DNA of 64,000 bases, taken from Candidatus Sabulitectum sp. (GTDB taxonomy: Bacteria; Fermentibacterota; Fermentibacteria; Fermentibacterales; JCC-6). How positions within the stretch are numbered: the first letter of the stretch is position 1; every line of letters starts with the position of its first letter. Made by a program: the position numbers and the translations under genes. The notes beneath the pieces are model-generated. The model did not search any database, was not told where the DNA came from, and worked only from the letters and a program-made list of their open reading frames with translations. The stretch is from contig JAIOSV010000016.1 of the NCBI GenBank assembly GCA_021107435.1, forward strand, positions 1 through 64,000. Direction: 5' to 3'. This document shows, one piece after another, positions 1 through 64,000 of this stretch.

Positions 1-593
1 GAGTCGTAGTACTCAACTCTAATGACCATGCAGTTGTCCTGTCGTACCCAGATCAGTCGATTTGCGTACAGCTCATCAGGCTCCAAAGAAACCGATTCAA
101 CAACCCAGCATGTTTGACCCTCAGGGGTTTCTTCCCGAAGAAGAGTGTGAGTGTCTTCATCCACATTTCGATCACCCATGTCGTCATAGGTAAAATCCGA
201 TCCCATGAAGTAATCTTCGTTTGATGATCCACTGATGCGACGCACCATGCGAAGTGCTGGTAAATAGAGCCAGCGATCATCATCGCGCTGCTCGTCTTCA
301 TACTCCCAGGACAGGTAACCTGTTCCGGCAACATCGGCAGGAGCAAGGAAAACAATTACCTGTTTACTATCATTGCCGTATTCTTTGCTGTAACTGCGCA
401 TTTCGCGGACACGCGTAGAACCTCGATGATTGATTAGAGTCATTTCGAGTTCGGACTGGCTGTCATCTCCGTCATCCCGTTCGTCAACAAGGGCCATGAT
501 GGCATATCCTGTAAGCTGGGATTCTTCCGCTTCCAGGTGCGATAAAGTTCCGAGTAGCAACGTAATGACAGTAATGAACAGTTGATTTTTCAT
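1..593 (-). CDS. LolA-like outer-membrane lipoprotein-sorting protein, partial
   Basis: The 3' end is cut off by the left edge of the window. The reading frame is open from an ATG at 593 that has AGGAG about 7 bases upstream. It begins with a signal peptide (MKNQLFITVITLLLGTLSHL) and continues as a soluble periplasmic protein. The segments SYSKEYGNDSKQVIVFLAPADV, followed by GTGYLSWEY and DRWLYLPALRMVRRISG, are the signature of the LolA_like/outer-membrane lipoprotein-sorting family (PF17131), which has an open beta-barrel fold and usually sits beside MMPL/RND exporters. An exporter just outside the window is therefore plausible (inference). It follows a small ORF by 21 bases, and an inverted repeat lies directly upstream. 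Confidence 0.8.
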   Translation of the reverse strand, partial: MKNQLFITVITLLLGTLSHLEAEESQLTGYAIMALVDERDDGDDSQSELEMTLINHRGSTRVREMRSYSKEYGNDSKQVIVFLAPADVAGTGYLSWEYEDEQRDDDRWLYLPALRMVRRISGSSNEDYFMGSDFTYDDMGDRNVDEDTHTLLREETPEGQTCWVVESVSLEPDELYANRLIWVRQDNCMVIRVEYYD

Positions 594-614
594 GATATAC
601 TCCTATACTTTATA

Positions 615-635
615 TTAGTGAATACCGTTCACTAA
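615..635. promoter_or_regulatory. Inverted repeat TTAGTG-N9-CACTAA, possible operator
   Basis: TTAGTGAA (615-622) and TTCACTAA (628-635) form a perfect 8-base inverted repeat 22 bases upstream of the LolA-like start codon. The same 6-base arms with the same 9-base gap occur at 42875-42895, also just upstream of a start codon. This is typical of an operator for a dimeric regulator such as a TetR-family protein, but no such regulator is in the window. A transcript hairpin is the alternative reading. Confidence 0.45.
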
Positions 636-728
636 TTTTATAAATGCAACTATCGCAGCTGCTTCCAGGTTCGTTAAAAACATCGCGTTTCCCTGTACCA
701 ACAGTAAACAGTGTTCATTAACAATCAT
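615..728 (-). CDS. Small ORF, 37 residues, with a strong ribosome binding site
   Basis: An ATG at 728 is preceded by a near-perfect Shine-Dalgarno sequence, AAGGAGG, seven bases upstream. The frame runs 37 codons and ends at TAA (617-615), just before the LolA-like gene. The product starts MIVNEHC and has a helical, alanine-rich middle (TNLEAAAIVAFIK). No family is recognised. It could be a leader peptide, a small membrane or partner protein, or chance coding in a 5' leader. The quality of the ribosome binding site and the DtxR-type box directly upstream (744-757) support translation. Confidence 0.45.
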   Translation of the reverse strand: MIVNEHCLLLVQGNAMFLTNLEAAAIVAFIKLVNGIH

Positions 729-740
729 CTGTTGCCTCCT

Positions 741-760
741 TAGTTAGATGCGTCTAACTA
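741..760. promoter_or_regulatory. DtxR/MntR-type operator, box A
   Basis: TAGTTAGA and TCTAACTA form a perfect 8-base inverted repeat around TGCG. The core TTAGATGCGTCTAA (744-757) matches the six other TTAG-N6-CTAA sites in the window. It touches the Shine-Dalgarno sequence of the small ORF, so a bound repressor would sit over the start of the sORF/LolA-like transcript. The likely ligand is the DtxR-family protein encoded at 4349-4792 (inference). Confidence 0.6.
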
Positions 761-1000
761 TTATGCAGATTTTCGATCCCTTCTTTCCTCAATTACTCTG
801 TCCAAAGCTCTTGAAATGCTGCTTACACTTGAGCGGCGAAGCATCATAAACGGCTTCTGCATTTTTTTACAGATTTTCTTTACGCCGAGGGCCGCTCTGT
901 GACTGTTCATATCCACAGGGCATAACACAACATCAGCCCAGCTGATTCCCTCCCGCCATTTTTTTTCACCGGAATTTTGTCTTCCGTCATAATACTTGAA
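761..1000 (-). pseudogene. 3' half of a DUF2325 gene, no start codon
   Basis: Reading from 1000 down to a TAA at 763-761 gives 79 residues that match the C-terminal half of DUF2325 (PF10087): FKYYDGRQ, then WADVVLCPVDMNSH, VKKICKKMQKPF and SSVSSISRAL. The usual N-terminal glycine-rich nucleotide-binding-like half is absent. Upstream in the same frame there is no usable start before a stop codon near 1050. The frame instead runs into the DUF2023 gene in another phase at about 998-1005. It looks like the remnant of a deletion that fused two neighbouring genes; an assembly error must also be considered. Confidence 0.5.
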
Positions 1001-1269
1001 GTCTCCTCGGGGGTAAATTCGTTCAGCTTCTTGCTCCCGAAACTTGCAATTACATCAACACAATCCTTTTCTCCGAAAAACAGGTTTATCTTCCGGTTGC
1101 TCACAGGACAGACTATGTATGGAATACTGTCCCTTTCCAGCCTTGCCTCCGCCCACACCTTCAGTGACATGGGGATTGTGTGCAGAACCAGATTCCTCAG
1201 TCCTTTCCTGTATTCGTAGACATGATGGTTGAGAACCTTCAGATCATTGTCGCTCTCGGGAAACATCAT
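907..1269 (-). pseudogene. DUF2023 protein with replaced C-terminus
   Basis: Residues 1-89 match the DUF2023 family (PF09633), small proteins often found beside flavodoxin or iron genes: NHHVYEYRKGLRNLVLHT, INLFFGEKDCVDVIASFG and LNEFTPEE. Family members continue '(E)EDFILG.MLGYD'. Here the frame leaves the family at codon 90 and adds about 30 unrelated residues up to the stop at 907. The bases after GAGGA (GACTTCAAG) continue in another frame into a DUF2325 remnant. The start is the ATG at 1269, two bases after the TAA of the preceding gene, which implies translational coupling. A truncated protein may still be made. Confidence 0.6.
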
Positions 1270-1270
1270 C

Positions 1271-1867
1271 TTAATCTTCTTTGAAACAGGATTTGACACC
1301 AGCCCAGGAAACTGCCTCCAGCGCCTGCTGCTGGAGAACAATTTCAAGAACAGGACCGGTAGATCCGGTTTCCCTTGATCGGAACTTGGTGTACGGATAA
1401 ACCCCGGACACCTGTATAACCAGACCGAAGTTCTCCTGCCCACCGGAAAGCCACTGAGAAACAAGTGCCGTAACATCTACTTCATGCCATCCGGTTCCCA
1501 GAAAATGATAAGAAACAACAGGTTCCGACGCATGAGATACATGAGTACCACTCCATGATTCATCCCATGATTGGGTCACTGCGTATATCTCAGTATAGGT
1601 TCCCTCACCGGAGGGGCATACAAAGAAGGAATTAATCTTCAGTGTTCCGGAATTTACAACCCTGCCATCGTACTCCGAGGTATCCCAGAGTATCATGGTT
1701 CTCTCATCGGGATGCCCGGCTGAAGGCTTGTTGGCAATATCAAGTTCGTTTAAACTTCCGAAACAACCGCCTGCAGGTATTGTATAGGTATCCCCCACTG
1801 GATCCAGTTCAACCGTTTCACCAAAGGCAAGAACGGTGAAAACTAGAAGTACTTCAATAATTTTCAT
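1271..1867 (-). CDS. Secreted DNRLRE-domain protein
   Basis: This protein of 198 residues has a signal peptide (MKIIEVLLVFTVLAFG) followed by one beta-sandwich domain of the DNRLRE/CBM96-like type. Typical segments are MILWDTSEYDG, YTEIYAVTQSWDESWSGTHVS, GWHEVDVTALVSQW and NFGLVIQ..., then FRSRETGSTGPVLEIVL. These domains occur on extracellular, often carbohydrate-associated proteins of several phyla. The ATG at 1867 has AGGAAG upstream. It lies 36 bases after the TonB receptor and is followed at once by the DUF2023 gene, so the three probably share one metal-controlled transcript. Its role there is unknown. Confidence 0.7.
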   Translation of the reverse strand: MKIIEVLLVFTVLAFGETVELDPVGDTYTIPAGGCFGSLNELDIANKPSAGHPDERTMILWDTSEYDGRVVNSGTLKINSFFVCPSGEGTYTEIYAVTQSWDESWSGTHVSHASEPVVSYHFLGTGWHEVDVTALVSQWLSGGQENFGLVIQVSGVYPYTKFRSRETGSTGPVLEIVLQQQALEAVSWAGVKSCFKED

Positions 1868-1903
1868 GTTATGCTTCCTTTCCGTATTTCCATTCCTGAC
1901 TCA

Positions 1904-4168
1904 TCAGAATCCAAGTTCAACTCCAAGGGTAATCTTTCTGGGAGAAGCGGGACCGTAGACATAACCGGCATCTCTTTCGGCACCCTGATCCAGATCCTCC
2001 TGAAATTCATTGGTAATGTTTTTTATGCCTGCTTTGACAGTAAAAGCGTTCTCCAGAATTCCACTCTCAACATTCCATCTCACATCTGCGTCAAATGTAA
2101 CTGAGGGATCTGCAGTGTTGATAACTGGTTCTTCTGTATCATGCGGAACCTCCATTGATCCTGTGTAGTTCGCCGCAAGCAGTACATCAACACTCCGGGC
2201 TGCTTCCCAGTTCAGACGAAGGTTTCCATAAACATTTGGCGTTCTCATAATGCGGTCTGACCATACTCCTTCGAAGTATTCAACCGGCTCATCGTAAACA
2301 GCTTCCTGAACTGTTATGCCGCCGATGATTCTCATCGATCCCATAACAACTCCCAGTTCTGCTTCCACTCCCTGAACATGCGCTCCACCCTCGTTGACTC
2401 TTTCGAAAACCAGCTCTCCGAACTCGTTCTCACCGACCTCCTCAAGGGCAAAGGCATCTTCCAGATCGGTTCTGAATCCACCAAGCACCATACTGACCGG
2501 CGTGCCTCCGATCACATTGCGATACTCTCCACTGAAGTAGTACCCGGCACTCTTTTCTTCCTTGAGATCACAGGCATTCACTATTATTCTCGGTGACCCT
2601 CCTACAACCTCTATGTGAAGATCCTCGTCGAAAACCTGCGGAGCATTAAAACCTGTTGTTACTCCCCCTCTGAATGTAACTCCGGGATTCACCCTCCACT
2701 TCAAGGCTGCTCTCGGGCTGAAAATCATTCCGTCCACCTGGGAGTGATCATCAACTCTGACACCCAGGAGTATCTCATACTGATTGTTGCGTCCCAGCGT
2801 AATGTCGTCCTGCAAAAAGATGCCGATATCTGTGTAGGTATCGTCTATTGTTCGAACACCTTCTGTGAAAGATCTGTCCTCAAGTCGCTCACGGGTTCCC
2901 TGCACACCAAAGGAGAACAGCTGACTGCCCAGTTGAAGGTTGCACTTTCCCTGCGAACTCAAAAGCGGGTTTTTCGTGATTCCGTAACCTGCGGCAGGAT
3001 CGTAATCCGGTGATGCCGGATCTTCTCCGCCAAGCCCTCCATAGAAAGAGGATCTCTCGGTATAAGCTCCGGAAAGATTCACGGAATAGTCAAAGACTGG
3101 AGATAGTCTCTGCTCCCACTTCACTGAGCCACCGTATCTCCATGTCTCTGTACCTTCCGATACATCCACAAGGTGATCAGGTACATCTATGTTGTCTCCG
3201 CCCCGTCTGTTTTCGTGAATGTAGTGGGCGGACAGAGTAAGATCCGATAATTCTGTGGAATTAAGAAAAACACTTCCACCAATACTCTCACTCCTCAGTC
3301 TTCCAATATCCGAAAATCCGTCTGAATCCACATCAACTTCTTCCCGGTGGCGAAGTCTTCCGTAAACAACCATTGAAGCAGCGTTTCCCATATCCACAGC
3401 AGTTGATGTGAATGCAGCACTTCCTTCCCCTCCGCCATCCACATATCCACCTTCAAGAACCACAGTAGTAGCGGCTTCCTCCGGCCTTCTGGTTATCAGG
3501 TTCACTACACCGGCCACTGCTGACCCGCCGTACAGAGCTGACCCACCGCCCTTGACCACCTCAATTCTCTCCACCATCTCAGAGGGGAACTGCTCCAGAC
3601 CGTAAACCTTTGCAAGACTGCTGACTACCGGATCTCCATCTATAAGTATCTGTGTGTACTGACCTTCAAGGCCGTGAATTCTAACCTGGCTGAAGTTGCA
3701 GTTCTGGCAGTTGTTCTCCACACGAATTCCTGTTGACATATCCAGAATGCTGAAAAGATCCGGGGCCGAACGCAACTCTATCAGATCCCTGCTGACAACT
3801 GAAGTTGCTACAGGTGTATCAGCGAAGAACCTCGGTGTTCCCGTCCCGGTAACTACAATAACAGAACCACCTACAACCACCGGATTCATTGCAATCCTGA
3901 TTCCTGATCTCTCCGATGTATCGACTCCAAGTTCCAGCTCTCCATGCCCGACGGAACTGACTCTAAGAGTTACCAATCCCTCATTCACACCGTCAATGGT
4001 GAAATTGCCCGAAGCATCCGTGAATGCCCCCAGGCCCGTACCCTTTACTGTCACAGTAGCCGCAACAAGAGGTTCCCCGGTGACAGAATCAACTACCGTT
4101 CCGCTTAAACTGCCTGCATTGGCATGCATCGCAAGCAATGCAATCAAAGCCGACATTATCAATTTCAT
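1904..4168 (-). CDS. TonB-dependent outer-membrane receptor
   Basis: This outer-membrane receptor for energised uptake has 754 residues. The start ATG at 4168 has AGGAAAAC just upstream and a clear signal peptide (MKLIMSALIALLAMHANA). A carboxypeptidase-regulatory-like domain follows (about 20-100: LSGTVVDSVTGEPLVAATV), then the plug (about 115-230: VENNCQNCNFSQVRIHGL, QILIDGDPV, MVERIEVVKGGGSALYGG) and a beta-barrel to the terminal LGVELGF. Two TTAG-N6-CTAA sites lie upstream and the repressor gene is adjacent, so the substrate is probably an iron or manganese chelate (inference). The longer frame beginning at 4213 would place the operator inside the coding region and has no better ribosome site. 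Confidence 0.92.
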   Translation of the reverse strand: MKLIMSALIALLAMHANAGSLSGTVVDSVTGEPLVAATVTVKGTGLGAFTDASGNFTIDGVNEGLVTLRVSSVGHGELELGVDTSERSGIRIAMNPVVVGGSVIVVTGTGTPRFFADTPVATSVVSRDLIELRSAPDLFSILDMSTGIRVENNCQNCNFSQVRIHGLEGQYTQILIDGDPVVSSLAKVYGLEQFPSEMVERIEVVKGGGSALYGGSAVAGVVNLITRRPEEAATTVVLEGGYVDGGGEGSAAFTSTAVDMGNAASMVVYGRLRHREEVDVDSDGFSDIGRLRSESIGGSVFLNSTELSDLTLSAHYIHENRRGGDNIDVPDHLVDVSEGTETWRYGGSVKWEQRLSPVFDYSVNLSGAYTERSSFYGGLGGEDPASPDYDPAAGYGITKNPLLSSQGKCNLQLGSQLFSFGVQGTRERLEDRSFTEGVRTIDDTYTDIGIFLQDDITLGRNNQYEILLGVRVDDHSQVDGMIFSPRAALKWRVNPGVTFRGGVTTGFNAPQVFDEDLHIEVVGGSPRIIVNACDLKEEKSAGYYFSGEYRNVIGGTPVSMVLGGFRTDLEDAFALEEVGENEFGELVFERVNEGGAHVQGVEAELGVVMGSMRIIGGITVQEAVYDEPVEYFEGVWSDRIMRTPNVYGNLRLNWEAARSVDVLLAANYTGSMEVPHDTEEPVINTADPSVTFDADVRWNVESGILENAFTVKAGIKNITNEFQEDLDQGAERDAGYVYGPASPRKITLGVELGF

Positions 4169-4215
4169 TGTTTTCCTTTCCGTTGTGATATTTTTCTCTT
4201 TATCATTCCGCATTG

Positions 4216-4229
4216 TTAGCCATTTCTAA
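4216..4229. promoter_or_regulatory. DtxR/MntR-type operator, box B
   Basis: GTTAG-CCATTT-CTAAC is a palindrome 48-61 bases upstream of the TonB receptor start. It has the same arms and spacing as the other boxes. Confidence 0.55.
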
Positions 4230-4299
4230 CTTTTACCTGAAAAAACTCTTCCTTTTTGCCAGCGCACCTTTCATGTACGCTTTTGTTCGTTCTCCTGTA

Positions 4300-4313
4300 T
4301 TAGTTGCGTCTAA
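4300..4313. promoter_or_regulatory. DtxR/MntR-type operator, box C
   Basis: TTAGTTGCGTCTAA lies between the repressor gene's 3' end and the TonB receptor, 132-145 bases upstream of the receptor start. The right half, TGCGTCTAACT, is identical to that of box A. Confidence 0.5.
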
Positions 4314-4348
4314 CTTTTGCTTCAAAAAAATCCTTTACTCTGCATAAC

Positions 4349-4792
4349 TCATGTCCTGTTTTCTCTGTGGTCACAGACAAATCCCTTTCCATCCACCCAT
4401 CGTCTTCCACCGAACTGACACGCTTTTGCAAAACTCAAATACTCTACAAGTCTTTCAAGCACATCATCCGGAATTATGTGTTCCATCCTGCAGGCACATT
4501 CGTCAGATGTATCCTCATTGATGCCCAGTACGCTCATAAAAAACTCTTTGAAGACAGCGTGTTTCCTTGCTATTCCGCTTGCAAGCCTGTCTCCCTCGGG
4601 AGTCAGCGTTACTACATCGTATGGAGCATGATTCACAAGACCGTTCTTCGAGAGATTCCTGAGTGCGGTCGTGACCGAGGAAGCGGCTACATTCCGCAAC
4701 CGTGCGATGTCGGAAGGGCGGGCTGCGCCTTTAATTGCGACTATACTCTGAATGGTTTCCAGATAATCTTCAAGACTGGAACTCAGCTCCAT
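4349..4792 (-). CDS. DtxR/MntR-family metal-dependent repressor
   Basis: This 147-residue protein has the two-domain form without the C-terminal SH3/FeoA-like domain. Residues 1-65 are the winged helix-turn-helix (SLEDYLETIQSIV, PSDIARLRNVAASSVTTALRNLSKNGLV, VTLTPEGDRLA). Residues 75-125 form the metal-binding dimer domain (KHAVFKEFFMSVLG, then ECACRMEHIIPDDVLERLVEYL), whose conserved Cys/Glu/His positions fit Fe(II) or Mn(II) sensing. It sits between the TonB receptor and the divergent membrane module. A TTAG-N6-CTAA site 33 bases upstream of its start suggests autoregulation. Which metal it senses cannot be told from the sequence. Confidence 0.88.
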   Translation of the reverse strand: MELSSSLEDYLETIQSIVAIKGAARPSDIARLRNVAASSVTTALRNLSKNGLVNHAPYDVVTLTPEGDRLASGIARKHAVFKEFFMSVLGINEDTSDECACRMEHIIPDDVLERLVEYLSFAKACQFGGRRWVDGKGFVCDHRENRT

Positions 4793-4824
4793 GCTTCCTC
4801 CTGTTTTAGTTACATCGTACTTTT

Positions 4825-4838
4825 TTAGTCTTGTCTAA
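4825..4838. promoter_or_regulatory. DtxR/MntR-type operator, box D
   Basis: TTAGTCTTGTCTAA lies 33-46 bases upstream of the repressor start. It is in the divergent gap with the membrane module starting at 4987, so it could control either or both. A weaker half-site, TTAG, is at 4806-4809. Confidence 0.55.
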
Positions 4839-4986
4839 ATTAACAATATCCCGTACCCCTTGTCAAGTATCTCTGTCAGAGTTCTTTTCCCGAACTCTTC
4901 AGAAGCATATATTGTTCCTCTGCGGAATCGCAACTCGCTTGACTGATTGAGAAGACGAAAGACCTCTCACCTACTGGAGACTTTCT

Positions 4987-5370
4987 TTGAAAAGTATGAC
5001 CGGAATTCTTAATCTTGCAGCATCTCTGGGACTGCTTGTTCTCGGACCAACACTTCAGCCATTCATGCAGAACCTGCATTTGCAGCAGGTGACTGAACAT
5101 GAGTGCCCTAACTGCTCTTTCCGCGGTTCTGAAGATCCTTCAATTCCCTCATTCTTCAACTTCCCGGCAATCCGGCATCATGATCACCACAACTGCGCTT
5201 TCTGCTCAGGACTCAAGAACTTTCAGCCTTCAGTTGATTATTCTTTTCCTTTATGGACTGCTGAGTTCCCGACAATTCCTGCAGCAATCAGTAACCCGGT
5301 AATCTCAGACCTTTCTATCACTCTGACAAGGACGGCAAGAGCTCCTCCACGCATTCTGTTCAGCACATAG
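4987..5370 (+). CDS. Exported His/Cys-rich protein, DUF2946-like
   Basis: This 127-residue protein starts at TTG 4987, with GGAG seven bases upstream; an ATG at 4996 is the alternative. An N-terminal hydrophobic segment (ILNLAASLGLLVLGP) precedes a region rich in potential metal ligands: HECPNCSF, then IRHHDHHNCAFCSG. It ends in RAPPRI. A hydrophobic start, Cys/His pairs and a C-terminal R(A/G)PP motif are the layout of DUF2946-like proteins, often linked to copper or other transition metals (family assignment tentative). It is the first gene of a module with a lipoprotein, a permease and its partner, and may hand metal to them in the periplasm (inference). Confidence 0.6.
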   Translation: MKSMTGILNLAASLGLLVLGPTLQPFMQNLHLQQVTEHECPNCSFRGSEDPSIPSFFNFPAIRHHDHHNCAFCSGLKNFQPSVDYSFPLWTAEFPTIPAAISNPVISDLSITLTRTARAPPRILFST

Positions 5371-5402
5371 ACTCACAACAACTCTAAGCTGAAGGAGATG
5401 AC

Positions 5403-5747
5403 ATGGGGAGGAAAGTCCCTCTTCTTGCCTTCATTCTGATAGTGATATCAGGATGCAGGGATGCGGATATTTCCGAAATTGTTTCAGACGATTACACATT
5501 CATGCGGGATACCATTGGAACAGTAATACATGAAAGCAGAGCCAGCAGCAGACTGCCCGATACTATGTCCGACAGCAGTGACTCGCCGATGCACTCTCCG
5601 GGGCAGAGAAATGCAAGTACTGCCTGGTTCTTCTATCAACCGTGGGCGGCAAAAGCCTATTGGGGGAAGCTGCTGCGTGATTCTCTGATACTTCTTGGTC
5701 TTTCTGTTCTTCTCCTTTTCCTCACCAGGAAGAAGGATGACAGATGA
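5403..5747 (+). CDS. Small lipoprotein with C-terminal membrane segment
   Basis: This 114-residue protein has a lipoprotein signal (LLAFILIVISGC, cysteine at residue 18), a polar Ser/Asp-rich middle, and a second hydrophobic helix near the C-terminus (LILLGLSVLLLFL) followed by RKKDDR. AAGGAG lies 5 bases before the ATG. No family is recognised. Its stop overlaps the permease start by ATGA, so it is translated together with the permease and may be an accessory subunit. Confidence 0.6.
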   Translation: MGRKVPLLAFILIVISGCRDADISEIVSDDYTFMRDTIGTVIHESRASSRLPDTMSDSSDSPMHSPGQRNASTAWFFYQPWAAKAYWGKLLRDSLILLGLSVLLLFLTRKKDDR

Positions 5748-6715
5748 AACCGTCCTCGCATAAACTGGATGTTCTGTTCCTGTGTGCCGTGCTGGTCATG
5801 CTTTTCCTGGCTGGAGACTCACCGGTAATCAGAACAGCGTTCCTCAGTCTTTCCGGTATTGTTCTTGAAGCTCTGCCATTTATGCTCATTGGAGCCATTG
5901 CAGGGGGACTTGTTGAAGAATACCTGCCTGAATCAGCAGTTACAAAACTGCGACAGAAAAAGATCAAAGCCATAATGATTGCGGCACTTGCCGGTCTCGC
6001 TCTTCCAGTCTGCGAATGCGCCGTGATTCCGGTTCTTTACAGACTGCTGCGAAAGGGCATTCCCCCGGAAGCTGCTCTTGCCTATATGCTGGCCGGGCCG
6101 GTGGTCAACCCGGTTGTGTTCACTTCAACTCTCGTTGCCTATCGTTTCAACCCGATGGTCCCCGCTCTGAGGGTAATTGCCGGTTACATCATCGCTGTCT
6201 CCGTTGCCATTCTTGTGAGTAGAATTCTGAAGGGAAGAATCATCAGAGATGACATTCCCAATTCATCCCCGTCCAGCATTAAAGGCAATGCAAAAGAGCC
6301 AGGGATTATTCGTGCAGCAAAGCATGCGGCTGAAGACATACTGAAAGCGGGAAAGTACTTCGTAATGGGAGCTCTCTTTGCGGGACTGCTGCAATCGGCC
6401 TTCGGGAGAGATGTGCTCCTCAGCGTCGCCTCAAATCCAGTTCTGGCCATAGCGGGAATGATGATTCTGGCTTTTCTTCTCAGTATCTGTGCCGATGGCG
6501 ACGCTTTTGTAGCTGCATCCTTCGGAAAAGCTTTCTTCCCCCTGTCATCCCAGCTGGCGTTCATGCTTCTCGGGCCGATGCTGGATATAAAGCTCCTTCT
6601 GATGTATAGAATTGTATTCCCCTGGAAGACGGTGCTTGTTCTGATTCCCTGTATCACATTGACAGTATTCCTGGTATCTCTTCTGCTGCATCTGCTGACT
6701 GGAGCTGCTTTATGA
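5744..6715 (+). CDS. PF03773-family permease (YraQ/ArsP-like)
   Basis: This 323-residue inner-membrane protein has about eight helices. The conserved signature ALPVCECAVIPV followed by GIPPEAALAYMLAGPVVNPVV marks PF03773 (formerly DUF318), a family that includes ArsP, an exporter of methylated arsenicals, and YraQ. A second copy of the pattern (FLLSICADGDAFVAASF, then LGPMLDIKL) shows the internal repeat. The substrate is unknown. The Cys pair in PVCEC could bind a soft metal. It overlaps both neighbours by ATGA and belongs with the TIGR03943 partner that follows. Confidence 0.85.
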   Translation: MKPSSHKLDVLFLCAVLVMLFLAGDSPVIRTAFLSLSGIVLEALPFMLIGAIAGGLVEEYLPESAVTKLRQKKIKAIMIAALAGLALPVCECAVIPVLYRLLRKGIPPEAALAYMLAGPVVNPVVFTSTLVAYRFNPMVPALRVIAGYIIAVSVAILVSRILKGRIIRDDIPNSSPSSIKGNAKEPGIIRAAKHAAEDILKAGKYFVMGALFAGLLQSAFGRDVLLSVASNPVLAIAGMMILAFLLSICADGDAFVAASFGKAFFPLSSQLAFMLLGPMLDIKLLLMYRIVFPWKTVLVLIPCITLTVFLVSLLLHLLTGAAL

Positions 6716-7401
6716 AACGGTTTCGTTCTGTTCCCATGATGCTCGCTGCAACTGTATACCTGTGCTGGCTAGCCGCCTTTATCTGGTTGCTCTTCGATGG
6801 CAGATACATGATGTACCTTTCCAGAAAACTCTGGCCGCTTCTTCTCCTGGGTTGCATCGCATGCACAACTCTGGTAATTGGAATTCTCTCTTCAAACAGA
6901 ATAACCACAAAGGAAAATGAGAGCAGAGAAGACATTCTGAATACCGCCATTATGCTTGTACCAATTCTTTATTTTCTCGTTTATCAGGGAGATACTCTGG
7001 GATCATTCGCTCTTGAAAGAAGAGTCGTTTCCATGGTTGAATCAATAGAATGCTCTGACTTGACCTCTTCTGACGGGGATACTCTGCAGACAGATATTTA
7101 CCGGCTTCTCAACGACTATTCATCTGCATTCGGCAGACATGTGGTTCTTGAAGGCGCACTTAACACATCATCCTCGCAACCGGTTCTCTACAGGTTTCTT
7201 ATTGTATGCTGCCTGAATGATGCTATTCCGAAGGCGATCTTCTTTGAGTCAAACTGCATTGATACCCTTGAAAACGATATATGGCTGCGCCTGGAAGGTA
7301 CGGTGGATTCACTGCATGTCGATGGAACCGTCTACCCCTTCATCAGAAATACTGACGTGACTGTGGTGCCCGAGCCGGACTCCCCATACATGTATCCATG
7401 A
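6712..7401 (+). CDS. TIGR03943/DUF1980-family permease partner
   Basis: This 229-residue protein has two or three N-terminal membrane helices (MLAATVYLCWLAAFIWLLF, LWPLLLLGCIACTTLVIGI, IMLVPILYFLVY) and a C-terminal extracytoplasmic domain (GDTLGSFAL...VVSM; later DTLENDIWLRLEGTV). This is the arrangement of the TIGR03943/YcgQ family, which accompanies PF03773 permeases in many bacteria. It overlaps the permease by ATGA. It probably forms a complex with the permease (known from gene pairing; function not established). Confidence 0.78.
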   Translation: MKRFRSVPMMLAATVYLCWLAAFIWLLFDGRYMMYLSRKLWPLLLLGCIACTTLVIGILSSNRITTKENESREDILNTAIMLVPILYFLVYQGDTLGSFALERRVVSMVESIECSDLTSSDGDTLQTDIYRLLNDYSSAFGRHVVLEGALNTSSSQPVLYRFLIVCCLNDAIPKAIFFESNCIDTLENDIWLRLEGTVDSLHVDGTVYPFIRNTDVTVVPEPDSPYMYP

Positions 7402-7472
7402 TTTGTAATAATGAATTGTATACACTTACACAGAAATATCCGTTTCAGTAGCTTTCCAGAAAGGGAAATGTG

Positions 7473-7691
7473 ATGAAAATGTCTCCATTCGGTTATCTGT
7501 TCAAATTCATCGGGTCATGGCTGAGCTTTGCCGGTCTGTACGCTGCCTTTTCGGTCTGCCCATTCTGCGGTCAACAGGGATGCCCGGCAGGGCTTGCCAC
7601 ATCCGGAATTGTCGGAGGTTTTCTTGCTCTCTGCTTCCAGGACTGGAAACGGCTTTTTACATTCATTGTCAGTAGAATGAAGAACAAATGA
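7473..7691 (+). CDS. Mini membrane protein with CPFCGQQGCPAG motif
   Basis: This protein of 72 residues starts at the ATG at 7473 (AAGGGA six bases upstream). It has two hydrophobic stretches flanking CPFCGQQGCP, a CxxC-x3-C cluster that could bind a metal or be redox-active at the membrane surface. No family name is recognised. It lies 71 bases after the permease pair on the same strand, so it plausibly extends that module. Confidence 0.55.
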   Translation: MKMSPFGYLFKFIGSWLSFAGLYAAFSVCPFCGQQGCPAGLATSGIVGGFLALCFQDWKRLFTFIVSRMKNK

Positions 7692-7720
7692 AATGAATCG
7701 CCGGAATTGCATCACATGCA

Positions 7721-7755
7721 GGGAAACCACGGGCTTCAAGCTGTGCCTGTTTCCC
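7721..7755. repeat. Hairpin downstream of the mini membrane gene
   Basis: GGGAAAC (7721-7727) pairs with GTTTCCC (7749-7755), with an inner GGGC/GCC stem. No T-run follows, so it is at best a weak terminator or an RNA-stabilising hairpin at the end of the membrane module. Confidence 0.35.
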
Positions 7756-7841
7756 GAAAAAGATGAATACTCGTTACTGCAACTTCGGGGAGCCGGCACA
7801 TATGTTTGTGTCATTCTGTGCCTTGTCCTGCTTTCGTGACA

Positions 7842-7871
7842 TTGACCGGGCAGAGTTGCATGCGTTATTAT
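7842..7871 (+). promoter_or_regulatory. Candidate sigma-70-type promoter for the hybrid kinase
   Basis: TTGACC (7842-7847) and TATTAT (7866-7871) are separated by 18 bases and lie about 110 bases upstream of the kinase start. This is the best promoter match in the 290-base gap between the membrane module and the kinase. Confidence 0.4.
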
Positions 7872-7890
7872 CAATCAGGTAAGGAAAACA

Positions 7891-7947
7891 GGAAACTGAT
7901 GAGTGTTGCCGGGAGCATATTCTGGAATAACAGCATAATCAGTTTCC
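7891..7947. repeat. Long-range inverted repeat in the kinase leader
   Basis: GGAAACTGAT (7891-7900) and ATCAGTTTCC (7938-7947) are exact reverse complements, 37 bases apart, downstream of the candidate promoter. They could fold the leader RNA into a stem or be two half-sites for a regulator. There is no evidence to choose. Confidence 0.4.
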
Positions 7948-7983
7948 AATCAGTTATTGGTCAAGCAGGGAGAATCAGTTCGA

Positions 7984-10599
7984 ATGACCGATTCTATACA
8001 GACACTGGAAAGCAAACTAAAATCGGCAACCGATAAGGAACGTATTGATCTTCTAATTGATCTTTCACTGAGAAATTTCAAAGTCTCTCCCGTTAAAGCC
8101 CGTTCCTATGCAGAAGAAGCCCTTAGTCTGTCAGCATCCAACGGCTCCAAACCCCTGAAAGCCAAAGCACTCAGAACACTTGGCAGAGCCTGCCTGGGGC
8201 AACTTGCTCATGCTGAAGCCCTGAAACACCTTCACAGCTCTCTTGCCATTTACGAGAAGCTTGATTCAAAACAAGGCATTGCCGAGGTACTTTGTAACAT
8301 CGGGCAGGTGTATCAATTAGGCGGAGAACAGGATAATGCTCTTGACTACCTTGGAAGAAGCGGGATGCTTTTTACAGAACTCGGTGACAGGAAACAGCTT
8401 GCCAACATCCTTAACTCAACGGGCCTGGCCCTTCTCAGCGCAAACAGAGATGAAGAAGCCCTGAAGTGCCTGACCGAATCACTTGAAATGGCTATCGAAG
8501 AGAATAATTCAAAAACAATCAGAAGCGCCACCAATAATCTTGGTATGCTCCATTACAGGAATGGTGACCTGGAAAAGGCTATTGTCTGCTTTGAGAAAGC
8601 TGCGAAACTCAGTAAGCAGGAGGGAGAACTGAGATCACTTGCGGGCAACTACATCAACATAGGCACAAGCAATGTTCAGCTTGGCAATTACATCAGCGCC
8701 CGGGAATATCTGGACAAAGGCCTTAAGCTGGCTGAACAGTCAGAAGCGCTGGATTTCATGATGCAGGGATACCATTCCCTCTGTGAGTTATACGAAAAGG
8801 AAGAAAATTTTGGAAAGGCACTTGAATGTCACAAGAAGATGAGCGAACTTGAAAGGAAGCTCTTTACTCTGGAGAAAAGTAAAACCATTGCCGGGATTAA
8901 GGCCAGATACCAGACAGAAAAAGCTGAGCAGAAAGCAGAGATACACCGCCTTAAAAACATAGAACTGGTCGAAAAGAAACAACTCATAGAGGCGCAGGCT
9001 GAATCGCTTCAAATAGCCTATGTGAAAATCAGTATCCACGAGGACGAACTAATCAAGAAGAACGTGGAGCTTGAAGAACTTCTTAAGGAAAAGAACAATT
9101 TCCTCAGCAGAATGGTAGAACACATCTCTGACGGAGTGATGATTGATGATCAGAAGAGCAGGATTCTTTACGCCAATGACCGTTTCCTGGAAATATTCGG
9201 TTACTCCCGGAATGACCTTCTGAATATGGATTCTTTCAAATGCATTACTCCTGAATGGAGAGAAAAAGTACAGCGTTACCGCACGCAGTACCTTGCTGGC
9301 GAAGACGTTCCAGACAGATTTGAGTTCGAAGGCCTTAAGAAAAGCGGACGCAGAATCTGGCTGGAGGTTGGTGTTGCTCCGGTTGAACGGGACGGCGTTT
9401 CTCAGGGCATCCAGTCTCTGGTGCGGGATATCACCAGTAGGAAGATACTTGAGGCTCAACTCCTGCAGTCGCAAAAACTTGATGCTGTCGGAAGACTGGC
9501 GGGAGGAATCGCGCACGACTTCAACAACCTGCTCACTGTGATAACGGGGCATACAGACTTCATTCTTTTAGATATCGCTGAAACCCATCCCATGTGGCCG
9601 GATGCTGAGGGAATAAGCAAAGCCGCCGACAGAGCCTCACTGCTCACTCAACAGCTTCTTGCATTCAGCAGACAGCAGATATTGCGGCCGAGACCCCTGA
9701 ACCTCAGCAAAATAGTCTCGGGGCTCCAGAGAATGCTGAGCAGGCTGTTGAGTGAGGACATCCGGATTGTCACATCCTTCCCGCAGGACGCAGGATGCGT
9801 TTTCGCCGATGAAAGCCAGATCGAACAGGTAATCGTAAATCTGGTGATAAACGCAAGAGACGCCATGAAATCAGGCGGCAAGCTCACTATTGAAGTTCGC
9901 GATCTTGATATTGACGAGCACTCACTGGTAATCAATCCTGATCTTCATCCGGGCCGGTACATGCAGCTCTCTATCGGCGACACCGGATGCGGAATGGACT
10001 CGGAGATACAGGCTCGTATCTTCGAACTTTTCTTTTCCACCAAACCTGGCGGAAAAGGCAGCGGTCTGGGTCTTGCCATGGTGTACGGCATAATTAAGCA
10101 GAGCGGTGGAGTTATTGAGGTAAGCAGTGAACCCGCTGTCGGCACAACCTTCATTGTGTACCTGCCCAGGGTTGAAGAAGAACACATTCAAGATGAAGAG
10201 CAGACTGTACAAAGCTCTGAATCGGGCAAGGGAGAGAACATCCTTCTGGTTGAGGATGATAAAGCCCTGAGAGACGTTGTTGAGCGATATCTTGCACGAG
10301 AGGGATACAAAGTGGTATCTGCCGAATCGGCGGAAGAAGCGTTAAAGCTTTGCAAAAACACCAGTGAAAAACTCCAGCTCCTTCTTACCGATATTGTATT
10401 GCCCGGCATCAACGGGGTAATGCTTGCTTCTCAGCTGAAAGAGACCGGATTTAACGGCCGGATCCTCTATATGACGGGCTACACGAAGAATGAGATTATC
10501 CCTGATGACATAAAAAAAGACGGCAAGCGGCTGCTGGAGAAACCATTCAGTCTTGCTACCCTTCACCAGAAGATAAGGAATTTACTGGATACAAGGTAA
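7984..10599 (+). CDS. TPR-PAS hybrid histidine kinase with receiver domain
   Basis: This protein of 871 residues (ATG 7984, AGGGAG upstream) has no membrane segment, so it is cytoplasmic. TPR repeats fill about residues 35-290 (AEALKHLHSSLAIYEKL and similar units). A charged coiled coil follows (290-365), then a PAS domain (about 370-485: ILYANDRFLEIFGYS). The kinase core is of the HDFNN type (LAGGIAHDFNNLL, phospho-acceptor His511), with an ATPase domain ending GSGLGLAMVYGIIKQSGG. A C-terminal receiver has Asp803 in LLTDIVLPG. Phosphate may pass from His511 to Asp803 and on to an unseen phosphotransfer protein. The signal is unknown; the TPRs suggest a protein partner. The start at TTG 7957 is a less likely alternative. 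Confidence 0.88.
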   Translation: MTDSIQTLESKLKSATDKERIDLLIDLSLRNFKVSPVKARSYAEEALSLSASNGSKPLKAKALRTLGRACLGQLAHAEALKHLHSSLAIYEKLDSKQGIAEVLCNIGQVYQLGGEQDNALDYLGRSGMLFTELGDRKQLANILNSTGLALLSANRDEEALKCLTESLEMAIEENNSKTIRSATNNLGMLHYRNGDLEKAIVCFEKAAKLSKQEGELRSLAGNYINIGTSNVQLGNYISAREYLDKGLKLAEQSEALDFMMQGYHSLCELYEKEENFGKALECHKKMSELERKLFTLEKSKTIAGIKARYQTEKAEQKAEIHRLKNIELVEKKQLIEAQAESLQIAYVKISIHEDELIKKNVELEELLKEKNNFLSRMVEHISDGVMIDDQKSRILYANDRFLEIFGYSRNDLLNMDSFKCITPEWREKVQRYRTQYLAGEDVPDRFEFEGLKKSGRRIWLEVGVAPVERDGVSQGIQSLVRDITSRKILEAQLLQSQKLDAVGRLAGGIAHDFNNLLTVITGHTDFILLDIAETHPMWPDAEGISKAADRASLLTQQLLAFSRQQILRPRPLNLSKIVSGLQRMLSRLLSEDIRIVTSFPQDAGCVFADESQIEQVIVNLVINARDAMKSGGKLTIEVRDLDIDEHSLVINPDLHPGRYMQLSIGDTGCGMDSEIQARIFELFFSTKPGGKGSGLGLAMVYGIIKQSGGVIEVSSEPAVGTTFIVYLPRVEEEHIQDEEQTVQSSESGKGENILLVEDDKALRDVVERYLAREGYKVVSAESAEEALKLCKNTSEKLQLLLTDIVLPGINGVMLASQLKETGFNGRILYMTGYTKNEIIPDDIKKDGKRLLEKPFSLATLHQKIRNLLDTR

Positions 10600-10642
10600 A
10601 GCTTAGTACCATTTATTGAATTGCGTACGATACTGAAAACTG

Positions 10643-10678
10643 AAACAGGGGAAGGAGTACTTGCTCTTTCCCCTGTTT
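10643..10678. terminator. Bidirectional rho-independent terminator
   Basis: AAACAGGGGAA (10643-10653) pairs with TTCCCCTGTTT (10668-10678), with A-rich and T-rich flanks on the two sides. It stands between two convergent genes, the hybrid kinase and the porin, and can serve both. An outer ACTGAAAA/TTTTCAGT pairing extends it. Confidence 0.75.
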
Positions 10679-10688
10679 TGCGCAATTT

Positions 10689-11744
10689 TCAGTAATCAAC
10701 TCCCAGTCTCAATATAATAACAGAGGAATCTTCGCTCTGCCCCTCGGGGGTAGCTGACGGGGCTTTGTACTCTGCGGTCACATAGCAGCCGGATGAACCC
10801 ACACCGGCTTTCACCCCGGTTGCAATCCAGGAGTATTTGTAGTCACCATTGTCCGCATTGCTGAATCTATCCCATTCCTGATACTGAAAATACGGTGTGA
10901 CGGAGGAAATTGATTCTGAGTCAAGCTGGAACAGGTATCCGGCCTGCGCGATCATTCCGGTATTCTCCACATCCTCCGCGGCCATGGTGCATCCGTCCAC
11001 TATCATCCCCGGGAGCAATCCGTTAATCTGGAAGTACTCTCCGCGAGCCATAAGCCCGCTGGACGAATAGTCGAGACCAAAACCGTATCTTTCTCCGTTT
11101 TCAAAACCTTCATTTTCCGGATTTATTTCCATTTCAAGAGCATTGTAAAAACCACCTGCGGTAAATCCCCGGACAGGTGTGTGATAAAACAGTGCCGCGT
11201 TGAAATCGTACTCATCCTTCATAGTACCGCCATTACCATTTCCGTAAAAAAGCTGAACTTCAGCGGAACCGGCATTCCCGGCAGAAAATTCGGTTCCGGC
11301 AATAAATCCCAGCGGGTGGCAGGAGGGTGAAACCGCCAGCCTGAACATTGGCTTTTCCATGGCCAGTGTGTATCCGCAATCCGTGCCCAGCTCAAACCCG
11401 CGTTCTACATGAGTCATACCCACACCAAACCTGAGTGCGCCGGGAGTAAGGTATACACCAGCCTCTTTCACAGACACGGTAAGACCTGATCCGGCGCAAC
11501 TTGCTACTCCCACTTCAGTCTCATATTCTACAAGTGGGTTGACATTTCCGCTGAGTCCAACTGAAACTTTTCTAACCAGAAGACGGTTACTGGCTATCTG
11601 GTAACATCCACTGGACGCATACGCGGAATCATTTGAGAAACTGACAAAGTCCATGATAACATTACCGCTGAAATCCGGCTGCTCAATTTCCAGAGCATGC
11701 GCTGAGAAAGCAATAGAAGCCGCAATTACGAGTACTGATCTCAT
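10689..11744 (-). CDS. Outer-membrane porin, OprP/O-like
   Basis: This 351-residue protein has a signal peptide ending near ALA/HALE and alternating beta-strand segments through to the terminal ILRLGVDY. Patterns such as VSFSNDSAYASSG, VEYETEVGVA, LRFGVGMTHVERGFEL, GLMARGEYFQING and ATGVKAGVGSSGCYVTAEYK resemble phosphate-selective porin O/P-type barrels. Three TTAG-N6-(C/T)TAA sites lie 18-113 bases upstream of the start, so it is probably controlled by the DtxR-family repressor and may pass a metal or its chelate (inference). The unusual cysteines (about seven) could form disulfides in loops. Confidence 0.75.
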   Translation of the reverse strand: MRSVLVIAASIAFSAHALEIEQPDFSGNVIMDFVSFSNDSAYASSGCYQIASNRLLVRKVSVGLSGNVNPLVEYETEVGVASCAGSGLTVSVKEAGVYLTPGALRFGVGMTHVERGFELGTDCGYTLAMEKPMFRLAVSPSCHPLGFIAGTEFSAGNAGSAEVQLFYGNGNGGTMKDEYDFNAALFYHTPVRGFTAGGFYNALEMEINPENEGFENGERYGFGLDYSSSGLMARGEYFQINGLLPGMIVDGCTMAAEDVENTGMIAQAGYLFQLDSESISSVTPYFQYQEWDRFSNADNGDYKYSWIATGVKAGVGSSGCYVTAEYKAPSATPEGQSEDSSVIILRLGVDY

Positions 11745-11761
11745 TGTGAATACCTTTCGTG

Positions 11762-11775
11762 TTAGATGCGTTTAA
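11762..11775. promoter_or_regulatory. DtxR/MntR-type operator, box E
   Basis: TTAGATGCGTTTAA lies 18-31 bases upstream of the porin start. It differs from box A by one base in the right arm. Confidence 0.5.
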
Positions 11776-11828
11776 CTATGGTCACCATCTGCTCGAACAT
11801 CAACTCGTCCATTAGTCTTTCGCTAATG

Positions 11829-11857
11829 TTAGTTCCACCTAACTTAGCGCCTTCTAA
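11829..11857. promoter_or_regulatory. Tandem DtxR/MntR-type operators, boxes F and G
   Basis: TTAGTTCCACCTAA (11829-11842) and TTAGCGCCTTCTAA (11844-11857) stand 15 bases apart centre to centre, 85-113 bases upstream of the porin start. A related ATTAG-N7-CTAAT repeat is at 11811-11827. Close spacing suggests cooperative binding on one stretch of the porin promoter. Confidence 0.55.
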
Positions 11858-11925
11858 CTTTTCTGTCAATAGCTGAACGGTCCAGTAAACTGCGTACGTG
11901 CTGATCGTCGAAAATGCTGCTGAGT

Positions 11926-13638
11926 TCAGTCAGCCAGAGGCAGTGTGAAGAGAAAGATGGAACCCTGATCAGGGATACTTGATACACTTATGGTTCCACA
12001 GTGGGCTTCAATAATGTGCCTGGTTATGGCAAGACCAAGACCGGTACCACCCATTTTTCTGGATCTTGAGTGGTCTACTACATAAAATCTTTCAAAGATT
12101 CTTGGAATAGCTTCCGGTGGAATACCCCGGCCAGTGTCAGATATCGCAAAGACTGCCTGATCGCCCCTTGTTGAGGCTCTAACTTCAATGGAGCCCGAGT
12201 CAGTGTACTTCAAAGCATTGTCTATGAGATTTACGAAAACCTGCTCAATCCGGTAGCGGTCGGCATTGATTTTTATATGTGATTTCGCCTGCACCAGAGA
12301 AATGGAAATCTTCTTTTCTTCTGCTCTTGATGCAAAGAGAGGCATGACAGTATCCAGTATCTCCGAAACCTGAATGCTCTCTATTCGGAGAAAGTCTGCA
12401 TCGCTCTCAACTTCACTGAGCGTCTGTATGTCTGCAACAAGCGCGATAAGGCGATCGGTGTTTCGCAGAATTACCTCAAGATAATGACCTGCTTCTCCTT
12501 TAACATCTTCCTTTAGTGTTTCTGCATAACCCTTAATTGCAGTAAGCGGCGTTCTCAGTTCATGGGAAACATTTGTAACGAAGTTTTTCTTCATTTCTGA
12601 AAGCTGAACCTCACGGGTGACGTCCCTGAAGGAGAACACAAAGTCTCCCGAGTCTTCAACCTCAGCCCGCGAATAAGCAATTGTTTTCTCTTCAAATCTT
12701 ATCATTCCTTCTGGAGAAGCATCAGACTGCTTAAATAGATCGGTAACCTCCGCGGGCATCTCTCTTTCGGAATTCCTGATGTTGAAGAGATTTCTGAAAG
12801 AATCATTCATAAGAAGCACAGAAGCCTCCTTTGACACAACAGCAACTCCCTCTATCATGGATTGAAGAATTGCACGGCTTCTGCTGTTGGTCCGGGAAAG
12901 ATCGCTGATGAGTCCTTCATTCTTTGCCAGTGTTTCATTCAGCGAGGAGGCAAGGCTGTTGTGCTCACGGGTGTACCCCGGAGCAGCCCGCGCGCCAAGA
13001 TCACCTCTTCGCACACGATCAGCCACATCGGCCAGGTTACTCATCGGATTCGCTATCCTTCTCGAAATTATCCATCCGCTGAGGAGAGCAGTGGCCAGGG
13101 CTATAAGCATTATGAAAAACATTTCCTTTACAATCGGACTCATGGCTGCGGAGTAGCTGTCAAAGAAAAGGCTGGTCCTTACGACAGCAATAATTGAGTC
13201 TCCGTCTGTTACCGGCACTGCCGTATAAAGCATTTCCCTGCCCAGGGTTTCGCTGAATCTTACAGATCGTCCCGGAACGCCACTAAATGCTGCTATTACC
13301 TCAACGCGTGTTCTGTGGTTCTCCATTTCACCGGGATCTTTTTCGCTGTCCGCGAAAACTGAACCATCCCTGCCAATGACGGTAATACGGGTCTCCATGT
13401 CAGGAGCAACTTCATTGACAAGCGAGTCCAGTGTGGAAGTTGTGGAGTCTGCTATGTGATTCTGAGCCATGGGAACAAGCGCATAGGCAGATCGTGTAAG
13501 ATCCTCCATTGCCCGTTCTCTGAAAGTCGATCTGAAAGTACTGAAAATAACCACGGATGTACCTGCAGTGAGAACTACAATAATCCATGCATATCCCCGC
13601 AGGATTGAGCTGAACAGAGACGGAACTGATCTCTTCAT
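11926..13638 (-). CDS. PhoR-like membrane sensor histidine kinase
   Basis: This 570-residue kinase has two membrane helices (about 15-36 and 170-190) that bracket a periplasmic sensor domain. A HAMP domain (RRIANPMSNLADVADRVRRGDLG), a PAS domain (about 255-335: AILQSMIEGVAVVSKEASV) and the HisKA/HATPase core follow: VTNVSHELRTPLTAIKGYAE with His359, then VFVNLIDNALKYTDSG and GTGLGLAITRHIIEAH. The start is ATG 13638, which overlaps the TGA of the response regulator (TGATG); the TTG at 13641 is less likely. It ends a run of polysaccharide genes, so it may sense envelope or phosphate state and control them (inference). Confidence 0.88.
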   Translation of the reverse strand: MKRSVPSLFSSILRGYAWIIVVLTAGTSVVIFSTFRSTFRERAMEDLTRSAYALVPMAQNHIADSTTSTLDSLVNEVAPDMETRITVIGRDGSVFADSEKDPGEMENHRTRVEVIAAFSGVPGRSVRFSETLGREMLYTAVPVTDGDSIIAVVRTSLFFDSYSAAMSPIVKEMFFIMLIALATALLSGWIISRRIANPMSNLADVADRVRRGDLGARAAPGYTREHNSLASSLNETLAKNEGLISDLSRTNSRSRAILQSMIEGVAVVSKEASVLLMNDSFRNLFNIRNSEREMPAEVTDLFKQSDASPEGMIRFEEKTIAYSRAEVEDSGDFVFSFRDVTREVQLSEMKKNFVTNVSHELRTPLTAIKGYAETLKEDVKGEAGHYLEVILRNTDRLIALVADIQTLSEVESDADFLRIESIQVSEILDTVMPLFASRAEEKKISISLVQAKSHIKINADRYRIEQVFVNLIDNALKYTDSGSIEVRASTRGDQAVFAISDTGRGIPPEAIPRIFERFYVVDHSRSRKMGGTGLGLAITRHIIEAHCGTISVSSIPDQGSIFLFTLPLAD

Positions 13639-14369
13639 CAATCAGGCTCACCTGCTCTGTAGCCAATACCTCTGACATTTTGAATCAATCCGGAAGCGCT
13701 GCCAAGCTTTTCTCTGATATTTCTGATATGAACATCAATAGTTCTTTCAAAAACAAACTTTTCGCCGCCCCAGAGAATACTCAAAAGTTTTTTACGGGAA
13801 AATACCTTCCCCCTGCCTTCAAGGAGAATTTTCAGAATTTTGAATTCTGTGGAAGTCATCTCCCTGTTTTCCCCATTCACTTTCAGTCTAAAGGTCTCAG
13901 TGTCCATCTCTATCGAGCCATACCGAATGATGATGTTCTGTCTCTGTGCCGATTTTTGTCGTCTCAAAACAGCTCTGATTCTTGCAACGAGTTCTCTGGG
14001 GCTGAATGGTTTTGTTACATAGTCATCAGCACCAAGTTCAAGTCCTGTCACTCGATCAGTTTCATGCCCCAGGGCTGTGAGCATTATAACCGGAAGGTCA
14101 GCGTACTTGTCTGATGTTCTTATTTGCCTGCATATATCAGTTCCCTGCATATCCGGAAGCATAATGTCCAGAATGCAAAGCGCAGGTTTTCTATCAGACG
14201 AAAGCCATTTGAAAAAGTCAGTACCGTTTTCAAAGGACACTGTGGAATAACCTGCCCTCTTGAGATGCAGTTTCACAAGCTCTCTGATGTCGGCTTCATC
14301 GTCCACAACAGCTATCAGTTGCCGTGTCTCCGGGCGGGACGTGCCTGTTATCGGCTGAGTTGCCTGCAC
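13638..14369 (-). CDS. PhoB/OmpR-family response regulator
   Basis: This 243-residue protein has a receiver domain at about 17-135 (IAVVDDEADIRELVK, phospho-acceptor Asp68 in LCILDIMLPD, Lys in DDYVTKPFSPREL) and a C-terminal winged helix at about 145-240 (EMTSTEFKILKILLEGRGKVFSRKKLL, VHIRNIREKLG). The start is GTG 14369, with GGAG about ten bases upstream, inside the last codons of the flippase gene; no later start leaves the receiver intact. It is the partner of the PhoR-like kinase that overlaps its 3' end. Confidence 0.88.
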   Translation of the reverse strand: MQATQPITGTSRPETRQLIAVVDDEADIRELVKLHLKRAGYSTVSFENGTDFFKWLSSDRKPALCILDIMLPDMQGTDICRQIRTSDKYADLPVIMLTALGHETDRVTGLELGADDYVTKPFSPRELVARIRAVLRRQKSAQRQNIIIRYGSIEMDTETFRLKVNGENREMTSTEFKILKILLEGRGKVFSRKKLLSILWGGEKFVFERTIDVHIRNIREKLGSASGLIQNVRGIGYRAGEPD

Positions 14370-15661
14370 TCTGCTGTCATCTCCCTTCTCCAGTGTGTGA
14401 TTGATAGAAGCATCACCGCAACGGTACCGGAAACAACTGCGGCCACCGTGGCCCAGGCCGCGCCGACTCCACCCATTCGGGGAATAAGGATAATGTTGAG
14501 TGTGACATTAACCACGGCCGACAGAAAAATACACCAGAAGGAATACTGTGGTTTATTCATTGCAGCGCTCACCGTTGAGAATATACTCCCGAAGGGTCTA
14601 ACTAGAGCAAGGCCACCAAGGATTGCCAGTATTGTCCAGTTCCCGGCGTACTTCCCGTGATAGATAAGATTAATTATCTCTCTGGGAAAGACCGTCAGAG
14701 CTACAACTACAGGCAGTTGAATCAGTTGAACAAGCCCGATTGCCTTCATGGATCTATTCATAACGGTTTTTCTTAATCCGCTGGTCCAGTCTCTTGATAC
14801 GGCAGGCAAAAGTACCATATTCGCGGCAGCGGAAACCATCACCACCATGGATGTAAGAGCCCTTGAGGCACTGTATGCCGCCACATCCTCCGGTGGAGCC
14901 AGCTTCCCAAGCATGAGAATATCTGTTCTTGTATAAACAAACCCCGCAAGACTTGTACCAAGCGAGTATGCCGCGAATTTAAGAACTCGGTTGAGCGCAG
15001 TTCTGTTTACCCCCGCCGCGGGTTCGAATATGCTTCTGGCACTCCAGGAATTCAGAAGAAATGCCCCCAGATTGGCAAAAGCAGTAGCCTTCAATACCTG
15101 CACTGCACCTGTAAGAGTTCCTGTGTAAATCAGCCATCCCACAATTCCTCCGCGAATAAGGAATGAGAGAAGATCAGCCCGCATTACCCTGACGGTATTT
15201 AATCTGGTAAGCAGGAGGTTTCTGGGAATGTGAGCCAGCGAACCGGTAATGACCACAAGAGCAATCACCGGTGTGATTCCCTTTAGCTGAATATCCGGGT
15301 AGAAGGAATCAAGACAGTCACCGAAGAGCAGAAGCACGGTGGAAAAAAGAATGCTGAAAACCAGGGTTACCAGCATGGCGGTATTGGCAGTCGCGGATGT
15401 TTCTCTGTTCTGCTTTTCACTGCCCAGTTTAAGAAGTGCCTGCAGTACAAACCCGCCGCCCAGCAACCCGGCAAACATCTCTATGGAACGGGCAAGGGCA
15501 TATGCGGCGTAGGCATCATCAGGAAGCTGTCTCGCTATGAGAATTGATATAACACCCCACAGAGCCAGTGACCCCTGGCTTACAAGAGCCGGAAGCCCCA
15601 GATTCAGGGTTCTATTTTTTTGCAGAACCATTCTTCCGCCTGCGGAACTGGTTCCTGACAT
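14348..15661 (-). CDS. Wzx-type polysaccharide flippase (last in the operon)
   Basis: This polytopic inner-membrane protein of 437 residues has about 12-14 helices and the MOP/polysaccharide-biosynthesis layout: LGLPALVSQGSLALWGVISILIARQL at the N-terminus, TRTDILMLGKLAPPEDVAAYSAS in the middle, and the conserved late segment PFGSIFSTVSAAMNKPQYSF. Such proteins move lipid-linked glycan units across the inner membrane. It overlaps the Wzz-like gene by 50 bases if the ATG at 15661 is used; ATG 15631 (MVLQKN) would shorten the overlap. A second flippase at 25634 suggests two export routes or two glycans. Confidence 0.8.
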   Translation of the reverse strand: MSGTSSAGGRMVLQKNRTLNLGLPALVSQGSLALWGVISILIARQLPDDAYAAYALARSIEMFAGLLGGGFVLQALLKLGSEKQNRETSATANTAMLVTLVFSILFSTVLLLFGDCLDSFYPDIQLKGITPVIALVVITGSLAHIPRNLLLTRLNTVRVMRADLLSFLIRGGIVGWLIYTGTLTGAVQVLKATAFANLGAFLLNSWSARSIFEPAAGVNRTALNRVLKFAAYSLGTSLAGFVYTRTDILMLGKLAPPEDVAAYSASRALTSMVVMVSAAANMVLLPAVSRDWTSGLRKTVMNRSMKAIGLVQLIQLPVVVALTVFPREIINLIYHGKYAGNWTILAILGGLALVRPFGSIFSTVSAAMNKPQYSFWCIFLSAVVNVTLNIILIPRMGGVGAAWATVAAVVSGTVAVMLLSITHWRREMTAECRQLSR

Positions 15662-16841
15662 CAGCCAGCACTCCCTTCACAAAAGGTCCTGATTCCGGAG
15701 AATCAAGCACAGACCTGAACCAGGTGAGGAAAGCTATCCAGATAATGCAGAGACTGAAAGCAATGAATACATGTGTCAGAACCATAACTGCCCTCTTGGG
15801 ATATGCTCTCAGGAATTCCGGCGTGGGAGGAACAATAATCTCTATAGTTGGGCTCTCTTTGGATTCTTCAATTCGCAGGCTCTCAAGCTCTTGGCGGAGA
15901 AAGAGATACACAGCACTTCTTGTCTCTATATTTACAACCAGTACTTCATACTCTCTTAAAAACCCCGGCATACTGTCCATTACCGGAAAAATGCTCAGCG
16001 AATCCCCCTCTGTAGATCGCACCCTTAGAGCATTCTCAAGATAGCGGTACTGAGCACTTGCCTGGGCATAAATTGCACTTCTGGGGGAAAGATTACCGGA
16101 GAGTCCTGACAAAACAGCTCCGGCTGAAACCATCTCACTTTCAATCGCAGCCATCACATCCATCATACTGGAAGCCTGCTGCTCCGGGAAGATAAGACCG
16201 CTCCTTGCTCTGAATTCCTCCATTGCGTTCCTTGAAGCCTCAAGGGAATCATACGCCAGAGCCAGAGCATACTCGGTATGAATGCGGCTTCTCCTGGATC
16301 TGCTGGTGATCAGAGTGGAGAGTTCCTCATTGGCAAACAGAATAATGTCATTCACCATCGCGGCAGCTTCTGTTCTTGAGCTTCCTTCTGCGGTTACGAA
16401 AATGATCCCCTCAGGGGAAAGAGATACGGAAAACCGCTCGCCAAATTTCTTTACAGCTCGTTCCATACTGACAGCTTTGTAGCGGCTGATAAGATCGTAC
16501 TTAAGAATTACCCTTTCCTGTATCCTTCTGGATCCGAGGATCTGTGTAGCCAGGGTAACATCAATCCCTGCCGGTTCTGGAAGCATTCCTGCGCCAAGTC
16601 CTGCCAGTCCGCCCATAGCGTCTCCCAGACCAAGCGCGCCAGCGGAAGCGGAAATGGAAGATGAAGTTGAGCCGGGGACAATAGCCGCGGACCATGCGCT
16701 CCACCGGGAAGCTCTGGTCAGGGCCCATGCGGATGACAACACCGCGACGATGAAGCAGAGAACAATGATCCTCCTGGCATTCATGGCCACCTGCCTGACA
16801 ACCTTGCCTGTGAATTTTTCCGAAAGAGCCTTATCTGCCAT
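15612..16841 (-). CDS. Wzz-like chain-length/co-polymerase protein
   Basis: This 409-residue protein has an N-terminal helix (IIVLCFIVAVLSSAWAL) and a C-terminal helix (MVLTHVFIAFSLCIIWIAFL) preceded by a Pro-rich stretch (IIVPPTPEFLRAYPKRA). That is the classic Wzz/PCP topology, with a large periplasmic coiled-coil domain between. There is no cytoplasmic tyrosine kinase domain. Its Gly/Ala/Ser-rich insert at about 55-90 is unusual. It controls chain length or links the polymerase to the Wza-like channel encoded next to it. Confidence 0.78.
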   Translation of the reverse strand: MADKALSEKFTGKVVRQVAMNARRIIVLCFIVAVLSSAWALTRASRWSAWSAAIVPGSTSSSISASAGALGLGDAMGGLAGLGAGMLPEPAGIDVTLATQILGSRRIQERVILKYDLISRYKAVSMERAVKKFGERFSVSLSPEGIIFVTAEGSSRTEAAAMVNDIILFANEELSTLITSRSRRSRIHTEYALALAYDSLEASRNAMEEFRARSGLIFPEQQASSMMDVMAAIESEMVSAGAVLSGLSGNLSPRSAIYAQASAQYRYLENALRVRSTEGDSLSIFPVMDSMPGFLREYEVLVVNIETRSAVYLFLRQELESLRIEESKESPTIEIIVPPTPEFLRAYPKRAVMVLTHVFIAFSLCIIWIAFLTWFRSVLDSPESGPFVKGVLADVRNQFRRRKNGSAKK

Positions 16842-16845
16842 AAAC

Positions 16846-18027
16846 CTACCTCGACAAGTTTATAATAACGGAGGTTACACCAACCACTGTGGCAAAGATA
16901 CCAATCTCCTGTGCGTGCCGCGCAACCCAGTTGTAGGGTACTTCTATAACGTCACCGGGAAGAACCTCAGTATCCAGAGCTTCCTCCCCTGAAGCAATCT
17001 GTACTCCATCGCGGGTTACGGTGGTGCCCCCCATGTTCGCATTGTACACTTTTCCCCCGGCTCGCTCAACATACACCCTTACTGAAGCACCTGGAGCATA
17101 GGAAATAATTCCTCTCTGATGCACCGCTCCTGCCACATAAATATCGTTCCCGTGAACGACCAGACGCAGAGTGTCTCCCGCCTGTACAAGCTGATCTGTA
17201 AAGCCCTGATTCGGAACCCACACAGGTGACGGACCACGGGGTGTTATCAGGGTACTTCTGGCAAGATCCACATCTCCCGTTATCCCGCCAATTCTATACA
17301 TAAGCTCTTCAATTGTCTCTCCGGAAAATGCTTCCCAGGTCTCCACTTCGGGAACCGCATAAGCATCATTGTAATTTCTGATACCCGGTCTGATTACGTA
17401 TACCGGAGATCTAACAAGCTCAAAAACAACACCGGCGCCTCCGTCAACAAATGGATCAGATGCCGGACGGCCTGTAGCCGGGTTGAAGTGAAGATCTACA
17501 AAGATTGAGTCGCCTGAGGCTGTAACCATCCAGCCGATTCGAGAAGAATAGGATGACATTCCTCCGGCAGCAGTTACCAGATCACTAACCCTGTTAATGG
17601 CGTACAGAGTGTACTGCCCGGGACGGGCAACCATACCGGTAATCCACACCTTCACAGTTCGGGGCTGAAGAAGAGTAAGCCCCACTGTTACCCGGTTGTA
17701 GTACAGGCGTGTCAGCCGCTGCAGGGCATTTTCAGCCTGACTGATAGTCATTCCCGTCACGTCCAGCTGACCAATACCGGAAATCTGAATTGCTCCGTCA
17801 CCGGATACCTGGCAGGGACTGATTGAGCTAAGACCGGAAAAAATCATCGCCTCACTTGTTCCACCCTCTACGACCACCTGCAGAACATCTCCGGCACCCA
17901 GAATGTACTCATTCCTGTCCACCGGCTCAAAGATGGAAAACTCCTGAAATTGAGTTTCAGATTGGGCAGTAGCATCATCAGAAAGGTCGCCAAGAGCCGT
18001 GAGAGAGAAAATTAGAAAAATCAGCAT
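16846..18027 (-). CDS. Wza-like polysaccharide export protein with SLBB domains
   Basis: This 393-residue protein has a signal peptide ([13 protein letters not shown]), a Poly_export domain at about 35-130 (EYILGAGDVLQVVVEGG, GDGAIQISGIGQLDVTGMTI, RLYYNRVTVGL) and then SLBB domains (RTVKVWITGMVARPGQYTLY; NDIYVAGAVHQRGIISYAPG). It forms or contributes to the outer-membrane/periplasmic channel. No lipobox cysteine is visible, unlike E. coli Wza. A C-terminal hydrophobic segment (IGIFATVVGVTSVIINL) may cross the membrane. It overlaps the upstream gene by TAATG. Confidence 0.85.
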   Translation of the reverse strand: MLIFLIFSLTALGDLSDDATAQSETQFQEFSIFEPVDRNEYILGAGDVLQVVVEGGTSEAMIFSGLSSISPCQVSGDGAIQISGIGQLDVTGMTISQAENALQRLTRLYYNRVTVGLTLLQPRTVKVWITGMVARPGQYTLYAINRVSDLVTAAGGMSSYSSRIGWMVTASGDSIFVDLHFNPATGRPASDPFVDGGAGVVFELVRSPVYVIRPGIRNYNDAYAVPEVETWEAFSGETIEELMYRIGGITGDVDLARSTLITPRGPSPVWVPNQGFTDQLVQAGDTLRLVVHGNDIYVAGAVHQRGIISYAPGASVRVYVERAGGKVYNANMGGTTVTRDGVQIASGEEALDTEVLPGDVIEVPYNWVARHAQEIGIFATVVGVTSVIINLSR

Positions 18028-18959
18028 TACATTACCGTTCTTCTGAAGTAATCAATAGTTTCTTTCAAACCATCCTCAAGCAGTACTTCCGGTCCCCAGT
18101 TGAGAACTCTTTTTGCCGTGGATATGTCAGGCTTCCTGACCTTGGGATCATCCACCGGCAAATCCCTGTATACAAGAGAACTTCTGCTTTCCGCAAATCT
18201 GATGACCTCAAGAGCAAATTCCTTAACCGTCATTTCGTTGGGATTGCCGATGTTCACCGGATCGTGATACCCGCTCTCCATAAGAGCAATGAGACCATTC
18301 ACTGTATCAGAAACAAAACAGAAACTTCTGGTCTGACCTCCATCTCCGAAAATGGTAAGATCCTCTCCCTTAATGGCCTGACAGACGAAAGAGGGAACAA
18401 CCCGACCGTCATCTGCCCTGTTTCGGGGACCATAGGTATTGAAAATCCTTGCGATTCTTGTGTCCACACCATGGGTTCTGTGATAGGCAAACACCAGAGC
18501 TTCTGCATATCTTTTTGCCTCGTCGTAAACACCCCTTGGTCCTACCGGATTCACATTACCCCAGTAGCTTTCCGGCTGGGGATGTACCAGTGGATCCCCA
18601 TAAACCTCACTGGTGGAGGCAAGAAGAAGACCCGCGTTCTTCTCCTTCGCCAGGCCAAGAGCCTTATGGGTTCCAAGCGCTCCTACTTTAAGTGTTTGAA
18701 TAGGGTACATAAGATAATCTATCGGGCTGGCAGGTGACGCAAGGTGAAAAATGAAATCAATGTTTCCCGGAATGAAGATGTACTCTGTCACATCGTGGTT
18801 GATAAACTTGAAATCACTTCGACCCGCAAGATGAGCAATGTTGTCAGTGCTTCCGGTAAGAAGGTTATCGAGAGCAATAACAGAATGGCCTTTTTCAAGA
18901 AGCCTGTCGCTGAGATGGCTTCCAATAAATCCGGCTCCTCCAGTTACTAATATTCTCAT
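18027..18959 (-). CDS. UDP-glucuronate decarboxylase-like epimerase
   Basis: This 310-residue extended SDR enzyme has the NAD-binding motif [10 protein letters not shown] (7-16) and the active-site YDEAKRYAE (Tyr-x3-Lys). The segments [29 protein letters not shown] and [20 protein letters not shown] are characteristic of UDP-xylose synthase/UDP-glucuronate decarboxylase, which makes UDP-xylose. A closely related UDP-sugar dehydratase/epimerase is the alternative. It supplies the polysaccharide operon and abuts the RmlB gene. Confidence 0.8.
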
Positions 18960-19988
18960 TTACCGGATCCTTTCCGAGTTCTCAAGTCTTGTTGAATACA
19001 TCCTTTTGTAGTACTCGCGGAACTCCCCGGATTTTATCAATTTCCACCACTCAGAATTATTCCGGTACCAGTCAACAGTAAGAGCAATACCTGTCGCAAA
19101 ATCAGTCTCAGGCCTCCACCCAAGCTCCTCGCGGGAACGTAAGATATCAACCGCATACCTGCGATCGTGTCCAGGTCTGTCTTTCACAAACCTTACCAGT
19201 GCGGGATCCGCTCCGGTGGCTTCAAGAATAGCAAAAGTAACCTCTTTGTTTGTCATCTCCTGCCCGGCTCCGATGTTGTAAACGCGGCCGGGTCTGCCCT
19301 TCTCGATAGCAGCAACCAGAGCGCTGCAGTGGTCAGTTACAAACAACCAGTCCCTCATGTTGCCGCCGTCACCGTAAAGAGGAAGCCTTTCACCTTCAAA
19401 TGCGTTGGTGACAAACAGAGGAATGAGTTTTTCAGGGTACTGGTGAGGTCCGTAGTTGTTGGAAGCACGGGTTACTGTTACAGGCACATCGAACGTTGTA
19501 AAATAACTCATTGCCAGAAGCTCACCTCCAGCTTTTGATGCTGAATATGGACTTCTTGGATCAAGAGGATCTTCCTCGCCTGATCTGCCTTCCTCAACGC
19601 TTCCATACACCTCGTCTGTGGATATTTGAAGGAAGACTTTTCTTGTCTTGTCTTTTTTGAACTCTTCAAGAAGAACTCGAACCCCTTCAACATCTGTTCT
19701 TACGAAGGACGCCGGGTCATCAATAGAGCGATCAACATGTGTTTCTGCCGCGAAGTTAACAACTCCGTTGCAGCTGGCCATGGCCTCACGAACAACTGTC
19801 GGATCGCAGATATCACCCTTAATGAATTTGTATTGACTTGAACCTTCATATTCAGCAAGATTTTCTCTCCTGCCGGCATAGGTGAGTTTATCAAGGACTG
19901 TCACCGACCAGGCAGATCGATGACTCATGATGTACTTCACAAAATTCGTTCCAATAAAGCCCGCTCCACCGGTAACAAGAAGATTCAT
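18960..19988 (-). CDS. rfbB: dTDP-glucose 4,6-dehydratase
   Basis: This 342-residue extended SDR enzyme converts dTDP-glucose to dTDP-4-keto-6-deoxyglucose. Visible motifs are GGAGFIGTNFVKY (7-19), DKLTYAGRRENLAEY, NFAAETHVDRSI, STDEVYGS, and SPYSASKAGGE with the catalytic Tyr-x3-Lys. TRASNNYGPHQYPEKLIPLF and GDGGNMRDWLFVTDHC follow, and RPGHDRRYAVD is close to the C-terminus. The start overlaps the RmlA stop by ATGA. RmlC and RmlD are not in the window, so the final sugar need not be rhamnose. Confidence 0.93.
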   Translation of the reverse strand: MNLLVTGGAGFIGTNFVKYIMSHRSAWSVTVLDKLTYAGRRENLAEYEGSSQYKFIKGDICDPTVVREAMASCNGVVNFAAETHVDRSIDDPASFVRTDVEGVRVLLEEFKKDKTRKVFLQISTDEVYGSVEEGRSGEEDPLDPRSPYSASKAGGELLAMSYFTTFDVPVTVTRASNNYGPHQYPEKLIPLFVTNAFEGERLPLYGDGGNMRDWLFVTDHCSALVAAIEKGRPGRVYNIGAGQEMTNKEVTFAILEATGADPALVRFVKDRPGHDRRYAVDILRSREELGWRPETDFATGIALTVDWYRNNSEWWKLIKSGEFREYYKRMYSTRLENSERIR

Positions 19989-20716
19989 CTGATTCCCTTC
20001 CTTATTTCCGCTGCCAGATTGTTGGCTTCCAGAAGATTGTCAATGCTGGCTCCGCAGTCGGACCACCATCCGCCTATCTCGTCAGCCTGCATCTCTCCCC
20101 GCTGAATATAGGCATTATTTAGATCAGTTACCTCAAGCTCACCCCTCCCGGAGGGCTTCAATTCATCAATAATGTCAAATGCACAGTTGTCGTACATATA
20201 CACGCCGATAACAGCAAAGTCACTTGCGGGATCTGCAGGTTTCTCCACGATGGAAACAACTTTCCCGTTAACGATCTCGGCAACACCATAATCTCGTGGA
20301 TCATCAACTCTCTTGTAGAGGATTCTCGCGCCTGACGGCTGCTTATTGAATGACTCAACATGCTCTGCAATTGAATTTTCAAGGATATTATCCCCCAGGA
20401 TTACAATGAACTTCTCTCCACCGATGAAAGCTCTGGCAAGACCGATTGCCTGAGCAATCCCACCTTCTCCAGTCTGATACGCGTAGTTAAGACTCCTGAA
20501 TCCAAACTCTCTGCCGTCGCCAAGCAGTTGCATAAAGCTTCCGGCGCTGTTTCCGCCGGTAACCACCATGACATCCTTTATCCCTGCGTCGGCAAGAGTT
20601 TGAAGCGGATAATAGATCATGGGTCTATCGTAAACCGGAAGAAGATGCTTGTTTGTAATACTCGTAAGCGGTCTCAACCTTGTTCCCAGACCTCCAGCCA
20701 ATACTACGCCTTTCAT
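19985..20716 (-). CDS. rfbA: Glucose-1-phosphate thymidylyltransferase, short type
   Basis: This 243-residue nucleotidyltransferase makes dTDP-glucose from glucose-1-phosphate and dTTP. It carries the signature LAGGLGTRLRPLT (6-18), KHLLPVYDRPMIYYPLQ, GDGREFGFRSLNYAYQ, VILGDNILE and IVEKPADPASDFAVIGVYMYD. It is shorter than the usual 290-residue enterobacterial RmlA, lacking the C-terminal extension, as in the short bacterial/archaeal class. It is paired with RmlB just downstream. Confidence 0.88.
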   Translation of the reverse strand: MKGVVLAGGLGTRLRPLTSITNKHLLPVYDRPMIYYPLQTLADAGIKDVMVVTGGNSAGSFMQLLGDGREFGFRSLNYAYQTGEGGIAQAIGLARAFIGGEKFIVILGDNILENSIAEHVESFNKQPSGARILYKRVDDPRDYGVAEIVNGKVVSIVEKPADPASDFAVIGVYMYDNCAFDIIDELKPSGRGELEVTDLNNAYIQRGEMQADEIGGWWSDCGASIDNLLEANNLAAEIRKGIR

Positions 20717-20727
20717 ATCAAACCCCT

Positions 20728-22881
20728 TTACCTGACCAGAGCGAATTTAAGCAGCCCCGCCTCTGAATTGATTTGTTCAAGTTGCAGGAAATAAACCCCG
20801 GAAGCCGCAGGATCACCATCCATATTCGATCCATCCCAGGCAATATTATCCCGGCCATTGCAGGAATGCTCATAGACAAGGGTGCCCGTAAGATCAAAAA
20901 TCCGGATTTCCACCGGAGTGTCAGGAATCCCCGCGATCCCCAGAACATCGCCGCGCCCGGGAATGAAAGGATCAGGGTAAACCACAGCCTCTGATCCGTT
21001 TCCTGACAAACCCGATTCAAGTTGTCCTCTCCAGAACCCGTGATCAGTAGCCATCCAGAGATATCCGTCATCACTGTCCACTTTCATAGCATAAATAGTA
21101 CACTCTATCAGAGAACTGTTGAACACAGTATACTCTTCAACTACACCGGTGGTTCTGAAAAATCTTTTCAGACCCTCACTTGTGGATATCCAGACGCTTC
21201 CGAGATTATCGCATTCCAGGGCTTTTATGCTCATATCAATTTCATTAACTTCAGTAATAACTCCCTTATAGAGATACGCAAGCCCTGATGCAGTTCCTAC
21301 ATACAGGATACCGGAACGATCCATTGCCAGAGAAGTCACCAGAGAGGATGGAAGCCCGTCCAGAACAGTGTATGACTCTCGTACCGTTTGAATATATCCG
21401 TCAACAAAGGCAAGACCGCCGTCTGTTCCAGCCCAGGCGTATCTCCCGCCGGTTGGCAGTATAGCGTTAACTTCTTTGCTCGGCAGTCCCTGGGCACCAG
21501 TAATGCCCACCACTGAGACAGATGTCGTATCGCCCGGATTCCAGGTCAAACGACTGATGCCGCTGGTCTCCGTCTCTGATAAGGTTCTGTGTCCGAACCA
21601 TACTGTGTTTGCATCCCCTTGCTCTGCACAAAAAACTCTGTCGTTCAGGAAACCGTCATCGCTATCAAAGTGAAGTGAAGTTTCAATGGTTCCGTCCAGC
21701 CATGAAAGCCAGTCTACACCATTGCCGATTGAGGAAATAAATACACCACTCCCCGACTGGCAGATGGCAAAACACTGACTGGTGTTTGTTAGAAACAGGT
21801 TCAGAGACTGCCACTGTCCGTTCACGAACACGGAGCCGCCTGCCCGGTTGCTGGAGACCCATACGCTGCCATCTGGAAGAATGGTGCAATCTCTGAGATC
21901 ATTCGATACAGGACCTGAGTCCGGGAATGTTCTCCGCCAGTTACCATTTTCCAGAAGCAGGGTCAGACCGGCTCCTGAAAGCCTGTTATCCGAATAAGTA
22001 TTGGACAAAACACCGCACAGCCTGTCATTCAGCCATAAAAGACCGGTGAGAGCGTTACCGTGAAGATTGTTGTGGTAGCCCTGCCATTCTCCCTGGTGTA
22101 GAATAAAGCTCTGGTTTGTACAACCGGCCGCAAGCCCTCCCGAGCCCCAGGCCAGAGAGGAAATGTTCTCACCCGGGAAAAGCGCCTCCTGCTCCCATGG
22201 CTGACCAGGCGGCCTAAGGAACAACCCGGCAGAGGTGGCTGCCCAAAGAGTATCGTCCTGCCACTCGAGAGCGATAATTGAACCGGGGTCGATATTTTGG
22301 AGAATCCATGAACTTTCCTGTGCAGGATCCGCCGATCTGGGGAGAAACACCAGACCTGCCGTGGTTCCCACATAGAGGCCCGAATCAGAAGAGGAAAGAC
22401 AGGTGATATTGTCGGAAGGAAGTCCTCCACCGGTAGAAAAATTGTTAAATATGTCAAAAAATCCGAATTCCCTGATACACAGACCCTGTGTAGTTGCGGC
22501 GTATATGATAGAGTCCGGCAGAGTCTGATTAATGCCGAGATTCAGCGGAAGACCATCAATCTGATTAAAATGGGTTTTCTCTCCATCAGGCGGAAATACG
22601 TCTATTCCGCCACCGTTCATGGATACCCATAAGTTGCCTGAATCATCATAAGTTACATGGGAAACCCGATCGTAGGATAGTTTCCCCGGAGAACTCCAGC
22701 CGGAATCAACAACAAGCTGGTTTTCCGTTTCTGAGTAATGAGAGAAGAGAAGTCCACCGGAAGTCGCGGCCAGAATCACATCTCCTCTGGAAATGATTCC
22801 GTTGCCCCCTCCGTAATGAGGAAAATGCTCCCACTCGGTGATCCTTCCGAAAAGAGCGGCAAAAATCAGGAATGCACTCAC
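20728..22881 (-). CDS. Secreted beta-propeller protein with FlgD-like C-terminus
   Basis: This protein has about 717 residues. GTG 22881 is chosen because GGAGGAG lies just upstream and it overlaps the preceding stop by GTGA; ATG 22899 would put charged residues before the hydrophobic start. After a signal segment (SAFLIFAALFG), repeated units such as 'GVFVSSIGNGVDWL', LWVSMNGGGIDVFPPDG and LYVGTASGLAYLYKG form propeller blades of the two-component-regulator sensor type (Reg_prop), but no kinase follows. The C-terminus (VEIRIFDLTGTLVYEH, DGDPAASGVYFLQLEQ) is a FlgD/type IX-like sorting or anchoring domain. It lies between sugar-enzyme genes, so it may bind or organise the glycan. Confidence 0.75.
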   Translation of the reverse strand: MSAFLIFAALFGRITEWEHFPHYGGGNGIISRGDVILAATSGGLLFSHYSETENQLVVDSGWSSPGKLSYDRVSHVTYDDSGNLWVSMNGGGIDVFPPDGEKTHFNQIDGLPLNLGINQTLPDSIIYAATTQGLCIREFGFFDIFNNFSTGGGLPSDNITCLSSSDSGLYVGTTAGLVFLPRSADPAQESSWILQNIDPGSIIALEWQDDTLWAATSAGLFLRPPGQPWEQEALFPGENISSLAWGSGGLAAGCTNQSFILHQGEWQGYHNNLHGNALTGLLWLNDRLCGVLSNTYSDNRLSGAGLTLLLENGNWRRTFPDSGPVSNDLRDCTILPDGSVWVSSNRAGGSVFVNGQWQSLNLFLTNTSQCFAICQSGSGVFISSIGNGVDWLSWLDGTIETSLHFDSDDGFLNDRVFCAEQGDANTVWFGHRTLSETETSGISRLTWNPGDTTSVSVVGITGAQGLPSKEVNAILPTGGRYAWAGTDGGLAFVDGYIQTVRESYTVLDGLPSSLVTSLAMDRSGILYVGTASGLAYLYKGVITEVNEIDMSIKALECDNLGSVWISTSEGLKRFFRTTGVVEEYTVFNSSLIECTIYAMKVDSDDGYLWMATDHGFWRGQLESGLSGNGSEAVVYPDPFIPGRGDVLGIAGIPDTPVEIRIFDLTGTLVYEHSCNGRDNIAWDGSNMDGDPAASGVYFLQLEQINSEAGLLKFALVR

Positions 22882-23807
22882 AGTCTCTCCTCCCACCATT
22901 GATAAAGTATCTTGAGACCCTTTTCAAGAGGAACCTTCACGGTCCATCCAAGAGTCTTCAATTTTTCCGGGTTACCAATCTGACAGAACTGATCTTCCTC
23001 TCGAAGAAGGCGCGGGTCCGTCACCGCGCGAAGCCCTGTTCCGGACATTTTCATAATAAGGGACAGAAGAACTCCAATGGAGTGTCCTATACCGGAACAC
23101 ACATTGTATATACCTCCAGTTTGACCGTTGGCAAGAAGGCAGGCATAAGCCATAACAACGTCGTCAATGAACAGATAGTCTCTTACGTTAGTAAGGTTTC
23201 CGGTGCTGATTACACCATCTCCGCTATCAGTAGTTCGGATTACTCTGCGACAGAAGGAAGGAAGCACAAAATGGCCTGACTGACCGGGTCCGAAATGCGG
23301 AAACGAACGGGCAATAATATAATCCTGTCCAGAATCAGACAAAAACCCTTCTGCCCTGATTTTACTCTCACCATAAGGGCTTCTTGGACTAATAGGAGAT
23401 GTTTCGCCAAGCTTACTGACAGATGGTCTGTACACCTCGGCTGAGCTGGCAAGAAGAAGCCTGGCAGCAGGAGATCGTTTTGTTATCCAATGCACCGCGC
23501 TCCTGGTTCCCTCAGCGTTTACACTCATCACTCTGTCTTCACTGACTCGAGAGTGAGCAACCGAACTGAGTCCGGCCAGATGAACCACATAACGAACCTC
23601 TCCCAGAGAAGCAGGCGGCGGGCCGGGAAGTTCCCACGCAAGCTTCCTCACCCCTGCGGGAACTCTGAAACCGGTGGTGGAATCCACAGCAATGTCACCT
23701 TCACCCAGATGAAACATTTTCATAAGCCTCTGGCCAACAAAACCTCCCGCGCCCGTGACCAGAATAGGGCCTTCGCTCAGGGAAAAACCGCATACTTGTC
23801 TGCTCAA
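22878..23807 (-). CDS. NAD-dependent epimerase/reductase (SDR, GDP-sugar type)
   Basis: This extended SDR enzyme of 309 residues has the motif VTGAGGFVGQRL, the segments VVHLAGLSSVAHS, LLASSAEVYRPS, the active-site SPYGESK, and RSFPHFGPGQSGHFVLPSF. It resembles GDP-6-deoxy-4-keto-mannose reductases more than RmlD, but the substrate cannot be fixed. With the GDP-mannose dehydratase at 47756 it could make GDP-rhamnose or a related sugar (inference). The TTG start at 23807 overlaps the MurB stop. Confidence 0.75.
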   Translation of the reverse strand: MSRQVCGFSLSEGPILVTGAGGFVGQRLMKMFHLGEGDIAVDSTTGFRVPAGVRKLAWELPGPPPASLGEVRYVVHLAGLSSVAHSRVSEDRVMSVNAEGTRSAVHWITKRSPAARLLLASSAEVYRPSVSKLGETSPISPRSPYGESKIRAEGFLSDSGQDYIIARSFPHFGPGQSGHFVLPSFCRRVIRTTDSGDGVISTGNLTNVRDYLFIDDVVMAYACLLANGQTGGIYNVCSGIGHSIGVLLSLIMKMSGTGLRAVTDPRLLREEDQFCQIGNPEKLKTLGWTVKVPLEKGLKILYQWWEERL

Positions 23808-24709
23808 ATCCGCTCTCCCAACCTCCTGATTTCCCTTTTAAGGGTAATCCCGCTGTCTTGTCTGACTCTATCCGCAACAAGTTCTATCAGCCGCATTACA
23901 TCCGAACTGGTAGCGTTGCCAGTGTTCTCAATAAAATTGGCATGCGTGGGAGAAACCATCGCCCCACCCAGTCTGTGCCCCTTCAAACCGCAGTCCTCAA
24001 TCAGTTTCCCCGGAGGTGATCCGTTATCGGGACGACGGAATACACTTCCTGCGTTCGGGGCATGAAGTGGGAATTTCTGCCTTCTGATCTGTAGAATCTC
24101 CCGGGCTTCTCTGCGAAGTTCATTGCCGCCCCCCGCATTTTCAGAAAGCTTCAGGACAACGTTAAGAACTATCGAATCATCTTTCTGAAATCGGCTGCGT
24201 CTGTAACCAAAACCACAGTCTTCTGCTGTAAGATACTCAATTGAACCGCAGGGATGAAGCACTCTGACTTTCTCCACCAGCTCCGAAATGGAAGAGCCGT
24301 ATGCTCCCGCATTCATGAAAACAGCACCGCCGACCGTTCCGGGAATGCCAACTGCAAAAACCAGACCGGTCAGTCCCTGTGAACACGCAGCTCCAGACAT
24401 GGACGGGAGATGGACACCGCCACCGGCAGTGAGCAGGCTCCCGTTAAATGAGAACTTTGCCAGCTCTCCGCTTAAAAGTATAACAACACCGTGCCAGCCC
24501 TCGGTGGGTGCCAGCGTGTTGGAGCCTTTCCCAAGAATTACCCATGGAAGTGAATTTTCCGAGACAAATTTCACGGTCTCAGTCAGTTCTTCGAGTGTAT
24601 TCACAATAACTGAAGCAGTCGGACCTCCGATTTCCCATGTGGTATACCGGGAAAGCTGAATAACTGTAAATCTGTCCGGAGCGGCATTCAAGGCTTTATC
24701 AAAAATCAT
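23804..24709 (-). CDS. murB: UDP-N-acetylenolpyruvoylglucosamine reductase (MurB)
   Basis: This 301-residue flavoprotein does the second committed step of peptidoglycan precursor synthesis, forming UDP-MurNAc with NADPH. Family marks are TTWEIGGPTASVIV, ILGKGSNTLAPTEGWHGVVI, GLVFAVGIPGTVGGAVFMNAGAYG, GFGYRRSRFQ, RRQKFPLHAPNAGSVFRRP and LIEDCGLKGHRLGGAMVSPTHANFI. The missing extra loop makes it type II, as in Gram-positives and many deep lineages. It is embedded by ATGA overlaps in a polysaccharide operon rather than a cell-wall cluster. Confidence 0.92.
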   Translation of the reverse strand: MIFDKALNAAPDRFTVIQLSRYTTWEIGGPTASVIVNTLEELTETVKFVSENSLPWVILGKGSNTLAPTEGWHGVVILLSGELAKFSFNGSLLTAGGGVHLPSMSGAACSQGLTGLVFAVGIPGTVGGAVFMNAGAYGSSISELVEKVRVLHPCGSIEYLTAEDCGFGYRRSRFQKDDSIVLNVVLKLSENAGGGNELRREAREILQIRRQKFPLHAPNAGSVFRRPDNGSPPGKLIEDCGLKGHRLGGAMVSPTHANFIENTGNATSSDVMRLIELVADRVRQDSGITLKREIRRLGERI

Positions 24710-25644
24710 TTGCGGAAATCCCCCCCTCGAAGCCCGATGAGGCAGGCACCTACAGCGAGATATGTGAACAGGACAGGGGGATTGCCATGCTTTTCCGCAT
24801 ACTTGAGGACACCTCTGTACACAGGTCCCAGAAGTGCGACACGAGTGAAAAGTCGCATGACCGAGAGATAAACAGGTCTGGAGAAAACTGGTTCAACCCA
24901 CCTGCTTCCCAGTAATCCCCTTATACCGGGATGTTTGCGAAGCGTATATTTCAGACCGGTTCCCCCGTATTCAAGCATCTTCTCCGAGTGCTTTCTTACT
25001 GATACATTATCAAGATGATTTACAGCAAGCTCCGGCTCCCACTGGAATGACACTCCTGATTTGTTCAAACGGTAACCCAGCTCAGTATCCTCGCCACCGT
25101 AGCAATCTATTGCTGTGTCAAAACCCCCGGCCTCTTCAAGAAGACCGCATTTAACTGAAAGGTTCCCGGTAATGAAATAGTTCCATGGGAACAGCCCTGA
25201 GGGAGAGTTCCCCATTGCTCTGCTGTCGAACCATCTCTGCCATGGAGTAGCATCTTTGCTCCAGGCGTTGATCCTTCTGCCCATAACAACATCCGCACCG
25301 GTTTCCTCCCTTACTTCAAGATGTCTTCTGAGAAGAGAAGGGGTAAATTCAAGATCGGCATCCATAAGCAGTCCCACCGGGGCTTCAGAAGCTTTGAATG
25401 CCGTATTCCTGGCTGCCGGTCTGTTCCCTCCGGGATCTCGTCTTACCACCTTCACCGAACAAAGATCAGGAAGTTTGCCCAATTGTTGAAGAAATTCCTC
25501 CTGAACCGGGATATCACTTCCATCATCTACTATCACAAGCTCCCATGGGCTTTGGATATCCTGAGCAGAAAGACTTTTAAGAAATTTCTTGAATGCATCA
25601 CTACCATTTTTCACCGGAACCTGAACAGAAATTTCAGGATTCAT
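24706..25644 (-). CDS. Family 2 glycosyltransferase
   Basis: This 312-residue protein has an N-terminal GT-A domain with ISVQVPVKNGSDAF, LVIVDDGSD, NRPAARNTAF and the DxD-like LLMDADLEFTP. A later GGEDTELGYRLNKSG is typical of bacterial GT2 enzymes that act on lipid-linked sugars. A C-terminal hydrophobic stretch (FTYLAVGACLIGL) could tether it to the inner membrane. It overlaps both neighbours. Donor and acceptor are unknown. Confidence 0.82.
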   Translation of the reverse strand: MNPEISVQVPVKNGSDAFKKFLKSLSAQDIQSPWELVIVDDGSDIPVQEEFLQQLGKLPDLCSVKVVRRDPGGNRPAARNTAFKASEAPVGLLMDADLEFTPSLLRRHLEVREETGADVVMGRRINAWSKDATPWQRWFDSRAMGNSPSGLFPWNYFITGNLSVKCGLLEEAGGFDTAIDCYGGEDTELGYRLNKSGVSFQWEPELAVNHLDNVSVRKHSEKMLEYGGTGLKYTLRKHPGIRGLLGSRWVEPVFSRPVYLSVMRLFTRVALLGPVYRGVLKYAEKHGNPPVLFTYLAVGACLIGLRGGDFRK

Positions 25645-27073
25645 TGCTGTCTCCGGAAGAGAATTTCAGCGCATTGCCTGTTCCCAGCGATCTGAGTACC
25701 TGAATTATCATCACAGTTACTGCGGTTCCGACCAGAATGGCAATTACTCTGTGCCCCGGATTCATACCTGACAGCGGACCGGAAAAAACAGGAATTATTA
25801 CCATGACAACCACTGCGAAAAAACTAACAGGGAACACTTTTCTGCCCAGCCAGAAAAGTGAAAGGGCCATGAACATGTTTGTAGCCAGAGTGGCAAAAGC
25901 TGCTCCCGCCGCACCGGCAATGGGAATCAGTCTCAGATTGAACCCGATGTTTACAACAGCACCGAAAGCAGTCATCCATCCTATGTATTTGGTCTGCCCG
26001 GTAAGAAGCGGCGCGGTCTGCGAAATGGTGAACAGAGCGTACATGGCGGCGGATCCGGCTATCCACGGAAGTACCTTTGCAGCCGGAAGCCACTCACCTC
26101 CTCCGAACACAGAAACAATTTCGTTTGAGAGAAGAGCAAGAACCATTGCAGCCCAGTTTACTGTCACCATAAAGAGAAGGGCACTTCTGCCCAGCTCATC
26201 CATTCTTCCGCCCTCCTTCTTCTTCCTGAAAATATACCTGTGCCAGGCCATGCTGAAACCCAGCGTGAGAGGAGTGAGAATAAGAACAGCTCTGCCTGCC
26301 CATTCGTACCAGCCACTCTGGGCCAGATCTGTGGAAATCGTTCTGAGCATGAACATATCCGCGCTGGATAAAACCAGCAGGGCAAGGCTTGCAGGTACAA
26401 GCGGCAGACTGAAAGCAAGCATACTTCCAGTAAGCTGCTTCGGTGAACGAATGGATGAAGAACTGCCTGTAACCTTCCAGATAAAGAAAAAAGAAAAAAG
26501 CACAGCAAGAGCAGTGGGTATCCACCGTGCTTCAAGAAAAGCCTCCATTGCGCCTTTTGCATCCAGGGATCGAAGCAGGAAGAAAAGCAATCCCAGGGAA
26601 AGCATTCCCCGGATGAACTGAATGATGAAATATGTACCTGCCATTCCCTTTGCTCTGGGCATGGAAAGAGCAACCTGAAGCAGAGCCACAGAGCCACCCA
26701 GAGCAAGAGCGTGAAGAAGAAGGGATGAATTCGTGATAAAAAGAAGCGCGGAGACCTTCCCGCCAAGAGTCAGAACAAGCACCGAGGCAACCAGCAGGGG
26801 TGCAAGAGGGAGCACAATAGAGCGAACAAGAACAGCTCTGTGTGCATCGGTCTGATGCCAGGCTCTTATTATGGAGGCTGGAAGACCAAGAACAACAATT
26901 CCGGCAATGATCTCACTTATTATCCTTACTACACCCAGTTCCCCGGCCTGCTCCGGGGTCAGGAACGAACTCATGAACGGAAGGAAGGCAAACTGCACAA
27001 GGCCGCTCACTACCATTGCTAAAGCGTAAAGAAGGGTCTCTTTTGCCAGATCTCTCTGCCCTGATTCAGCCAT
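25634..27073 (-). CDS. Wzx-type polysaccharide flippase
   Basis: This inner-membrane protein of about 479 residues has 12-14 helices. ATG 27073 overlaps the upstream stop as TAATG; an ATG four codons earlier (27085) is possible. LPFMSSFLTPEQAGELGVVRI near the N-terminus, SADMFMLRTISTDLAQSGWYEWA mid-protein, and QTAPLLTGQTKYIGWMTAFGAVVNIGFNL near the C-terminus fit the MOP-superfamily polysaccharide flippases. It is the second such gene in the operon and differs clearly from the one at 14348. Confidence 0.8.
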   Translation of the reverse strand: MAESGQRDLAKETLLYALAMVVSGLVQFAFLPFMSSFLTPEQAGELGVVRIISEIIAGIVVLGLPASIIRAWHQTDAHRAVLVRSIVLPLAPLLVASVLVLTLGGKVSALLFITNSSLLLHALALGGSVALLQVALSMPRAKGMAGTYFIIQFIRGMLSLGLLFFLLRSLDAKGAMEAFLEARWIPTALAVLFSFFFIWKVTGSSSSIRSPKQLTGSMLAFSLPLVPASLALLVLSSADMFMLRTISTDLAQSGWYEWAGRAVLILTPLTLGFSMAWHRYIFRKKKEGGRMDELGRSALLFMVTVNWAAMVLALLSNEIVSVFGGGEWLPAAKVLPWIAGSAAMYALFTISQTAPLLTGQTKYIGWMTAFGAVVNIGFNLRLIPIAGAAGAAFATLATNMFMALSLFWLGRKVFPVSFFAVVVMVIIPVFSGPLSGMNPGHRVIAILVGTAVTVMIIQVLRSLGTGNALKFSSGDSNES

Positions 27074-28158
27074 TACTCTGTCCATCCGAGTTCCGCATAT
27101 CTTTTATGCATGTGCTTTGCTACTGACTTCCAGTGATGGGTCTTTCGTATCCAGTCAGGGCCAGCCGCCGCATACTTGTTTCTGAGTTGATCATCAAGCA
27201 CAAGCTCAGTAAGCACCTTCTCAAGATCATGCGGCTCAGCCAGGGCAAAGGGATGATCGGGAATGAAGTTCTGATAGGCTTCCGACAGGTTTGTTACGGT
27301 ACATATACCCATAGCAAGACTTTCCAGTGAATTTACACCGTAGCCCATGTCTCCGCTGGCGATCTGATCTATGGCAATGTGACATTCCGATTTGAGTTTA
27401 ATCGCCTTTGCGTGAGGCATATTCTCAATAAGAACCATTTCCACCGGAACTGTCTTCGAAAGCTTTTCCACAACTTCCACTATCTTATCTGTGCCCTTAA
27501 CCGTCCGGAGACGAGGGGCATGGCATATCTTTATCTTTTTTCCCGCGGGATTTGCCGGGGAAACCATGGAAGTGTCAAAAGGAAGAAAAAGGTACTCCAG
27601 TTCAGAATACCTCTGATAGAGATCAAATTCGCAGGTTGTGTGAAGCTCAGTGGCATCCCATACAGGTCTGATGGCACCTCGCATCCGAAGATCAAGACCG
27701 TGATAATTGGAAACGATGTGCTTGCCTGTGGCCCGGAGCATTTTTACATCTCTGCCATCCCTGAAAAAACTCATACCTCCTTCAAGGACATGAATGTCAA
27801 AATCCCGGAGATTGTACTTTTTTATTGCACTGTTCACCCGGGGAGTCCAGGTGAGATCCCGCAAAGACATAAGAATCCGTTCCGTTCTGGAGGGGGTCCA
27901 GAAGATTCTTTCTGTTGTTCCTGTGAATGGAACATTAAGACTTCCGCTTCGGATGAGTCTTTTCACCTTCCAGAGCCATTCCATAGGCCCCACAAATGGA
28001 AGATTCAGGCAGATATCCTCAGGATATAGATTCTTCGCTCTGTAGAAAGTTACAAGCCTGCTTTCATGCCCCAGAGCCTGATGCCCTCTAACAAAAAGAG
28101 TGAGGATTCCTGTGTAATTCTGCGGAGACAGGTGGAGTATTTTCATTCCTGTTTCCAT
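27073..28158 (-). CDS. Glycosyltransferase, GT4/GT-B-like
   Basis: This 361-residue protein starts at ATG 28158 (METGMKILHLS; AGGGGAAG upstream), and the longer Cys-rich frame further upstream is not supported. ILHLSPQNYTGILTLFVRGH at the N-terminus and the late segment IDQIASGDMGYGVNSLESLAMGICTVTNL, where a Glu follows the glycine-rich loop as in GT-B retaining enzymes, suggest a sugar-nucleotide-dependent transferase. It overlaps the preceding gene by 16 bases and the flippase by TAATG. Specificity is unknown. Confidence 0.72.
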   Translation of the reverse strand: METGMKILHLSPQNYTGILTLFVRGHQALGHESRLVTFYRAKNLYPEDICLNLPFVGPMEWLWKVKRLIRSGSLNVPFTGTTERIFWTPSRTERILMSLRDLTWTPRVNSAIKKYNLRDFDIHVLEGGMSFFRDGRDVKMLRATGKHIVSNYHGLDLRMRGAIRPVWDATELHTTCEFDLYQRYSELEYLFLPFDTSMVSPANPAGKKIKICHAPRLRTVKGTDKIVEVVEKLSKTVPVEMVLIENMPHAKAIKLKSECHIAIDQIASGDMGYGVNSLESLAMGICTVTNLSEAYQNFIPDHPFALAEPHDLEKVLTELVLDDQLRNKYAAAGPDWIRKTHHWKSVAKHMHKRYAELGWTE

Positions 28159-29381
28159 CTCTTCCCCTTTAGCGCATACAGAAAAAGGGCCGCTCCTGCA
28201 GCAAATTGCGCCAGAGCTCCGGGAATACCTGCAGCACGGCAACCAAGCAGATCAGGGCTGGTAATATCAGGATGAAGCAGTGTCTGAAGCAGAGGAGAAC
28301 GACCCGGTGACCATATCACCATCTGCCTTGACTGGGAATCAAACTCATCCGCGCCCAGTCGCTGTTCCAGAGCATTGGTATCGGTAATCCCTGCCGCGAC
28401 AGTTATAAGCAAAGAAATCAACGCCAGTGCTTTAAAGAGTTTCCCGCCGATACCCGGCCTCATCAGCGGCATGAAAAGGACTGGAAGAACCATAAAAAGG
28501 AACCTCGGCCCCCATCCGGTACCACCGGTCCAGTCATGGAGAAATCCGTGAAGAATCAGTGAAAACACGAAAGGACTCCAGAATCGCCAGTCTCCACAGT
28601 GAAAAATTGCCAGAATTGTCAATGGCGCGTACCAGAACAATCCCTTCCCCGGGCTGAACAACAGACCGGGAATCCCCCGGTTGAACATATCTATGGCTAT
28701 GGCCGGATCCTGGTAGTGTCCATCTGAAAAAATCAAACCGAACCGGTAGAAGTTGTACCCCAGTATTCCCAGCACAAAGGGGAAGGCTCCTGCCGCCGCA
28801 AAGGCAAATTTCTCCAGATGCCTCTCCTCTGTCCAGTACATGGGAAGAAGAACAATTGAATCCGGTCGCACCAGAAGAGCAGCGCCAAGGAGTACACCTG
28901 CGATGAAGGGCCTGTTCGTCTGCATGAACCAGGCTCCCCACAGAACAAGCGCGGCAGCAGAAGTCACATCATACGGCATTCGACCGTACATCAATGCCAT
29001 GGCTCCTGTCATAACCACAAGAAACCTTATAAAATCAACCCGGCCCATGAAGCCCTCTGCCAGTTTTTTTACTGCCAGAACAAGCAGTACACTGGTAAAA
29101 GCACTTGTCAGGGCAGCGGCAACCTTGCCGGCAGCAAGTCCCAGAAGAATTCCTGTGCCTGCCGCAGGAAGTAGAATTGCCGAATACCCGGGAGCATGCG
29201 GCACGTAGTTATCAGACCTTACACCGGAAACATGCCACCCGTCCTCAGAGGTGAAAAGGTCGCGGACTCCATAAACTGATTCAGCGACCTGGTACTGAGC
29301 TGCGACATCAGTTGTCATAAGTCTTCCACCGAAAACCATGAGAAGAAGACCGCTCCAGGCCAGAATTATACGCAAATCCAT
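28143..29381 (-). CDS. Polytopic GT-C-like membrane protein
   Basis: This protein of 412 residues has about ten membrane helices. ATG 29381 is chosen (MDLRIILAWSGLLLMVFGGR), because the extra N-terminal residues in a longer frame are polar and overlap the upstream gene. The early motif SDNYVPHAPGYSAILLPAAG and LLVRPDSIVLLP are like those of dolichol/undecaprenyl-phosphate-sugar-dependent mannosyltransferases (GT39/GT87 type). With the Dpm1-like synthase at the head of the operon it could use polyprenyl-phosphate-mannose (inference). Confidence 0.65.
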   Translation of the reverse strand: MDLRIILAWSGLLLMVFGGRLMTTDVAAQYQVAESVYGVRDLFTSEDGWHVSGVRSDNYVPHAPGYSAILLPAAGTGILLGLAAGKVAAALTSAFTSVLLVLAVKKLAEGFMGRVDFIRFLVVMTGAMALMYGRMPYDVTSAAALVLWGAWFMQTNRPFIAGVLLGAALLVRPDSIVLLPMYWTEERHLEKFAFAAAGAFPFVLGILGYNFYRFGLIFSDGHYQDPAIAIDMFNRGIPGLLFSPGKGLFWYAPLTILAIFHCGDWRFWSPFVFSLILHGFLHDWTGGTGWGPRFLFMVLPVLFMPLMRPGIGGKLFKALALISLLITVAAGITDTNALEQRLGADEFDSQSRQMVIWSPGRSPLLQTLLHPDITSPDLLGCRAAGIPGALAQFAAGAALFLYALKGKRWKQE

Positions 29382-29386
29382 TGTGA

Positions 29387-30364
29387 CTAGAGTTTGCTCG
29401 TGAAAGTGTTTCGGAATTGTCCTCTGGCTGAAAACGATTCTTTGAATCTGCACAGGCCGTAGTTTACTTCCATATTCAGAGTATAGGTTCCAAGATCAAG
29501 ATAGTGATATCCCATCTTCTTCGCCCGGCTGATAACCTCCCGGTAAACAATGTTCACAGGGCGCATTGCCTGATATTTCTCGTTGTGGGAGATGTAAAAA
29601 GCCAGAGTAACCCTGGGATTGCAGTGGAACATTATCATTCCCGCGTACACTTCACCGGCATCATCAACAGAGATGAACTGCCTGATGCCGTTCTGGCCCA
29701 GGAGATCCCTGAGCAGGTTCAACTCTTCCAGGGAATGGGTGGGATCAACACCGTGCCTCTGCTTCAGGTTGCCGGCCAGAACAGGATAAAACTTCGAATA
29801 ATCGTTGTCTTCAATTACACGGAGACCGGACTTGACTGCCTTTCGGACTCCTCTTCTTGCAGACTGACTGAAGCCGAGATCTATTTCTTCCCCGAGTCTC
29901 TGAAGATCAATGACTGCGGTAAGTTCTCTTTTCTTATACTCAAACCCGTTCTTGATCAGGGAAAAATCGATAAAGTTGTGAGGTCTCCTGTAGTAGGAAA
30001 TTGGAGGAGGAGTCATTTCTATTCCTGCGAATCCGCGCTGTCTGCAATACCGGATAAGCGCGTCTGTGAGTCTTTCAACCTTGTCCAGCCCCAGGCTGTC
30101 ATCCAGAACGGGCCCGCCGTAGGATGCTCCGGGATAACTTCTGAACCAGGCACCGTCCTCCCACTGGGCAATAGCTCCTGGAATAAAGGCCATAGGTTTT
30201 CCGGAACTGCTTTCAGCTACAAGATGATGATTGTTGAATCTATCCTCCGGATGGTAATCAAGAAAGGCAGGTGTATGAAAAACTGTTCCGTTGTTTGATC
30301 TTTCAACAAATGCAGTCCATGCCGCTCTGTCTTCCTTCAACACCCTTCTTACTTTAATGCTCAT
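29387..30364 (-). CDS. FemAB/GNAT-like aminoacyl or acyl transferase
   Basis: This 325-residue protein carries features of the FemAB/PF13480 family, which is two tandem GNAT-like folds: NNGTVFHTPAFLDYHPE, SYPGASYGGPVLDDSL, GFSQSARRGVRKAVKSGLRV, GEVYAGMIMFHCNPRVTLAFYISH and a late HYLDLGTYTLNMEVNYGLCRFKESF. In polysaccharide clusters such enzymes add amino acids or acyl groups to sugars or lipid carriers (inference). Its start overlaps the propeller stop (ATGA). Confidence 0.75.
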   Translation of the reverse strand: MSIKVRRVLKEDRAAWTAFVERSNNGTVFHTPAFLDYHPEDRFNNHHLVAESSSGKPMAFIPGAIAQWEDGAWFRSYPGASYGGPVLDDSLGLDKVERLTDALIRYCRQRGFAGIEMTPPPISYYRRPHNFIDFSLIKNGFEYKKRELTAVIDLQRLGEEIDLGFSQSARRGVRKAVKSGLRVIEDNDYSKFYPVLAGNLKQRHGVDPTHSLEELNLLRDLLGQNGIRQFISVDDAGEVYAGMIMFHCNPRVTLAFYISHNEKYQAMRPVNIVYREVISRAKKMGYHYLDLGTYTLNMEVNYGLCRFKESFSARGQFRNTFTSKL

Positions 30365-32625
30365 CGTACAACCGATACTCTGGCTTGATAAACCGTGTCG
30401 TTAACAGAAACAAGTACCATATAAACTCCACTGGCGACGATTTTGCCTTCCAGTGACCCGTCCCAGATCCAGCTGGAAACCGACTGAGCCTCAACAGCTC
30501 CCGCATGGGATCCATCAAGTCTGAAAAAATCTACTGTGACAGGAGTATCATCATCGGGTCCGCAGAGCCTCAACTGGTTTTCACCGGATATAAAGGGTTG
30601 CGGATAGAAGGATACGCCATTACCGGCAGGACTTGCTCCTCCGGCCTGAGTAACAAGCCACAAACCTTCTGCTGAAGAGAAGAATATGCCGCCGTTCACC
30701 ATATCTCTCGTGGAGTATTCCCTGTTATAGAGAGCTGAAGGGACGTAATTACTGTTAAGTCCGGTGAACATATCCACCTGTCCATCGGAAATTCTGTGAA
30801 TACCTGATTCGCCCAGACACCAGATTCTTCCCCGGGAATCCATGGACATTGTCTTGATTTGCCCTGTAATACTCATGTAAGAAACAAATCCACTGCCAGT
30901 CCAGAGAGCAAGCCCCTCGGCAGTACCGGCAAGAAGCCCTATCCCTTGAGCATCCAGGAAGCAAAAAACTTCGCTGGATGGAAGACCATGGGATGTGGTA
31001 TAAGCTGAGCCGGAACCGGGATACCAGGAGTCATGTGAAGGATCGGCAGGATTCCCTGAATGGACAAGAAGTTGACACCCGGCACCAGTTTCAAAGGCAA
31101 TCCACAAGCTATCCGATGAGATTGGATAGACTGCCCTGACATTAGTGGATGCAAGACCGCCCCCGCCCAGTCTTGGCGCCCAGTTCATTGTTCCCATGGG
31201 ATCTCCGTTGAATCCCATAATACCGCTTGGCTCATCCGGTTGTCCGGCAGGATCAAACTGACAAAAAGCCGCCCATAGACCATTGCTCTGGGGGGTTATC
31301 ATAACCGGCTGATTGTTGGGTATGTCGGCTTTTATTATGGTGGCAAATTCACTATGCCACTCCAGGGTATCCCTTACGAAAGTCAGAATGGTGTCGCCCT
31401 GGCTATCGGGTGTGCTGTTGTCTCGAATCCAGGATAAACCATGGTGGTATGAGGATGCCCATACACCGGCTGTGGGGTCAATCGCAACGGAAAAGGTCTG
31501 TGAAGAATTAGGCATCCCATCCTGCTCCACATAGCTCCGCCAGCCATACCCCGGATAGTAAGCCTGAACTCCACGTGAATAAGTGCCGACATACAGTCGC
31601 CCATCCTCACAGGAAGCCATCTGGTGTGTTTTCTTACACTGTATTCCTGGAATTGGAATATGTCCCCAGTGATCGTCCTGCAGGTGGTAAAATCCAAGAC
31701 CGGCCTGTGTATTCGTCAGGCTGCCGACATCCGTCATAAAACTGAAACTGCAATACACATCATCTTCCATCTCAAAGATAGCGGTGGGCCAGCGAACTGA
31801 GGGAATACCGCTGCCAAGCTCGATCCAGTTCGCGCCATCGCGGTAAAAAACAACCCCGTGCCCTGCGGCGAGAAGCCCCAGTGAAGTTTCTCGCACATCC
31901 ACAATTGCACTGTCTGAAACAGATGAGTAATCAATGATAAACTGAAAAGAATCTCCGCCTGGAGAAAGCTCCATGGCACCACTTGCACCACAAGCGTAGA
32001 TGGAATACTCACCGGTCCTGACTCGATCAAGCTGCAGACCCTGCGTCTCAGGCCAGTGAGTCCAGGAATCAGGGTGAAAGGGATTATGGAGAGGATCCGC
32101 AGGCAGGGAATAGATGCCTCTGTCTGTACACAACCAGAGTGTATCGTTCCTCTGTGCCAGAGAATAAACATCATCAGGATTAAATGTTCCAGGGGCAATT
32201 ATGGGAACAAAACCCGAGGAATCACCTCTGGCAAAACCTCCGTCACATCCAACCCAGATTTTCTTTTCAGTTTCTCCAGCCTCTACCAGCGCATTCACTA
32301 TACCCAGGCCTGGAATACCTTCAAAATTGCTGTAACTGGTCCAGACATCTTCATCCTTCATAACAAGGTATTTACCTCCGGTGGCAATCCAGAGACGGTT
32401 GCTGGAATCAAAAAGAATGTCTCGGCAGTCAGGAATGGGGAGATCATCCGGGCATGAGTAAATCGTTCCAATACCGGATTCTCCAGAATAGTGAAATACT
32501 CCCCCCGAGGAAGCACACCATACTCCATCACTTCCGTCGGATTGAACATCGTAGACGTAAGAAATGGAGGTATTCAGTTCCCACTGAGGGGGCGCTGCAA
32601 GCAGAATGTAAAAAAGGATGTGCAT
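30361..32625 (-). CDS. Secreted beta-propeller protein with FlgD-like C-terminus
   Basis: This 754-residue protein has a short signal peptide (MHILFYILLAAP), then about ten propeller-like repeats (GVWCASSGGVFHYSG, RLWIATGGKYLVM, KIWVGCDGGFARGDSS, RLYVGTYSRGVQAYYPG) of the Reg_prop type. The C-terminal domain (VDFFRLDGSHAGAV, LEGKIVASGVYMVLVSVN) matches FlgD-like sorting domains. It is paralogous to the protein at 20728. Both sit inside the polysaccharide operon with overlapping starts, which argues for a shared task at the cell surface. Confidence 0.75.
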   Translation of the reverse strand: MHILFYILLAAPPQWELNTSISYVYDVQSDGSDGVWCASSGGVFHYSGESGIGTIYSCPDDLPIPDCRDILFDSSNRLWIATGGKYLVMKDEDVWTSYSNFEGIPGLGIVNALVEAGETEKKIWVGCDGGFARGDSSGFVPIIAPGTFNPDDVYSLAQRNDTLWLCTDRGIYSLPADPLHNPFHPDSWTHWPETQGLQLDRVRTGEYSIYACGASGAMELSPGGDSFQFIIDYSSVSDSAIVDVRETSLGLLAAGHGVVFYRDGANWIELGSGIPSVRWPTAIFEMEDDVYCSFSFMTDVGSLTNTQAGLGFYHLQDDHWGHIPIPGIQCKKTHQMASCEDGRLYVGTYSRGVQAYYPGYGWRSYVEQDGMPNSSQTFSVAIDPTAGVWASSYHHGLSWIRDNSTPDSQGDTILTFVRDTLEWHSEFATIIKADIPNNQPVMITPQSNGLWAAFCQFDPAGQPDEPSGIMGFNGDPMGTMNWAPRLGGGGLASTNVRAVYPISSDSLWIAFETGAGCQLLVHSGNPADPSHDSWYPGSGSAYTTSHGLPSSEVFCFLDAQGIGLLAGTAEGLALWTGSGFVSYMSITGQIKTMSMDSRGRIWCLGESGIHRISDGQVDMFTGLNSNYVPSALYNREYSTRDMVNGGIFFSSAEGLWLVTQAGGASPAGNGVSFYPQPFISGENQLRLCGPDDDTPVTVDFFRLDGSHAGAVEAQSVSSWIWDGSLEGKIVASGVYMVLVSVNDTVYQARVSVVR

Positions 32626-32634
32626 AATATCCTC

Positions 32635-33342
32635 TCAGAAAAGCCATGGGAAACGGATATGCCAGACCATCCAGGCAGCTTCCCAGACAATGGAGCGAGA
32701 CATTTTCGATGTCCCTGAATGTCTGTCAATAAAGACAATTGGTACCTCAGTCACAGAGCATTTCGCCTTGTACAGCTTGTATGTAACCTCTATCTGGAAT
32801 GAATATCCGTCAGACCGTATTGTGGAAAGATCAAGCTTTTCAAGGGCTGATCTCCTGAAAGCTTTGAACCCGCCTGTGGCATCTTCTACAGGGAGGCCAG
32901 TAATGAATTTTGAGTACTTGTTGGCAAGCCAGGAAAGCATAAGACGGTGAAGAGGCCAGTTCACCACATTTACTCCACTCACATATCTGGAACCAATCAC
33001 AAAATCGTGTTCCGCAAGTTCCTTCACAAGGTCGAGAACTGAGTCGGGATCGTGGGAAAAGTCTGCGTCCATCTGTACGATTGGATCAAATTCCGGTCTT
33101 TCAAGTGCCCAGCTGAAACCTGCCACATAAGCCTGTCCCAGACCCTTCTTTTCCGGTCTGCTGAGGAGATGAACCCTGCCTGTGTCCTTGAACGATAGAA
33201 CAGTATCCCCGGTTCCATCCGGACTGGAGTCATCTACAACCAGAACACTGACCTCCAGAGGAAGCGCAAGCAGTCTGGGAATAATGTTCCCGATGTTTTC
33301 ATGCTCATTATAAGTCGGTATGACAATAAGTGGTTTACTCAA
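32635..33342 (-). CDS. Polyprenol-phosphate mannose synthase (Dpm1-like)
   Basis: This family 2 glycosyltransferase has 235 residues. TTG 33342 is preferred because GGGAGG lies six bases upstream and the length fits the family; an ATG at 33384 has no ribosome site. Motifs are PLIVIPTYNEHENIG, VLVVDDSSPDGTGD, KKGLGQAYVAGFSWAL, the metal-binding QMDADFSHDPD, GSRYVSGVNVVNWPLHR, DATGGFKAFRR and SDGYSFQIEVTYK. It makes polyprenyl-phosphate-mannose (or glucose) as a donor for membrane-embedded transferases such as the one at 28143. First gene of the polysaccharide operon. Confidence 0.88.
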   Translation of the reverse strand: MSKPLIVIPTYNEHENIGNIIPRLLALPLEVSVLVVDDSSPDGTGDTVLSFKDTGRVHLLSRPEKKGLGQAYVAGFSWALERPEFDPIVQMDADFSHDPDSVLDLVKELAEHDFVIGSRYVSGVNVVNWPLHRLMLSWLANKYSKFITGLPVEDATGGFKAFRRSALEKLDLSTIRSDGYSFQIEVTYKLYKAKCSVTEVPIVFIDRHSGTSKMSRSIVWEAAWMVWHIRFPWLF

Positions 33343-33488
33343 GCCCACCCTCCCGGTTTCACAGTTTGTGGCAATATAATCCATTGCATATTTGTGGAGT
33401 ACCGCACAACACCAGCGGCCTCCTCCCTGGAACAAACATGAGGAAGTATGTTCGCTGAAACAAAACACCACCGTACCAAGGAGAAAAC

Positions 33489-34514
33489 ATGAAACATGCA
33501 ATGCTTATTCTTATTTTTGTTACTTCTCTGGTCAGCGCATTCTCTGTTCTGCCCACTCTAGGGTATTCCGCATCTTCAGGATTCATATTCGGTGGCTACT
33601 TTCTCTTCCCTTTCCCCTCGGCAACCGGACAATTAACCATTAACACCTACTATGGTACAGCAGGTGTAATAAAGTTCCAACCCGGCCTGATCAGGAAATT
33701 TGACTCAGGATTGCTGACTTCCAGCCTGGACTACCGGAAAATCGTTGAAAAGGAGTGGTACGGATGGGGCAACACCACAGATCCCGACTCCTCCGCAGCA
33801 ATGGATTTTGAGATGGCTAACCTTCTTGTTGATTTTACCATTCCTGCAGGCAGCAACTTCTTTCTTACCGGTGGACTGGATGTCAGACATTCAACAGTTT
33901 TCAACAGAGAAGAAAGCATTCTCTGGGAAAGACTCCCGGGAGATGTGTATGCTTCAACCTGGACGGCAGGTCTTAACGGAAAAATCGATTATGTAATCCC
34001 GGCCCCGCTCAATGGTGATATGCTTGTAAGTGCCAAGGGATTTTTTCAAGCGGGAGATGTCTCTTACAGTGGTGTAACAGGAAAAATCAGAGGTACAGTG
34101 AGACCCTGGACGGGCGGAGAAATCGCACTGGGTGCCAGAGCTCACAGGCAATTCAACATTAAAGACACTCCAATCCCGGATATTTCCGGTATCGGTCAGA
34201 ACGAAAATTTCAGAGGCTACAGCGATTACAGATTCACGGGTCCTGTGTGGACACTCTATCAGCTTGAAGTAAGAAATGACCTGTTCTCTCTGGGAGATAC
34301 GGACACGGATAAATCGTTGACAGTGGGCATGACAATTTTCGCAGAAGCTGGAGAAGTCGCGGAGGAATTCAGTGGGCTTTCCATTAGCGAACTTCACACA
34401 GACTTCGGCTGCGGGCTGAGGCTGAAGATCAATCCTGCAGCTGAAATACGTTTAGATGCTGCCTGGGGTGACGAAGGAATGTTGATCCAGAGCACCTTCG
34501 GCCAATCATTCTAG
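33489..34514 (+). CDS. Outer-membrane beta-barrel protein
   Basis: This 341-residue protein has a signal peptide (MKHAMLILIFVTSLVSAFS) with AAGGAG before the ATG. The rest alternates beta strands and ends in phenylalanine (STFGQSF). The end of the barrel (VGMTIFAEAGEVAEEF, FGCGLRLKINPAAEIRLDAAWGDEG) resembles the C-terminal strands of Omp85/BamA-type surface antigens, but POTRA domains are absent. Function is unknown. It precedes the SppA-barrel gene on the same strand by 93 bases, and diverges from the polysaccharide operon. Confidence 0.72.
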   Translation: MKHAMLILIFVTSLVSAFSVLPTLGYSASSGFIFGGYFLFPFPSATGQLTINTYYGTAGVIKFQPGLIRKFDSGLLTSSLDYRKIVEKEWYGWGNTTDPDSSAAMDFEMANLLVDFTIPAGSNFFLTGGLDVRHSTVFNREESILWERLPGDVYASTWTAGLNGKIDYVIPAPLNGDMLVSAKGFFQAGDVSYSGVTGKIRGTVRPWTGGEIALGARAHRQFNIKDTPIPDISGIGQNENFRGYSDYRFTGPVWTLYQLEVRNDLFSLGDTDTDKSLTVGMTIFAEAGEVAEEFSGLSISELHTDFGCGLRLKINPAAEIRLDAAWGDEGMLIQSTFGQSF

Positions 34515-34607
34515 TACCCTGACCTGCAATTATTTGCATTATTCACCTCTGATTCGGTAGGTTGCAGACAAATTCGTGTGTTTCCGTAACTGAAAGGCGG
34601 TGGAATT

Positions 34608-36944
34608 TTGACTGGTTCTTTACTTATTGCAATGGCTCTTTTTTCCTGGGCTATGGATCCTGCCCCTGGACCCAGTGTACCTTTCTGGTGGACTGCATAT
34701 CCGGAAGCTGACAACACCGTTCTTGTTAACCCGGCAGGTTCAAGCTGGCTGGTCGGCTCAAGACTTCGTGTGGGAGCCGTATTCAGTGACAGCACTTTCG
34801 AGCATTTTGACAGATTCACAATGGAAGACAAATCAGGCTGCTTCTCCGGCTGGTGGGAAGACAACCAGAGTCTCAGAAGATTCTCAACCTCCGGGGCTTT
34901 TCAATTTGGAAGTTCCTTCTCGGCAGGTATGGGATTTACATGGTACGACCCCACTGTCAAGAACCATCCGCAGGAAGGTGAAAAATTCTTTACCTTCGGT
35001 CTCAACTGGAGACCCGACGACCATATTGGCCTCGGGGCCACAGCCCGCACATCCACCGGAGACATTGACGGCTGCTACATCGCAGGAGTCGCTATCCGAC
35101 CTCATGGAGATGAATGGATTACTCTCACCGGAGATTACAGATTTGAGTCCGGTATTATTGACAGCCGCTGGGCTGCCGGAGTAGAGGTCAGAGCAGTTGA
35201 CGGACTGACATTCAGAGGTTCCTACGGTGAAAACGACATTTTCAGCGCCGGGATCCAACTTGACTTCGGGAAGGCAAGTGTTACAACCGGCTCGGATATA
35301 CACGATGGGAATTACCTGGGAACCACTGCGGAACTTATTCTCAGCAAGTACCCTCAGCCAAGTATCATCCAGCCCCTTCCTGATTTCCTGAGCTACAACG
35401 CTGATAACGGAGATGAACTTCCCTCCAGAACATTCCTCGGTCCAAGAATATCTTCATTCACTGCGGGGATGGCAGCCCTGGCAAGGGGTGCTCAGGACTC
35501 CAGTGTTAAAGGTCTTCTTGTCGATTTTTCAGACTACTCGCTGAGTGCCGCTCAGGCAGAAGAACTCAGAAGCATAATGGTGCAGTTCCGATCCGCGGGG
35601 AAACCGGTATACGCCTGCATGGAATACGCGGGGAACAGCTCTTACTACGCCGCTTCAGCGGCAAGAGCTATCTGCATTCACAAGTGCGGTCAGGTTTCCA
35701 TCAACGGATTCAGCGGCTACACCTTTTTTGTAAGAGGGCTTCTGGACAATATCGGTGTATACCCTGACCTTATGCACATAGGAGCTTTTAAAAGCGCCAG
35801 CGACATGCTCACAGAGTACGATATTTCCGACGCTCAGATTGAAGCAACACGAGCCCTGCTTGAAAGTTACAAAACGGAACTGGTTCGAGGGATAAGCGAA
35901 GGCAGGGGTCTTGAGCCTGCCCAGATGAGTATTCTTTTCTCCCAGTCCCCCTTCGCGGGGGAATCCATGGTTCAGATGGGTCTGGTGGACACCCTTCTCT
36001 ACAGGGACCAGTTCGAAGAATTCGTTGAGGATGAGATTGGGCATTCGATAAATACAATGAGTCCCGTGTTTTATGCAGGCCTCCCGGAAACATCATCCAG
36101 CTGGGGCTCTGACCCCAGAGTGGCTGTGGTTATCGCCGACGGTAACATCATGGGCGGGGAAAGCGGCAGTTCCATTCTGGGCCGTACAATGGGCAGTGAG
36201 ACAATCACAGCAATGCTGGAACAGGCCGCGAACACTGAAGGAGTCAAGGCAATTGTTCTCAGGATCAATTCAGGCGGCGGTGAAGCTATGGCCAGCGATG
36301 ACATACACCATGCTGTAGAAAACATCCGGGAAGAGATGCCTGTGGTGGTCAGTATGGGTAGTGTTGCTGCAAGTGGAGGTTATCACATAGCCTGTGGCTC
36401 AGACGCAATCTTCGCGGACAGGATGACAGTTACCGGCTCCATCGGAACAATCAGAGGCAAATTCGTCTTCGGTGACCTTCTTGAAAAAGTAGGCATCAAT
36501 GTGGAGAAGGTGGAAATTGAACCCGCCGGCAATCATGGAAATCCCTTTGAACCGTACACGGAAGAACAATATGAGCAGCAATTTAATGCCATGCGCGAAG
36601 GCTATAACCATTTTGTCACTACTGTTGCCAAAGGCAGAGATATGACATTCGAAGAGATTGACGCAATCGGTCAGGGCAGGGTCTGGTCAGGAATTGACGC
36701 CCTTGAACTTGGGCTTGTAGACTTCAACGGTGGTGTTGTTGATGCCATCGCCCATGCGGCAATGCTCGCGGATATTGATAACCGGAATCCCGAAATCATC
36801 ATTTTCCCCAAACTCACTGGATTTGGTTCAATTAACCTTATGCCGGGTCTTTCTGTGCTCGGATCAGTAAAAGAGATTACCGAACACCCTTTCATCAACA
36901 GTGAAGGTCCTCTCTATCTGGCTCCTGAAATAGTCATAGAGTAA
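34608..36944 (+). CDS. SppA-type serine protease with N-terminal barrel-like domain
   Basis: This 778-residue protein starts at TTG 34608 and has a signal segment (LLIAMALFSWAM). Residues about 40-240 look like outer-membrane strands (RLRVGAVFSDSTFEHF, FTFGLNWRPDDHIGLGATAR, GITLTGDYRFES-like patterns). Residues about 275-720 are the two tandem SppA domains. The catalytic pair is visible: Lys395 in HIGAFKSASDML and Ser589 in MGSVAASGGYHIA, matching Lys209/Ser409 of E. coli SppA. MTVTGSIGTIRGKFVFGDLL follows. SppA degrades cleaved signal peptides or lipoprotein fragments. The barrel-like part is not present in E. coli SppA and suggests outer-membrane placement (inference). Confidence 0.85.
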   Translation: MTGSLLIAMALFSWAMDPAPGPSVPFWWTAYPEADNTVLVNPAGSSWLVGSRLRVGAVFSDSTFEHFDRFTMEDKSGCFSGWWEDNQSLRRFSTSGAFQFGSSFSAGMGFTWYDPTVKNHPQEGEKFFTFGLNWRPDDHIGLGATARTSTGDIDGCYIAGVAIRPHGDEWITLTGDYRFESGIIDSRWAAGVEVRAVDGLTFRGSYGENDIFSAGIQLDFGKASVTTGSDIHDGNYLGTTAELILSKYPQPSIIQPLPDFLSYNADNGDELPSRTFLGPRISSFTAGMAALARGAQDSSVKGLLVDFSDYSLSAAQAEELRSIMVQFRSAGKPVYACMEYAGNSSYYAASAARAICIHKCGQVSINGFSGYTFFVRGLLDNIGVYPDLMHIGAFKSASDMLTEYDISDAQIEATRALLESYKTELVRGISEGRGLEPAQMSILFSQSPFAGESMVQMGLVDTLLYRDQFEEFVEDEIGHSINTMSPVFYAGLPETSSSWGSDPRVAVVIADGNIMGGESGSSILGRTMGSETITAMLEQAANTEGVKAIVLRINSGGGEAMASDDIHHAVENIREEMPVVVSMGSVAASGGYHIACGSDAIFADRMTVTGSIGTIRGKFVFGDLLEKVGINVEKVEIEPAGNHGNPFEPYTEEQYEQQFNAMREGYNHFVTTVAKGRDMTFEEIDAIGQGRVWSGIDALELGLVDFNGGVVDAIAHAAMLADIDNRNPEIIIFPKLTGFGSINLMPGLSVLGSVKEITEHPFINSEGPLYLAPEIVIE

Positions 36945-36959
36945 GTGAAAGCTGCATGT

Positions 36960-36998
36960 AGTTGATATGTTTCTCCGGTGGAAGGAGACATATCAACT
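36960..36998 (+). terminator. Rho-independent terminator after the SppA gene
   Basis: GTTGATATGT (36961-36970) pairs perfectly with ACATATCAAC (36988-36997), with an inner CTCC/GGAG stem (36973-36976/36984-36987). ATTATTTTCC follows. It begins 16 bases after the SppA stop codon. Confidence 0.7.
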
Positions 36999-37198
36999 AT
37001 TATTTTCCTGGCGGAAGAGAACATCATGGGCGGAGTTAAACAATCCGTCGCCGATTCAATGAGTCAACCGCTCCCTGAAGTAAGTCCCAGAACCCCGGAT
37101 ATTTCTCCCGCCGGGGAAATGGCTTCTGGTCTAATAGGAATACGGCGATCCGGCAAGATCTTCCGGCTCTTTCAGGAAACGAGGTTACGGTTAAAAGC

Positions 37199-37339
37199 AT
37201 GTTGTACATCAATCTGGAAGTCGGAGTTCTCCGCGAGGCTATGGATGAATTCAATCTTGCTGAAAACACAATAATTTCTCTTAAAAACGGAAGTATAGTA
37301 GACACATACACTGGAAGAATTCACATTGTACCAGGATAG
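37199..37339 (+). CDS. Possible small or broken gene, 46 codons from ATG
   Basis: The 490 bases between the SppA and DUF1846 genes hold no clear intact gene. One frame is open from just after a stop near 37066 to TAG at 37337-37339; its only ATG is at 37199. The protein-like end (REAMDEFNLAENTIISLKNG, then SIVDTYTGRIHIVPG) has natural composition. An ATG at 37025 in a different frame (MGGVKQSVADSM) has a purine-rich site upstream, so a frameshift near 37065 could have split a single gene of about 105 codons. No family is recognised. Confidence 0.3.
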   Translation: MLYINLEVGVLREAMDEFNLAENTIISLKNGSIVDTYTGRIHIVPG

Positions 37340-37436
37340 GAATGGCTACAGAATATCTAAGGAGATTGCCTGACAATAGGTGTTGAGCAGAAAGGCTGCA
37401 TTCTCGGACAGTCTCCTGGAACTGAGGGGGCTCGTT

Positions 37437-38945
37437 TTGGTTGGTAAAACAGGTTTTGACAATGAAAAATATCTTGAAGAACAATCCGCCGAGATACTCA
37501 GAAGGGTCGAGAGTGCTGATGGCAGACTTTATCTTGAGTTCGGCGGAAAACTCATGTACGACCATCACGCCGCCCGTGTGCTTCCCGGCTACGATCCCAA
37601 TGTAAAGATCAGACTACTTGAGAGACTTAAGGATCGTGCGGAAATAATCCTCTGCATCTATGCCGGAGACATTGAAAAAAGAAGAATAAGGGGTGACTTT
37701 GGAATCACATACGATGCCGATGCCCTGATGCTTATCGACGGGTTCCGCTCCAGAGGTATTGATCTTCGTGGAGTAGTTATCACCAGATTTGAGGATCAGC
37801 CTTCAGCCGTTTCTTTTGAAAACGGGTTGAAAAGGCGAGGTGTTGATGTTTTCAGACACTACTACACCAGAGGATATCCAACCGATGTTGACCTCATAGT
37901 AAGTGAAAAGGGATACGGGAAGAATGACTACATCCAACCCACAAAGCCTCTTGTGGTAATTACCGGCCCCGGTCCGGGAAGTGGAAAACTTGCCACATGC
38001 CTCTCCCAGCTCTACCATGACCACCTCCGGGGAATTCAAGCAGGATATGCGAAGTTCGAGACATTCCCGGTATGGAACATGCCCCTGAAACACCCTGTTA
38101 ACGATGCCTATGAAGCAGCTACCGCTGATCTGCAGGACGTGAATCTGGTTGACCCCTTCCACCTTGATGCCTACGGGAAAGTGGCAATTAACTACAACCG
38201 TGATGTCGAAGCTTTTCCGGTGGTCAAGAGAATTCTGGAGAGAATAGCAGGTGACAAATCACCCTATGCTTCTCCCACAGACATGGGTGTGAACAGAGTC
38301 GGATTCGGTATCGTTGACGACGAGGTTGTCCGGTACGCGGCGCAACAGGAGATTGTAAGACGGTACTTCCGCTACAAGTGTGAGTATGCTCTGGGGCTTG
38401 CAGAGAAGCAGACAGTACAGAAGATTGAGCTGCTCATGAACAACTTAAATCTGACCAGGCATAACAGGGAGGTAGTTGACGCTGCCGAGAAAAGGGCCGA
38501 ACTGGAGGAGGCCAATCCAGATCTGCATCAGGTAAAAGCCTCAGCCCTTCAGTTGCAGGATGGCTCCGTTGTCACCGGTAAAAGCACGGAGTTAATGCAC
38601 ACATCTTCAGCAATGGTTCTCAATGCGATAAAGAAGCTTGCAGGTATAAAAGACAAGGTGCATCTTCTTTCTCCCGCCACAATTCAGTCCATCCGCAAAC
38701 TCAAGAAAACTACAAATTTGCTTCCGCTGCGCCTTGACCTGGAAGAGGTGCTCATCGCACTCAGTGTCAGTGCCGCAACCTCTGAACCCGCTGCAAGGGG
38801 AATGGAAAAACTCACTGAGCTGAAGAACTGCGAGGCACACCTTACCCACATGCCCTCATCCGGAGATGCCAGTGGTCTTCGCGCCCTGGGAATCAATGTT
38901 ACCAGTGATCCCCGGTTCAGCAGCTCCCGACTGTATAACGGCTGA
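37437..38945 (+). CDS. DUF1846-family protein
   Basis: This 502-residue protein matches DUF1846 (PF08903) over its full length. TTG 37437 is chosen: GAGGGG lies six bases upstream and the protein then starts as family members do (GFDNEKYLEEQS). Other marks are LYLEFGGKLMYDHHAARVLPGYDP, IYAGDIEKRRIRGDFGITY, and the P-loop-like VVITGPGPGSGKLATCLSQLYHD with the following GYAKFETFPVWNMPLKHPVN. The family is widespread in anaerobes and its biochemical function is not established. A terminator follows the gene. Confidence 0.9.
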   Translation: MVGKTGFDNEKYLEEQSAEILRRVESADGRLYLEFGGKLMYDHHAARVLPGYDPNVKIRLLERLKDRAEIILCIYAGDIEKRRIRGDFGITYDADALMLIDGFRSRGIDLRGVVITRFEDQPSAVSFENGLKRRGVDVFRHYYTRGYPTDVDLIVSEKGYGKNDYIQPTKPLVVITGPGPGSGKLATCLSQLYHDHLRGIQAGYAKFETFPVWNMPLKHPVNDAYEAATADLQDVNLVDPFHLDAYGKVAINYNRDVEAFPVVKRILERIAGDKSPYASPTDMGVNRVGFGIVDDEVVRYAAQQEIVRRYFRYKCEYALGLAEKQTVQKIELLMNNLNLTRHNREVVDAAEKRAELEEANPDLHQVKASALQLQDGSVVTGKSTELMHTSSAMVLNAIKKLAGIKDKVHLLSPATIQSIRKLKKTTNLLPLRLDLEEVLIALSVSAATSEPAARGMEKLTELKNCEAHLTHMPSSGDASGLRALGINVTSDPRFSSSRLYNG

Positions 38946-38964
38946 AAAGTTAATGCCAGAAATT

Positions 38965-39002
38965 CAGTGGCAGAGTATTCTCTCTGCCACTGATATTTTT
39001 AT
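38965..39002. terminator. Rho-independent terminator
   Basis: CAGTGGCAGAG (38965-38975) pairs with CTCTGCCACTG (38982-38992) around TATTCT, followed by ATATTTTTATTT. It ends the DUF1846 transcript and, from the other side, lies at the end of the convergent lipoprotein gene. Confidence 0.85.
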
Positions 39003-39004
39003 TT

Positions 39005-40672
39005 CTATATTGTAATCCTGTATCTGTAAGACACTGTCAACCCATCATGGGTGAATCCCCAGATAAATTCCCCCTGTGGAGATGAGAGGAAAAACTGCTG
39101 TGCATATTCATATGGGATTACTTGAGAGCTCCATACTGTTCCCATCCCCTTTCCCGTTATGGTGTCAAACACTTCAATTGTGTATTCATTTGACTCTGTT
39201 CTGTTCAGAAGGTAAACCATCCTGCAATCCGGCTGAAGCAGAACTGCACCGCAGGCGGGAAATGGGAAAAGAAATTCGTCACAAAGAGAAAGAGTGTACG
39301 AATCATATCTGAAAACACCTTCATCGGTAATACAGTAAATGCATCCATCAGAGCCATAATCCACCGAGTTAAATGAACCTGCAATATCTCCCAGGTACTC
39401 AAGATCACTTGCTCGGAGACATATGAGCTTGTCAGCGCCGCACAGGTACACCATACCTCCATCCGGGGAAACAACCGCATCTGTAAACCCGAATGGAAAA
39501 GAAGATACTGGTTCAAGAGAATAAGCATCAAGCGCATATGAGTTATTCTCTCGCGATGCCAGGATCACTGACCCTTCAGGGACTTCAACACTATGGATAA
39601 ATTCAAAGGCAACAGGAGTGGCCTGGATTACACAGTCAAGATCCTCGGTGCATACTGAAAGTGAGCATGCGCCGGAATAACCGTGGAAAACCAGGATATT
39701 CCCATTGGGTCTTTCCGCGATGGATGAAATTCTATCAAAAACCCTTAAACTGGGGGTTCCCCCGGAATATGGGTCAAGTATTTGCAGGCTGTAATGCACT
39801 GGATAATCATGCCATCGTGAAATGTAAATTCTTTCTCCATCGGCGGAAGTGAATCCAATTTCATCAAGAATACATGTGGAACTTGATCTCTTGTCAACTC
39901 TCCAGGGAATGTTTCCACCCGCCTGAAACTCAACCTCGTTGCTGTATGCGGGAAGACCGTCTTTATCCACAGTAACCACTACATAGTACCTTTCATCCAC
40001 ATCACCGATAATAGAGTCAGTGTAGCCCAGAGTATTAACATCATCTGTTACAAGCAGAGTATCCTTGTTGTATGTGATGTGTTCAATATCCGGGAAAGTG
40101 CTTCTGATCAAAATGTAAGATGCAAAAGTTTCCTCCTGGCATACGTCCCAGGACAAAGAACAGACAATGAAATGGTGTTTGTCAAACGAAAGATGTCTGG
40201 GCACCGGGAATGGAGAGCGGGGAGTTTCCACATGAACCTCGTTACTCCACCAGCAATTCTCGTTTAGATCCACTGCTCGTATTGCATAGTAGTAATCACT
40301 GCCCCATTCAAGCCCTGCAGAGTCTGCAAAAGTTGTCTCAAATTGGGTTTGAAGCTCTTCAGCCTCTTCCGGGTCTGATTGAATTGATGGATCAGATGAC
40401 CTGAAAACGGTGAATGTCTGTCGCTGGTCTTCCTCTGGTTTTTCCCATGTAAGTGTCATTTCAAGGTACGGATAGTTCTTCCCGCAGGAGCTGGCACCAG
40501 CAGCAGCAGATTCCGACTGAACGATTCTTGCCGGAGCTAAACCGGTTGAATCACCTGTAAATACGACACTTTCAAGATTAAATGAGGGTAGAGACGGACC
40601 GGTTGAATCACAGGCGAAGAGCAGAATCACAAGTAAAACAACAATGGAGAATGAATATCTGAAAGTAGTCAC
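39005..40672 (-). CDS. Large lipoprotein with Fn3-like and propeller regions
   Basis: This protein of 555 residues starts at GTG 40672 with GGAG five bases upstream; the lipoprotein signal (SIVVLLVILLFAC) then falls at the right place. Two fibronectin III-like modules are suggested by LEMTLTWEKPEEDQRQTFTVFR...DYYYAIRAVDLNENCWWS (about 55-135) and LSWDVCQEETFASYILIRS...RYYVVVTVDKDG (about 145-235). The rest resembles a seven-bladed propeller (VEVPEGSVILASREN, SPDGGMVYLCGADKLICL, LQPDCRMVYLLNR). It is likely anchored at the outer membrane. Function is unknown. Confidence 0.65.
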   Translation of the reverse strand: MTTFRYSFSIVVLLVILLFACDSTGPSLPSFNLESVVFTGDSTGLAPARIVQSESAAAGASSCGKNYPYLEMTLTWEKPEEDQRQTFTVFRSSDPSIQSDPEEAEELQTQFETTFADSAGLEWGSDYYYAIRAVDLNENCWWSNEVHVETPRSPFPVPRHLSFDKHHFIVCSLSWDVCQEETFASYILIRSTFPDIEHITYNKDTLLVTDDVNTLGYTDSIIGDVDERYYVVVTVDKDGLPAYSNEVEFQAGGNIPWRVDKRSSSTCILDEIGFTSADGERIYISRWHDYPVHYSLQILDPYSGGTPSLRVFDRISSIAERPNGNILVFHGYSGACSLSVCTEDLDCVIQATPVAFEFIHSVEVPEGSVILASRENNSYALDAYSLEPVSSFPFGFTDAVVSPDGGMVYLCGADKLICLRASDLEYLGDIAGSFNSVDYGSDGCIYCITDEGVFRYDSYTLSLCDEFLFPFPACGAVLLQPDCRMVYLLNRTESNEYTIEVFDTITGKGMGTVWSSQVIPYEYAQQFFLSSPQGEFIWGFTHDGLTVSYRYRITI

Positions 40673-40699
40673 AGGGTCTCCAATCAGTAAAAACACCAT

Positions 40700-41213
40700 T
40701 CAATAATCAATGATATCTGTAGTGTTCCTGAATGAATATGTTCCTGTGCTATTCCCTTGACAACAGTTTTTCTTCATGGTTACATCAGTCTCCAGATATC
40801 CGGTTTTCAGGTAAAGAGCCCTTGCCGGTGTGTTGTGTCCGAACACATGAAGTTCAATCTCGCTGATTCCTTCTCCAACCAGCTTCTTCTCCATAAAGTC
40901 CATGGTCTGATGACCGAATCCCTTACCTCTGAATTTCTTATCAATCATGATGTCGAACAGAAATGCGGTGTCGCCTTTTACGAATATCCATAGAGTACCC
41001 AGATCTCCCTGTTCCCCGGTTATTGCATAAAACCGGTGGCCGGTGGTAGCTGCACCGGCAGGAAGCAGTTGCTCCAGCGTTTCGGTGGCCCTGCTTTCGG
41101 CACCGGGCTGTTCCCAGTTGCCTGCAGTAACATTTCCAGCAGCGAAGCTCTTTATCGTGGATTCCCTGAATACGTTGAATTCCGCTTCAGTCATTTCCCT
41201 GAGATCAATCATT
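40700..41213 (-). CDS. GNAT-family acetyltransferase
   Basis: This 170-residue protein starts at ATG 41213 (MIDLREM). The acetyl-CoA-binding core is clear: FLFDIMIDKKFRGKGFGHQTMDFMEK (beta4/motif A), IELHVFGHNTPARALYLKTGYLETD (motif B) and a C-terminal TDVTMKKN. The substrate is unknown. It follows the TrmB-like regulator by nine bases and probably shares its transcript. Confidence 0.82.
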
Positions 41214-41222
41214 GCTCTAACT

Positions 41223-42056
41223 CTAAAGATACCGTTGAAGAAGTATTTGGCTGATGGTGTAGAAATGCTTCTCCGTAAGGTTCTGCATCTCCTCAAGCAG
41301 CTTTTCCGCGGAAATCCCCTCATCCAAACCGGTTATTAATCTGCCGTGAATTATTCCGGATGACATTCCCTGATGAAAGAGCATTGAAAGAAAGAGGTTC
41401 TTTATCCAGAAGATGGTTACTTTGTTCTGCCGGTTACCTAAAAATGAGATAAGCACTTCGGAACCATCCATTGCCAGACAGAGTATCTCTCCTTTCCAGA
41501 TTTCCATTTCCGGGCGCCTCTTCCAGAGATAAACATCGCACCCCTCAATCTCTGCCGGTTCATAGCAGCGAACAGCTATCTTTACACCTCTCCTTGAGGC
41601 GGCTGAAAAATACGGAGCAAGCCTGTCAAGAAGATCCGAATCAACAAACACACTTAGAACCTTCTCTGCCGTATTGATCATTGATACAGCTTTCTCTATT
41701 ACCTGATCCGCCTGTGACAGCTTGTACACACCGCTCTCGGGGGGAATGCTCTCCGTATCTCCGAACGCCCTCTCAACAGCGTCAATCTTGTTGGAGAGGC
41801 TACTCATAATACGGCTCGTGAACTCCTCCAGAGGAACAACTGAAAAGACTTCAGTTGGCCTGGTGGAGTCACCGATTATTCCACCTTTGCCCTTTAGTGA
41901 GCTGATGCCTCTGTAAACATTCGGAACGGCTTTTCCGAGTCTTTTAGCTATTGCGTAACCGGTCAATCCGGGATCACCCTGGAGAACAAGGCAGATTGAT
42001 GCCTCCAATTCACTGAGGCCCAGTTCCATCAACGCTTTTATCCTTTTGTCCTCCAA
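41223..42056 (-). CDS. TrmB-family transcriptional regulator
   Basis: This 277-residue protein has an N-terminal winged helix of the TrmB type (LMELGLSELEASICLVLQGDPGLTGYAIAKRLG, PNVYRGISSLKGKGGI) and a linker coiled coil. A phospholipase-D-like effector domain follows (KAVSMINTAEKVLSVFVDSDLLDRLAPYFSAASRRGVKIAVRCYEP), as in archaeal and bacterial sugar-responsive TrmB proteins. The start is TTG 42056 with AAAGGA seven bases upstream. It may regulate the acetyltransferase or the neighbouring lipoprotein genes; no operator is evident. Confidence 0.8.
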   Translation of the reverse strand: MEDKRIKALMELGLSELEASICLVLQGDPGLTGYAIAKRLGKAVPNVYRGISSLKGKGGIIGDSTRPTEVFSVVPLEEFTSRIMSSLSNKIDAVERAFGDTESIPPESGVYKLSQADQVIEKAVSMINTAEKVLSVFVDSDLLDRLAPYFSAASRRGVKIAVRCYEPAEIEGCDVYLWKRRPEMEIWKGEILCLAMDGSEVLISFLGNRQNKVTIFWIKNLFLSMLFHQGMSSGIIHGRLITGLDEGISAEKLLEEMQNLTEKHFYTISQILLQRYL

Positions 42057-42074
42057 AGTGATTCCTTTCTCATT

Positions 42075-42848
42075 CTACTGAGCCGCCCACTGGGCAATGA
42101 TTTTAACCAGGTCCCAATCGGAACCGTTATCATCTAAATGGTCGTAATAATCCACACCGTCACGATCCGAATCTTCTTCAAATTCTGGATGAACGCAGAA
42201 AAGAATCGCTCTTCCCTGTCCGTACTGAGCAGAAATTATTGCTCTTTTCCCATTGGGATAGCTTCCTATAGTCTCTGTTCCACTACCCGATGTACAATAC
42301 GACCCGCCTGCGAAAAGAACAAGTTCCTCCGATGATTCACCCACTGCCGGATGTTCACTGTTCAAAGCTATGGACAACATAGACGGATTTTCGTAACTGT
42401 TGATTGGACCGACGGTGCTTGTATTCGCGATTGCGAGATTCTCATAACTGTCCGGCTGGCCATTCCATGTCGATTTATTGCCGGCCAGCATTGCTCCCGC
42501 GCAAAATCCAATGTAAAGACCGCCGTCTTCCACAAAATCACGGATCTTCTGAAGGCCATTCGGGCCAAAATCCTCTGCGAACACATCGGGATAACCACCG
42601 GGAATACACAGAATAGAGTAGTTACTCAGCGCGTCCCCCAGCACGATATTCGAATTGACCTTTGTCACATCATAACCCATCCACTGGAACATGTTATTCA
42701 GCGCTGTAACATCAATAGACCAGGTCCCTGTTCCGTTGTACAGAGCAACTTTCGCAGCACTTGTGTCTCCAGGACCTGTGGTGTCGGAACATGAGCTGAA
42801 GAGCGCCACTCCCAAAAGTGCCGGTAGAATAATATTTCTCATTTTCAT
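42075..42848 (-). CDS. Lipoprotein with BPL_N/glutamine-amidotransferase-like domain
   Basis: This 257-residue protein starts at ATG 42848 (MKMRNIIL), a site preceded by GGGA; longer frames would cover the operator-like repeat. The lipobox is LFSSC. The body matches the BPL_N domain (PF09825), a class-I glutamine-amidotransferase-like fold: VALYNGTGTWSIDV, ILCIPGGYPDVFAEDFGPNGLQKIRDFVEDGGLYIGFCAGA with the nucleophile-like Cys in GFCAGAML, and GRAILFCVHPEFEED with a His. An exported, membrane-anchored member may hydrolyse or bind an envelope substrate (inference). Confidence 0.78.
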   Translation of the reverse strand: MKMRNIILPALLGVALFSSCSDTTGPGDTSAAKVALYNGTGTWSIDVTALNNMFQWMGYDVTKVNSNIVLGDALSNYSILCIPGGYPDVFAEDFGPNGLQKIRDFVEDGGLYIGFCAGAMLAGNKSTWNGQPDSYENLAIANTSTVGPINSYENPSMLSIALNSEHPAVGESSEELVLFAGGSYCTSGSGTETIGSYPNGKRAIISAQYGQGRAILFCVHPEFEEDSDRDGVDYYDHLDDNGSDWDLVKIIAQWAAQ

Positions 42849-42874
42849 TGCTGTAATTCCCATCCCCTCTACTG

Positions 42875-42895
42875 TTAGTGTTCGTACCTCACTAA
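42875..42895. promoter_or_regulatory. Inverted repeat TTAGTG-N9-CACTAA, possible operator
   Basis: TGTTAGTG (42873-42880) and CACTAACA (42890-42897) form an 8-base inverted repeat 27 bases upstream of the BPL_N lipoprotein start. The inner six bases and the nine-base gap are the same as at 615-635. It could be the site of a TetR- or GntR-type repressor outside the window. Confidence 0.45.
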
Positions 42896-43111
42896 CACTA
42901 TATGATATGCTCACAGAAAAGTCAAGCAGCAGATGCTCCATAAATCAAATTCATTGAATTCCAAATGGGAAGTGAATGATATCAGGCAAGAAGATGCGAC
43001 AGTAAACAGGATAACAACAGCTCGGCAATCTCGTTGAGTATCTCATAACATCTGAAGGAATTTGTTTCTAAAGGCTGTTTCGCGATCGTTGATAACAAGT
43101 TTTTAAGCCTG

Positions 43112-43456
43112 TTACTTATCCAGTCCATACCTCTTTCGCACTGAACTGTTGCGGGAAAAGGGTAAAGCGGAAACAGCTGTAAACACAGCAACTGAGCCAA
43201 GAATAATAGCCATTCGAACCCATGGTTCTCCCGCTTCAACGCGCTCAGAAGCAATTGCAATGGTGGTTCTTACCCATTCGAGTCCGCCCAGAAACAGAAT
43301 GACCTGCACTGTACGGGCAGCCCAGGCTCGCTTGATGAAAAGCAGTGCAGGAAAAAGAACAGCAGGAATCGCAAGAAGATCCATGCTGTGCCAGCGGAAA
43401 TGTGCTCCCAGTAAAAGAGCACTCAAGACAATTGAAAACATCCTGAGTAATTTCAT
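43112..43456 (-). CDS. Small membrane protein, unknown
   Basis: This protein has about 114 residues from ATG 43456 (MKLLRMF); ATG 43465 or 43474 would add a few. Four hydrophobic helices are visible (IVLSALLLGAHFRW, DLLAIPAVLFPALLFI, VQVILFLGGLEWVRTTI, MAIILGSVAVFTAVSAL). The sequence is even in composition and looks like a genuine small integral membrane protein, but I do not know the family. It lies downstream of another membrane protein on the same strand. Confidence 0.55.
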   Translation of the reverse strand: MKLLRMFSIVLSALLLGAHFRWHSMDLLAIPAVLFPALLFIKRAWAARTVQVILFLGGLEWVRTTIAIASERVEAGEPWVRMAIILGSVAVFTAVSALPFSRNSSVRKRYGLDK

Positions 43457-43518
43457 ATTCAGCATTTCTCCCATAATTCTTCCAGAACACCTGAACAAGT
43501 AAATTTTGACACGGTTCA

Positions 43519-44076
43519 TTACCAGATAATTTCAGACACAAATCCTATCACAAGAATGATTAATATAGTCGCGTGTACCCAATACTTCTTACATATTGCA
43601 AGTGTTATTGTCATGGCTGGAAGGGCAGAAACAGCTAGTAAGGTCAATACGTTAAAGTGGTCTGCTTGATGGAGTAATTTAATGAAATTGATCAACAGAG
43701 ACAAAATCACAACACCACTCATTAATCCCCAGAAATATCTGTGATTCTCAAAATAGTAGCTCTTTAGATCAATCCCACTCCCTTCAACCGCATCCGGCAA
43801 AGCAGCTGAGACCAGCAGATATGTTAGAAACAGCCAGTGTCCGTATGCTACGAAGAAAAACATATTCATCGAATCAGTACTACCCTCAGCAGGCAATAAA
43901 CCCCACCAATTATTCAGAATTGTTAAAAATAAGTACCATGCAGCCAACAGCGGCAGCCAGTGCCATTTAACAGTTTTTCCAGCCCTGATCAGTTTATGAA
44001 TACTTAAAAACAGATCAGTCAGCATCAGTCCATACACTATGGTAAATAGCGTAATCACAATATCATACTTTGACAT
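43519..44076 (-). CDS. Integral membrane protein, unknown
   Basis: This 185-residue protein starts at ATG 44076 with GGGGGA seven bases upstream. Six membrane helices are visible (ITLFTIVYGLMLTDLFLSI, WLPLLAAWYLFLTILNNWW, FFFVAYGHWLFLTYLLVSA, GLMSGVVILSLLINFI, LLAVSALPAMTITLAI, ATILIILVIGFVSEI). No catalytic motif or family is recognised. It precedes the small membrane gene at 43112. Confidence 0.6.
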   Translation of the reverse strand: MSKYDIVITLFTIVYGLMLTDLFLSIHKLIRAGKTVKWHWLPLLAAWYLFLTILNNWWGLLPAEGSTDSMNMFFFVAYGHWLFLTYLLVSAALPDAVEGSGIDLKSYYFENHRYFWGLMSGVVILSLLINFIKLLHQADHFNVLTLLAVSALPAMTITLAICKKYWVHATILIILVIGFVSEIIW

Positions 44077-44205
44077 GGTCAATCCCCCGGCGTTCCACCA
44101 CATTATAATTGACCAGAGTCCATAAGTCTTGACTCTCAGGAAGCGTCACTTTACGCTGAACGGGGAAGGTTGCCCTCCCTCGTTGCTGATATCTTCAGTG
44201 CCGCT

Positions 44206-45330
44206 TTACTTTGCAGCTGCTTCCATGAGGATCTGAGCTATTTCAGGGCGGGTAAACTCAGGAGGAGGAAGTATTCCGTCATTCAGCATGGCTCTTACCT
44301 TCTTGCCCGAAAGGAATACTCTGTCCGCACCGGTATGAGGACATGTCCTTGCCGTGGCCATACCATTGCAGGCATTGCAGTAGAAGGCATGCTCAAACTT
44401 CAGAGGAATGATATCTATCTCTTCCGCCGTAAATTTATCAAATATCACCTGGGCATCAAATGTACCGTAGTAATCACCCACTCCCGCATGATCTCTTCCA
44501 ACGATAAAGTGCGTACATCCGTAGTTTTTTCTGAGTAACGCATGAAAAATGGCCTCACGGGGGCCGGCGTAGCGCATGGCTGCCGGGAAGACGCTGAGAG
44601 CGGTGCGGTCTGAAGGGTAGTACTTCTCAAGAATGGTCTCGTAGCATCTCATTCTTACATCTGCCGGAATGTCATCTGCTTTTGTGGCTCCTACAAGGGG
44701 GTGAATCAGCAGACCGTCAACCATTTCAAGTGAAACCTTCTGCAGATACTCGTGTGCCCTGTGAATAGGGTTTCTTGTCTGAAATGCAACAATGGTCTTC
44801 CAGCCCTTTTCATTGAAGAGGGCTCTTGTTTCCTCGGGAATAAGTCTGTGATCTCTGAAAGGTTCTTCGTCACGAAGATCCATAGCGCTGATATCTCCGC
44901 CAATGTATTTGCCCGAGAGAGTCTTTAAATACTGAACACCGGGATGACCATCATCATCTGTCAGAAGGGTTTCTTTTGCCTCATGCATAAGGTCGGCAGT
45001 GAAGATGTCCGCAACTTTCATCATACCGCGAACACTGCCGTCGTACTTGAGAACAACTGTATCGCCAACAGAAACCCGGGGATCCTCTTCTTTCATAGAG
45101 AAAACAACCGGAAGGCTCCAGACAATACCGTTTTGAAGACGCATTTTCTCCACAACCGAGTTATAGTCAGCCCCTGTCATGAAACCCTCAAGAGGGCTCA
45201 TTGCTCCGCAGCTTATCATCTCAAGATCATTCTTCTCGCGTTCATTCAAAGTCAGAGTTACAGTGTTTTCGGGAAGCTGATCTTTCGTGATTATTCTGCT
45301 GACCAGTTTTCCTCCGTGGGGCTGTATCAT
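44206..45330 (-). CDS. sat: Sulfate adenylyltransferase (ATP sulfurylase)
   Basis: This 374-residue enzyme makes adenosine 5'-phosphosulfate from sulfate and ATP, or the reverse. It is the homomeric form seen in archaea and sulfate-metabolising bacteria. Motifs are SCGAMSPLEGFMTG, FQTRNPIHRAHEYLQ (the HxxH-type ATP site), HPLVGATKADDIP, GRDHAGVGDYYGTFDAQ, and a zinc-type FYCNACNGMATARTCPH. AGGAGG precedes the ATG. No APS kinase, APS reductase or sulfite reductase gene is nearby, so whether it serves assimilation or energy metabolism is open. Confidence 0.93.
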   Translation of the reverse strand: MIQPHGGKLVSRIITKDQLPENTVTLTLNEREKNDLEMISCGAMSPLEGFMTGADYNSVVEKMRLQNGIVWSLPVVFSMKEEDPRVSVGDTVVLKYDGSVRGMMKVADIFTADLMHEAKETLLTDDDGHPGVQYLKTLSGKYIGGDISAMDLRDEEPFRDHRLIPEETRALFNEKGWKTIVAFQTRNPIHRAHEYLQKVSLEMVDGLLIHPLVGATKADDIPADVRMRCYETILEKYYPSDRTALSVFPAAMRYAGPREAIFHALLRKNYGCTHFIVGRDHAGVGDYYGTFDAQVIFDKFTAEEIDIIPLKFEHAFYCNACNGMATARTCPHTGADRVFLSGKKVRAMLNDGILPPPEFTRPEIAQILMEAAAK

Positions 45331-45358
45331 TGTTTCCTCCTGTTTTCAGATTAATTCT

Positions 45359-45967
45359 TCAGTGTAAGTTCACCTGCGGCATATACTTTTCACTTGCCAG
45401 GGAGCGGCCGGCCGCTCCCTGATCCAGAAGATCCCGAATGACCGCCTCAAGGGGGATGCACTGCCAATCCTCATAGTAGCGGGCAGCAACTCTGGCTGTT
45501 GCATCAATTACCAGAACCCCCGGTAATGCCCGTATACCAAAGGCGCCCATGGCAAGGCTGTCAGGGTCAGCAAGCACTGGAAAGTCTATCTGCCACTGGC
45601 TGACCAGAGAATCCGCAGTGGCAATTTCTCTTCCAGCTAAAACAACGAGACCGAATACTGGCTGGTCATGAAAAATGTTGTTCAGCTCGGCAAAGCGGGT
45701 TAGATCCTCAAGGTCAGACAGAGTATTGAAATCGTTGAAAAGAACAACAACAACATGCCCTCTGAGTTGACCGTACAAGCTGAGAGACTCGGCAGTATTG
45801 AACCAGACACCTTCCGGAAAATCACTGGCAATATCCATACGCCCTGCGGGTCGCCGAGTTGGACTCTGCCTGAAAAGAAAACCTGCGATGAGAGTAAAGA
45901 TTATCACCCCAACGGCAAAGAGAATAGTCCCTTTTATCTGTTCTCTCTTGTACTCCGAATCTTTCAT
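45359..45967 (-). CDS. Membrane-anchored thioredoxin-fold protein
   Basis: This 202-residue protein (ATG 45967; a TTG at 45991 is possible) has one N-terminal membrane helix (GTILFAVGVIIFTLIAGFLF). The periplasmic domain has a redoxin-like pattern: LSLYGQLRGHVVVVLFNDFNTLSDLEDLTRF, FPVLADPDSLAMGAFGIRALPGVLVID (with the cis-Pro region). The usual CxxC is replaced by NDFNTL, so it is unlikely to be a disulfide oxidoreductase and may be a binding or chaperone variant. It precedes sat by 28 bases on the opposite side of the operon order (lipoprotein, this gene, sat). Confidence 0.62.
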   Translation of the reverse strand: MKDSEYKREQIKGTILFAVGVIIFTLIAGFLFRQSPTRRPAGRMDIASDFPEGVWFNTAESLSLYGQLRGHVVVVLFNDFNTLSDLEDLTRFAELNNIFHDQPVFGLVVLAGREIATADSLVSQWQIDFPVLADPDSLAMGAFGIRALPGVLVIDATARVAARYYEDWQCIPLEAVIRDLLDQGAAGRSLASEKYMPQVNLH

Positions 45968-46014
45968 ATCTCTTTTGAATTGCTTAAGCAAATGCCGGGA
46001 CTCCCATTATTTCC

Positions 46015-46509
46015 TCATTCCGCTGGCGTTTCCGGAGGGGGTGTGAGGGTTGTAAGATCTAGCAGCCAATGATCTTCCACCAGTTTTACCGGAATAATCT
46101 GCGATCCTTCAGAAGTAGCGATTGTCACAAGAGCAGTGGTAGAGTCTACAAGTTGAACTCCGCGCACAGAGCTGGAAAGCTCTGCTGTTTCAGGGGCATC
46201 CTCTACCATTCTAGAGAAAAGCATCTCGCCATCCAGGGAGATAAACTCCTCTTCAGTGACCGGAACAGACAATGTGGAAAGAAACTCTGTACTCTCTGTG
46301 TAGCCAAAGCGCTGAATAACTGCCGCAGTAGAATCCCAGGCTGCCTGTGTCTCAGGCGTAAGCATCTGCCATGCGTCTGACCACAGGGAATCTGCCAAAG
46401 CTGTCTTAAACGCTTTAACGGAATCGGACGCGGGGTGATTACCGCATCCGGTCCCTGTGACAAAAATCGCGAAAGCTGCAAGAGTAAGAAGCAGATTTCT
46501 AAAGAGCAT
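46015..46509 (-). CDS. Lipoprotein, unknown
   Basis: This 164-residue protein has a lipoprotein signal (LLLTLAAFAIFVTGTGC) and a mature domain of helix-strand composition (FKTALADSLWSDAWQMLTPETQAAWD; GVQLVDSTTALVTIATSEGSQIIPVKLVEDHWLLDL). The pattern resembles NTF2-like 'DUF4878/SnoaL' lipoproteins that have an accessory or binding role, but this is only a fold guess. It overlaps the end of the DUF1015 gene by 11 bases. Confidence 0.6.
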   Translation of the reverse strand: MLFRNLLLTLAAFAIFVTGTGCGNHPASDSVKAFKTALADSLWSDAWQMLTPETQAAWDSTAAVIQRFGYTESTEFLSTLSVPVTEEEFISLDGEMLFSRMVEDAPETAELSSSVRGVQLVDSTTALVTIATSEGSQIIPVKLVEDHWLLDLTTLTPPPETPAE

Positions 46510-47737
46510 GCACTACCAGTCCACTTCTGAGTTTAGGTTCAAACCAGGTCGACTTCGGAGGCATAACATTTCCGCTGTCAGCAACTGCGATAAGCTGATC
46601 CACCGATGTGGGGTACATGGAGAAGGCCACCGAATATTTTCCGGAGTTCACAAGTTTCTCCAGCTCTGTAGTCCCACGTATGCCGCCTACAAATTTGATA
46701 TGGGTTGCGGTTCTGGGGTTATCCACACCAAGAACCGGCTGAAGGAGATTCTCCTGAAGAATGCTGGCATCAAGGCTTTTTACCGGATCATCTTTCGGGA
46801 ATGTGTCGGCAAGTGGTTTGATTGTGTACCAGTTACTATCCAGGTACATGCTGAATTCCTGGTTTCTTGAAGGCTCCCGGGCTCCTGTCTTTTCGACAGA
46901 AAACTTCTTCGAAACCTCTTCAATGAACTGCACGGGGGTTCTGCCCTTCAGATCCTGAACCGCACGATTGTAAGCAAGTATTTTCATCTGACTCTTGGGA
47001 AATATCACAGCAAGAAAATAGTTGTACTCTTCGCTGCCTGAATGTCCGGGATTTGCGTCTTTTCTCCGTCTGGCGATTATGGCACCGGAAGCACTTCTGT
47101 GATGGCCGTCAGCTACATAAAGGAAAGGAATGTCGCTTTTGAAAAACTCGCTGATTCTTCTGTTGGTTTCTTCATCAGTGATAACCCAAAAAGTGTGTTG
47201 AATCCCGTCATCAGCTGCAAAATCATACTCAGGTTCTCCGTCACAAACGGACTGCTGAATGGTATCAAGATTATTAAGATCCGGATATGTAAGAAACACC
47301 GGTCCGCATTGCGCGTTCTGAGTTTCGATGTGGCGAATACGATCTTCTTCTTTTTCTTTCCTTGTAAATTCGTGTTTTTTTATAATATTGTTATCGTAAT
47401 CTTCTGCTGAAACAGAAGCTACGAGACCTGTCTGGGAATGATTACCCATAATCTGACGGTAAAAGTAGAAACATGGTTTAACGTCCTGCACCATAAGGCC
47501 ATCCTCCATCAGGCGACGAAGGTTCCGTGCTCCCTGCTGATAAACCTCCGCGCTGTACAGATCTATCTCAGAGGGAAGATCGACTTCAGGCTTTACAACC
47601 CGAAGAAAGCTCAACGGATTATCCTTTACCAGATTTCTGGCCTCATTGGAATCAAGTACATCGTAAGGAGGAGAAGCAATCTTCTCGGCGAATTCTCTGC
47701 TGGGCCTTAAGCCCCTGAATGGTCTAACTACTGACAT
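46499..47737 (-). CDS. DUF1015-family protein
   Basis: This 412-residue protein matches DUF1015 (PF06245) throughout: RPFRGLRPSREFAEKIASPPYDVLDSNEAR at the N-terminus, NPLSFLRVVKPEVD, HEFTRKEKEEDRIRHIETQNAQCGPVFLTY, FLYVADGHHRSASG, and the late FVGGIRGTTELEKLVNSG. GGAGG precedes the ATG. Family members are widespread in anaerobes and are annotated as conserved hypothetical; the His/Asp/Glu residues in KHEFTR and DGHHR suggest a nucleotide or metal site (inference). Confidence 0.9.
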   Translation of the reverse strand: MSVVRPFRGLRPSREFAEKIASPPYDVLDSNEARNLVKDNPLSFLRVVKPEVDLPSEIDLYSAEVYQQGARNLRRLMEDGLMVQDVKPCFYFYRQIMGNHSQTGLVASVSAEDYDNNIIKKHEFTRKEKEEDRIRHIETQNAQCGPVFLTYPDLNNLDTIQQSVCDGEPEYDFAADDGIQHTFWVITDEETNRRISEFFKSDIPFLYVADGHHRSASGAIIARRRKDANPGHSGSEEYNYFLAVIFPKSQMKILAYNRAVQDLKGRTPVQFIEEVSKKFSVEKTGAREPSRNQEFSMYLDSNWYTIKPLADTFPKDDPVKSLDASILQENLLQPVLGVDNPRTATHIKFVGGIRGTTELEKLVNSGKYSVAFSMYPTSVDQLIAVADSGNVMPPKSTWFEPKLRSGLVVHAL

Positions 47738-47755
47738 TTCTATTTTCCTCCGGTA

Positions 47756-48736
47756 TCAGTTCAGTCGAGCCAGCTCGGCTTCAACCATTTCCCTTACAAG
47801 GGAAGCGAAGTCTGTTTCAGGTTTCCACCCCAGAACTTTTCTAGCCTTTGCGGAATCTCCGCGCAAAGCATCAACCTCGGTAGGCCTCATGTAACGGGGA
47901 TCGGTTACAACATAATCGTGCCAATCAAGCTGAAGATGGCTGAATGCCTCCTCCAGAAAATCTCTAACAGAATGCATTTTGCCTGTGGCAATCACATAAT
48001 CATCGGGTGTGGACTGCTGAAGCATAAGATACATAGCCTTTACATAATCCCTTGCGTGTCCCCAGTCGCGTTTCGCGTCAAGGTTTCCCAGACTGAGCTT
48101 TTTGCTGAGGCCCTTTTTAATCCTTACTGCTTCTATTGCTATTTTTCTTGATACGAAGTTCTCTCCCCGCCTGGGAGACTCATGGTTGAAGAGAATCCCG
48201 CTGGAGGCATGCATGTTGTAGCCCTCTCTGTAGTTGACGACCATCCAGTGAGCGCAGAGTTTCGCGGCGGCGTAAGGACTTCTCGGTTTGAAACATGTAC
48301 TCTCGTTCTGAGGAGGGGGGCTGGAACCGAAAAGTTCGCTGGTGGAAGCCTGGTAAAACCTTGAACTTCCTGCCATTCCAGTTTCCCGCAAAGCGTCCAG
48401 CAGTCTGACCACTCCGATGGCATCCACATCACAGGTGTACTCAGGCACCTTGAAAGAAATACCCACGTGGCTCTGAGCTGCAAGATTATATACTTCATCG
48501 GGTTCTGTTTTTTCGATTATTCTGTTCAACGCGCTGGAATCCGTCATGTCGCCGTAGTGAAGAAACAGAGTTGTTCCATAAATTTCTTTATTCTGTATCA
48601 AGTGTTCAAGTCGACTGCGATTGAAACTGCTTGACCTGCGTACTATTCCGTGAACCAGGTATCCTTTCCCCAGAAGCAGTTCCGTAAGATAAGACCCGTC
48701 CTGACCGGTTATACCGGTTATCAGAGCTTTCTTCAA
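47756..48736 (-). CDS. gmd: GDP-mannose 4,6-dehydratase
   Basis: This 326-residue extended SDR enzyme converts GDP-mannose to GDP-4-keto-6-deoxymannose. Signature segments are [95 protein letters not shown] (Tyr-x3-Lys), [16 protein letters not shown] and [18 protein letters not shown]. The start is TTG 48736 with AAAGGA seven bases upstream. The reductase-like enzyme at 22878 could use its product. Confidence 0.93.
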
Positions 48737-48786
48737 ACTATTCGTCCTTTCACTGAGGGGAAACTAACGGTAAGATAATACGATAT

Positions 48787-49521
48787 TTATTTGTTGACAA
48801 AATCCCGGTTAAGCATTCTCTTCAGGTCTCTTCTTTCTATGAAATACCGTGGATCAAGTACCTTTGTTCCGGTCTGTTTCATGTGCTTCTTCCACGGTTT
48901 TGCGCTCATGCCTGCTTCCATTGCAGAAGTTGCGCCCTCAAACAGTATACGCCATCGCCACTCTGCTTCACCACAGGTCCAATCAGTCAGCAGGGTCGGC
49001 AGAGCCTGAGGGTCTCCACCTCTGAGCACTTTCTCAAGAATGGCAATCTCCCGCCAGGGTGAAACAGATGGAAGTGATTCCTGTGCCGATTCCTCTCCCA
49101 TAAGACGACGGGCTCTGTTGCGAAGTAAATCCATGGGAGCCATCTCAAGACATCGGCAATAATCTCCCCTGGCCTCAGCCAGCAGGAAAAGCGGACCCGC
49201 CGCAAGTGAAAAGGCCTTATCCAGTTTCCCCGTACTGAGACATATGCGGTGAGCCTCTGTAAATTCTTTTTCGGAAGCACGCCAGTGAAATGATCTGGCA
49301 AGTATATCCGCAAGAAATGCCCGCTCGCTGCTTCCTTCAGGATTCATCCTAACCAGTGAAGTCGCCGCAGATATGGCCAATTCTTTCTGATCAAGCACAA
49401 GAAGCAGGTTCGCTTCCCGTCGCTTCAGAGAGGCTCTTTTCACTGGATCATTTTCAGCCTTCACCCTGTTCCTGATGATCAGCAGTTGACGACCGGCATT
49501 TCTTGTCGTATTAGGTGCCAT
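48787..49521 (-). CDS. Helical TPR-like protein, unknown
   Basis: This 244-residue protein is almost entirely alpha-helical and charged, with TPR-like spacing (LDQKELAISAATSLVRMNPEGSSERAFLADI; RSFHWRASEKEFTEAHRICLSTGKLDKAFSLA). No signal peptide or catalytic motif is seen. The end (KHMKQTGTKVLDPRYFIERRDLKRML) is basic. The ATG at 49521 has no evident ribosome site; it lies 26 bases from the divergent eIF2B-like gene, so the two may share a control region. Confidence 0.55.
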   Translation of the reverse strand: MAPNTTRNAGRQLLIIRNRVKAENDPVKRASLKRREANLLLVLDQKELAISAATSLVRMNPEGSSERAFLADILARSFHWRASEKEFTEAHRICLSTGKLDKAFSLAAGPLFLLAEARGDYCRCLEMAPMDLLRNRARRLMGEESAQESLPSVSPWREIAILEKVLRGGDPQALPTLLTDWTCGEAEWRWRILFEGATSAMEAGMSAKPWKKHMKQTGTKVLDPRYFIERRDLKRMLNRDFVNK

Positions 49522-49547
49522 AATTGGAGAAAGGAGTCTCTTTTCTT

Positions 49548-50321
49548 ATGAGTGATTTGCTTGACAAACTAACTGACGACCCAACATCCGGAGCTTCCGG
49601 AATATACATAAAAATTCTGAACCATATAGTTCTGGGATATCTTAAAGGTACAGACCTGCCGGATCTTATCCGGGCAAAAGCAGGAGATATGATCTCATTG
49701 AATTATCTGGCCAACCACCTGCAGGCAGTGCCTCTCTTCCAACAGAAAGAAATAGCCAAAGAACTCCAGAAAGAGGTCAGGGCTAATTCATCCGCAGCCG
49801 GAATTCAACTGTACAAGGGGTTGGCCAACTCAAAAAACATCATTCTCTGCCACTCCAACAGCGGCAGTGTTCTTCGCGCTCTTGAGCACAGAAAAAATCG
49901 GATTGAAACTGTCTATCAGACACACTCCAAACCGGGGGAAGAAGGTCGGGAGGCAGCAAAATTACTCAAGACCAACGGATTCCATGTTAAACTGATAGCC
50001 GACTCCAGAATTCCTGCGGCTGTTAAAGAGGGTGCGGTACCCGTTCTGGGGGCTGACTGCGTAACCCAGACATTCTTTGTCAATAAAATTGGTTCCGCCT
50101 CTATTGTGGAAAAAGCACTGGAAGCAGGAATCACACCAATTGTGGTAGTTGGCTCCGAGAAAACATGCACTGAAAAAACTTACGGTGGCAGGCCCAACGG
50201 CGAACTGTTTGAAAGAATACCACTGGACAAAATCAGACTGATTGTTGGAAGTTCCACTTACAGAATGCCAAGAGATCGCAAACGTCTCTGCAGAATGCTG
50301 GAAGAGACGGACAAAAGGTAA
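49548..50321 (+). CDS. eIF2B alpha/beta/delta-like protein
   Basis: This 257-residue protein (ATG 49548; AAGGAG eleven bases upstream) matches the IF-2B family (PF01008), which includes eIF2B regulatory subunits, MtnA and ribose-1,5-bisphosphate isomerase. Marks are NIILCHSNSGSVLRAL, TVYQTHSKPGEEGREAAKLL, VKLIADSRIPAAVKEGAVPVLGADCVTQTFFVNKIGSASI and TPIVVVGSEKTCTE. It is probably a phosphosugar isomerase or a nucleotide/sugar-phosphate binding protein, not a translation factor (inference). It is the first gene of an operon with the AddB/AddA-like pair. Confidence 0.82.
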   Translation: MSDLLDKLTDDPTSGASGIYIKILNHIVLGYLKGTDLPDLIRAKAGDMISLNYLANHLQAVPLFQQKEIAKELQKEVRANSSAAGIQLYKGLANSKNIILCHSNSGSVLRALEHRKNRIETVYQTHSKPGEEGREAAKLLKTNGFHVKLIADSRIPAAVKEGAVPVLGADCVTQTFFVNKIGSASIVEKALEAGITPIVVVGSEKTCTEKTYGGRPNGELFERIPLDKIRLIVGSSTYRMPRDRKRLCRMLEETDKR

Positions 50322-52928
50322 GTGGCAATCAGGTCAATTTTTCAAGGGCACTGGAGAGCTCTTGAAAAGGTCTGGCTGAAAGAATTCAATAAATCGAAGA
50401 ACCGGGAGACCGTAGCAGTTGTTACAGCAGGGCAGCCCCTGGCCGAACATCTGATGAGTATGATATCCGGTTCAGTTGCGGGAACTGGATTACTGCCGGG
50501 TTTTCCGGCACTTTCAAAGGTTCTTGCCTCCTCTGTAACAGGCATATCAATTCCAGAATCACAGTGCGTTGCTCTTGCCTGTCTGGCAGGCTACAGACCG
50601 GAGAGTGCGCCAGCGGCAGCGGCTTTCTTTGAAAAACTGATTGAAATGGGTGTATCAGCAGATATCTTCAGTGTTATTGCTCACTCCACAAAAGGTCTTC
50701 ACAGTGAAGTCCTCAGAACTTCCGATAAATTCAATTTGTACTCCTCCCGGAGGAACAAACTTCATCCCAGTTCCCCTGACAGAGTCTCCGGGGCAGGTCC
50801 AGTAAACACGCGCTGTTTCGATACCTATATGTTTTACGGTTTCTACGACCTGAACCCCGCCCAGAGAAAGTATGTCAAACAGCTTGCTGAAACCGCTGAC
50901 ATTATCTGGTTTTCTCCGGTACACCCGTCTCACCACTGGCGCGATACTTCGAAGAGAACCACGGATTTTCTCACAAATCTCAGTGTCGGTGAACTCCATC
51001 GAGTAGACGGGAGTGTACCTCTTTCCCCCCCGGCGCAGTTTTCGGAAAACATGCTGACAGGAAAAGCTCCCGGGGAAGCAAAAGGAATTGAACTGTTGCT
51101 CTGCGGTTCAGGTACCGGATTCACAAAGACAATAATGGATAAGGTAACAATCCTCAGGAAGTTGTATAAAGACCATGAGATTGCAATAATCGCTACAGGT
51201 GATGACGCGAAGCTGCTTGTGGAGCAGTTGCATATCAACGGTATTCCATCAGCGACTTCTCTGACCATCAAAGCCTCAGCCCTGCCCGCAGGAAATCTGC
51301 TGGGAACCCTGCTTCGTCTTCAAGATAATCAATTCCATCACAGGGATATAGAAAAGTTGCTCTTAACAGGTGCTATCACAATTGATCATACTCCGGACGC
51401 AGCATCTTATGCAATGAGAGCAGCGAAATCCGGGGCCAGATTCGGCCTTCAGTCGCTCAGAGAAACTGAATTCTCTTTCGCTGAAATCCTGGCTGACTAC
51501 TTTGAAAACCTTCCTTCCGAAGCCGCCCCCGAGGAATTCCTCGGAAGAACTGTACACCTTCTTGCCGCTCTTACCAATGGTTCTATCCCTGCCGTATTCG
51601 CAGAATCCATCCTTTCGGTAGGCAGTTTTGCCTTCAGACATAATGTACCCTTCTCTGTTTTCCGGGAAATGATTAATGCCGCCCTTGATGCCCCTGTCAA
51701 ACTGCAGGAATCCATCAGCGATGGTGTAGCAATTCTCTCTCCTGAGAAGGCAAGAGGCATACAGAAAAAAGCCCTGATTCTCACCGGACTTGAAGAGGGA
51801 GCCTTCCCGAGGCCAGCGGTAAATGATCCGCGACTGCCGGTCGAGGTAAAAAAGCAGCTTCAGCTTCCCTCACCGGATACAAGGGAGACCGAAGAAGCAT
51901 TTCTTTTAAGACAGCTCTTCGAAGCAGCGGAAACCGAAATATCAATGGTATGCAGAAACACCGACTCATCGGGAAGACCTGTCGCAGTCTCACCATTTAT
52001 CGCCCCCCTTCTTCAGGATGACTCTGCAGTCAAAGAAGTTCAACTCTCTGATTCACCGGTCACTGTACTCACCATACCACCCAATCCTCCTTTTCTTCTG
52101 TCCTCGGCAGAGTGTCAGCATGAGAGACTGAGATTCGATCCTGAAGCTCCCTCTCTGGACGCGGTACACTGCGGAATGATTGGAAAAGGGCTCTACTATC
52201 CCGACAGGCTCAGTGCTACTGCCCTGGAAAACTATACGCGTAACCCTTTTTCTTTTCTTATGGAAAAAATCTGGAAAGTCAGAGATTTAGAAGGATTTCC
52301 TGTGCGGTCTGAACCGGATCCTCTCACCAGGGGTTCACTGGTTCACTCCTGCGTTGAAGATGTTCTGAAAAATGGTGGTTCCGCGGCTGAGACTGTAAGA
52401 ACTATCTGCAGAAAGAAAAGGCTTATTGCACATCTTGGTTCGAAAACCCTGGCGGAAATATGGATAGAGCATCTGGTTCAGGGAATAGAAAAACTTACCG
52501 CAGACCTTGAAGAATTGCACTGGCGTTTTGTGGAAAGCGAGAAAAATCTGGAAGGAGAAATTGCCGGTCTGCCTGCGGCAGGCAGAATTGATTTGATATT
52601 TAAGAATCCGGATGGTGAATACATTGTTGCCGACTTGAAAACGGGAAAACCGAAAACAGTTCACGCCGGTAACCTCATCCGGAAAAATCTTTTCCAGCTC
52701 CCTTTCTACAGAAATCTTGCAATTCAGAACGGTTATACACCTTTATCAGAGGCGACATACATACACATTGAAGGCAATGGGAACATTACCTTCAAATCCC
52801 TGAAAAGCAACGAACTTAAAGAAATAAACGGAGAATTCGAAGAAAAGGTTCTTGAAATTGTCGAGTCCATTTCACTGGGCAGCTTCCCTGAGAATACCGG
52901 GAAGAGTAATCTGAGGTACAATAGATGA
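50322..52928 (+). CDS. addB: AddB-like nuclease subunit (PD-(D/E)XK)
   Basis: This 868-residue protein begins at GTG 50322 directly after the stop of the preceding gene. The N-terminal two-thirds is a degenerate helicase-like region without a Walker A motif. The region near 480-500 (GVAILSPEKARGIQKKALILTGLEEGAFPRP) is like helicase motifs V-VI of AddB/RexB. The last 250 residues hold the nuclease: LSATALENYTRNPFSFLMEKI, RGSLVHSCVEDVL, AGRIDLIF and IVADLKTGKP (D...DxK). The cysteines of the AddB iron-sulfur cluster are absent from NPFSF. It acts in double-strand break processing with AddA, the next gene (ATGA overlap). Confidence 0.75.
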   Translation: MAIRSIFQGHWRALEKVWLKEFNKSKNRETVAVVTAGQPLAEHLMSMISGSVAGTGLLPGFPALSKVLASSVTGISIPESQCVALACLAGYRPESAPAAAAFFEKLIEMGVSADIFSVIAHSTKGLHSEVLRTSDKFNLYSSRRNKLHPSSPDRVSGAGPVNTRCFDTYMFYGFYDLNPAQRKYVKQLAETADIIWFSPVHPSHHWRDTSKRTTDFLTNLSVGELHRVDGSVPLSPPAQFSENMLTGKAPGEAKGIELLLCGSGTGFTKTIMDKVTILRKLYKDHEIAIIATGDDAKLLVEQLHINGIPSATSLTIKASALPAGNLLGTLLRLQDNQFHHRDIEKLLLTGAITIDHTPDAASYAMRAAKSGARFGLQSLRETEFSFAEILADYFENLPSEAAPEEFLGRTVHLLAALTNGSIPAVFAESILSVGSFAFRHNVPFSVFREMINAALDAPVKLQESISDGVAILSPEKARGIQKKALILTGLEEGAFPRPAVNDPRLPVEVKKQLQLPSPDTRETEEAFLLRQLFEAAETEISMVCRNTDSSGRPVAVSPFIAPLLQDDSAVKEVQLSDSPVTVLTIPPNPPFLLSSAECQHERLRFDPEAPSLDAVHCGMIGKGLYYPDRLSATALENYTRNPFSFLMEKIWKVRDLEGFPVRSEPDPLTRGSLVHSCVEDVLKNGGSAAETVRTICRKKRLIAHLGSKTLAEIWIEHLVQGIEKLTADLEELHWRFVESEKNLEGEIAGLPAAGRIDLIFKNPDGEYIVADLKTGKPKTVHAGNLIRKNLFQLPFYRNLAIQNGYTPLSEATYIHIEGNGNITFKSLKSNELKEINGEFEEKVLEIVESISLGSFPENTGKSNLRYNR

Positions 52929-55792
52929 TCTCCGATAAGTCTGTTCGAGAAGCAATCCGAAATGAAAAAGACAGAAGTGTGGTAGTTGAGGCAAGCGCGG
53001 GAACCGGCAAGACCACCCTTCTTACAGACAGAGTAAAGACGCTGGTGGAAAACGGTATTCCTCTGGAAAAGCTTGCGCTGGTCACTTTCACCGAGGCTGC
53101 CGCCAGTGAACTCCGCGTTCGGATCAGAAAAATACTTTCCCCTGAAGACAGACGCGCCATGGATCAGGCCTGGATTACCACAATTCACGGATTCGCCTCC
53201 CGAATTCTTCGCGAGTACTTCCACCTGTGCGGTGGAGCTCCTGAATTTTCAACGGAAGCCGGTCACTTCAGCAGATCCGAACTGGAAATACACTGGGATC
53301 TTTTCCTTGCGGGAGCAGATCCCGCCGTGCTCCGGGATTCGGCAGAGTCTTTAAAAACAACCGGCAGCGCAAAACTGCTTGAGGTCGCAGGGGAAATAGA
53401 AAACTACAGATGGTTTACCGATTCTTATCCTCTGGGAAACACAGAAGACGAATTGAAGAAAACCAGTTCCTTCTGGAAACAACGGATTGAATCACTTATA
53501 CCGCTGTGTACATGCCAGTCAGACAAATTGCTGGAGAGAATACGTAACTCCATCAGTTCACTGCACGATGGAATTCCTGAGAAAATCAACCTAAGAGGCG
53601 GTTCCGCCGGAAACTGGGGAAACAGGGAATCTCTTGCTGAAGCGAAGGCAGTTCTTAAAGAATACAACGATACAGGAGTCAAGCTGATATCAGCCTACAC
53701 TGCTGTGATTCCTCTGCTGCCGGCAATAGATAAACTGGTTATCCCCTTCGGAAACAGAATGCGTGCGATCTGGGACAGTGATCCTACAAGGCTTTCCTTC
53801 GACGATTTGCTCTACCGGGCATGGCTGGCTGTTTCCCGCTCTCAGGAACTAAGAAAAGAACTGAATGATAGATTCAATCACATTTTCATTGATGAGTTTC
53901 AGGACACCAGTCTTGTTCAGGTCAGACTGTTCAGCATTCTTCTCGAGCAGTCAGGTCTTCAAAAAAAGCTCACCGTGATGGGAGACCCCAAGCAGTCAAT
54001 TTTCGGCTGGCGCTCTGCTGACATCGAAACCTACAAGGATACACTGCGGAGACTTGAGAATGACAATGCCCTCTTTAAAACCATACTGGTAAATTTTCGC
54101 AGCGGGATTTCCATAATTGATTTTGTTAACTCTTTCGGGAACGCTCTGTTTACAGCAGTTCCCCCTGATGAAAAGCCCTTCTCCTGTGACTACAGCCCCA
54201 TCGAAGCAAGACCGGATGCCGGGAAGGGAGACGGAGTCACCGTTTACCGGCTTCCTGATCTGCCTGCAGCAGAAATGGCCTGCGTTCAGGCACACAAAAT
54301 CGCCGATTTGATACAAAACCCCGCATCCACCGCAATCCTGTTTCGAACAGGAACGCACCTTGACGCGCTGATCCTGGAACTGGACAGAAGGGATATCCCA
54401 TACAGAGTAGAAGCCCGTCGTGATTTTCACAAGAGAAAAGAAGTCGAGGATACAGCAAACCTTATCAGGGCTATCCTCTGCCCTTCTGACAAGTATGCCC
54501 TCGCTAAGACGTTCAGATCCATCTTCTTCGGCATAAGCGACAGAGATATAACACTATGGAGACTGAATCGCCCTCCGGATTCAATAAAAGCTGCTGAAGA
54601 ACTGCTGCTAAATCTCAGACAGGTCAGCCATACCCTTTCCCCCGGACCATTCATGGAAACCCTCTTCAGGAATACCTGTCTCCTGCTGGCAGTTGAGGAA
54701 AGCGGCTATCAAGTTGCCCGAAGGCTGGGCAATTTGAAGTTCATTCTTGAAGCCGCTCACAGAACCTCTGACTATGCCCTCCTGCTTGAAACCCTTACAG
54801 GAAAGGCTCCCATGAGCGCTGAGGAGCCTTCAGCTCCACCGGAAAGCCATACAGGTGTTGTAACCCTCACCACCATTCACAGAGCGAAAGGACTGGCCTG
54901 GAAACATGTAATACTTGCGAATCCGGGAAATTCTTTCAACAACACCACTCCTGCGGTTTTAGCCAATTCGAGGAATCTGACCGCAGGAATCAAGATCGTC
55001 AACGGACTTACCGCACACTACCAAAGACTCTCGGAAAGAGAAAAGACAAGAAGCCGTGCAGAATACCGAAGACTGCTTTATGTGGCTGTAACGAGACCAC
55101 GACAGAAACTGGACATCTTCATTCCTGAAAAGGCACGGGAAGGCTCACCTGCGGGTATTATGAGCAATGCGCTGACTGCCGCTACCGGGCTGTACAAAGA
55201 TGAAACAATACCCTCTGACGAATCTCCCGGCAGAATACTTCCGGATAACAGGAAACTTGTTCGCCATGAAAAGCCGGATGACTTTATTCTGCTCTACCCC
55301 GAATCTCTGCCGGTTATTCATCCGGACAGGGAAAGGCAGATGCGTCTGGGCACTGAAGTTCACCGTATACTTGAATTCATTGACTTTGAAAAGCCCGACC
55401 TCTGGCTAAGCAGCAACAAAGAACAGCTATACAATTCCCTGGAATTCCCGGATGAAGCTGTCGAGTTGGCTTTGAAATTCTTTGAGATATTCGATCTTGA
55501 AGGAGCTGAAGTTGCAGGCAGAGAATACCCGCTTCTGGTGGATGGAAAACAGTATTACATTGATCTGCTCATACGGAGAAAAGGAATTCTCGAGGTGATC
55601 GATTACAAAACAGACAGAGATGACCCGGAGAAGAAAACTGAAGAGTACAGGGACAAGCAACTCCTGTACAGAAACACGCTGAAGAAGCTTACAGGAAAAG
55701 AAGTCAAGGCGAAACTGGTCTTTCTTCGCCACGGAGTAATTATAGATATACAGCAGAAGCCCGAAGGTCAGCCCCGGGCTTCTGCCTTGTAA
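52925..55792 (+). CDS. addA: AddA-like helicase-nuclease (UvrD/REP + PD-(D/E)XK)
   Basis: This protein of 955 residues is a superfamily 1 helicase fused to a nuclease. Walker A is at 23-31 (ASAGTGKTT), motif Ia in LVTFTEAAASELRVRI, motif II IDEFQDTS at 322-329, motif III MGDPKQSIFGWRSAD, motif V TTIHRAKGLAWKHVIL and motif VI YVAVTRPRQK near 718-727. The C-terminal nuclease has GTEVHRILEF (about 809), YYIDLLIRR and VIDYKTDRD with the Lys at about 895. It unwinds and cuts DNA ends with the AddB-like partner to start RecA-dependent repair (known for AddAB). Confidence 0.88.
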   Translation: MISDKSVREAIRNEKDRSVVVEASAGTGKTTLLTDRVKTLVENGIPLEKLALVTFTEAAASELRVRIRKILSPEDRRAMDQAWITTIHGFASRILREYFHLCGGAPEFSTEAGHFSRSELEIHWDLFLAGADPAVLRDSAESLKTTGSAKLLEVAGEIENYRWFTDSYPLGNTEDELKKTSSFWKQRIESLIPLCTCQSDKLLERIRNSISSLHDGIPEKINLRGGSAGNWGNRESLAEAKAVLKEYNDTGVKLISAYTAVIPLLPAIDKLVIPFGNRMRAIWDSDPTRLSFDDLLYRAWLAVSRSQELRKELNDRFNHIFIDEFQDTSLVQVRLFSILLEQSGLQKKLTVMGDPKQSIFGWRSADIETYKDTLRRLENDNALFKTILVNFRSGISIIDFVNSFGNALFTAVPPDEKPFSCDYSPIEARPDAGKGDGVTVYRLPDLPAAEMACVQAHKIADLIQNPASTAILFRTGTHLDALILELDRRDIPYRVEARRDFHKRKEVEDTANLIRAILCPSDKYALAKTFRSIFFGISDRDITLWRLNRPPDSIKAAEELLLNLRQVSHTLSPGPFMETLFRNTCLLLAVEESGYQVARRLGNLKFILEAAHRTSDYALLLETLTGKAPMSAEEPSAPPESHTGVVTLTTIHRAKGLAWKHVILANPGNSFNNTTPAVLANSRNLTAGIKIVNGLTAHYQRLSEREKTRSRAEYRRLLYVAVTRPRQKLDIFIPEKAREGSPAGIMSNALTAATGLYKDETIPSDESPGRILPDNRKLVRHEKPDDFILLYPESLPVIHPDRERQMRLGTEVHRILEFIDFEKPDLWLSSNKEQLYNSLEFPDEAVELALKFFEIFDLEGAEVAGREYPLLVDGKQYYIDLLIRRKGILEVIDYKTDRDDPEKKTEEYRDKQLLYRNTLKKLTGKEVKAKLVFLRHGVIIDIQQKPEGQPRASAL
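55753..55785. terminator. Hairpin terminator overlapping the end of the AddA gene
   Basis: GCAGAAGCCCG (55753-55763) pairs with CGGGCTTCTGC (55775-55785). It lies within the last codons of the helicase gene and faces the convergent lipoprotein gene, which ends at 55798. The T-run is poor (CTTGT), so it may rely on other factors. Confidence 0.55.
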
Positions 55793-55797
55793 CCTGT

Positions 55798-57357
55798 TTA
55801 CAGATCTATCTCAACTGACGCACTTGTGCCAGAGGTTCCATTCCCTTGAATCGGTCTTGCTACGAAGTAAACCTCTCCGTTGACCGATCCATCTGAATAT
55901 GTCTCAATATCGATGTCCCATGCGCCCGCGTTAGCTCTGGTGCATTCGATTTCCAGGTAAGGATTGAAGTCTCCGCCGTCATCATCGCTGAAGTATTCTT
56001 CTCCATCCGCATCCATGACAGTAAGAGTCAGATCGATATCACTCTCTGCGAATATCTCATAGGTGTTACCGGATTCAAAAACAAGACTCCAGTAAACATT
56101 CGAGTGCATCTGGAAGGTATCCTCCAGGGGAGCAAACCCGCTCTCACGAACCATCTGTGTTCCCATGCTGTAACGGAAATCCACAGATTCCGTGGAACTG
56201 TCCGAATAGGGCACCACTATGGCACTGTAGAATCCTGAAGAAAGCTGAAGAACAAGCTGAGGATCAAGACCGTCAGGTCCGTCATCGTTGTAGTCTATCA
56301 TCACATCCTGATCATCAATGATAGCCATTTTTGTGTCATCAACGCACGAGGCATCAAAGATGTACTCGCCTTCCTCCTCAATCTCGAACTCAAACACAAG
56401 GGCCTGATCTTCAGGATAAACACCGTAGTAGTCGCCAGCCTCGGGCCAGTAGTTCATGACCATTGTGCCCTCTCGGAATTCTCCATCGAACCATACATCC
56501 ATTTCGTCAACATTAACGACTTCAATGGTCATATCGTCGAGATCAAATTCTGTGATCTCAATGTCAAACTCCGCGTCATCTGATCCTGAGTAGGTATTCA
56601 CAACAACAAGGTAGTCTCCTGCCTCAAACTCACCGGAGCAAACAGGATTGGAACCATCTGTATCGTCATCATAGTCCACATATTCAAGATCGTCCCCGTC
56701 AACCAGCAGAACAGCCATTATACAGTCAACATTGGATTCAACAGCAATTCTGAGCCATTTTTCCGCTCTTACTTCAAGAGGGAAAACTCTGCAGGTTTCC
56801 CAGCTGTCGCGGTAGAGTTCATCCACATCAAAGAGAATGTCTTCCCACTGATCGTTTTCCTTGTCTCTCAGAATGAAGGCTTCCATTTCCTCATTAATTT
56901 CAAGAACCCATTCGTAGTCATCCGCTTCGTCAACCTCAAGAAGGAATTCGCCGTCATCTCCCGCAATATCAAAAATGATCACCCTTGCGCCGTCAGGAAC
57001 TTCGTCCATGGAAACAAAAGCATCGAGTTCTTCATCCCAGTCATCTCCCACCACGACAATATCACCTTCAGCGTCAACAACAACCATCACCGGATCAATG
57101 TCATCAGCCTCCACGAACAGTGATATGCCCTCTCCTGCCTTCAGCGGGAATTCTATTGCTGGCCAGTCATCTTCCACCGCGAGACCCATCATAAGAAGCG
57201 CTTCTTCCGCATCCGGAAGGAGCTCTTCCAATTCCACTCCTTTATCAAGGTCGCCTTCAGCTGTATCCCCTGCTCCAAGACCTCCGCCTCCCAGAAGAGA
57301 ACAACCAGCCGTACCCATAAGTAACGCCATTAATACCGGAACTGTCTTTTTGAACAC
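55798..57357 (-). CDS. Highly acidic lipoprotein
   Basis: This 519-residue protein starts at GTG 57357 with GGGGAGG five bases upstream, placing a lipoprotein signal (VLMALLMGTAGC) at the N-terminus. The mature part is extremely rich in Asp and Glu with repeated beta-type segments (GISLFVEADDIDPVMVVVDAEGDIVVVGDDWD; YIFDASCVDDTKMAIIDDQD; NTYEIFAESDIDLTLTVMDADGEEYFSDDDGG), probably several tandem pre-peptidase/PPC-like beta-sandwich domains. Many acidic turns could bind calcium. It ends in VEIDL with no sorting domain. Role is unknown; surface adhesion or ion binding are guesses. Confidence 0.65.
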   Translation of the reverse strand: MFKKTVPVLMALLMGTAGCSLLGGGGLGAGDTAEGDLDKGVELEELLPDAEEALLMMGLAVEDDWPAIEFPLKAGEGISLFVEADDIDPVMVVVDAEGDIVVVGDDWDEELDAFVSMDEVPDGARVIIFDIAGDDGEFLLEVDEADDYEWVLEINEEMEAFILRDKENDQWEDILFDVDELYRDSWETCRVFPLEVRAEKWLRIAVESNVDCIMAVLLVDGDDLEYVDYDDDTDGSNPVCSGEFEAGDYLVVVNTYSGSDDAEFDIEITEFDLDDMTIEVVNVDEMDVWFDGEFREGTMVMNYWPEAGDYYGVYPEDQALVFEFEIEEEGEYIFDASCVDDTKMAIIDDQDVMIDYNDDGPDGLDPQLVLQLSSGFYSAIVVPYSDSSTESVDFRYSMGTQMVRESGFAPLEDTFQMHSNVYWSLVFESGNTYEIFAESDIDLTLTVMDADGEEYFSDDDGGDFNPYLEIECTRANAGAWDIDIETYSDGSVNGEVYFVARPIQGNGTSGTSASVEIDL

Positions 57358-57675
57358 CTCAACCTCCCCTTTCAATTAAGCCTGCAAATCCTCAACCTGC
57401 AGGATTTATACAATTCCCACAGATAATCCATTCCATTCAACGGCAACACTACACTATTATAAGAAACAGGCCGGGGGAAAAGATGTCCCTCTTAACCTTT
57501 CAAGGGAACCGCAGTCCTTAGTAGTATCCACATACAGAAAACATGGTATTCCCTGGCAATACTGTCCGGCAACATCTGCTCTTTACCTATAAATCTCCCA
57601 ACGCGGAAGACACTGGACATGGAGCCCTTTTACTGAAATAATTGTATTACATGTTTATCGCTCTAAGGGGGCCAA
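57358..57675. other. Gene-free stretch between divergent transcripts
   Basis: About 318 bases between the acidic lipoprotein (minus) and the Roadblock/GTPase cassette (plus). The cassette's Shine-Dalgarno sequence (AAGGGGG) is at its right end, and the region is AT-rich near 57635-57660. A short imperfect repeat, CCTGCA...TGCAGG, lies at 57381-57404. I cannot assign a promoter with confidence and see no gene. Confidence 0.4.
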
Positions 57676-58185
57676 ATGAACGAATCAGTTGTTACCGGAA
57701 GTAACGGTGCTTCTATCAATGAAACACTGGCCAGGCTGGTGGAGAAAACAGAAGCTTTGACTGCGCTGCTCATCAGCAGACACGGTATTTGTCTCGGGCA
57801 GGCGGGCGGAGGAGCCAGACTGAATGCTACTGCTCTGGCCGCTCTGGTTGCGGGAATGTTCTCCGCAACCAAGGAGGTTGCCAATATCGTTGGCGAGGAA
57901 CAATTCTCAATTCTGCTGCAGCAGGGCAAGAAGAGGCACATTCATATTTCTCTCATCGGTGAAAAATCGATGATGGTGATTGTGTTCGAGGAGTACTCCC
58001 GTATAGGAAGAGTCAGGCTCGAAGCAAAGAAATGCAGCTCAACGCTGGTTCGACTGGTGAATCAGGACAGAAAGGATCAGGAACAGGCTATTCAGGATAT
58101 TTCGATTCCTGATTTCAAAGAGTACGCACTTAATCTTATTGACAGGATTTTCGTTATCGGAGAGGAAGAGGATGCCTCACCTTGA
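57676..58185 (+). CDS. Roadblock/LC7 protein, MglB-like
   Basis: This 169-residue protein has the Roadblock/LC7 pattern of GTPase-activating or scaffold proteins: LARLVEKTEALTALLISRHGICLGQAGG, LNATALAALVAGMFSATKEVANIVGEE, FSILLQQGKKRHIHISLIGEKSMMVIVF. Myxococcus MglB is the GAP for MglA, and this gene directly precedes and overlaps an MglA-type GTPase by 14 bases. It is probably the GAP or partner of that GTPase (inference from pairing). The last 40 residues (DRKDQEQAIQDISIPDFKEYAL) extend beyond the core domain. Confidence 0.82.
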   Translation: MNESVVTGSNGASINETLARLVEKTEALTALLISRHGICLGQAGGGARLNATALAALVAGMFSATKEVANIVGEEQFSILLQQGKKRHIHISLIGEKSMMVIVFEEYSRIGRVRLEAKKCSSTLVRLVNQDRKDQEQAIQDISIPDFKEYALNLIDRIFVIGEEEDASP

Positions 58186-58768
58186 CTTGAATAACAGGCA
58201 ACTGGTATTCAAAATCGTCTACTTCGGGCCGGGGATGAGTGGAAAAACCACCAATCTGCTGTTTATTCACAAGAAGATTTTTGACAAGTACAAGGGTGAT
58301 ATGGTCATTCTTGACACTGAAGAGGAACGAACGCTCTTCTTTGATTTCTTCCCGGTTTCACTTGGTACAGTTCAAGGCTTTTCCCTGAAAATCCATCTTT
58401 ATACTATACCGGGACAGGTGTTCTACGAGGCGAGCAGACGCATTATTCTTGAAGGCGCGGATGGCGTTGTTTTTGTCGCCGATTCCTGCATCGAACGATT
58501 TGACGATAATGTTGACATGTACAGAAGAATGACAACCAACCTTGGCAGTTACGGCGTTGATCCGACTTCATTCCCTATAGTTCTTCAATACAACAAACGG
58601 GATTATGATGAAGTCATTCCACTTGGCCAGTTGGAAGCGATTCTTGAACTTCCGGATGATCTTCCTGTTACTGAATCAATAGCCACATCAGGAAAAGGAG
58701 TTATGAGAACACTGCAGCTGATCAGCAAGGAAGTCATAAGAAACTTTCAGCTTGATGGCTCAGCCTGA
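58172..58768 (+). CDS. mglA: MglA-type small Ras-like GTPase
   Basis: This 198-residue GTPase starts at ATG 58172 behind GAGGAAGAGG. Visible G motifs are FGPGMSGKTTNL (P-loop about 18-27), LDTEEERTLFFDFFP, YTIPGQVFYEASRRIILEGADGVVFVADS (switch II and beyond, as in MglA, lacking the Ras Gln order), and QYNKRD (NKxD, base recognition). MglA proteins set cell polarity, gliding and type IV pilus or secretion placement. The cassette partners are Roadblock proteins, a DUF4388 protein and a DnaA-like ATPase. The cell process here is unknown. Confidence 0.92.
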   Translation: MPHLDLNNRQLVFKIVYFGPGMSGKTTNLLFIHKKIFDKYKGDMVILDTEEERTLFFDFFPVSLGTVQGFSLKIHLYTIPGQVFYEASRRIILEGADGVVFVADSCIERFDDNVDMYRRMTTNLGSYGVDPTSFPIVLQYNKRDYDEVIPLGQLEAILELPDDLPVTESIATSGKGVMRTLQLISKEVIRNFQLDGSA

Positions 58769-58793
58769 AGTAACGAAAGGAGCGTGATAACGC

Positions 58794-59579
58794 ATGGCCT
58801 TCAACGGCAATTTGAATGAGTTTGGCGTTGTTGCGTTACTACAGCTGCCTGGCACAAACCATCTTAGTGGCAGACTGATTATCAAACAAGATGAAGGTAC
58901 CGCGGAATTCTACTACAGCAAGGGCAGGCTTGTTCATGCGGCACTGGGTGAGGTTTCCGGGAAAGAAGCACTGGTTGAAGTAATTGACTGGGTTGAAGGT
59001 GATTTTTCTTTTGATTCCAGCAGCAGCATTGATGAAATAACAATTCATCAGGATATTCAGAATACTCTTATGTGGGCCTTGAAGGAAAGAGACGAAAGGC
59101 AGAAACTGAAGGACGAAGAAGAGCAGACAGCCAGAGAGCTGGCAGCAGAGGAACTGGCTGAAGAGTTGGCAGCTGAAGAACTGTCAGCTGAAGAACTGGC
59201 AGCTTCGGCTTCCAGCCTGCCTGAGCCTGTTGTAATACCCCAGTCTCTGATGCAGAACTCTACCGGTATTCTAATCGCATACCTGATAAACCCGAAAGGT
59301 CAGATAATCGCGGAAGCTGAAGCCGAGTCTGACTTCATTGAAAAAATCACACCCCTTCTTACCGCTGTTAGAAGCTTCATTCGCAACTACCCGGACAGGG
59401 TTATAGGAAAAACCTTTATAGAGGATACAGAATTTACACTGGCCCTTTCAGGGCTCAATACCAAGTTGACTGCTGTTATTTTTGTCTCGCCCAAAACCAG
59501 GCTGGGAGTTCTTTCCATCGAACTGGGCAAATTCATGAGAGCTCTCCTGACAAGCAAGCTGGAGGTTCTGAATGAGTGA
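58794..59579 (+). CDS. DUF4388 protein with Roadblock-like C-terminal domain
   Basis: This 261-residue protein has an N-terminal DUF4388 (PATAN-like) domain at about 1-100 (FNGNLNEFGVVALLQLPGTNHLSGRLIIKQDEGTAEFYYSKGRLVHA; ALVEVIDWVEGDFSF), a domain that pairs with response regulators and GTPases in motility systems. An acidic helical linker (about 105-140) is built of EELAAEEL repeats. The C-terminal part (TGILIAYLINPKGQIIAEAEAE; LTAVIFVSPKTRLGVLSIELGKFMRALL) looks like a divergent Roadblock fold. It follows the GTPase by 25 bases and overlaps the next gene by 8. Confidence 0.72.
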   Translation: MAFNGNLNEFGVVALLQLPGTNHLSGRLIIKQDEGTAEFYYSKGRLVHAALGEVSGKEALVEVIDWVEGDFSFDSSSSIDEITIHQDIQNTLMWALKERDERQKLKDEEEQTARELAAEELAEELAAEELSAEELAASASSLPEPVVIPQSLMQNSTGILIAYLINPKGQIIAEAEAESDFIEKITPLLTAVRSFIRNYPDRVIGKTFIEDTEFTLALSGLNTKLTAVIFVSPKTRLGVLSIELGKFMRALLTSKLEVLNE

Positions 59580-60972
59580 TAAATTGTATTTGAAAAACAG
59601 CGGAAGACTTCTTCATTTCGTGGAGTTCATGCAAATGTGCGCCGATTCAGGATATATCTCTGAATCGACTGCCAGGGAGATGTGCCTTTTCGCAAAGTAT
59701 CAGGGGGGCGTAGAGGCTATTCCTGCTTTTCCGGGAGATCATCCGGACAACAATGATCGTTTCACCGATCTTCTTGCCTTCACCCCTCCCGATGAACGCT
59801 CTTTCGATAACTATGTGGTAACTGAAGAGAATTCCTATGCCGTGGAGCTGGCACGAACAGTCGCTTTGATCCCAAGAATATGGAAGAGTATCTCTCCCAT
59901 TCTTTTCCACGCGGGAACCGGCCAGGGCAAAACCCATCTGCTTTCAGCCATTGCTTCCACTTCAAGGCAGAACTCACTTTTCCTCAATCTCAATGATTTG
60001 AGGATGGGTTACAGATACTGCGTTAAGACGAATAAGGAAAGTCATCTTCTGAGCTGGATAGTCAGTCATAATTTCCTCCTCCTTGATGATCTTCACTTTG
60101 CAAGTGGAGACATTGATTTTCAGCACTTTCTCTGTTCTGTTTTCAACAGAATGCCTCAAGGCAAAAGTGCTATTGTACTCTGCTCAAACTCAGAAGTTGA
60201 GAGTTTGCGGAATTTCGACAGTACATTCTATTCCAGAGTATCTTCAGGAATTTCTGTTGAGTTGAAGGCCATGGATATCAACGGCAGAACAGCTATACTC
60301 GAACGAATGTTCAGCAATACAGGCTTCGGCCCTGGAGCGGATGTCATAAATTACATTGCTACCACGATTACGCTTAACATCAGAACACTTAAAGCCGCAG
60401 GCAGAGCTGTTCTGGCGCACCTTCTTGCCTCTCCTTCCAGAAATGGTATTTCTCTGGACAAAGTGACCAGCCTGTTAAACTCAATGAATCTTTGCGATCC
60501 CCTGCTGAAGAGCGATGCGGCAGCATCCGCGACTCAAGCCACTGCGGAACAAGAAAAGGATATCATCTCCCCGTACATTGTTGTTGACATAGATGATGAT
60601 GAAGAGGAGTCTGAAGATGAATTGAAATTCAAGCAGGCAATCGAAGCAAAAAGAGTTCAGGATACAGATGAAGCTGTTGCCGATTCATCTCCGATTGACT
60701 CACCGGCAATTACCTCTGAGATTGTTGAAAAAGATATTCCTGAAGAATCAGGCACTGTATCCGATTCATCATCTAAAGAACATTCAATCAACATGATAGA
60801 AAGCGCAACAACAGTAAACAGCCAGATCGAAGCACTCAAAATGGCAGCTGAAAAGAGAATTCAGCAACTGGAGATAAAAAATCCGGACAGCTCGGAAATT
60901 GCAAAACTCAGGTTTGCTATAGTCTTTCTGGATCAGGGCAAAATCGAGTCAGCAATGCTGGCCTTGAAATAG
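59572..60972 (+). CDS. DnaA-like AAA+ ATPase lacking the DNA-binding domain
   Basis: This 466-residue protein carries a DnaA/Hda-type AAA+ module at about 78-310. FDNYVVTEENSYAVELARTVA matches the start of DnaA domain III. Walker A is GTGQGKTH (115-122), Walker B LLLDDLHF (169-176), sensor 1 AIVLCSNSEVESL, and the box-VII-like DSTFYSRVSSGISVELKAMD follows. The lid helices resemble DnaA (LNIRTLKAAGRAVLAHLL). Domain IV, which binds DnaA boxes, is missing. Instead there is a long acidic region (about 325-420) and a helical end (IEALKMAAEKRIQQLEIKN...AKLRFAIVFLDQGKIESAM). It may be a GTPase-linked regulator rather than a replication initiator (inference). Confidence 0.75.
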   Translation: MSDKLYLKNSGRLLHFVEFMQMCADSGYISESTAREMCLFAKYQGGVEAIPAFPGDHPDNNDRFTDLLAFTPPDERSFDNYVVTEENSYAVELARTVALIPRIWKSISPILFHAGTGQGKTHLLSAIASTSRQNSLFLNLNDLRMGYRYCVKTNKESHLLSWIVSHNFLLLDDLHFASGDIDFQHFLCSVFNRMPQGKSAIVLCSNSEVESLRNFDSTFYSRVSSGISVELKAMDINGRTAILERMFSNTGFGPGADVINYIATTITLNIRTLKAAGRAVLAHLLASPSRNGISLDKVTSLLNSMNLCDPLLKSDAAASATQATAEQEKDIISPYIVVDIDDDEEESEDELKFKQAIEAKRVQDTDEAVADSSPIDSPAITSEIVEKDIPEESGTVSDSSSKEHSINMIESATTVNSQIEALKMAAEKRIQQLEIKNPDSSEIAKLRFAIVFLDQGKIESAMLALK

Positions 60973-60983
60973 ACAGGTTGAAG

Positions 60984-61013
60984 GAAATTCCCATCTGAAC
61001 AATAGGGAATTTC
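60984..61013 (+). repeat. Hairpin between the DnaA-like gene and the last Roadblock gene
   Basis: GAAATTCCC (60984-60992) pairs exactly with GGGAATTTC (61005-61013). No T-run follows. It could be a weak terminator or a processing site that sets the level of the downstream Roadblock mRNA. Confidence 0.4.
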
Positions 61014-61111
61014 ATCGGGTAGAGAAGAGACAGACGAATTGCTTTTCTTTTTTCTACCAGCAGGTTATGATAGTATAGGTATACGGAGAACCAAACAGGA
61101 AAGGACTCTTT

Positions 61112-61462
61112 ATGAACAGCAATGAGATTCTTGCTGCACTGGTGGAAGTTCAGGGAATTGACGCCGCAGTTTGTGTCGGGCGTGATGGCTTCGTTATTGA
61201 TGCTGTAGCCGGAGCCGGAGCCGATGTTGATGCAATAGGAGCAATGGTTTCAACGGGTCTTGGATCTGCTGAAAGTGTTGGAAAAGAGCTTGGTGTTGGT
61301 GCACTCACCCAATCAATGATGGAATACACCGATGGTGTAATCGTCATGACTGCAATTGGCGAAGATGCTATCCTTGCAGTAGTTGCTGCAACCAATGCCA
61401 GTCTCGGCAATGTACGCCTTCAGGTCAGAAAAAGGAAAAGGGAGCTTGAGGAAGTTCTTTAA
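61112..61462 (+). CDS. Roadblock/LC7 domain protein
   Basis: This 116-residue, single-domain protein starts at ATG 61112 (AGGAAAGGA upstream). EILAALVEVQGIDAAVCVGRDGFVIDAVAGAGADVDAIGAMVSTGLGSAESVGKELG is the typical N-terminal half, and YTDGVIVMTAIGEDAILAVVAATNASLGNVRLQVRKRK is the C-terminal half. It is closer to the common short bacterial Roadblock proteins than to the first gene of the cassette, so the two may bind the GTPase differently. It follows the DnaA-like gene by 139 bases. Confidence 0.88.
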   Translation: MNSNEILAALVEVQGIDAAVCVGRDGFVIDAVAGAGADVDAIGAMVSTGLGSAESVGKELGVGALTQSMMEYTDGVIVMTAIGEDAILAVVAATNASLGNVRLQVRKRKRELEEVL

Positions 61463-61499
61463 CTCTTCCTTCTTTCTATAACATTGGCTGATTTACAGG

Positions 61500-61531
61500 A
61501 ACAGGCCCGGCAAAAAGACGGGCCTGTTTTT
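61500..61531 (+). terminator. Rho-independent terminator
   Basis: AACAGGCCCG (61500-61509) pairs with CGGGCCTGTT (61519-61528) around GCAAAAAGA, followed by TTTTT. It ends the Roadblock/GTPase cassette and stands opposite the convergent peptidase gene. Confidence 0.88.
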
Positions 61532-61544
61532 AGAAATCTATACG

Positions 61545-63917
61545 CTACTCAACAAGCATTACGCTCGCTGTGGATGTTTCAGAACCCTGTCTCAGACGAA
61601 GGAAATAGATACCGGGCGAAAACCCGGACATGTCAATGTTAACTGCTCTCGACCCATTCAAGGTTCCGCTGTAAGGAGTGGCAACCATTCTGCCGCTGAG
61701 GTCGAATACATTCAATACAGCATTCCCGTCTCCGCTGACAATCACAGAAGCAGAGAATGTTACAGGATTGTTTGATATCACGCTTAATACTGTTGCAGTG
61801 CCCTGGCTGCCCTCTACGCCTGCGCTTATGCCGTCAGGATAGTGTGTTCCGTAAGCAGTTTTGCGCGGAAGAGGAGTGGGTGAAACGGCATCAGGATCAA
61901 CGAAATTAACCATTGGATCTCCGTAAAGCACGTACTGCAGTGTTTCATCTACGCCGGTGGTAGCTCCCGGAGGTGTATAGATTGTGGAGATTCTGGCGTT
62001 GCTGTAAACGGCAGCTTCACCGAGGGTGAAGTCTTCTGCTGTTACAAGATGTACCCACAGGTTCCACCACCAGCCCGAGCCGTCGAATGAAACAGAAGCA
62101 AGACTTCCGATAGAACCGATTGCGCCGTGGTTGAGTCCTATCTCGTTCATGGATCCGTTTGCCATACTGCAAGCGTTGTAGGCAATAATTACAGAATGCA
62201 TGTTGTCAAAGTCTTCGTCGAGATCTGCCTCGTAATAATCACCACCTGCTGAACCGTCGTAAACCCTTCCGTCACTGTCAGGCCACCATGGATCCTCAAA
62301 CTCTATTAAGTAATCGTCCTGGGCAATTCCGTTGTCTTCATCGAGAACTGCGATTACCGTTCCACCCCCATGGCAGGAAAAGTAAAGGAATATGGATCCG
62401 TCAATCACATCCTGCACAAAACCGCAGAGTTCAACAGCAGGCTGGGCCGGATGGGTACCGGTGCCCGGCATCGCTCCGCTGTGAAAGGCGGTATCGTAAC
62501 TTTCTCCGTAGAAGGTGGCGTACTGCCCGGGACAGCCCCCGGTATCAGCAGCATCGCTTGTTTCAGGCCACATGGGGTCGAGACCCGGTTGAGAAGGCGG
62601 CCAGCCGGGGAAGTAGCCGTTCGCGGCAGTCCAGCCCTCTTCAGGCCAGCCGAATATCTCGTTCACAACAAAATCCGAGTACCAGTTGTCCGAGAAGCTG
62701 AAGTCAGACCAGTAATGAACCTCATAGGCATTCATGGAAATAGTAACATGGTCGGGACGTGGATTTGCATGTATCACAGCGTTATAGAGGGCTCCACGGT
62801 TAATAGTTCCAATATTGTCAATCCACTCCAGAGGGAACCTTCCCGGAACTGCGCCGTCTCTCGTCAAATCAGAGGGATCACCTGTGATCGAACGTTCAAA
62901 TGTCGCGGGGAAAACTGTCTGGTTGGAAAATGCAAGTACATACTCCAGCTGATCATCCACAGTTCCTCCAACACCGTGCAGGAATGTGTAGAATTCTGCG
63001 GCAAGGGCTTCGGAGCCTGATGCTCTTATACCGGTAACTGGTCTCTCCAGCTTAGTGAAACTATCCGGTATTGATCGTCTCAGATCAGCAAGAGCGGTGA
63101 AGGCAAGACGGTCAAGACCCTCGGGAAGCTTAACCGCATATCCGGCGTAACGAGCAGCTGCCAATGCTGCTGGAAGAGCCTGCATCTCCTCCTTGTACAC
63201 GCAGGCTACTGCCTGTCCGGTAAGAGCGATTGTAGCGGGGAGCAGATCGGAAGCGCTGTCAAAATCTGTAACGGTGATGGACATTGCAGCAAGGGCATCT
63301 GTCACATCAGTAGAAACTGTACCGGGGTAGTCAAACAGAAATACCTCTGTAACTCCCATGGAAGTCAGAACCTCCACGGTGGCAGTCCCAAGGACAGTAC
63401 CGTCTGTCCAGAGAAGAGGGCAGTTATTGTTGGCAGCCCAGCTTGCTGCTGCCGCCGCACCGTTAATGTATTCTTCATCAGTATCCGACATCACGCAAAT
63501 TACAGCCTCAGGCGTAGAAGGCCATTCGGTAACTGCAATTTCAGAGGCAATCTCCTCGCATGTTCCAGTATAAATTAATTCCTCGCTGTATGGAACCATG
63601 CCCTGAACAATGGTTTTAAAAGAGGGCTCAACATTACCGATGAAGATCACGCTTCCGCTTTCTCCAACACCACTCAAATAGGTTGCCCAGTCCTCAAGAG
63701 TATAGTACCCGGATTGAGAATCCGCGCCATCAGTAACGAGGAGAGAACCATAGGAATTCCCTGCCTCCTGAAAGTAGAGAGCCGGAATGGCAGCGAAAAA
63801 GTTGTATACAGTAGGCAGGGACGCTTCATCCACATGCACAACCGCGCAACGTCCGAAAAAGTCAACCCCGAAGGCTGACAACGCAAGCACTGCAAGAATG
63901 GCAAAAGTGAGTTTCAT
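61545..63917 (-). CDS. Secreted gingipain-like (C25, clan CD) cysteine peptidase
   Basis: This 790-residue exported protein has a signal peptide (MKLTFAILAVLALSAFG). A region at about 135-245 resembles cell-wall-binding repeat 2 units (AAAAASWAANNNCPLLWTDGTVLGTATVEVL; VTEVFLFDYPGTVSTDVTDAL). The peptidase domain follows, with His516 in FLYFSCHGGG and Cys583 in IIAYNACSMANG, the His-Gly and Cys pairs of gingipain/caspase-like enzymes. The C-terminus (AVLNVFDLSGRMVATPYSG, FSPGIYFLRLRQG) is a type IX/FlgD-like sorting domain. It is probably secreted through the outer membrane and cleaves proteins; specificity is unknown. Confidence 0.78.
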   Translation of the reverse strand: MKLTFAILAVLALSAFGVDFFGRCAVVHVDEASLPTVYNFFAAIPALYFQEAGNSYGSLLVTDGADSQSGYYTLEDWATYLSGVGESGSVIFIGNVEPSFKTIVQGMVPYSEELIYTGTCEEIASEIAVTEWPSTPEAVICVMSDTDEEYINGAAAAASWAANNNCPLLWTDGTVLGTATVEVLTSMGVTEVFLFDYPGTVSTDVTDALAAMSITVTDFDSASDLLPATIALTGQAVACVYKEEMQALPAALAAARYAGYAVKLPEGLDRLAFTALADLRRSIPDSFTKLERPVTGIRASGSEALAAEFYTFLHGVGGTVDDQLEYVLAFSNQTVFPATFERSITGDPSDLTRDGAVPGRFPLEWIDNIGTINRGALYNAVIHANPRPDHVTISMNAYEVHYWSDFSFSDNWYSDFVVNEIFGWPEEGWTAANGYFPGWPPSQPGLDPMWPETSDAADTGGCPGQYATFYGESYDTAFHSGAMPGTGTHPAQPAVELCGFVQDVIDGSIFLYFSCHGGGTVIAVLDEDNGIAQDDYLIEFEDPWWPDSDGRVYDGSAGGDYYEADLDEDFDNMHSVIIAYNACSMANGSMNEIGLNHGAIGSIGSLASVSFDGSGWWWNLWVHLVTAEDFTLGEAAVYSNARISTIYTPPGATTGVDETLQYVLYGDPMVNFVDPDAVSPTPLPRKTAYGTHYPDGISAGVEGSQGTATVLSVISNNPVTFSASVIVSGDGNAVLNVFDLSGRMVATPYSGTLNGSRAVNIDMSGFSPGIYFLRLRQGSETSTASVMLVE

Positions 63918-64000
63918 CTTTCCTCCAGATATAGATTACGACACAGAATCCTGAAAACTACAACTCAATTATAAGCGAAGCCGCAGAGCCCGAAAAAAAT
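63918..64000. other. Upstream region of the peptidase gene
   Basis: Reading on the minus strand, AGGAAAG lies upstream of the peptidase ATG and forms its ribosome site. No further gene is visible before the window ends. A promoter is expected here but I cannot place it. Confidence 0.3.

Follow-up and report, generated by a model that had tools for sequence, protein, structure and literature searches.

Among the closest described systems is the MglA/MglB module of Myxococcus xanthus, which works with MglB/RomY and RomR/RomX (PMC9481161, PMC3000849) and resembles the locus analysed here in that an MglA-type GTPase carrying Thr78 is combined with a Roadblock partner of MglB-like type and with other regulators. 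Compared with this polarity module, the present cassette has gained two more Roadblock-fold proteins (one of them by structure prediction) as well as a DnaA-type ATPase, and in related genomes it adjoins hydrogenase rather than motility genes. MglA/MglB-PATAN neighbourhoods were reportedly noted by Makarova in 2006. Such neighbourhoods, in which, as in the cassette, a PATAN/DUF4388 protein is encoded next to MglA and Roadblock proteins, are described together with conservons in a survey (PMC4316618), the main text of which makes no mention of DnaA or hydrogenase. The actinobacterial conservons (CvnA-D) are likewise conserved operons with an MglA-type GTPase and a Roadblock protein, but encode a histidine kinase and CvnC where the cassette encodes a DUF4388 protein and the ATPase. 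In eukaryotes, Ragulator-Rag and TRAPP combine several Roadblock-fold subunits with a small GTPase. Literature searches, confined largely to sources outside subscription journals, returned no paper combining MglA, MglB, Roadblock and DnaA, in line with the statement of the sequence-only reading that a DnaA-type module in an MglA cassette is undescribed, and the titles, abstracts and one passage retrieved for hydrogenase and Roadblock contained unrelated co-mentions only. The novelty of the MglA/Roadblock/DUF4388/DnaA/hydrogenase combination is thus provisional.

The window, the whole stretch of 64,000 nucleotides from Candidatus Sabulitectum sp. (Fermentibacterota) that was analysed, contains five co-directed cassette genes on the + strand between 57676 and 61462, followed by an intrinsic terminator:

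57676..58185, + strand: RB1, MglB-like Roadblock protein, 169 aa (Robl_LC7, 1.4e-10, 41 bits)
58172..58768, + strand: MglA3, MglA-type small GTPase, 198 aa, start ATG 58172 (recognised by its motifs)
58794..59579, + strand: DUF4388 (PATAN) domain followed by a predicted C-terminal Roadblock fold, 261 aa (DUF4388, 5e-16, 59 bits)
59572..60972, + strand: DnaA-type AAA+ ATPase, 466 aa (Bac_DnaA, 2.5e-20, 74 bits)
61112..61462, + strand: RB2, second Roadblock protein, 116 aa (Robl_LC7, 2.5e-14, 53 bits)
61497..61531, + strand: intrinsic terminator after RB2, 13-bp hairpin with T tract

The first four genes are joined by a 14-base overlap (RB1/MglA3), a 25-base gap (MglA3-DUF4388) and an 8-base overlap (DUF4388/ATPase), as had been claimed in the form of overlaps or gaps of 25 bases or less, and 139 bases separate the ATPase gene from RB2. 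Profile matches and hairpin statistics also bear out the earlier description of five co-directed genes closed by a strong terminator. The stem near 61497-61531 has a minimum free energy of -26.2 kcal/mol (z -3.7), none of 200 shuffles being equally stable, and was missed by a consensus scan because its loop comprises 9 bases. The cassette is flanked on one side by a long acidic lipoprotein-like gene (55798-57375) and on the other by a convergent gene (61545-63917) for a protein that is gingipain-like by eye and carries a T9SS-like C-terminal sorting domain.

MglA3 is the third MglA paralogue of the window genome and contains an intact P-loop (GPGMSGKTTN), R53, T78, the switch 2 motif PGQ82 and NKRD. 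In MglA, Arg53 is the intrinsic arginine, and both Arg53 and Gln82 have known roles. The mechanically called open reading frame opens at TTG 58139; judged by its fit to relatives, ATG 58172 is most likely the start, which therefore gives the overlap with RB1 and places Arg53, Thr78 and Gln82 at MglA positions (for Thr78, see PMC3000849). RB1 is 57-92% identical across the order and reaches 71 bits against the MglB-type NCBIfam model NF052242 (cut-off 200), a model apparently built for one MglB type only. In other genera RB2 is encoded upstream of RB1; in the window's genus the gene lies downstream of it or is found on both sides. The third protein had been called Roadblock-like. Its C-terminal half showed no significant match to RB1 or RB2 in sequence-profile comparison, and the claim holds at the level of predicted structure, where an AlphaFold model (mean pLDDT 82) has Roadblock topology and Foldseek matches to MglB (6hjm) and LAMTOR Roadblock folds (best E 4.5e-5). 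By this prediction the C-terminal half is a Roadblock fold, and the cassette therefore encodes three Roadblock-fold proteins.

The ATPase consists of an N-terminal helical domain, DnaA domain III (about residues 72-305), an acidic linker and conserved C-terminal helices. The linker is unalignable apart from a SPYIVVDID-like motif, which matches a strict pattern in 17 of 20 relatives, occurs as near-variants in the other three and has no instance in control frames totalling 710,000 residues. Relatives retain Walker A, the Walker B aspartates, sensor 1, the arginine finger (R222) and sensor 2 (R271), so that the protein can probably still bind ATP and make its subunit contacts. The AAA+ domain is of DnaA type in both sequence and fold, with DnaA domain III (2z4r) as the best fold match of a low-confidence model (pLDDT 59). 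In contrast to DnaA and Hda, with which it shares the fold and motifs of domain III, the ATPase has its own N- and C-terminal domains and no match to the HTH, and is a separate paralogue where a canonical DnaA is present. It scores 133 bits against the DnaA equivalog TIGR00362 (cut-off 343.9), and a profile search found no match to the DNA-binding domain IV (PF08299); the suggested tie to the chromosome is not supported. The idea of a dedicated system had been expected to fail if this protein were the genome's only DnaA, and a canonical DnaA is encoded elsewhere in the window genome (G000:C11, Bac_DnaA 187 bits). A DnaA-type AAA+ domain with conserved arginine finger and sensor 2, and a match of 72 bits to the Hda model TIGR03420, would suit an Hda-like replication regulator that ties the GTPase state to DnaA or the chromosome; however, the match (71.6 bits) falls below the Hda cut-off of 194.8, no QLSLPL-like clamp motif is visible by eye in the N-terminus, and many well-completed genomes of the phylum lack the ATPase, all of which leaves this reading with next to no likelihood. 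In a phylogenetic tree, a single long-branched clade (support 100/100) unites the cassette ATPases and splits internally along genus lines, which fits vertical descent within the phylum.

Among 42 genomes of the phylum, 26 encode the ATPase, and 25 of these also encode MglA3 (Fisher p 1e-10, with genomes counted as independent despite their kinship). Both are encoded on one contig in 24 genomes, contig ends intervening in G049 and G016, and the linkage in relatives on which the earlier idea of a dedicated system depended is therefore present. MglA3 has a far higher score than the other MglAs; each of the 42 genomes contains at least one, and usually two, of these. Roadblock proteins are encoded in 27 genomes, all of them cassette members or related extra copies, and no others were found in the 42. 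Two of these Roadblock-encoding genomes lack the ATPase: in G002 the contig ends just after RB1, and G018 has a decayed cassette (L074, about 8221-9279) with two RB2 copies and a broken ATPase fragment containing several stops. The cassette genes are therefore kept or lost together, and families f1 and f3 share the gene order RB1-MglA-DUF4388-AAA, so that the proposal of a dedicated set including a DnaA-type ATPase gains from its conservation across two families and its behaviour as a unit. That it constitutes a dedicated GTPase/AAA+ regulatory module is a view to which we give about even credence. As a separate observation, the two further MglA paralogues lie ~10 kb apart around hslUV/topA/xerC in the window genome (G000:C113:36656-47174; L073) and are found across Fermentibacterota; as genomes without the cassette contain no Pfam-detectable Roadblock protein, these MglAs apparently have no Roadblock GAP.

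Outside the window's genus, the cassette continues into a Vhu/Mvh-like [NiFe]-hydrogenase operon, with RB2, RB1, MglA, DUF4388, AAA, p161 (161 aa), the small and then the large hydrogenase subunit, a ferredoxin bearing an additional domain and the maturation protease HycI forming one co-directed block. Cassette and hydrogenase operon are contiguous in 16 genomes; the AAA and p161 genes share a contig in 15 (with RB2 between them in G011), and in G016 MglA adjoins p161. p161 and the hydrogenase occur in the same 20 genomes, all 20 of which encode cassette genes, and the remaining four hydrogenase genomes (G000, G001, G002 and G004), which all belong to the window's genus, have cassette and hydrogenase on separate contigs. 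Seven genomes contain the cassette without this hydrogenase, namely six of the window's genus (g1) and G026, the contig of which ends at the cassette. Within g1 the two loci are mostly unlinked, and the hydrogenase link is therefore invisible in the window; in the window genome itself the hydrogenase is located at G000:C92 (L075), beside hyp maturation genes.

The hydrogenase subunits match those of Vhu/Mvh (VhuA 8.5e-87, VhuG 1.4e-66), and the L1 (RxCGxC) and L2 (DPCxxC) nickel-binding motifs, a small subunit and a maturation protease are present, also in the window genome (L075). Vhu/Mvh F420-non-reducing hydrogenases (HydDB group 3c) thus resemble this enzyme in their large and small subunits, but their partners in methanogens are HdrABC/MvhD, whereas here that place is taken by p161, by a ferredoxin to which an ATC_hydrolase-like domain (2.4e-5) is fused, and by the GTPase/AAA cassette. 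p161 is related to this C-terminal domain of the ferredoxin, and profile searches of the PDB with both returned nothing useful. To the V4R fold family, which includes Bet3 of TRAPP, p161 shows a very weak resemblance (E 0.058 at best, 0.06-0.07, in 4 of 14 members), and the likeness to the eukaryotic complexes does not extend to demonstrable homology of the whole. In genus g2 the operon continues into a cyclic-nucleotide-binding protein and often a GGDEF/TPR protein. Extra RB2 copies (L050, L046, L078, L080 and L081) are paired with a 152-aa protein with a profile resembling the hydrogenase-ferredoxin domain, which suggests that the 152-aa family is a recurrent Roadblock partner family.

The association recurs outside the phylum. 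In G327, RB2, a 340-aa protein, RB1, MglA and DUF4388 are encoded divergently from the same p161-hydrogenase operon, and no DnaA-type ATPase was found in the stretch examined. Conversely, two genomes of one genus of family f118 (G156 and G293) encode RB1-MglA-DUF4388 followed by an ATPase combining MshEN and DnaA-type domains, with no hydrogenase near the cassette; these two were the only genomes outside the phylum with a DnaA-type ATPase among 63 MglA neighbourhoods examined. The GTPase core, the hydrogenase and the ATPase can therefore be separated, and judged by these gene neighbourhoods the core has been joined to hydrogenase and to DnaA-type ATPase in more than one lineage. A search of 385 genomes with profile A1 at E 1e-33 identified no dedicated relative outside the phylum; it missed the f118 cassette, which was recovered via its MglA neighbours. 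Grouping the f118 and Fermentibacterota ATPases as one clade was not rejected (p-AU 0.52), and the data fit one or two recruitments. The C-terminal helices of the Fermentibacterota ATPase resemble those of the f118 ATPase and of a G327 cassette protein by eye, but equally good scores were reached by 148-404 of 1000 shuffles and by 46-70 of 1780 real C-termini, and the likeness was rejected; the f118-G327 pair was the only one to pass (0 of 1000 shuffles as good). Further DnaA-like proteins were observed in these surveys: f118 genomes encode a second one of 709 aa with a non-DnaA C-terminus (L071 3233-5362; L070), in L071 two genes from a PilT-like gene, and f15 genomes encode giant TPR-like proteins (L068 3473-8729 and L069; open frames of 1752 and 2145 aa) ending in DnaA domain III without HTH.

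Gene contiguity of cassette and hydrogenase is by itself no proof of physical interaction. The two blocks might be mere neighbours carried together without functional coupling, as could be argued from their separation in most of g1 and from g1 genomes in which the hydrogenase alone is missing; their direct adjacency in 16 genomes, the lack of any hydrogenase genome without cassette genes and the same association in G327 make this very unlikely.

The sequence-only reading had tied the cassette to polarity and motility. As in Myxococcus, MglA3-GTP could mark a pole and the DnaA-type ATPase disperse or cluster the GTPase complex: MglA3 has the catalytic residues and partner domains of MglA, PATAN/DUF4388 proteins are known neighbours of MglA/MglB (PMC4316618), MshEN, the domain on the f118 cassette ATPase, is typical of pilus ATPases, and T2SSE-family ATPases are encoded in all 42 genomes. 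This very universality weakens the motility reading, because pilus-type and secretion ATPases and other MglAs, usually two, are present throughout the phylum irrespective of the cassette, which thus does not follow motility. No pilus or gliding gene was seen adjoining the cassette, the conserved neighbour of which is the hydrogenase, and we consider a polarity function unlikely.

We regard a GTPase/AAA+ switch with the hydrogenase as its ancestral client as the best reading of the locus, and hold it with evenly divided confidence. MglA3 would act as a GTP switch cycling between GTP and GDP under RB1, its MglB-type GAP, and RB2 and the DUF4388-Roadblock protein would add Roadblock subunits to form a Ragulator-like platform. 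The DnaA-type ATPase may assemble or remodel this GTPase complex in an ATP-dependent manner, docking via one or more of three elements: the N-terminal helices, the C-terminal helices and the strand motif SPYIVVDID. The ancestral client, a Vhu/Mvh-like [NiFe]-hydrogenase with small partner proteins, could be reached via p161 and the ferredoxin domain akin to it, so that the module would tie nucleotide state to hydrogenase assembly, activity or placement. What the genomes show is the make-up of the cassette, its intact catalytic motifs, its gene order, its inheritance as a set and its contiguity with the hydrogenase; the GAP role, complex formation, the ATPase role, and hydrogenase control with its direction are what we infer from the locus. 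Since the cassette is unlinked from the hydrogenase in the window's genus and sometimes outlives it, it would there have had, or have gained, another role.

Some of these features would also suit a general signalling relay like the Streptomyces conservons, residing in the hydrogenase operon, sensing redox or H2 state and acting on other targets such as transcription. The extension of the g2 operon into signalling-type genes (cyclic-nucleotide-binding, often GGDEF/TPR), the six genomes in which the cassette outlives the hydrogenase and the pairing of extra RB2 copies with p161-related proteins away from hydrogenase favour such a relay, but the cassette has no conserved sensor kinase or DNA-binding output and every hydrogenase genome contains cassette genes, and we judge it rather improbable.

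More specifically, we propose tentatively, and with somewhat more doubt than conviction, that a Ras-like GTPase with a Roadblock platform and a DnaA-derived AAA+ protein directly governs a [NiFe]-hydrogenase, and that MglA modules of two or more phyla have acquired a DnaA-type ATPase. With only about ten genes, the set is small enough for joint expression and testing, and it offers a bacterial counterpart of the platforms of several Roadblock proteins that take part in Rag and Rab regulation in eukaryotes. MglA-type GTPases have so far been known almost entirely from polarity, motility and signalling; the hydrogenase-linked operon suggests that this family of switches also serves metabolism and that replication-initiator ATPases have been reused outside DNA.
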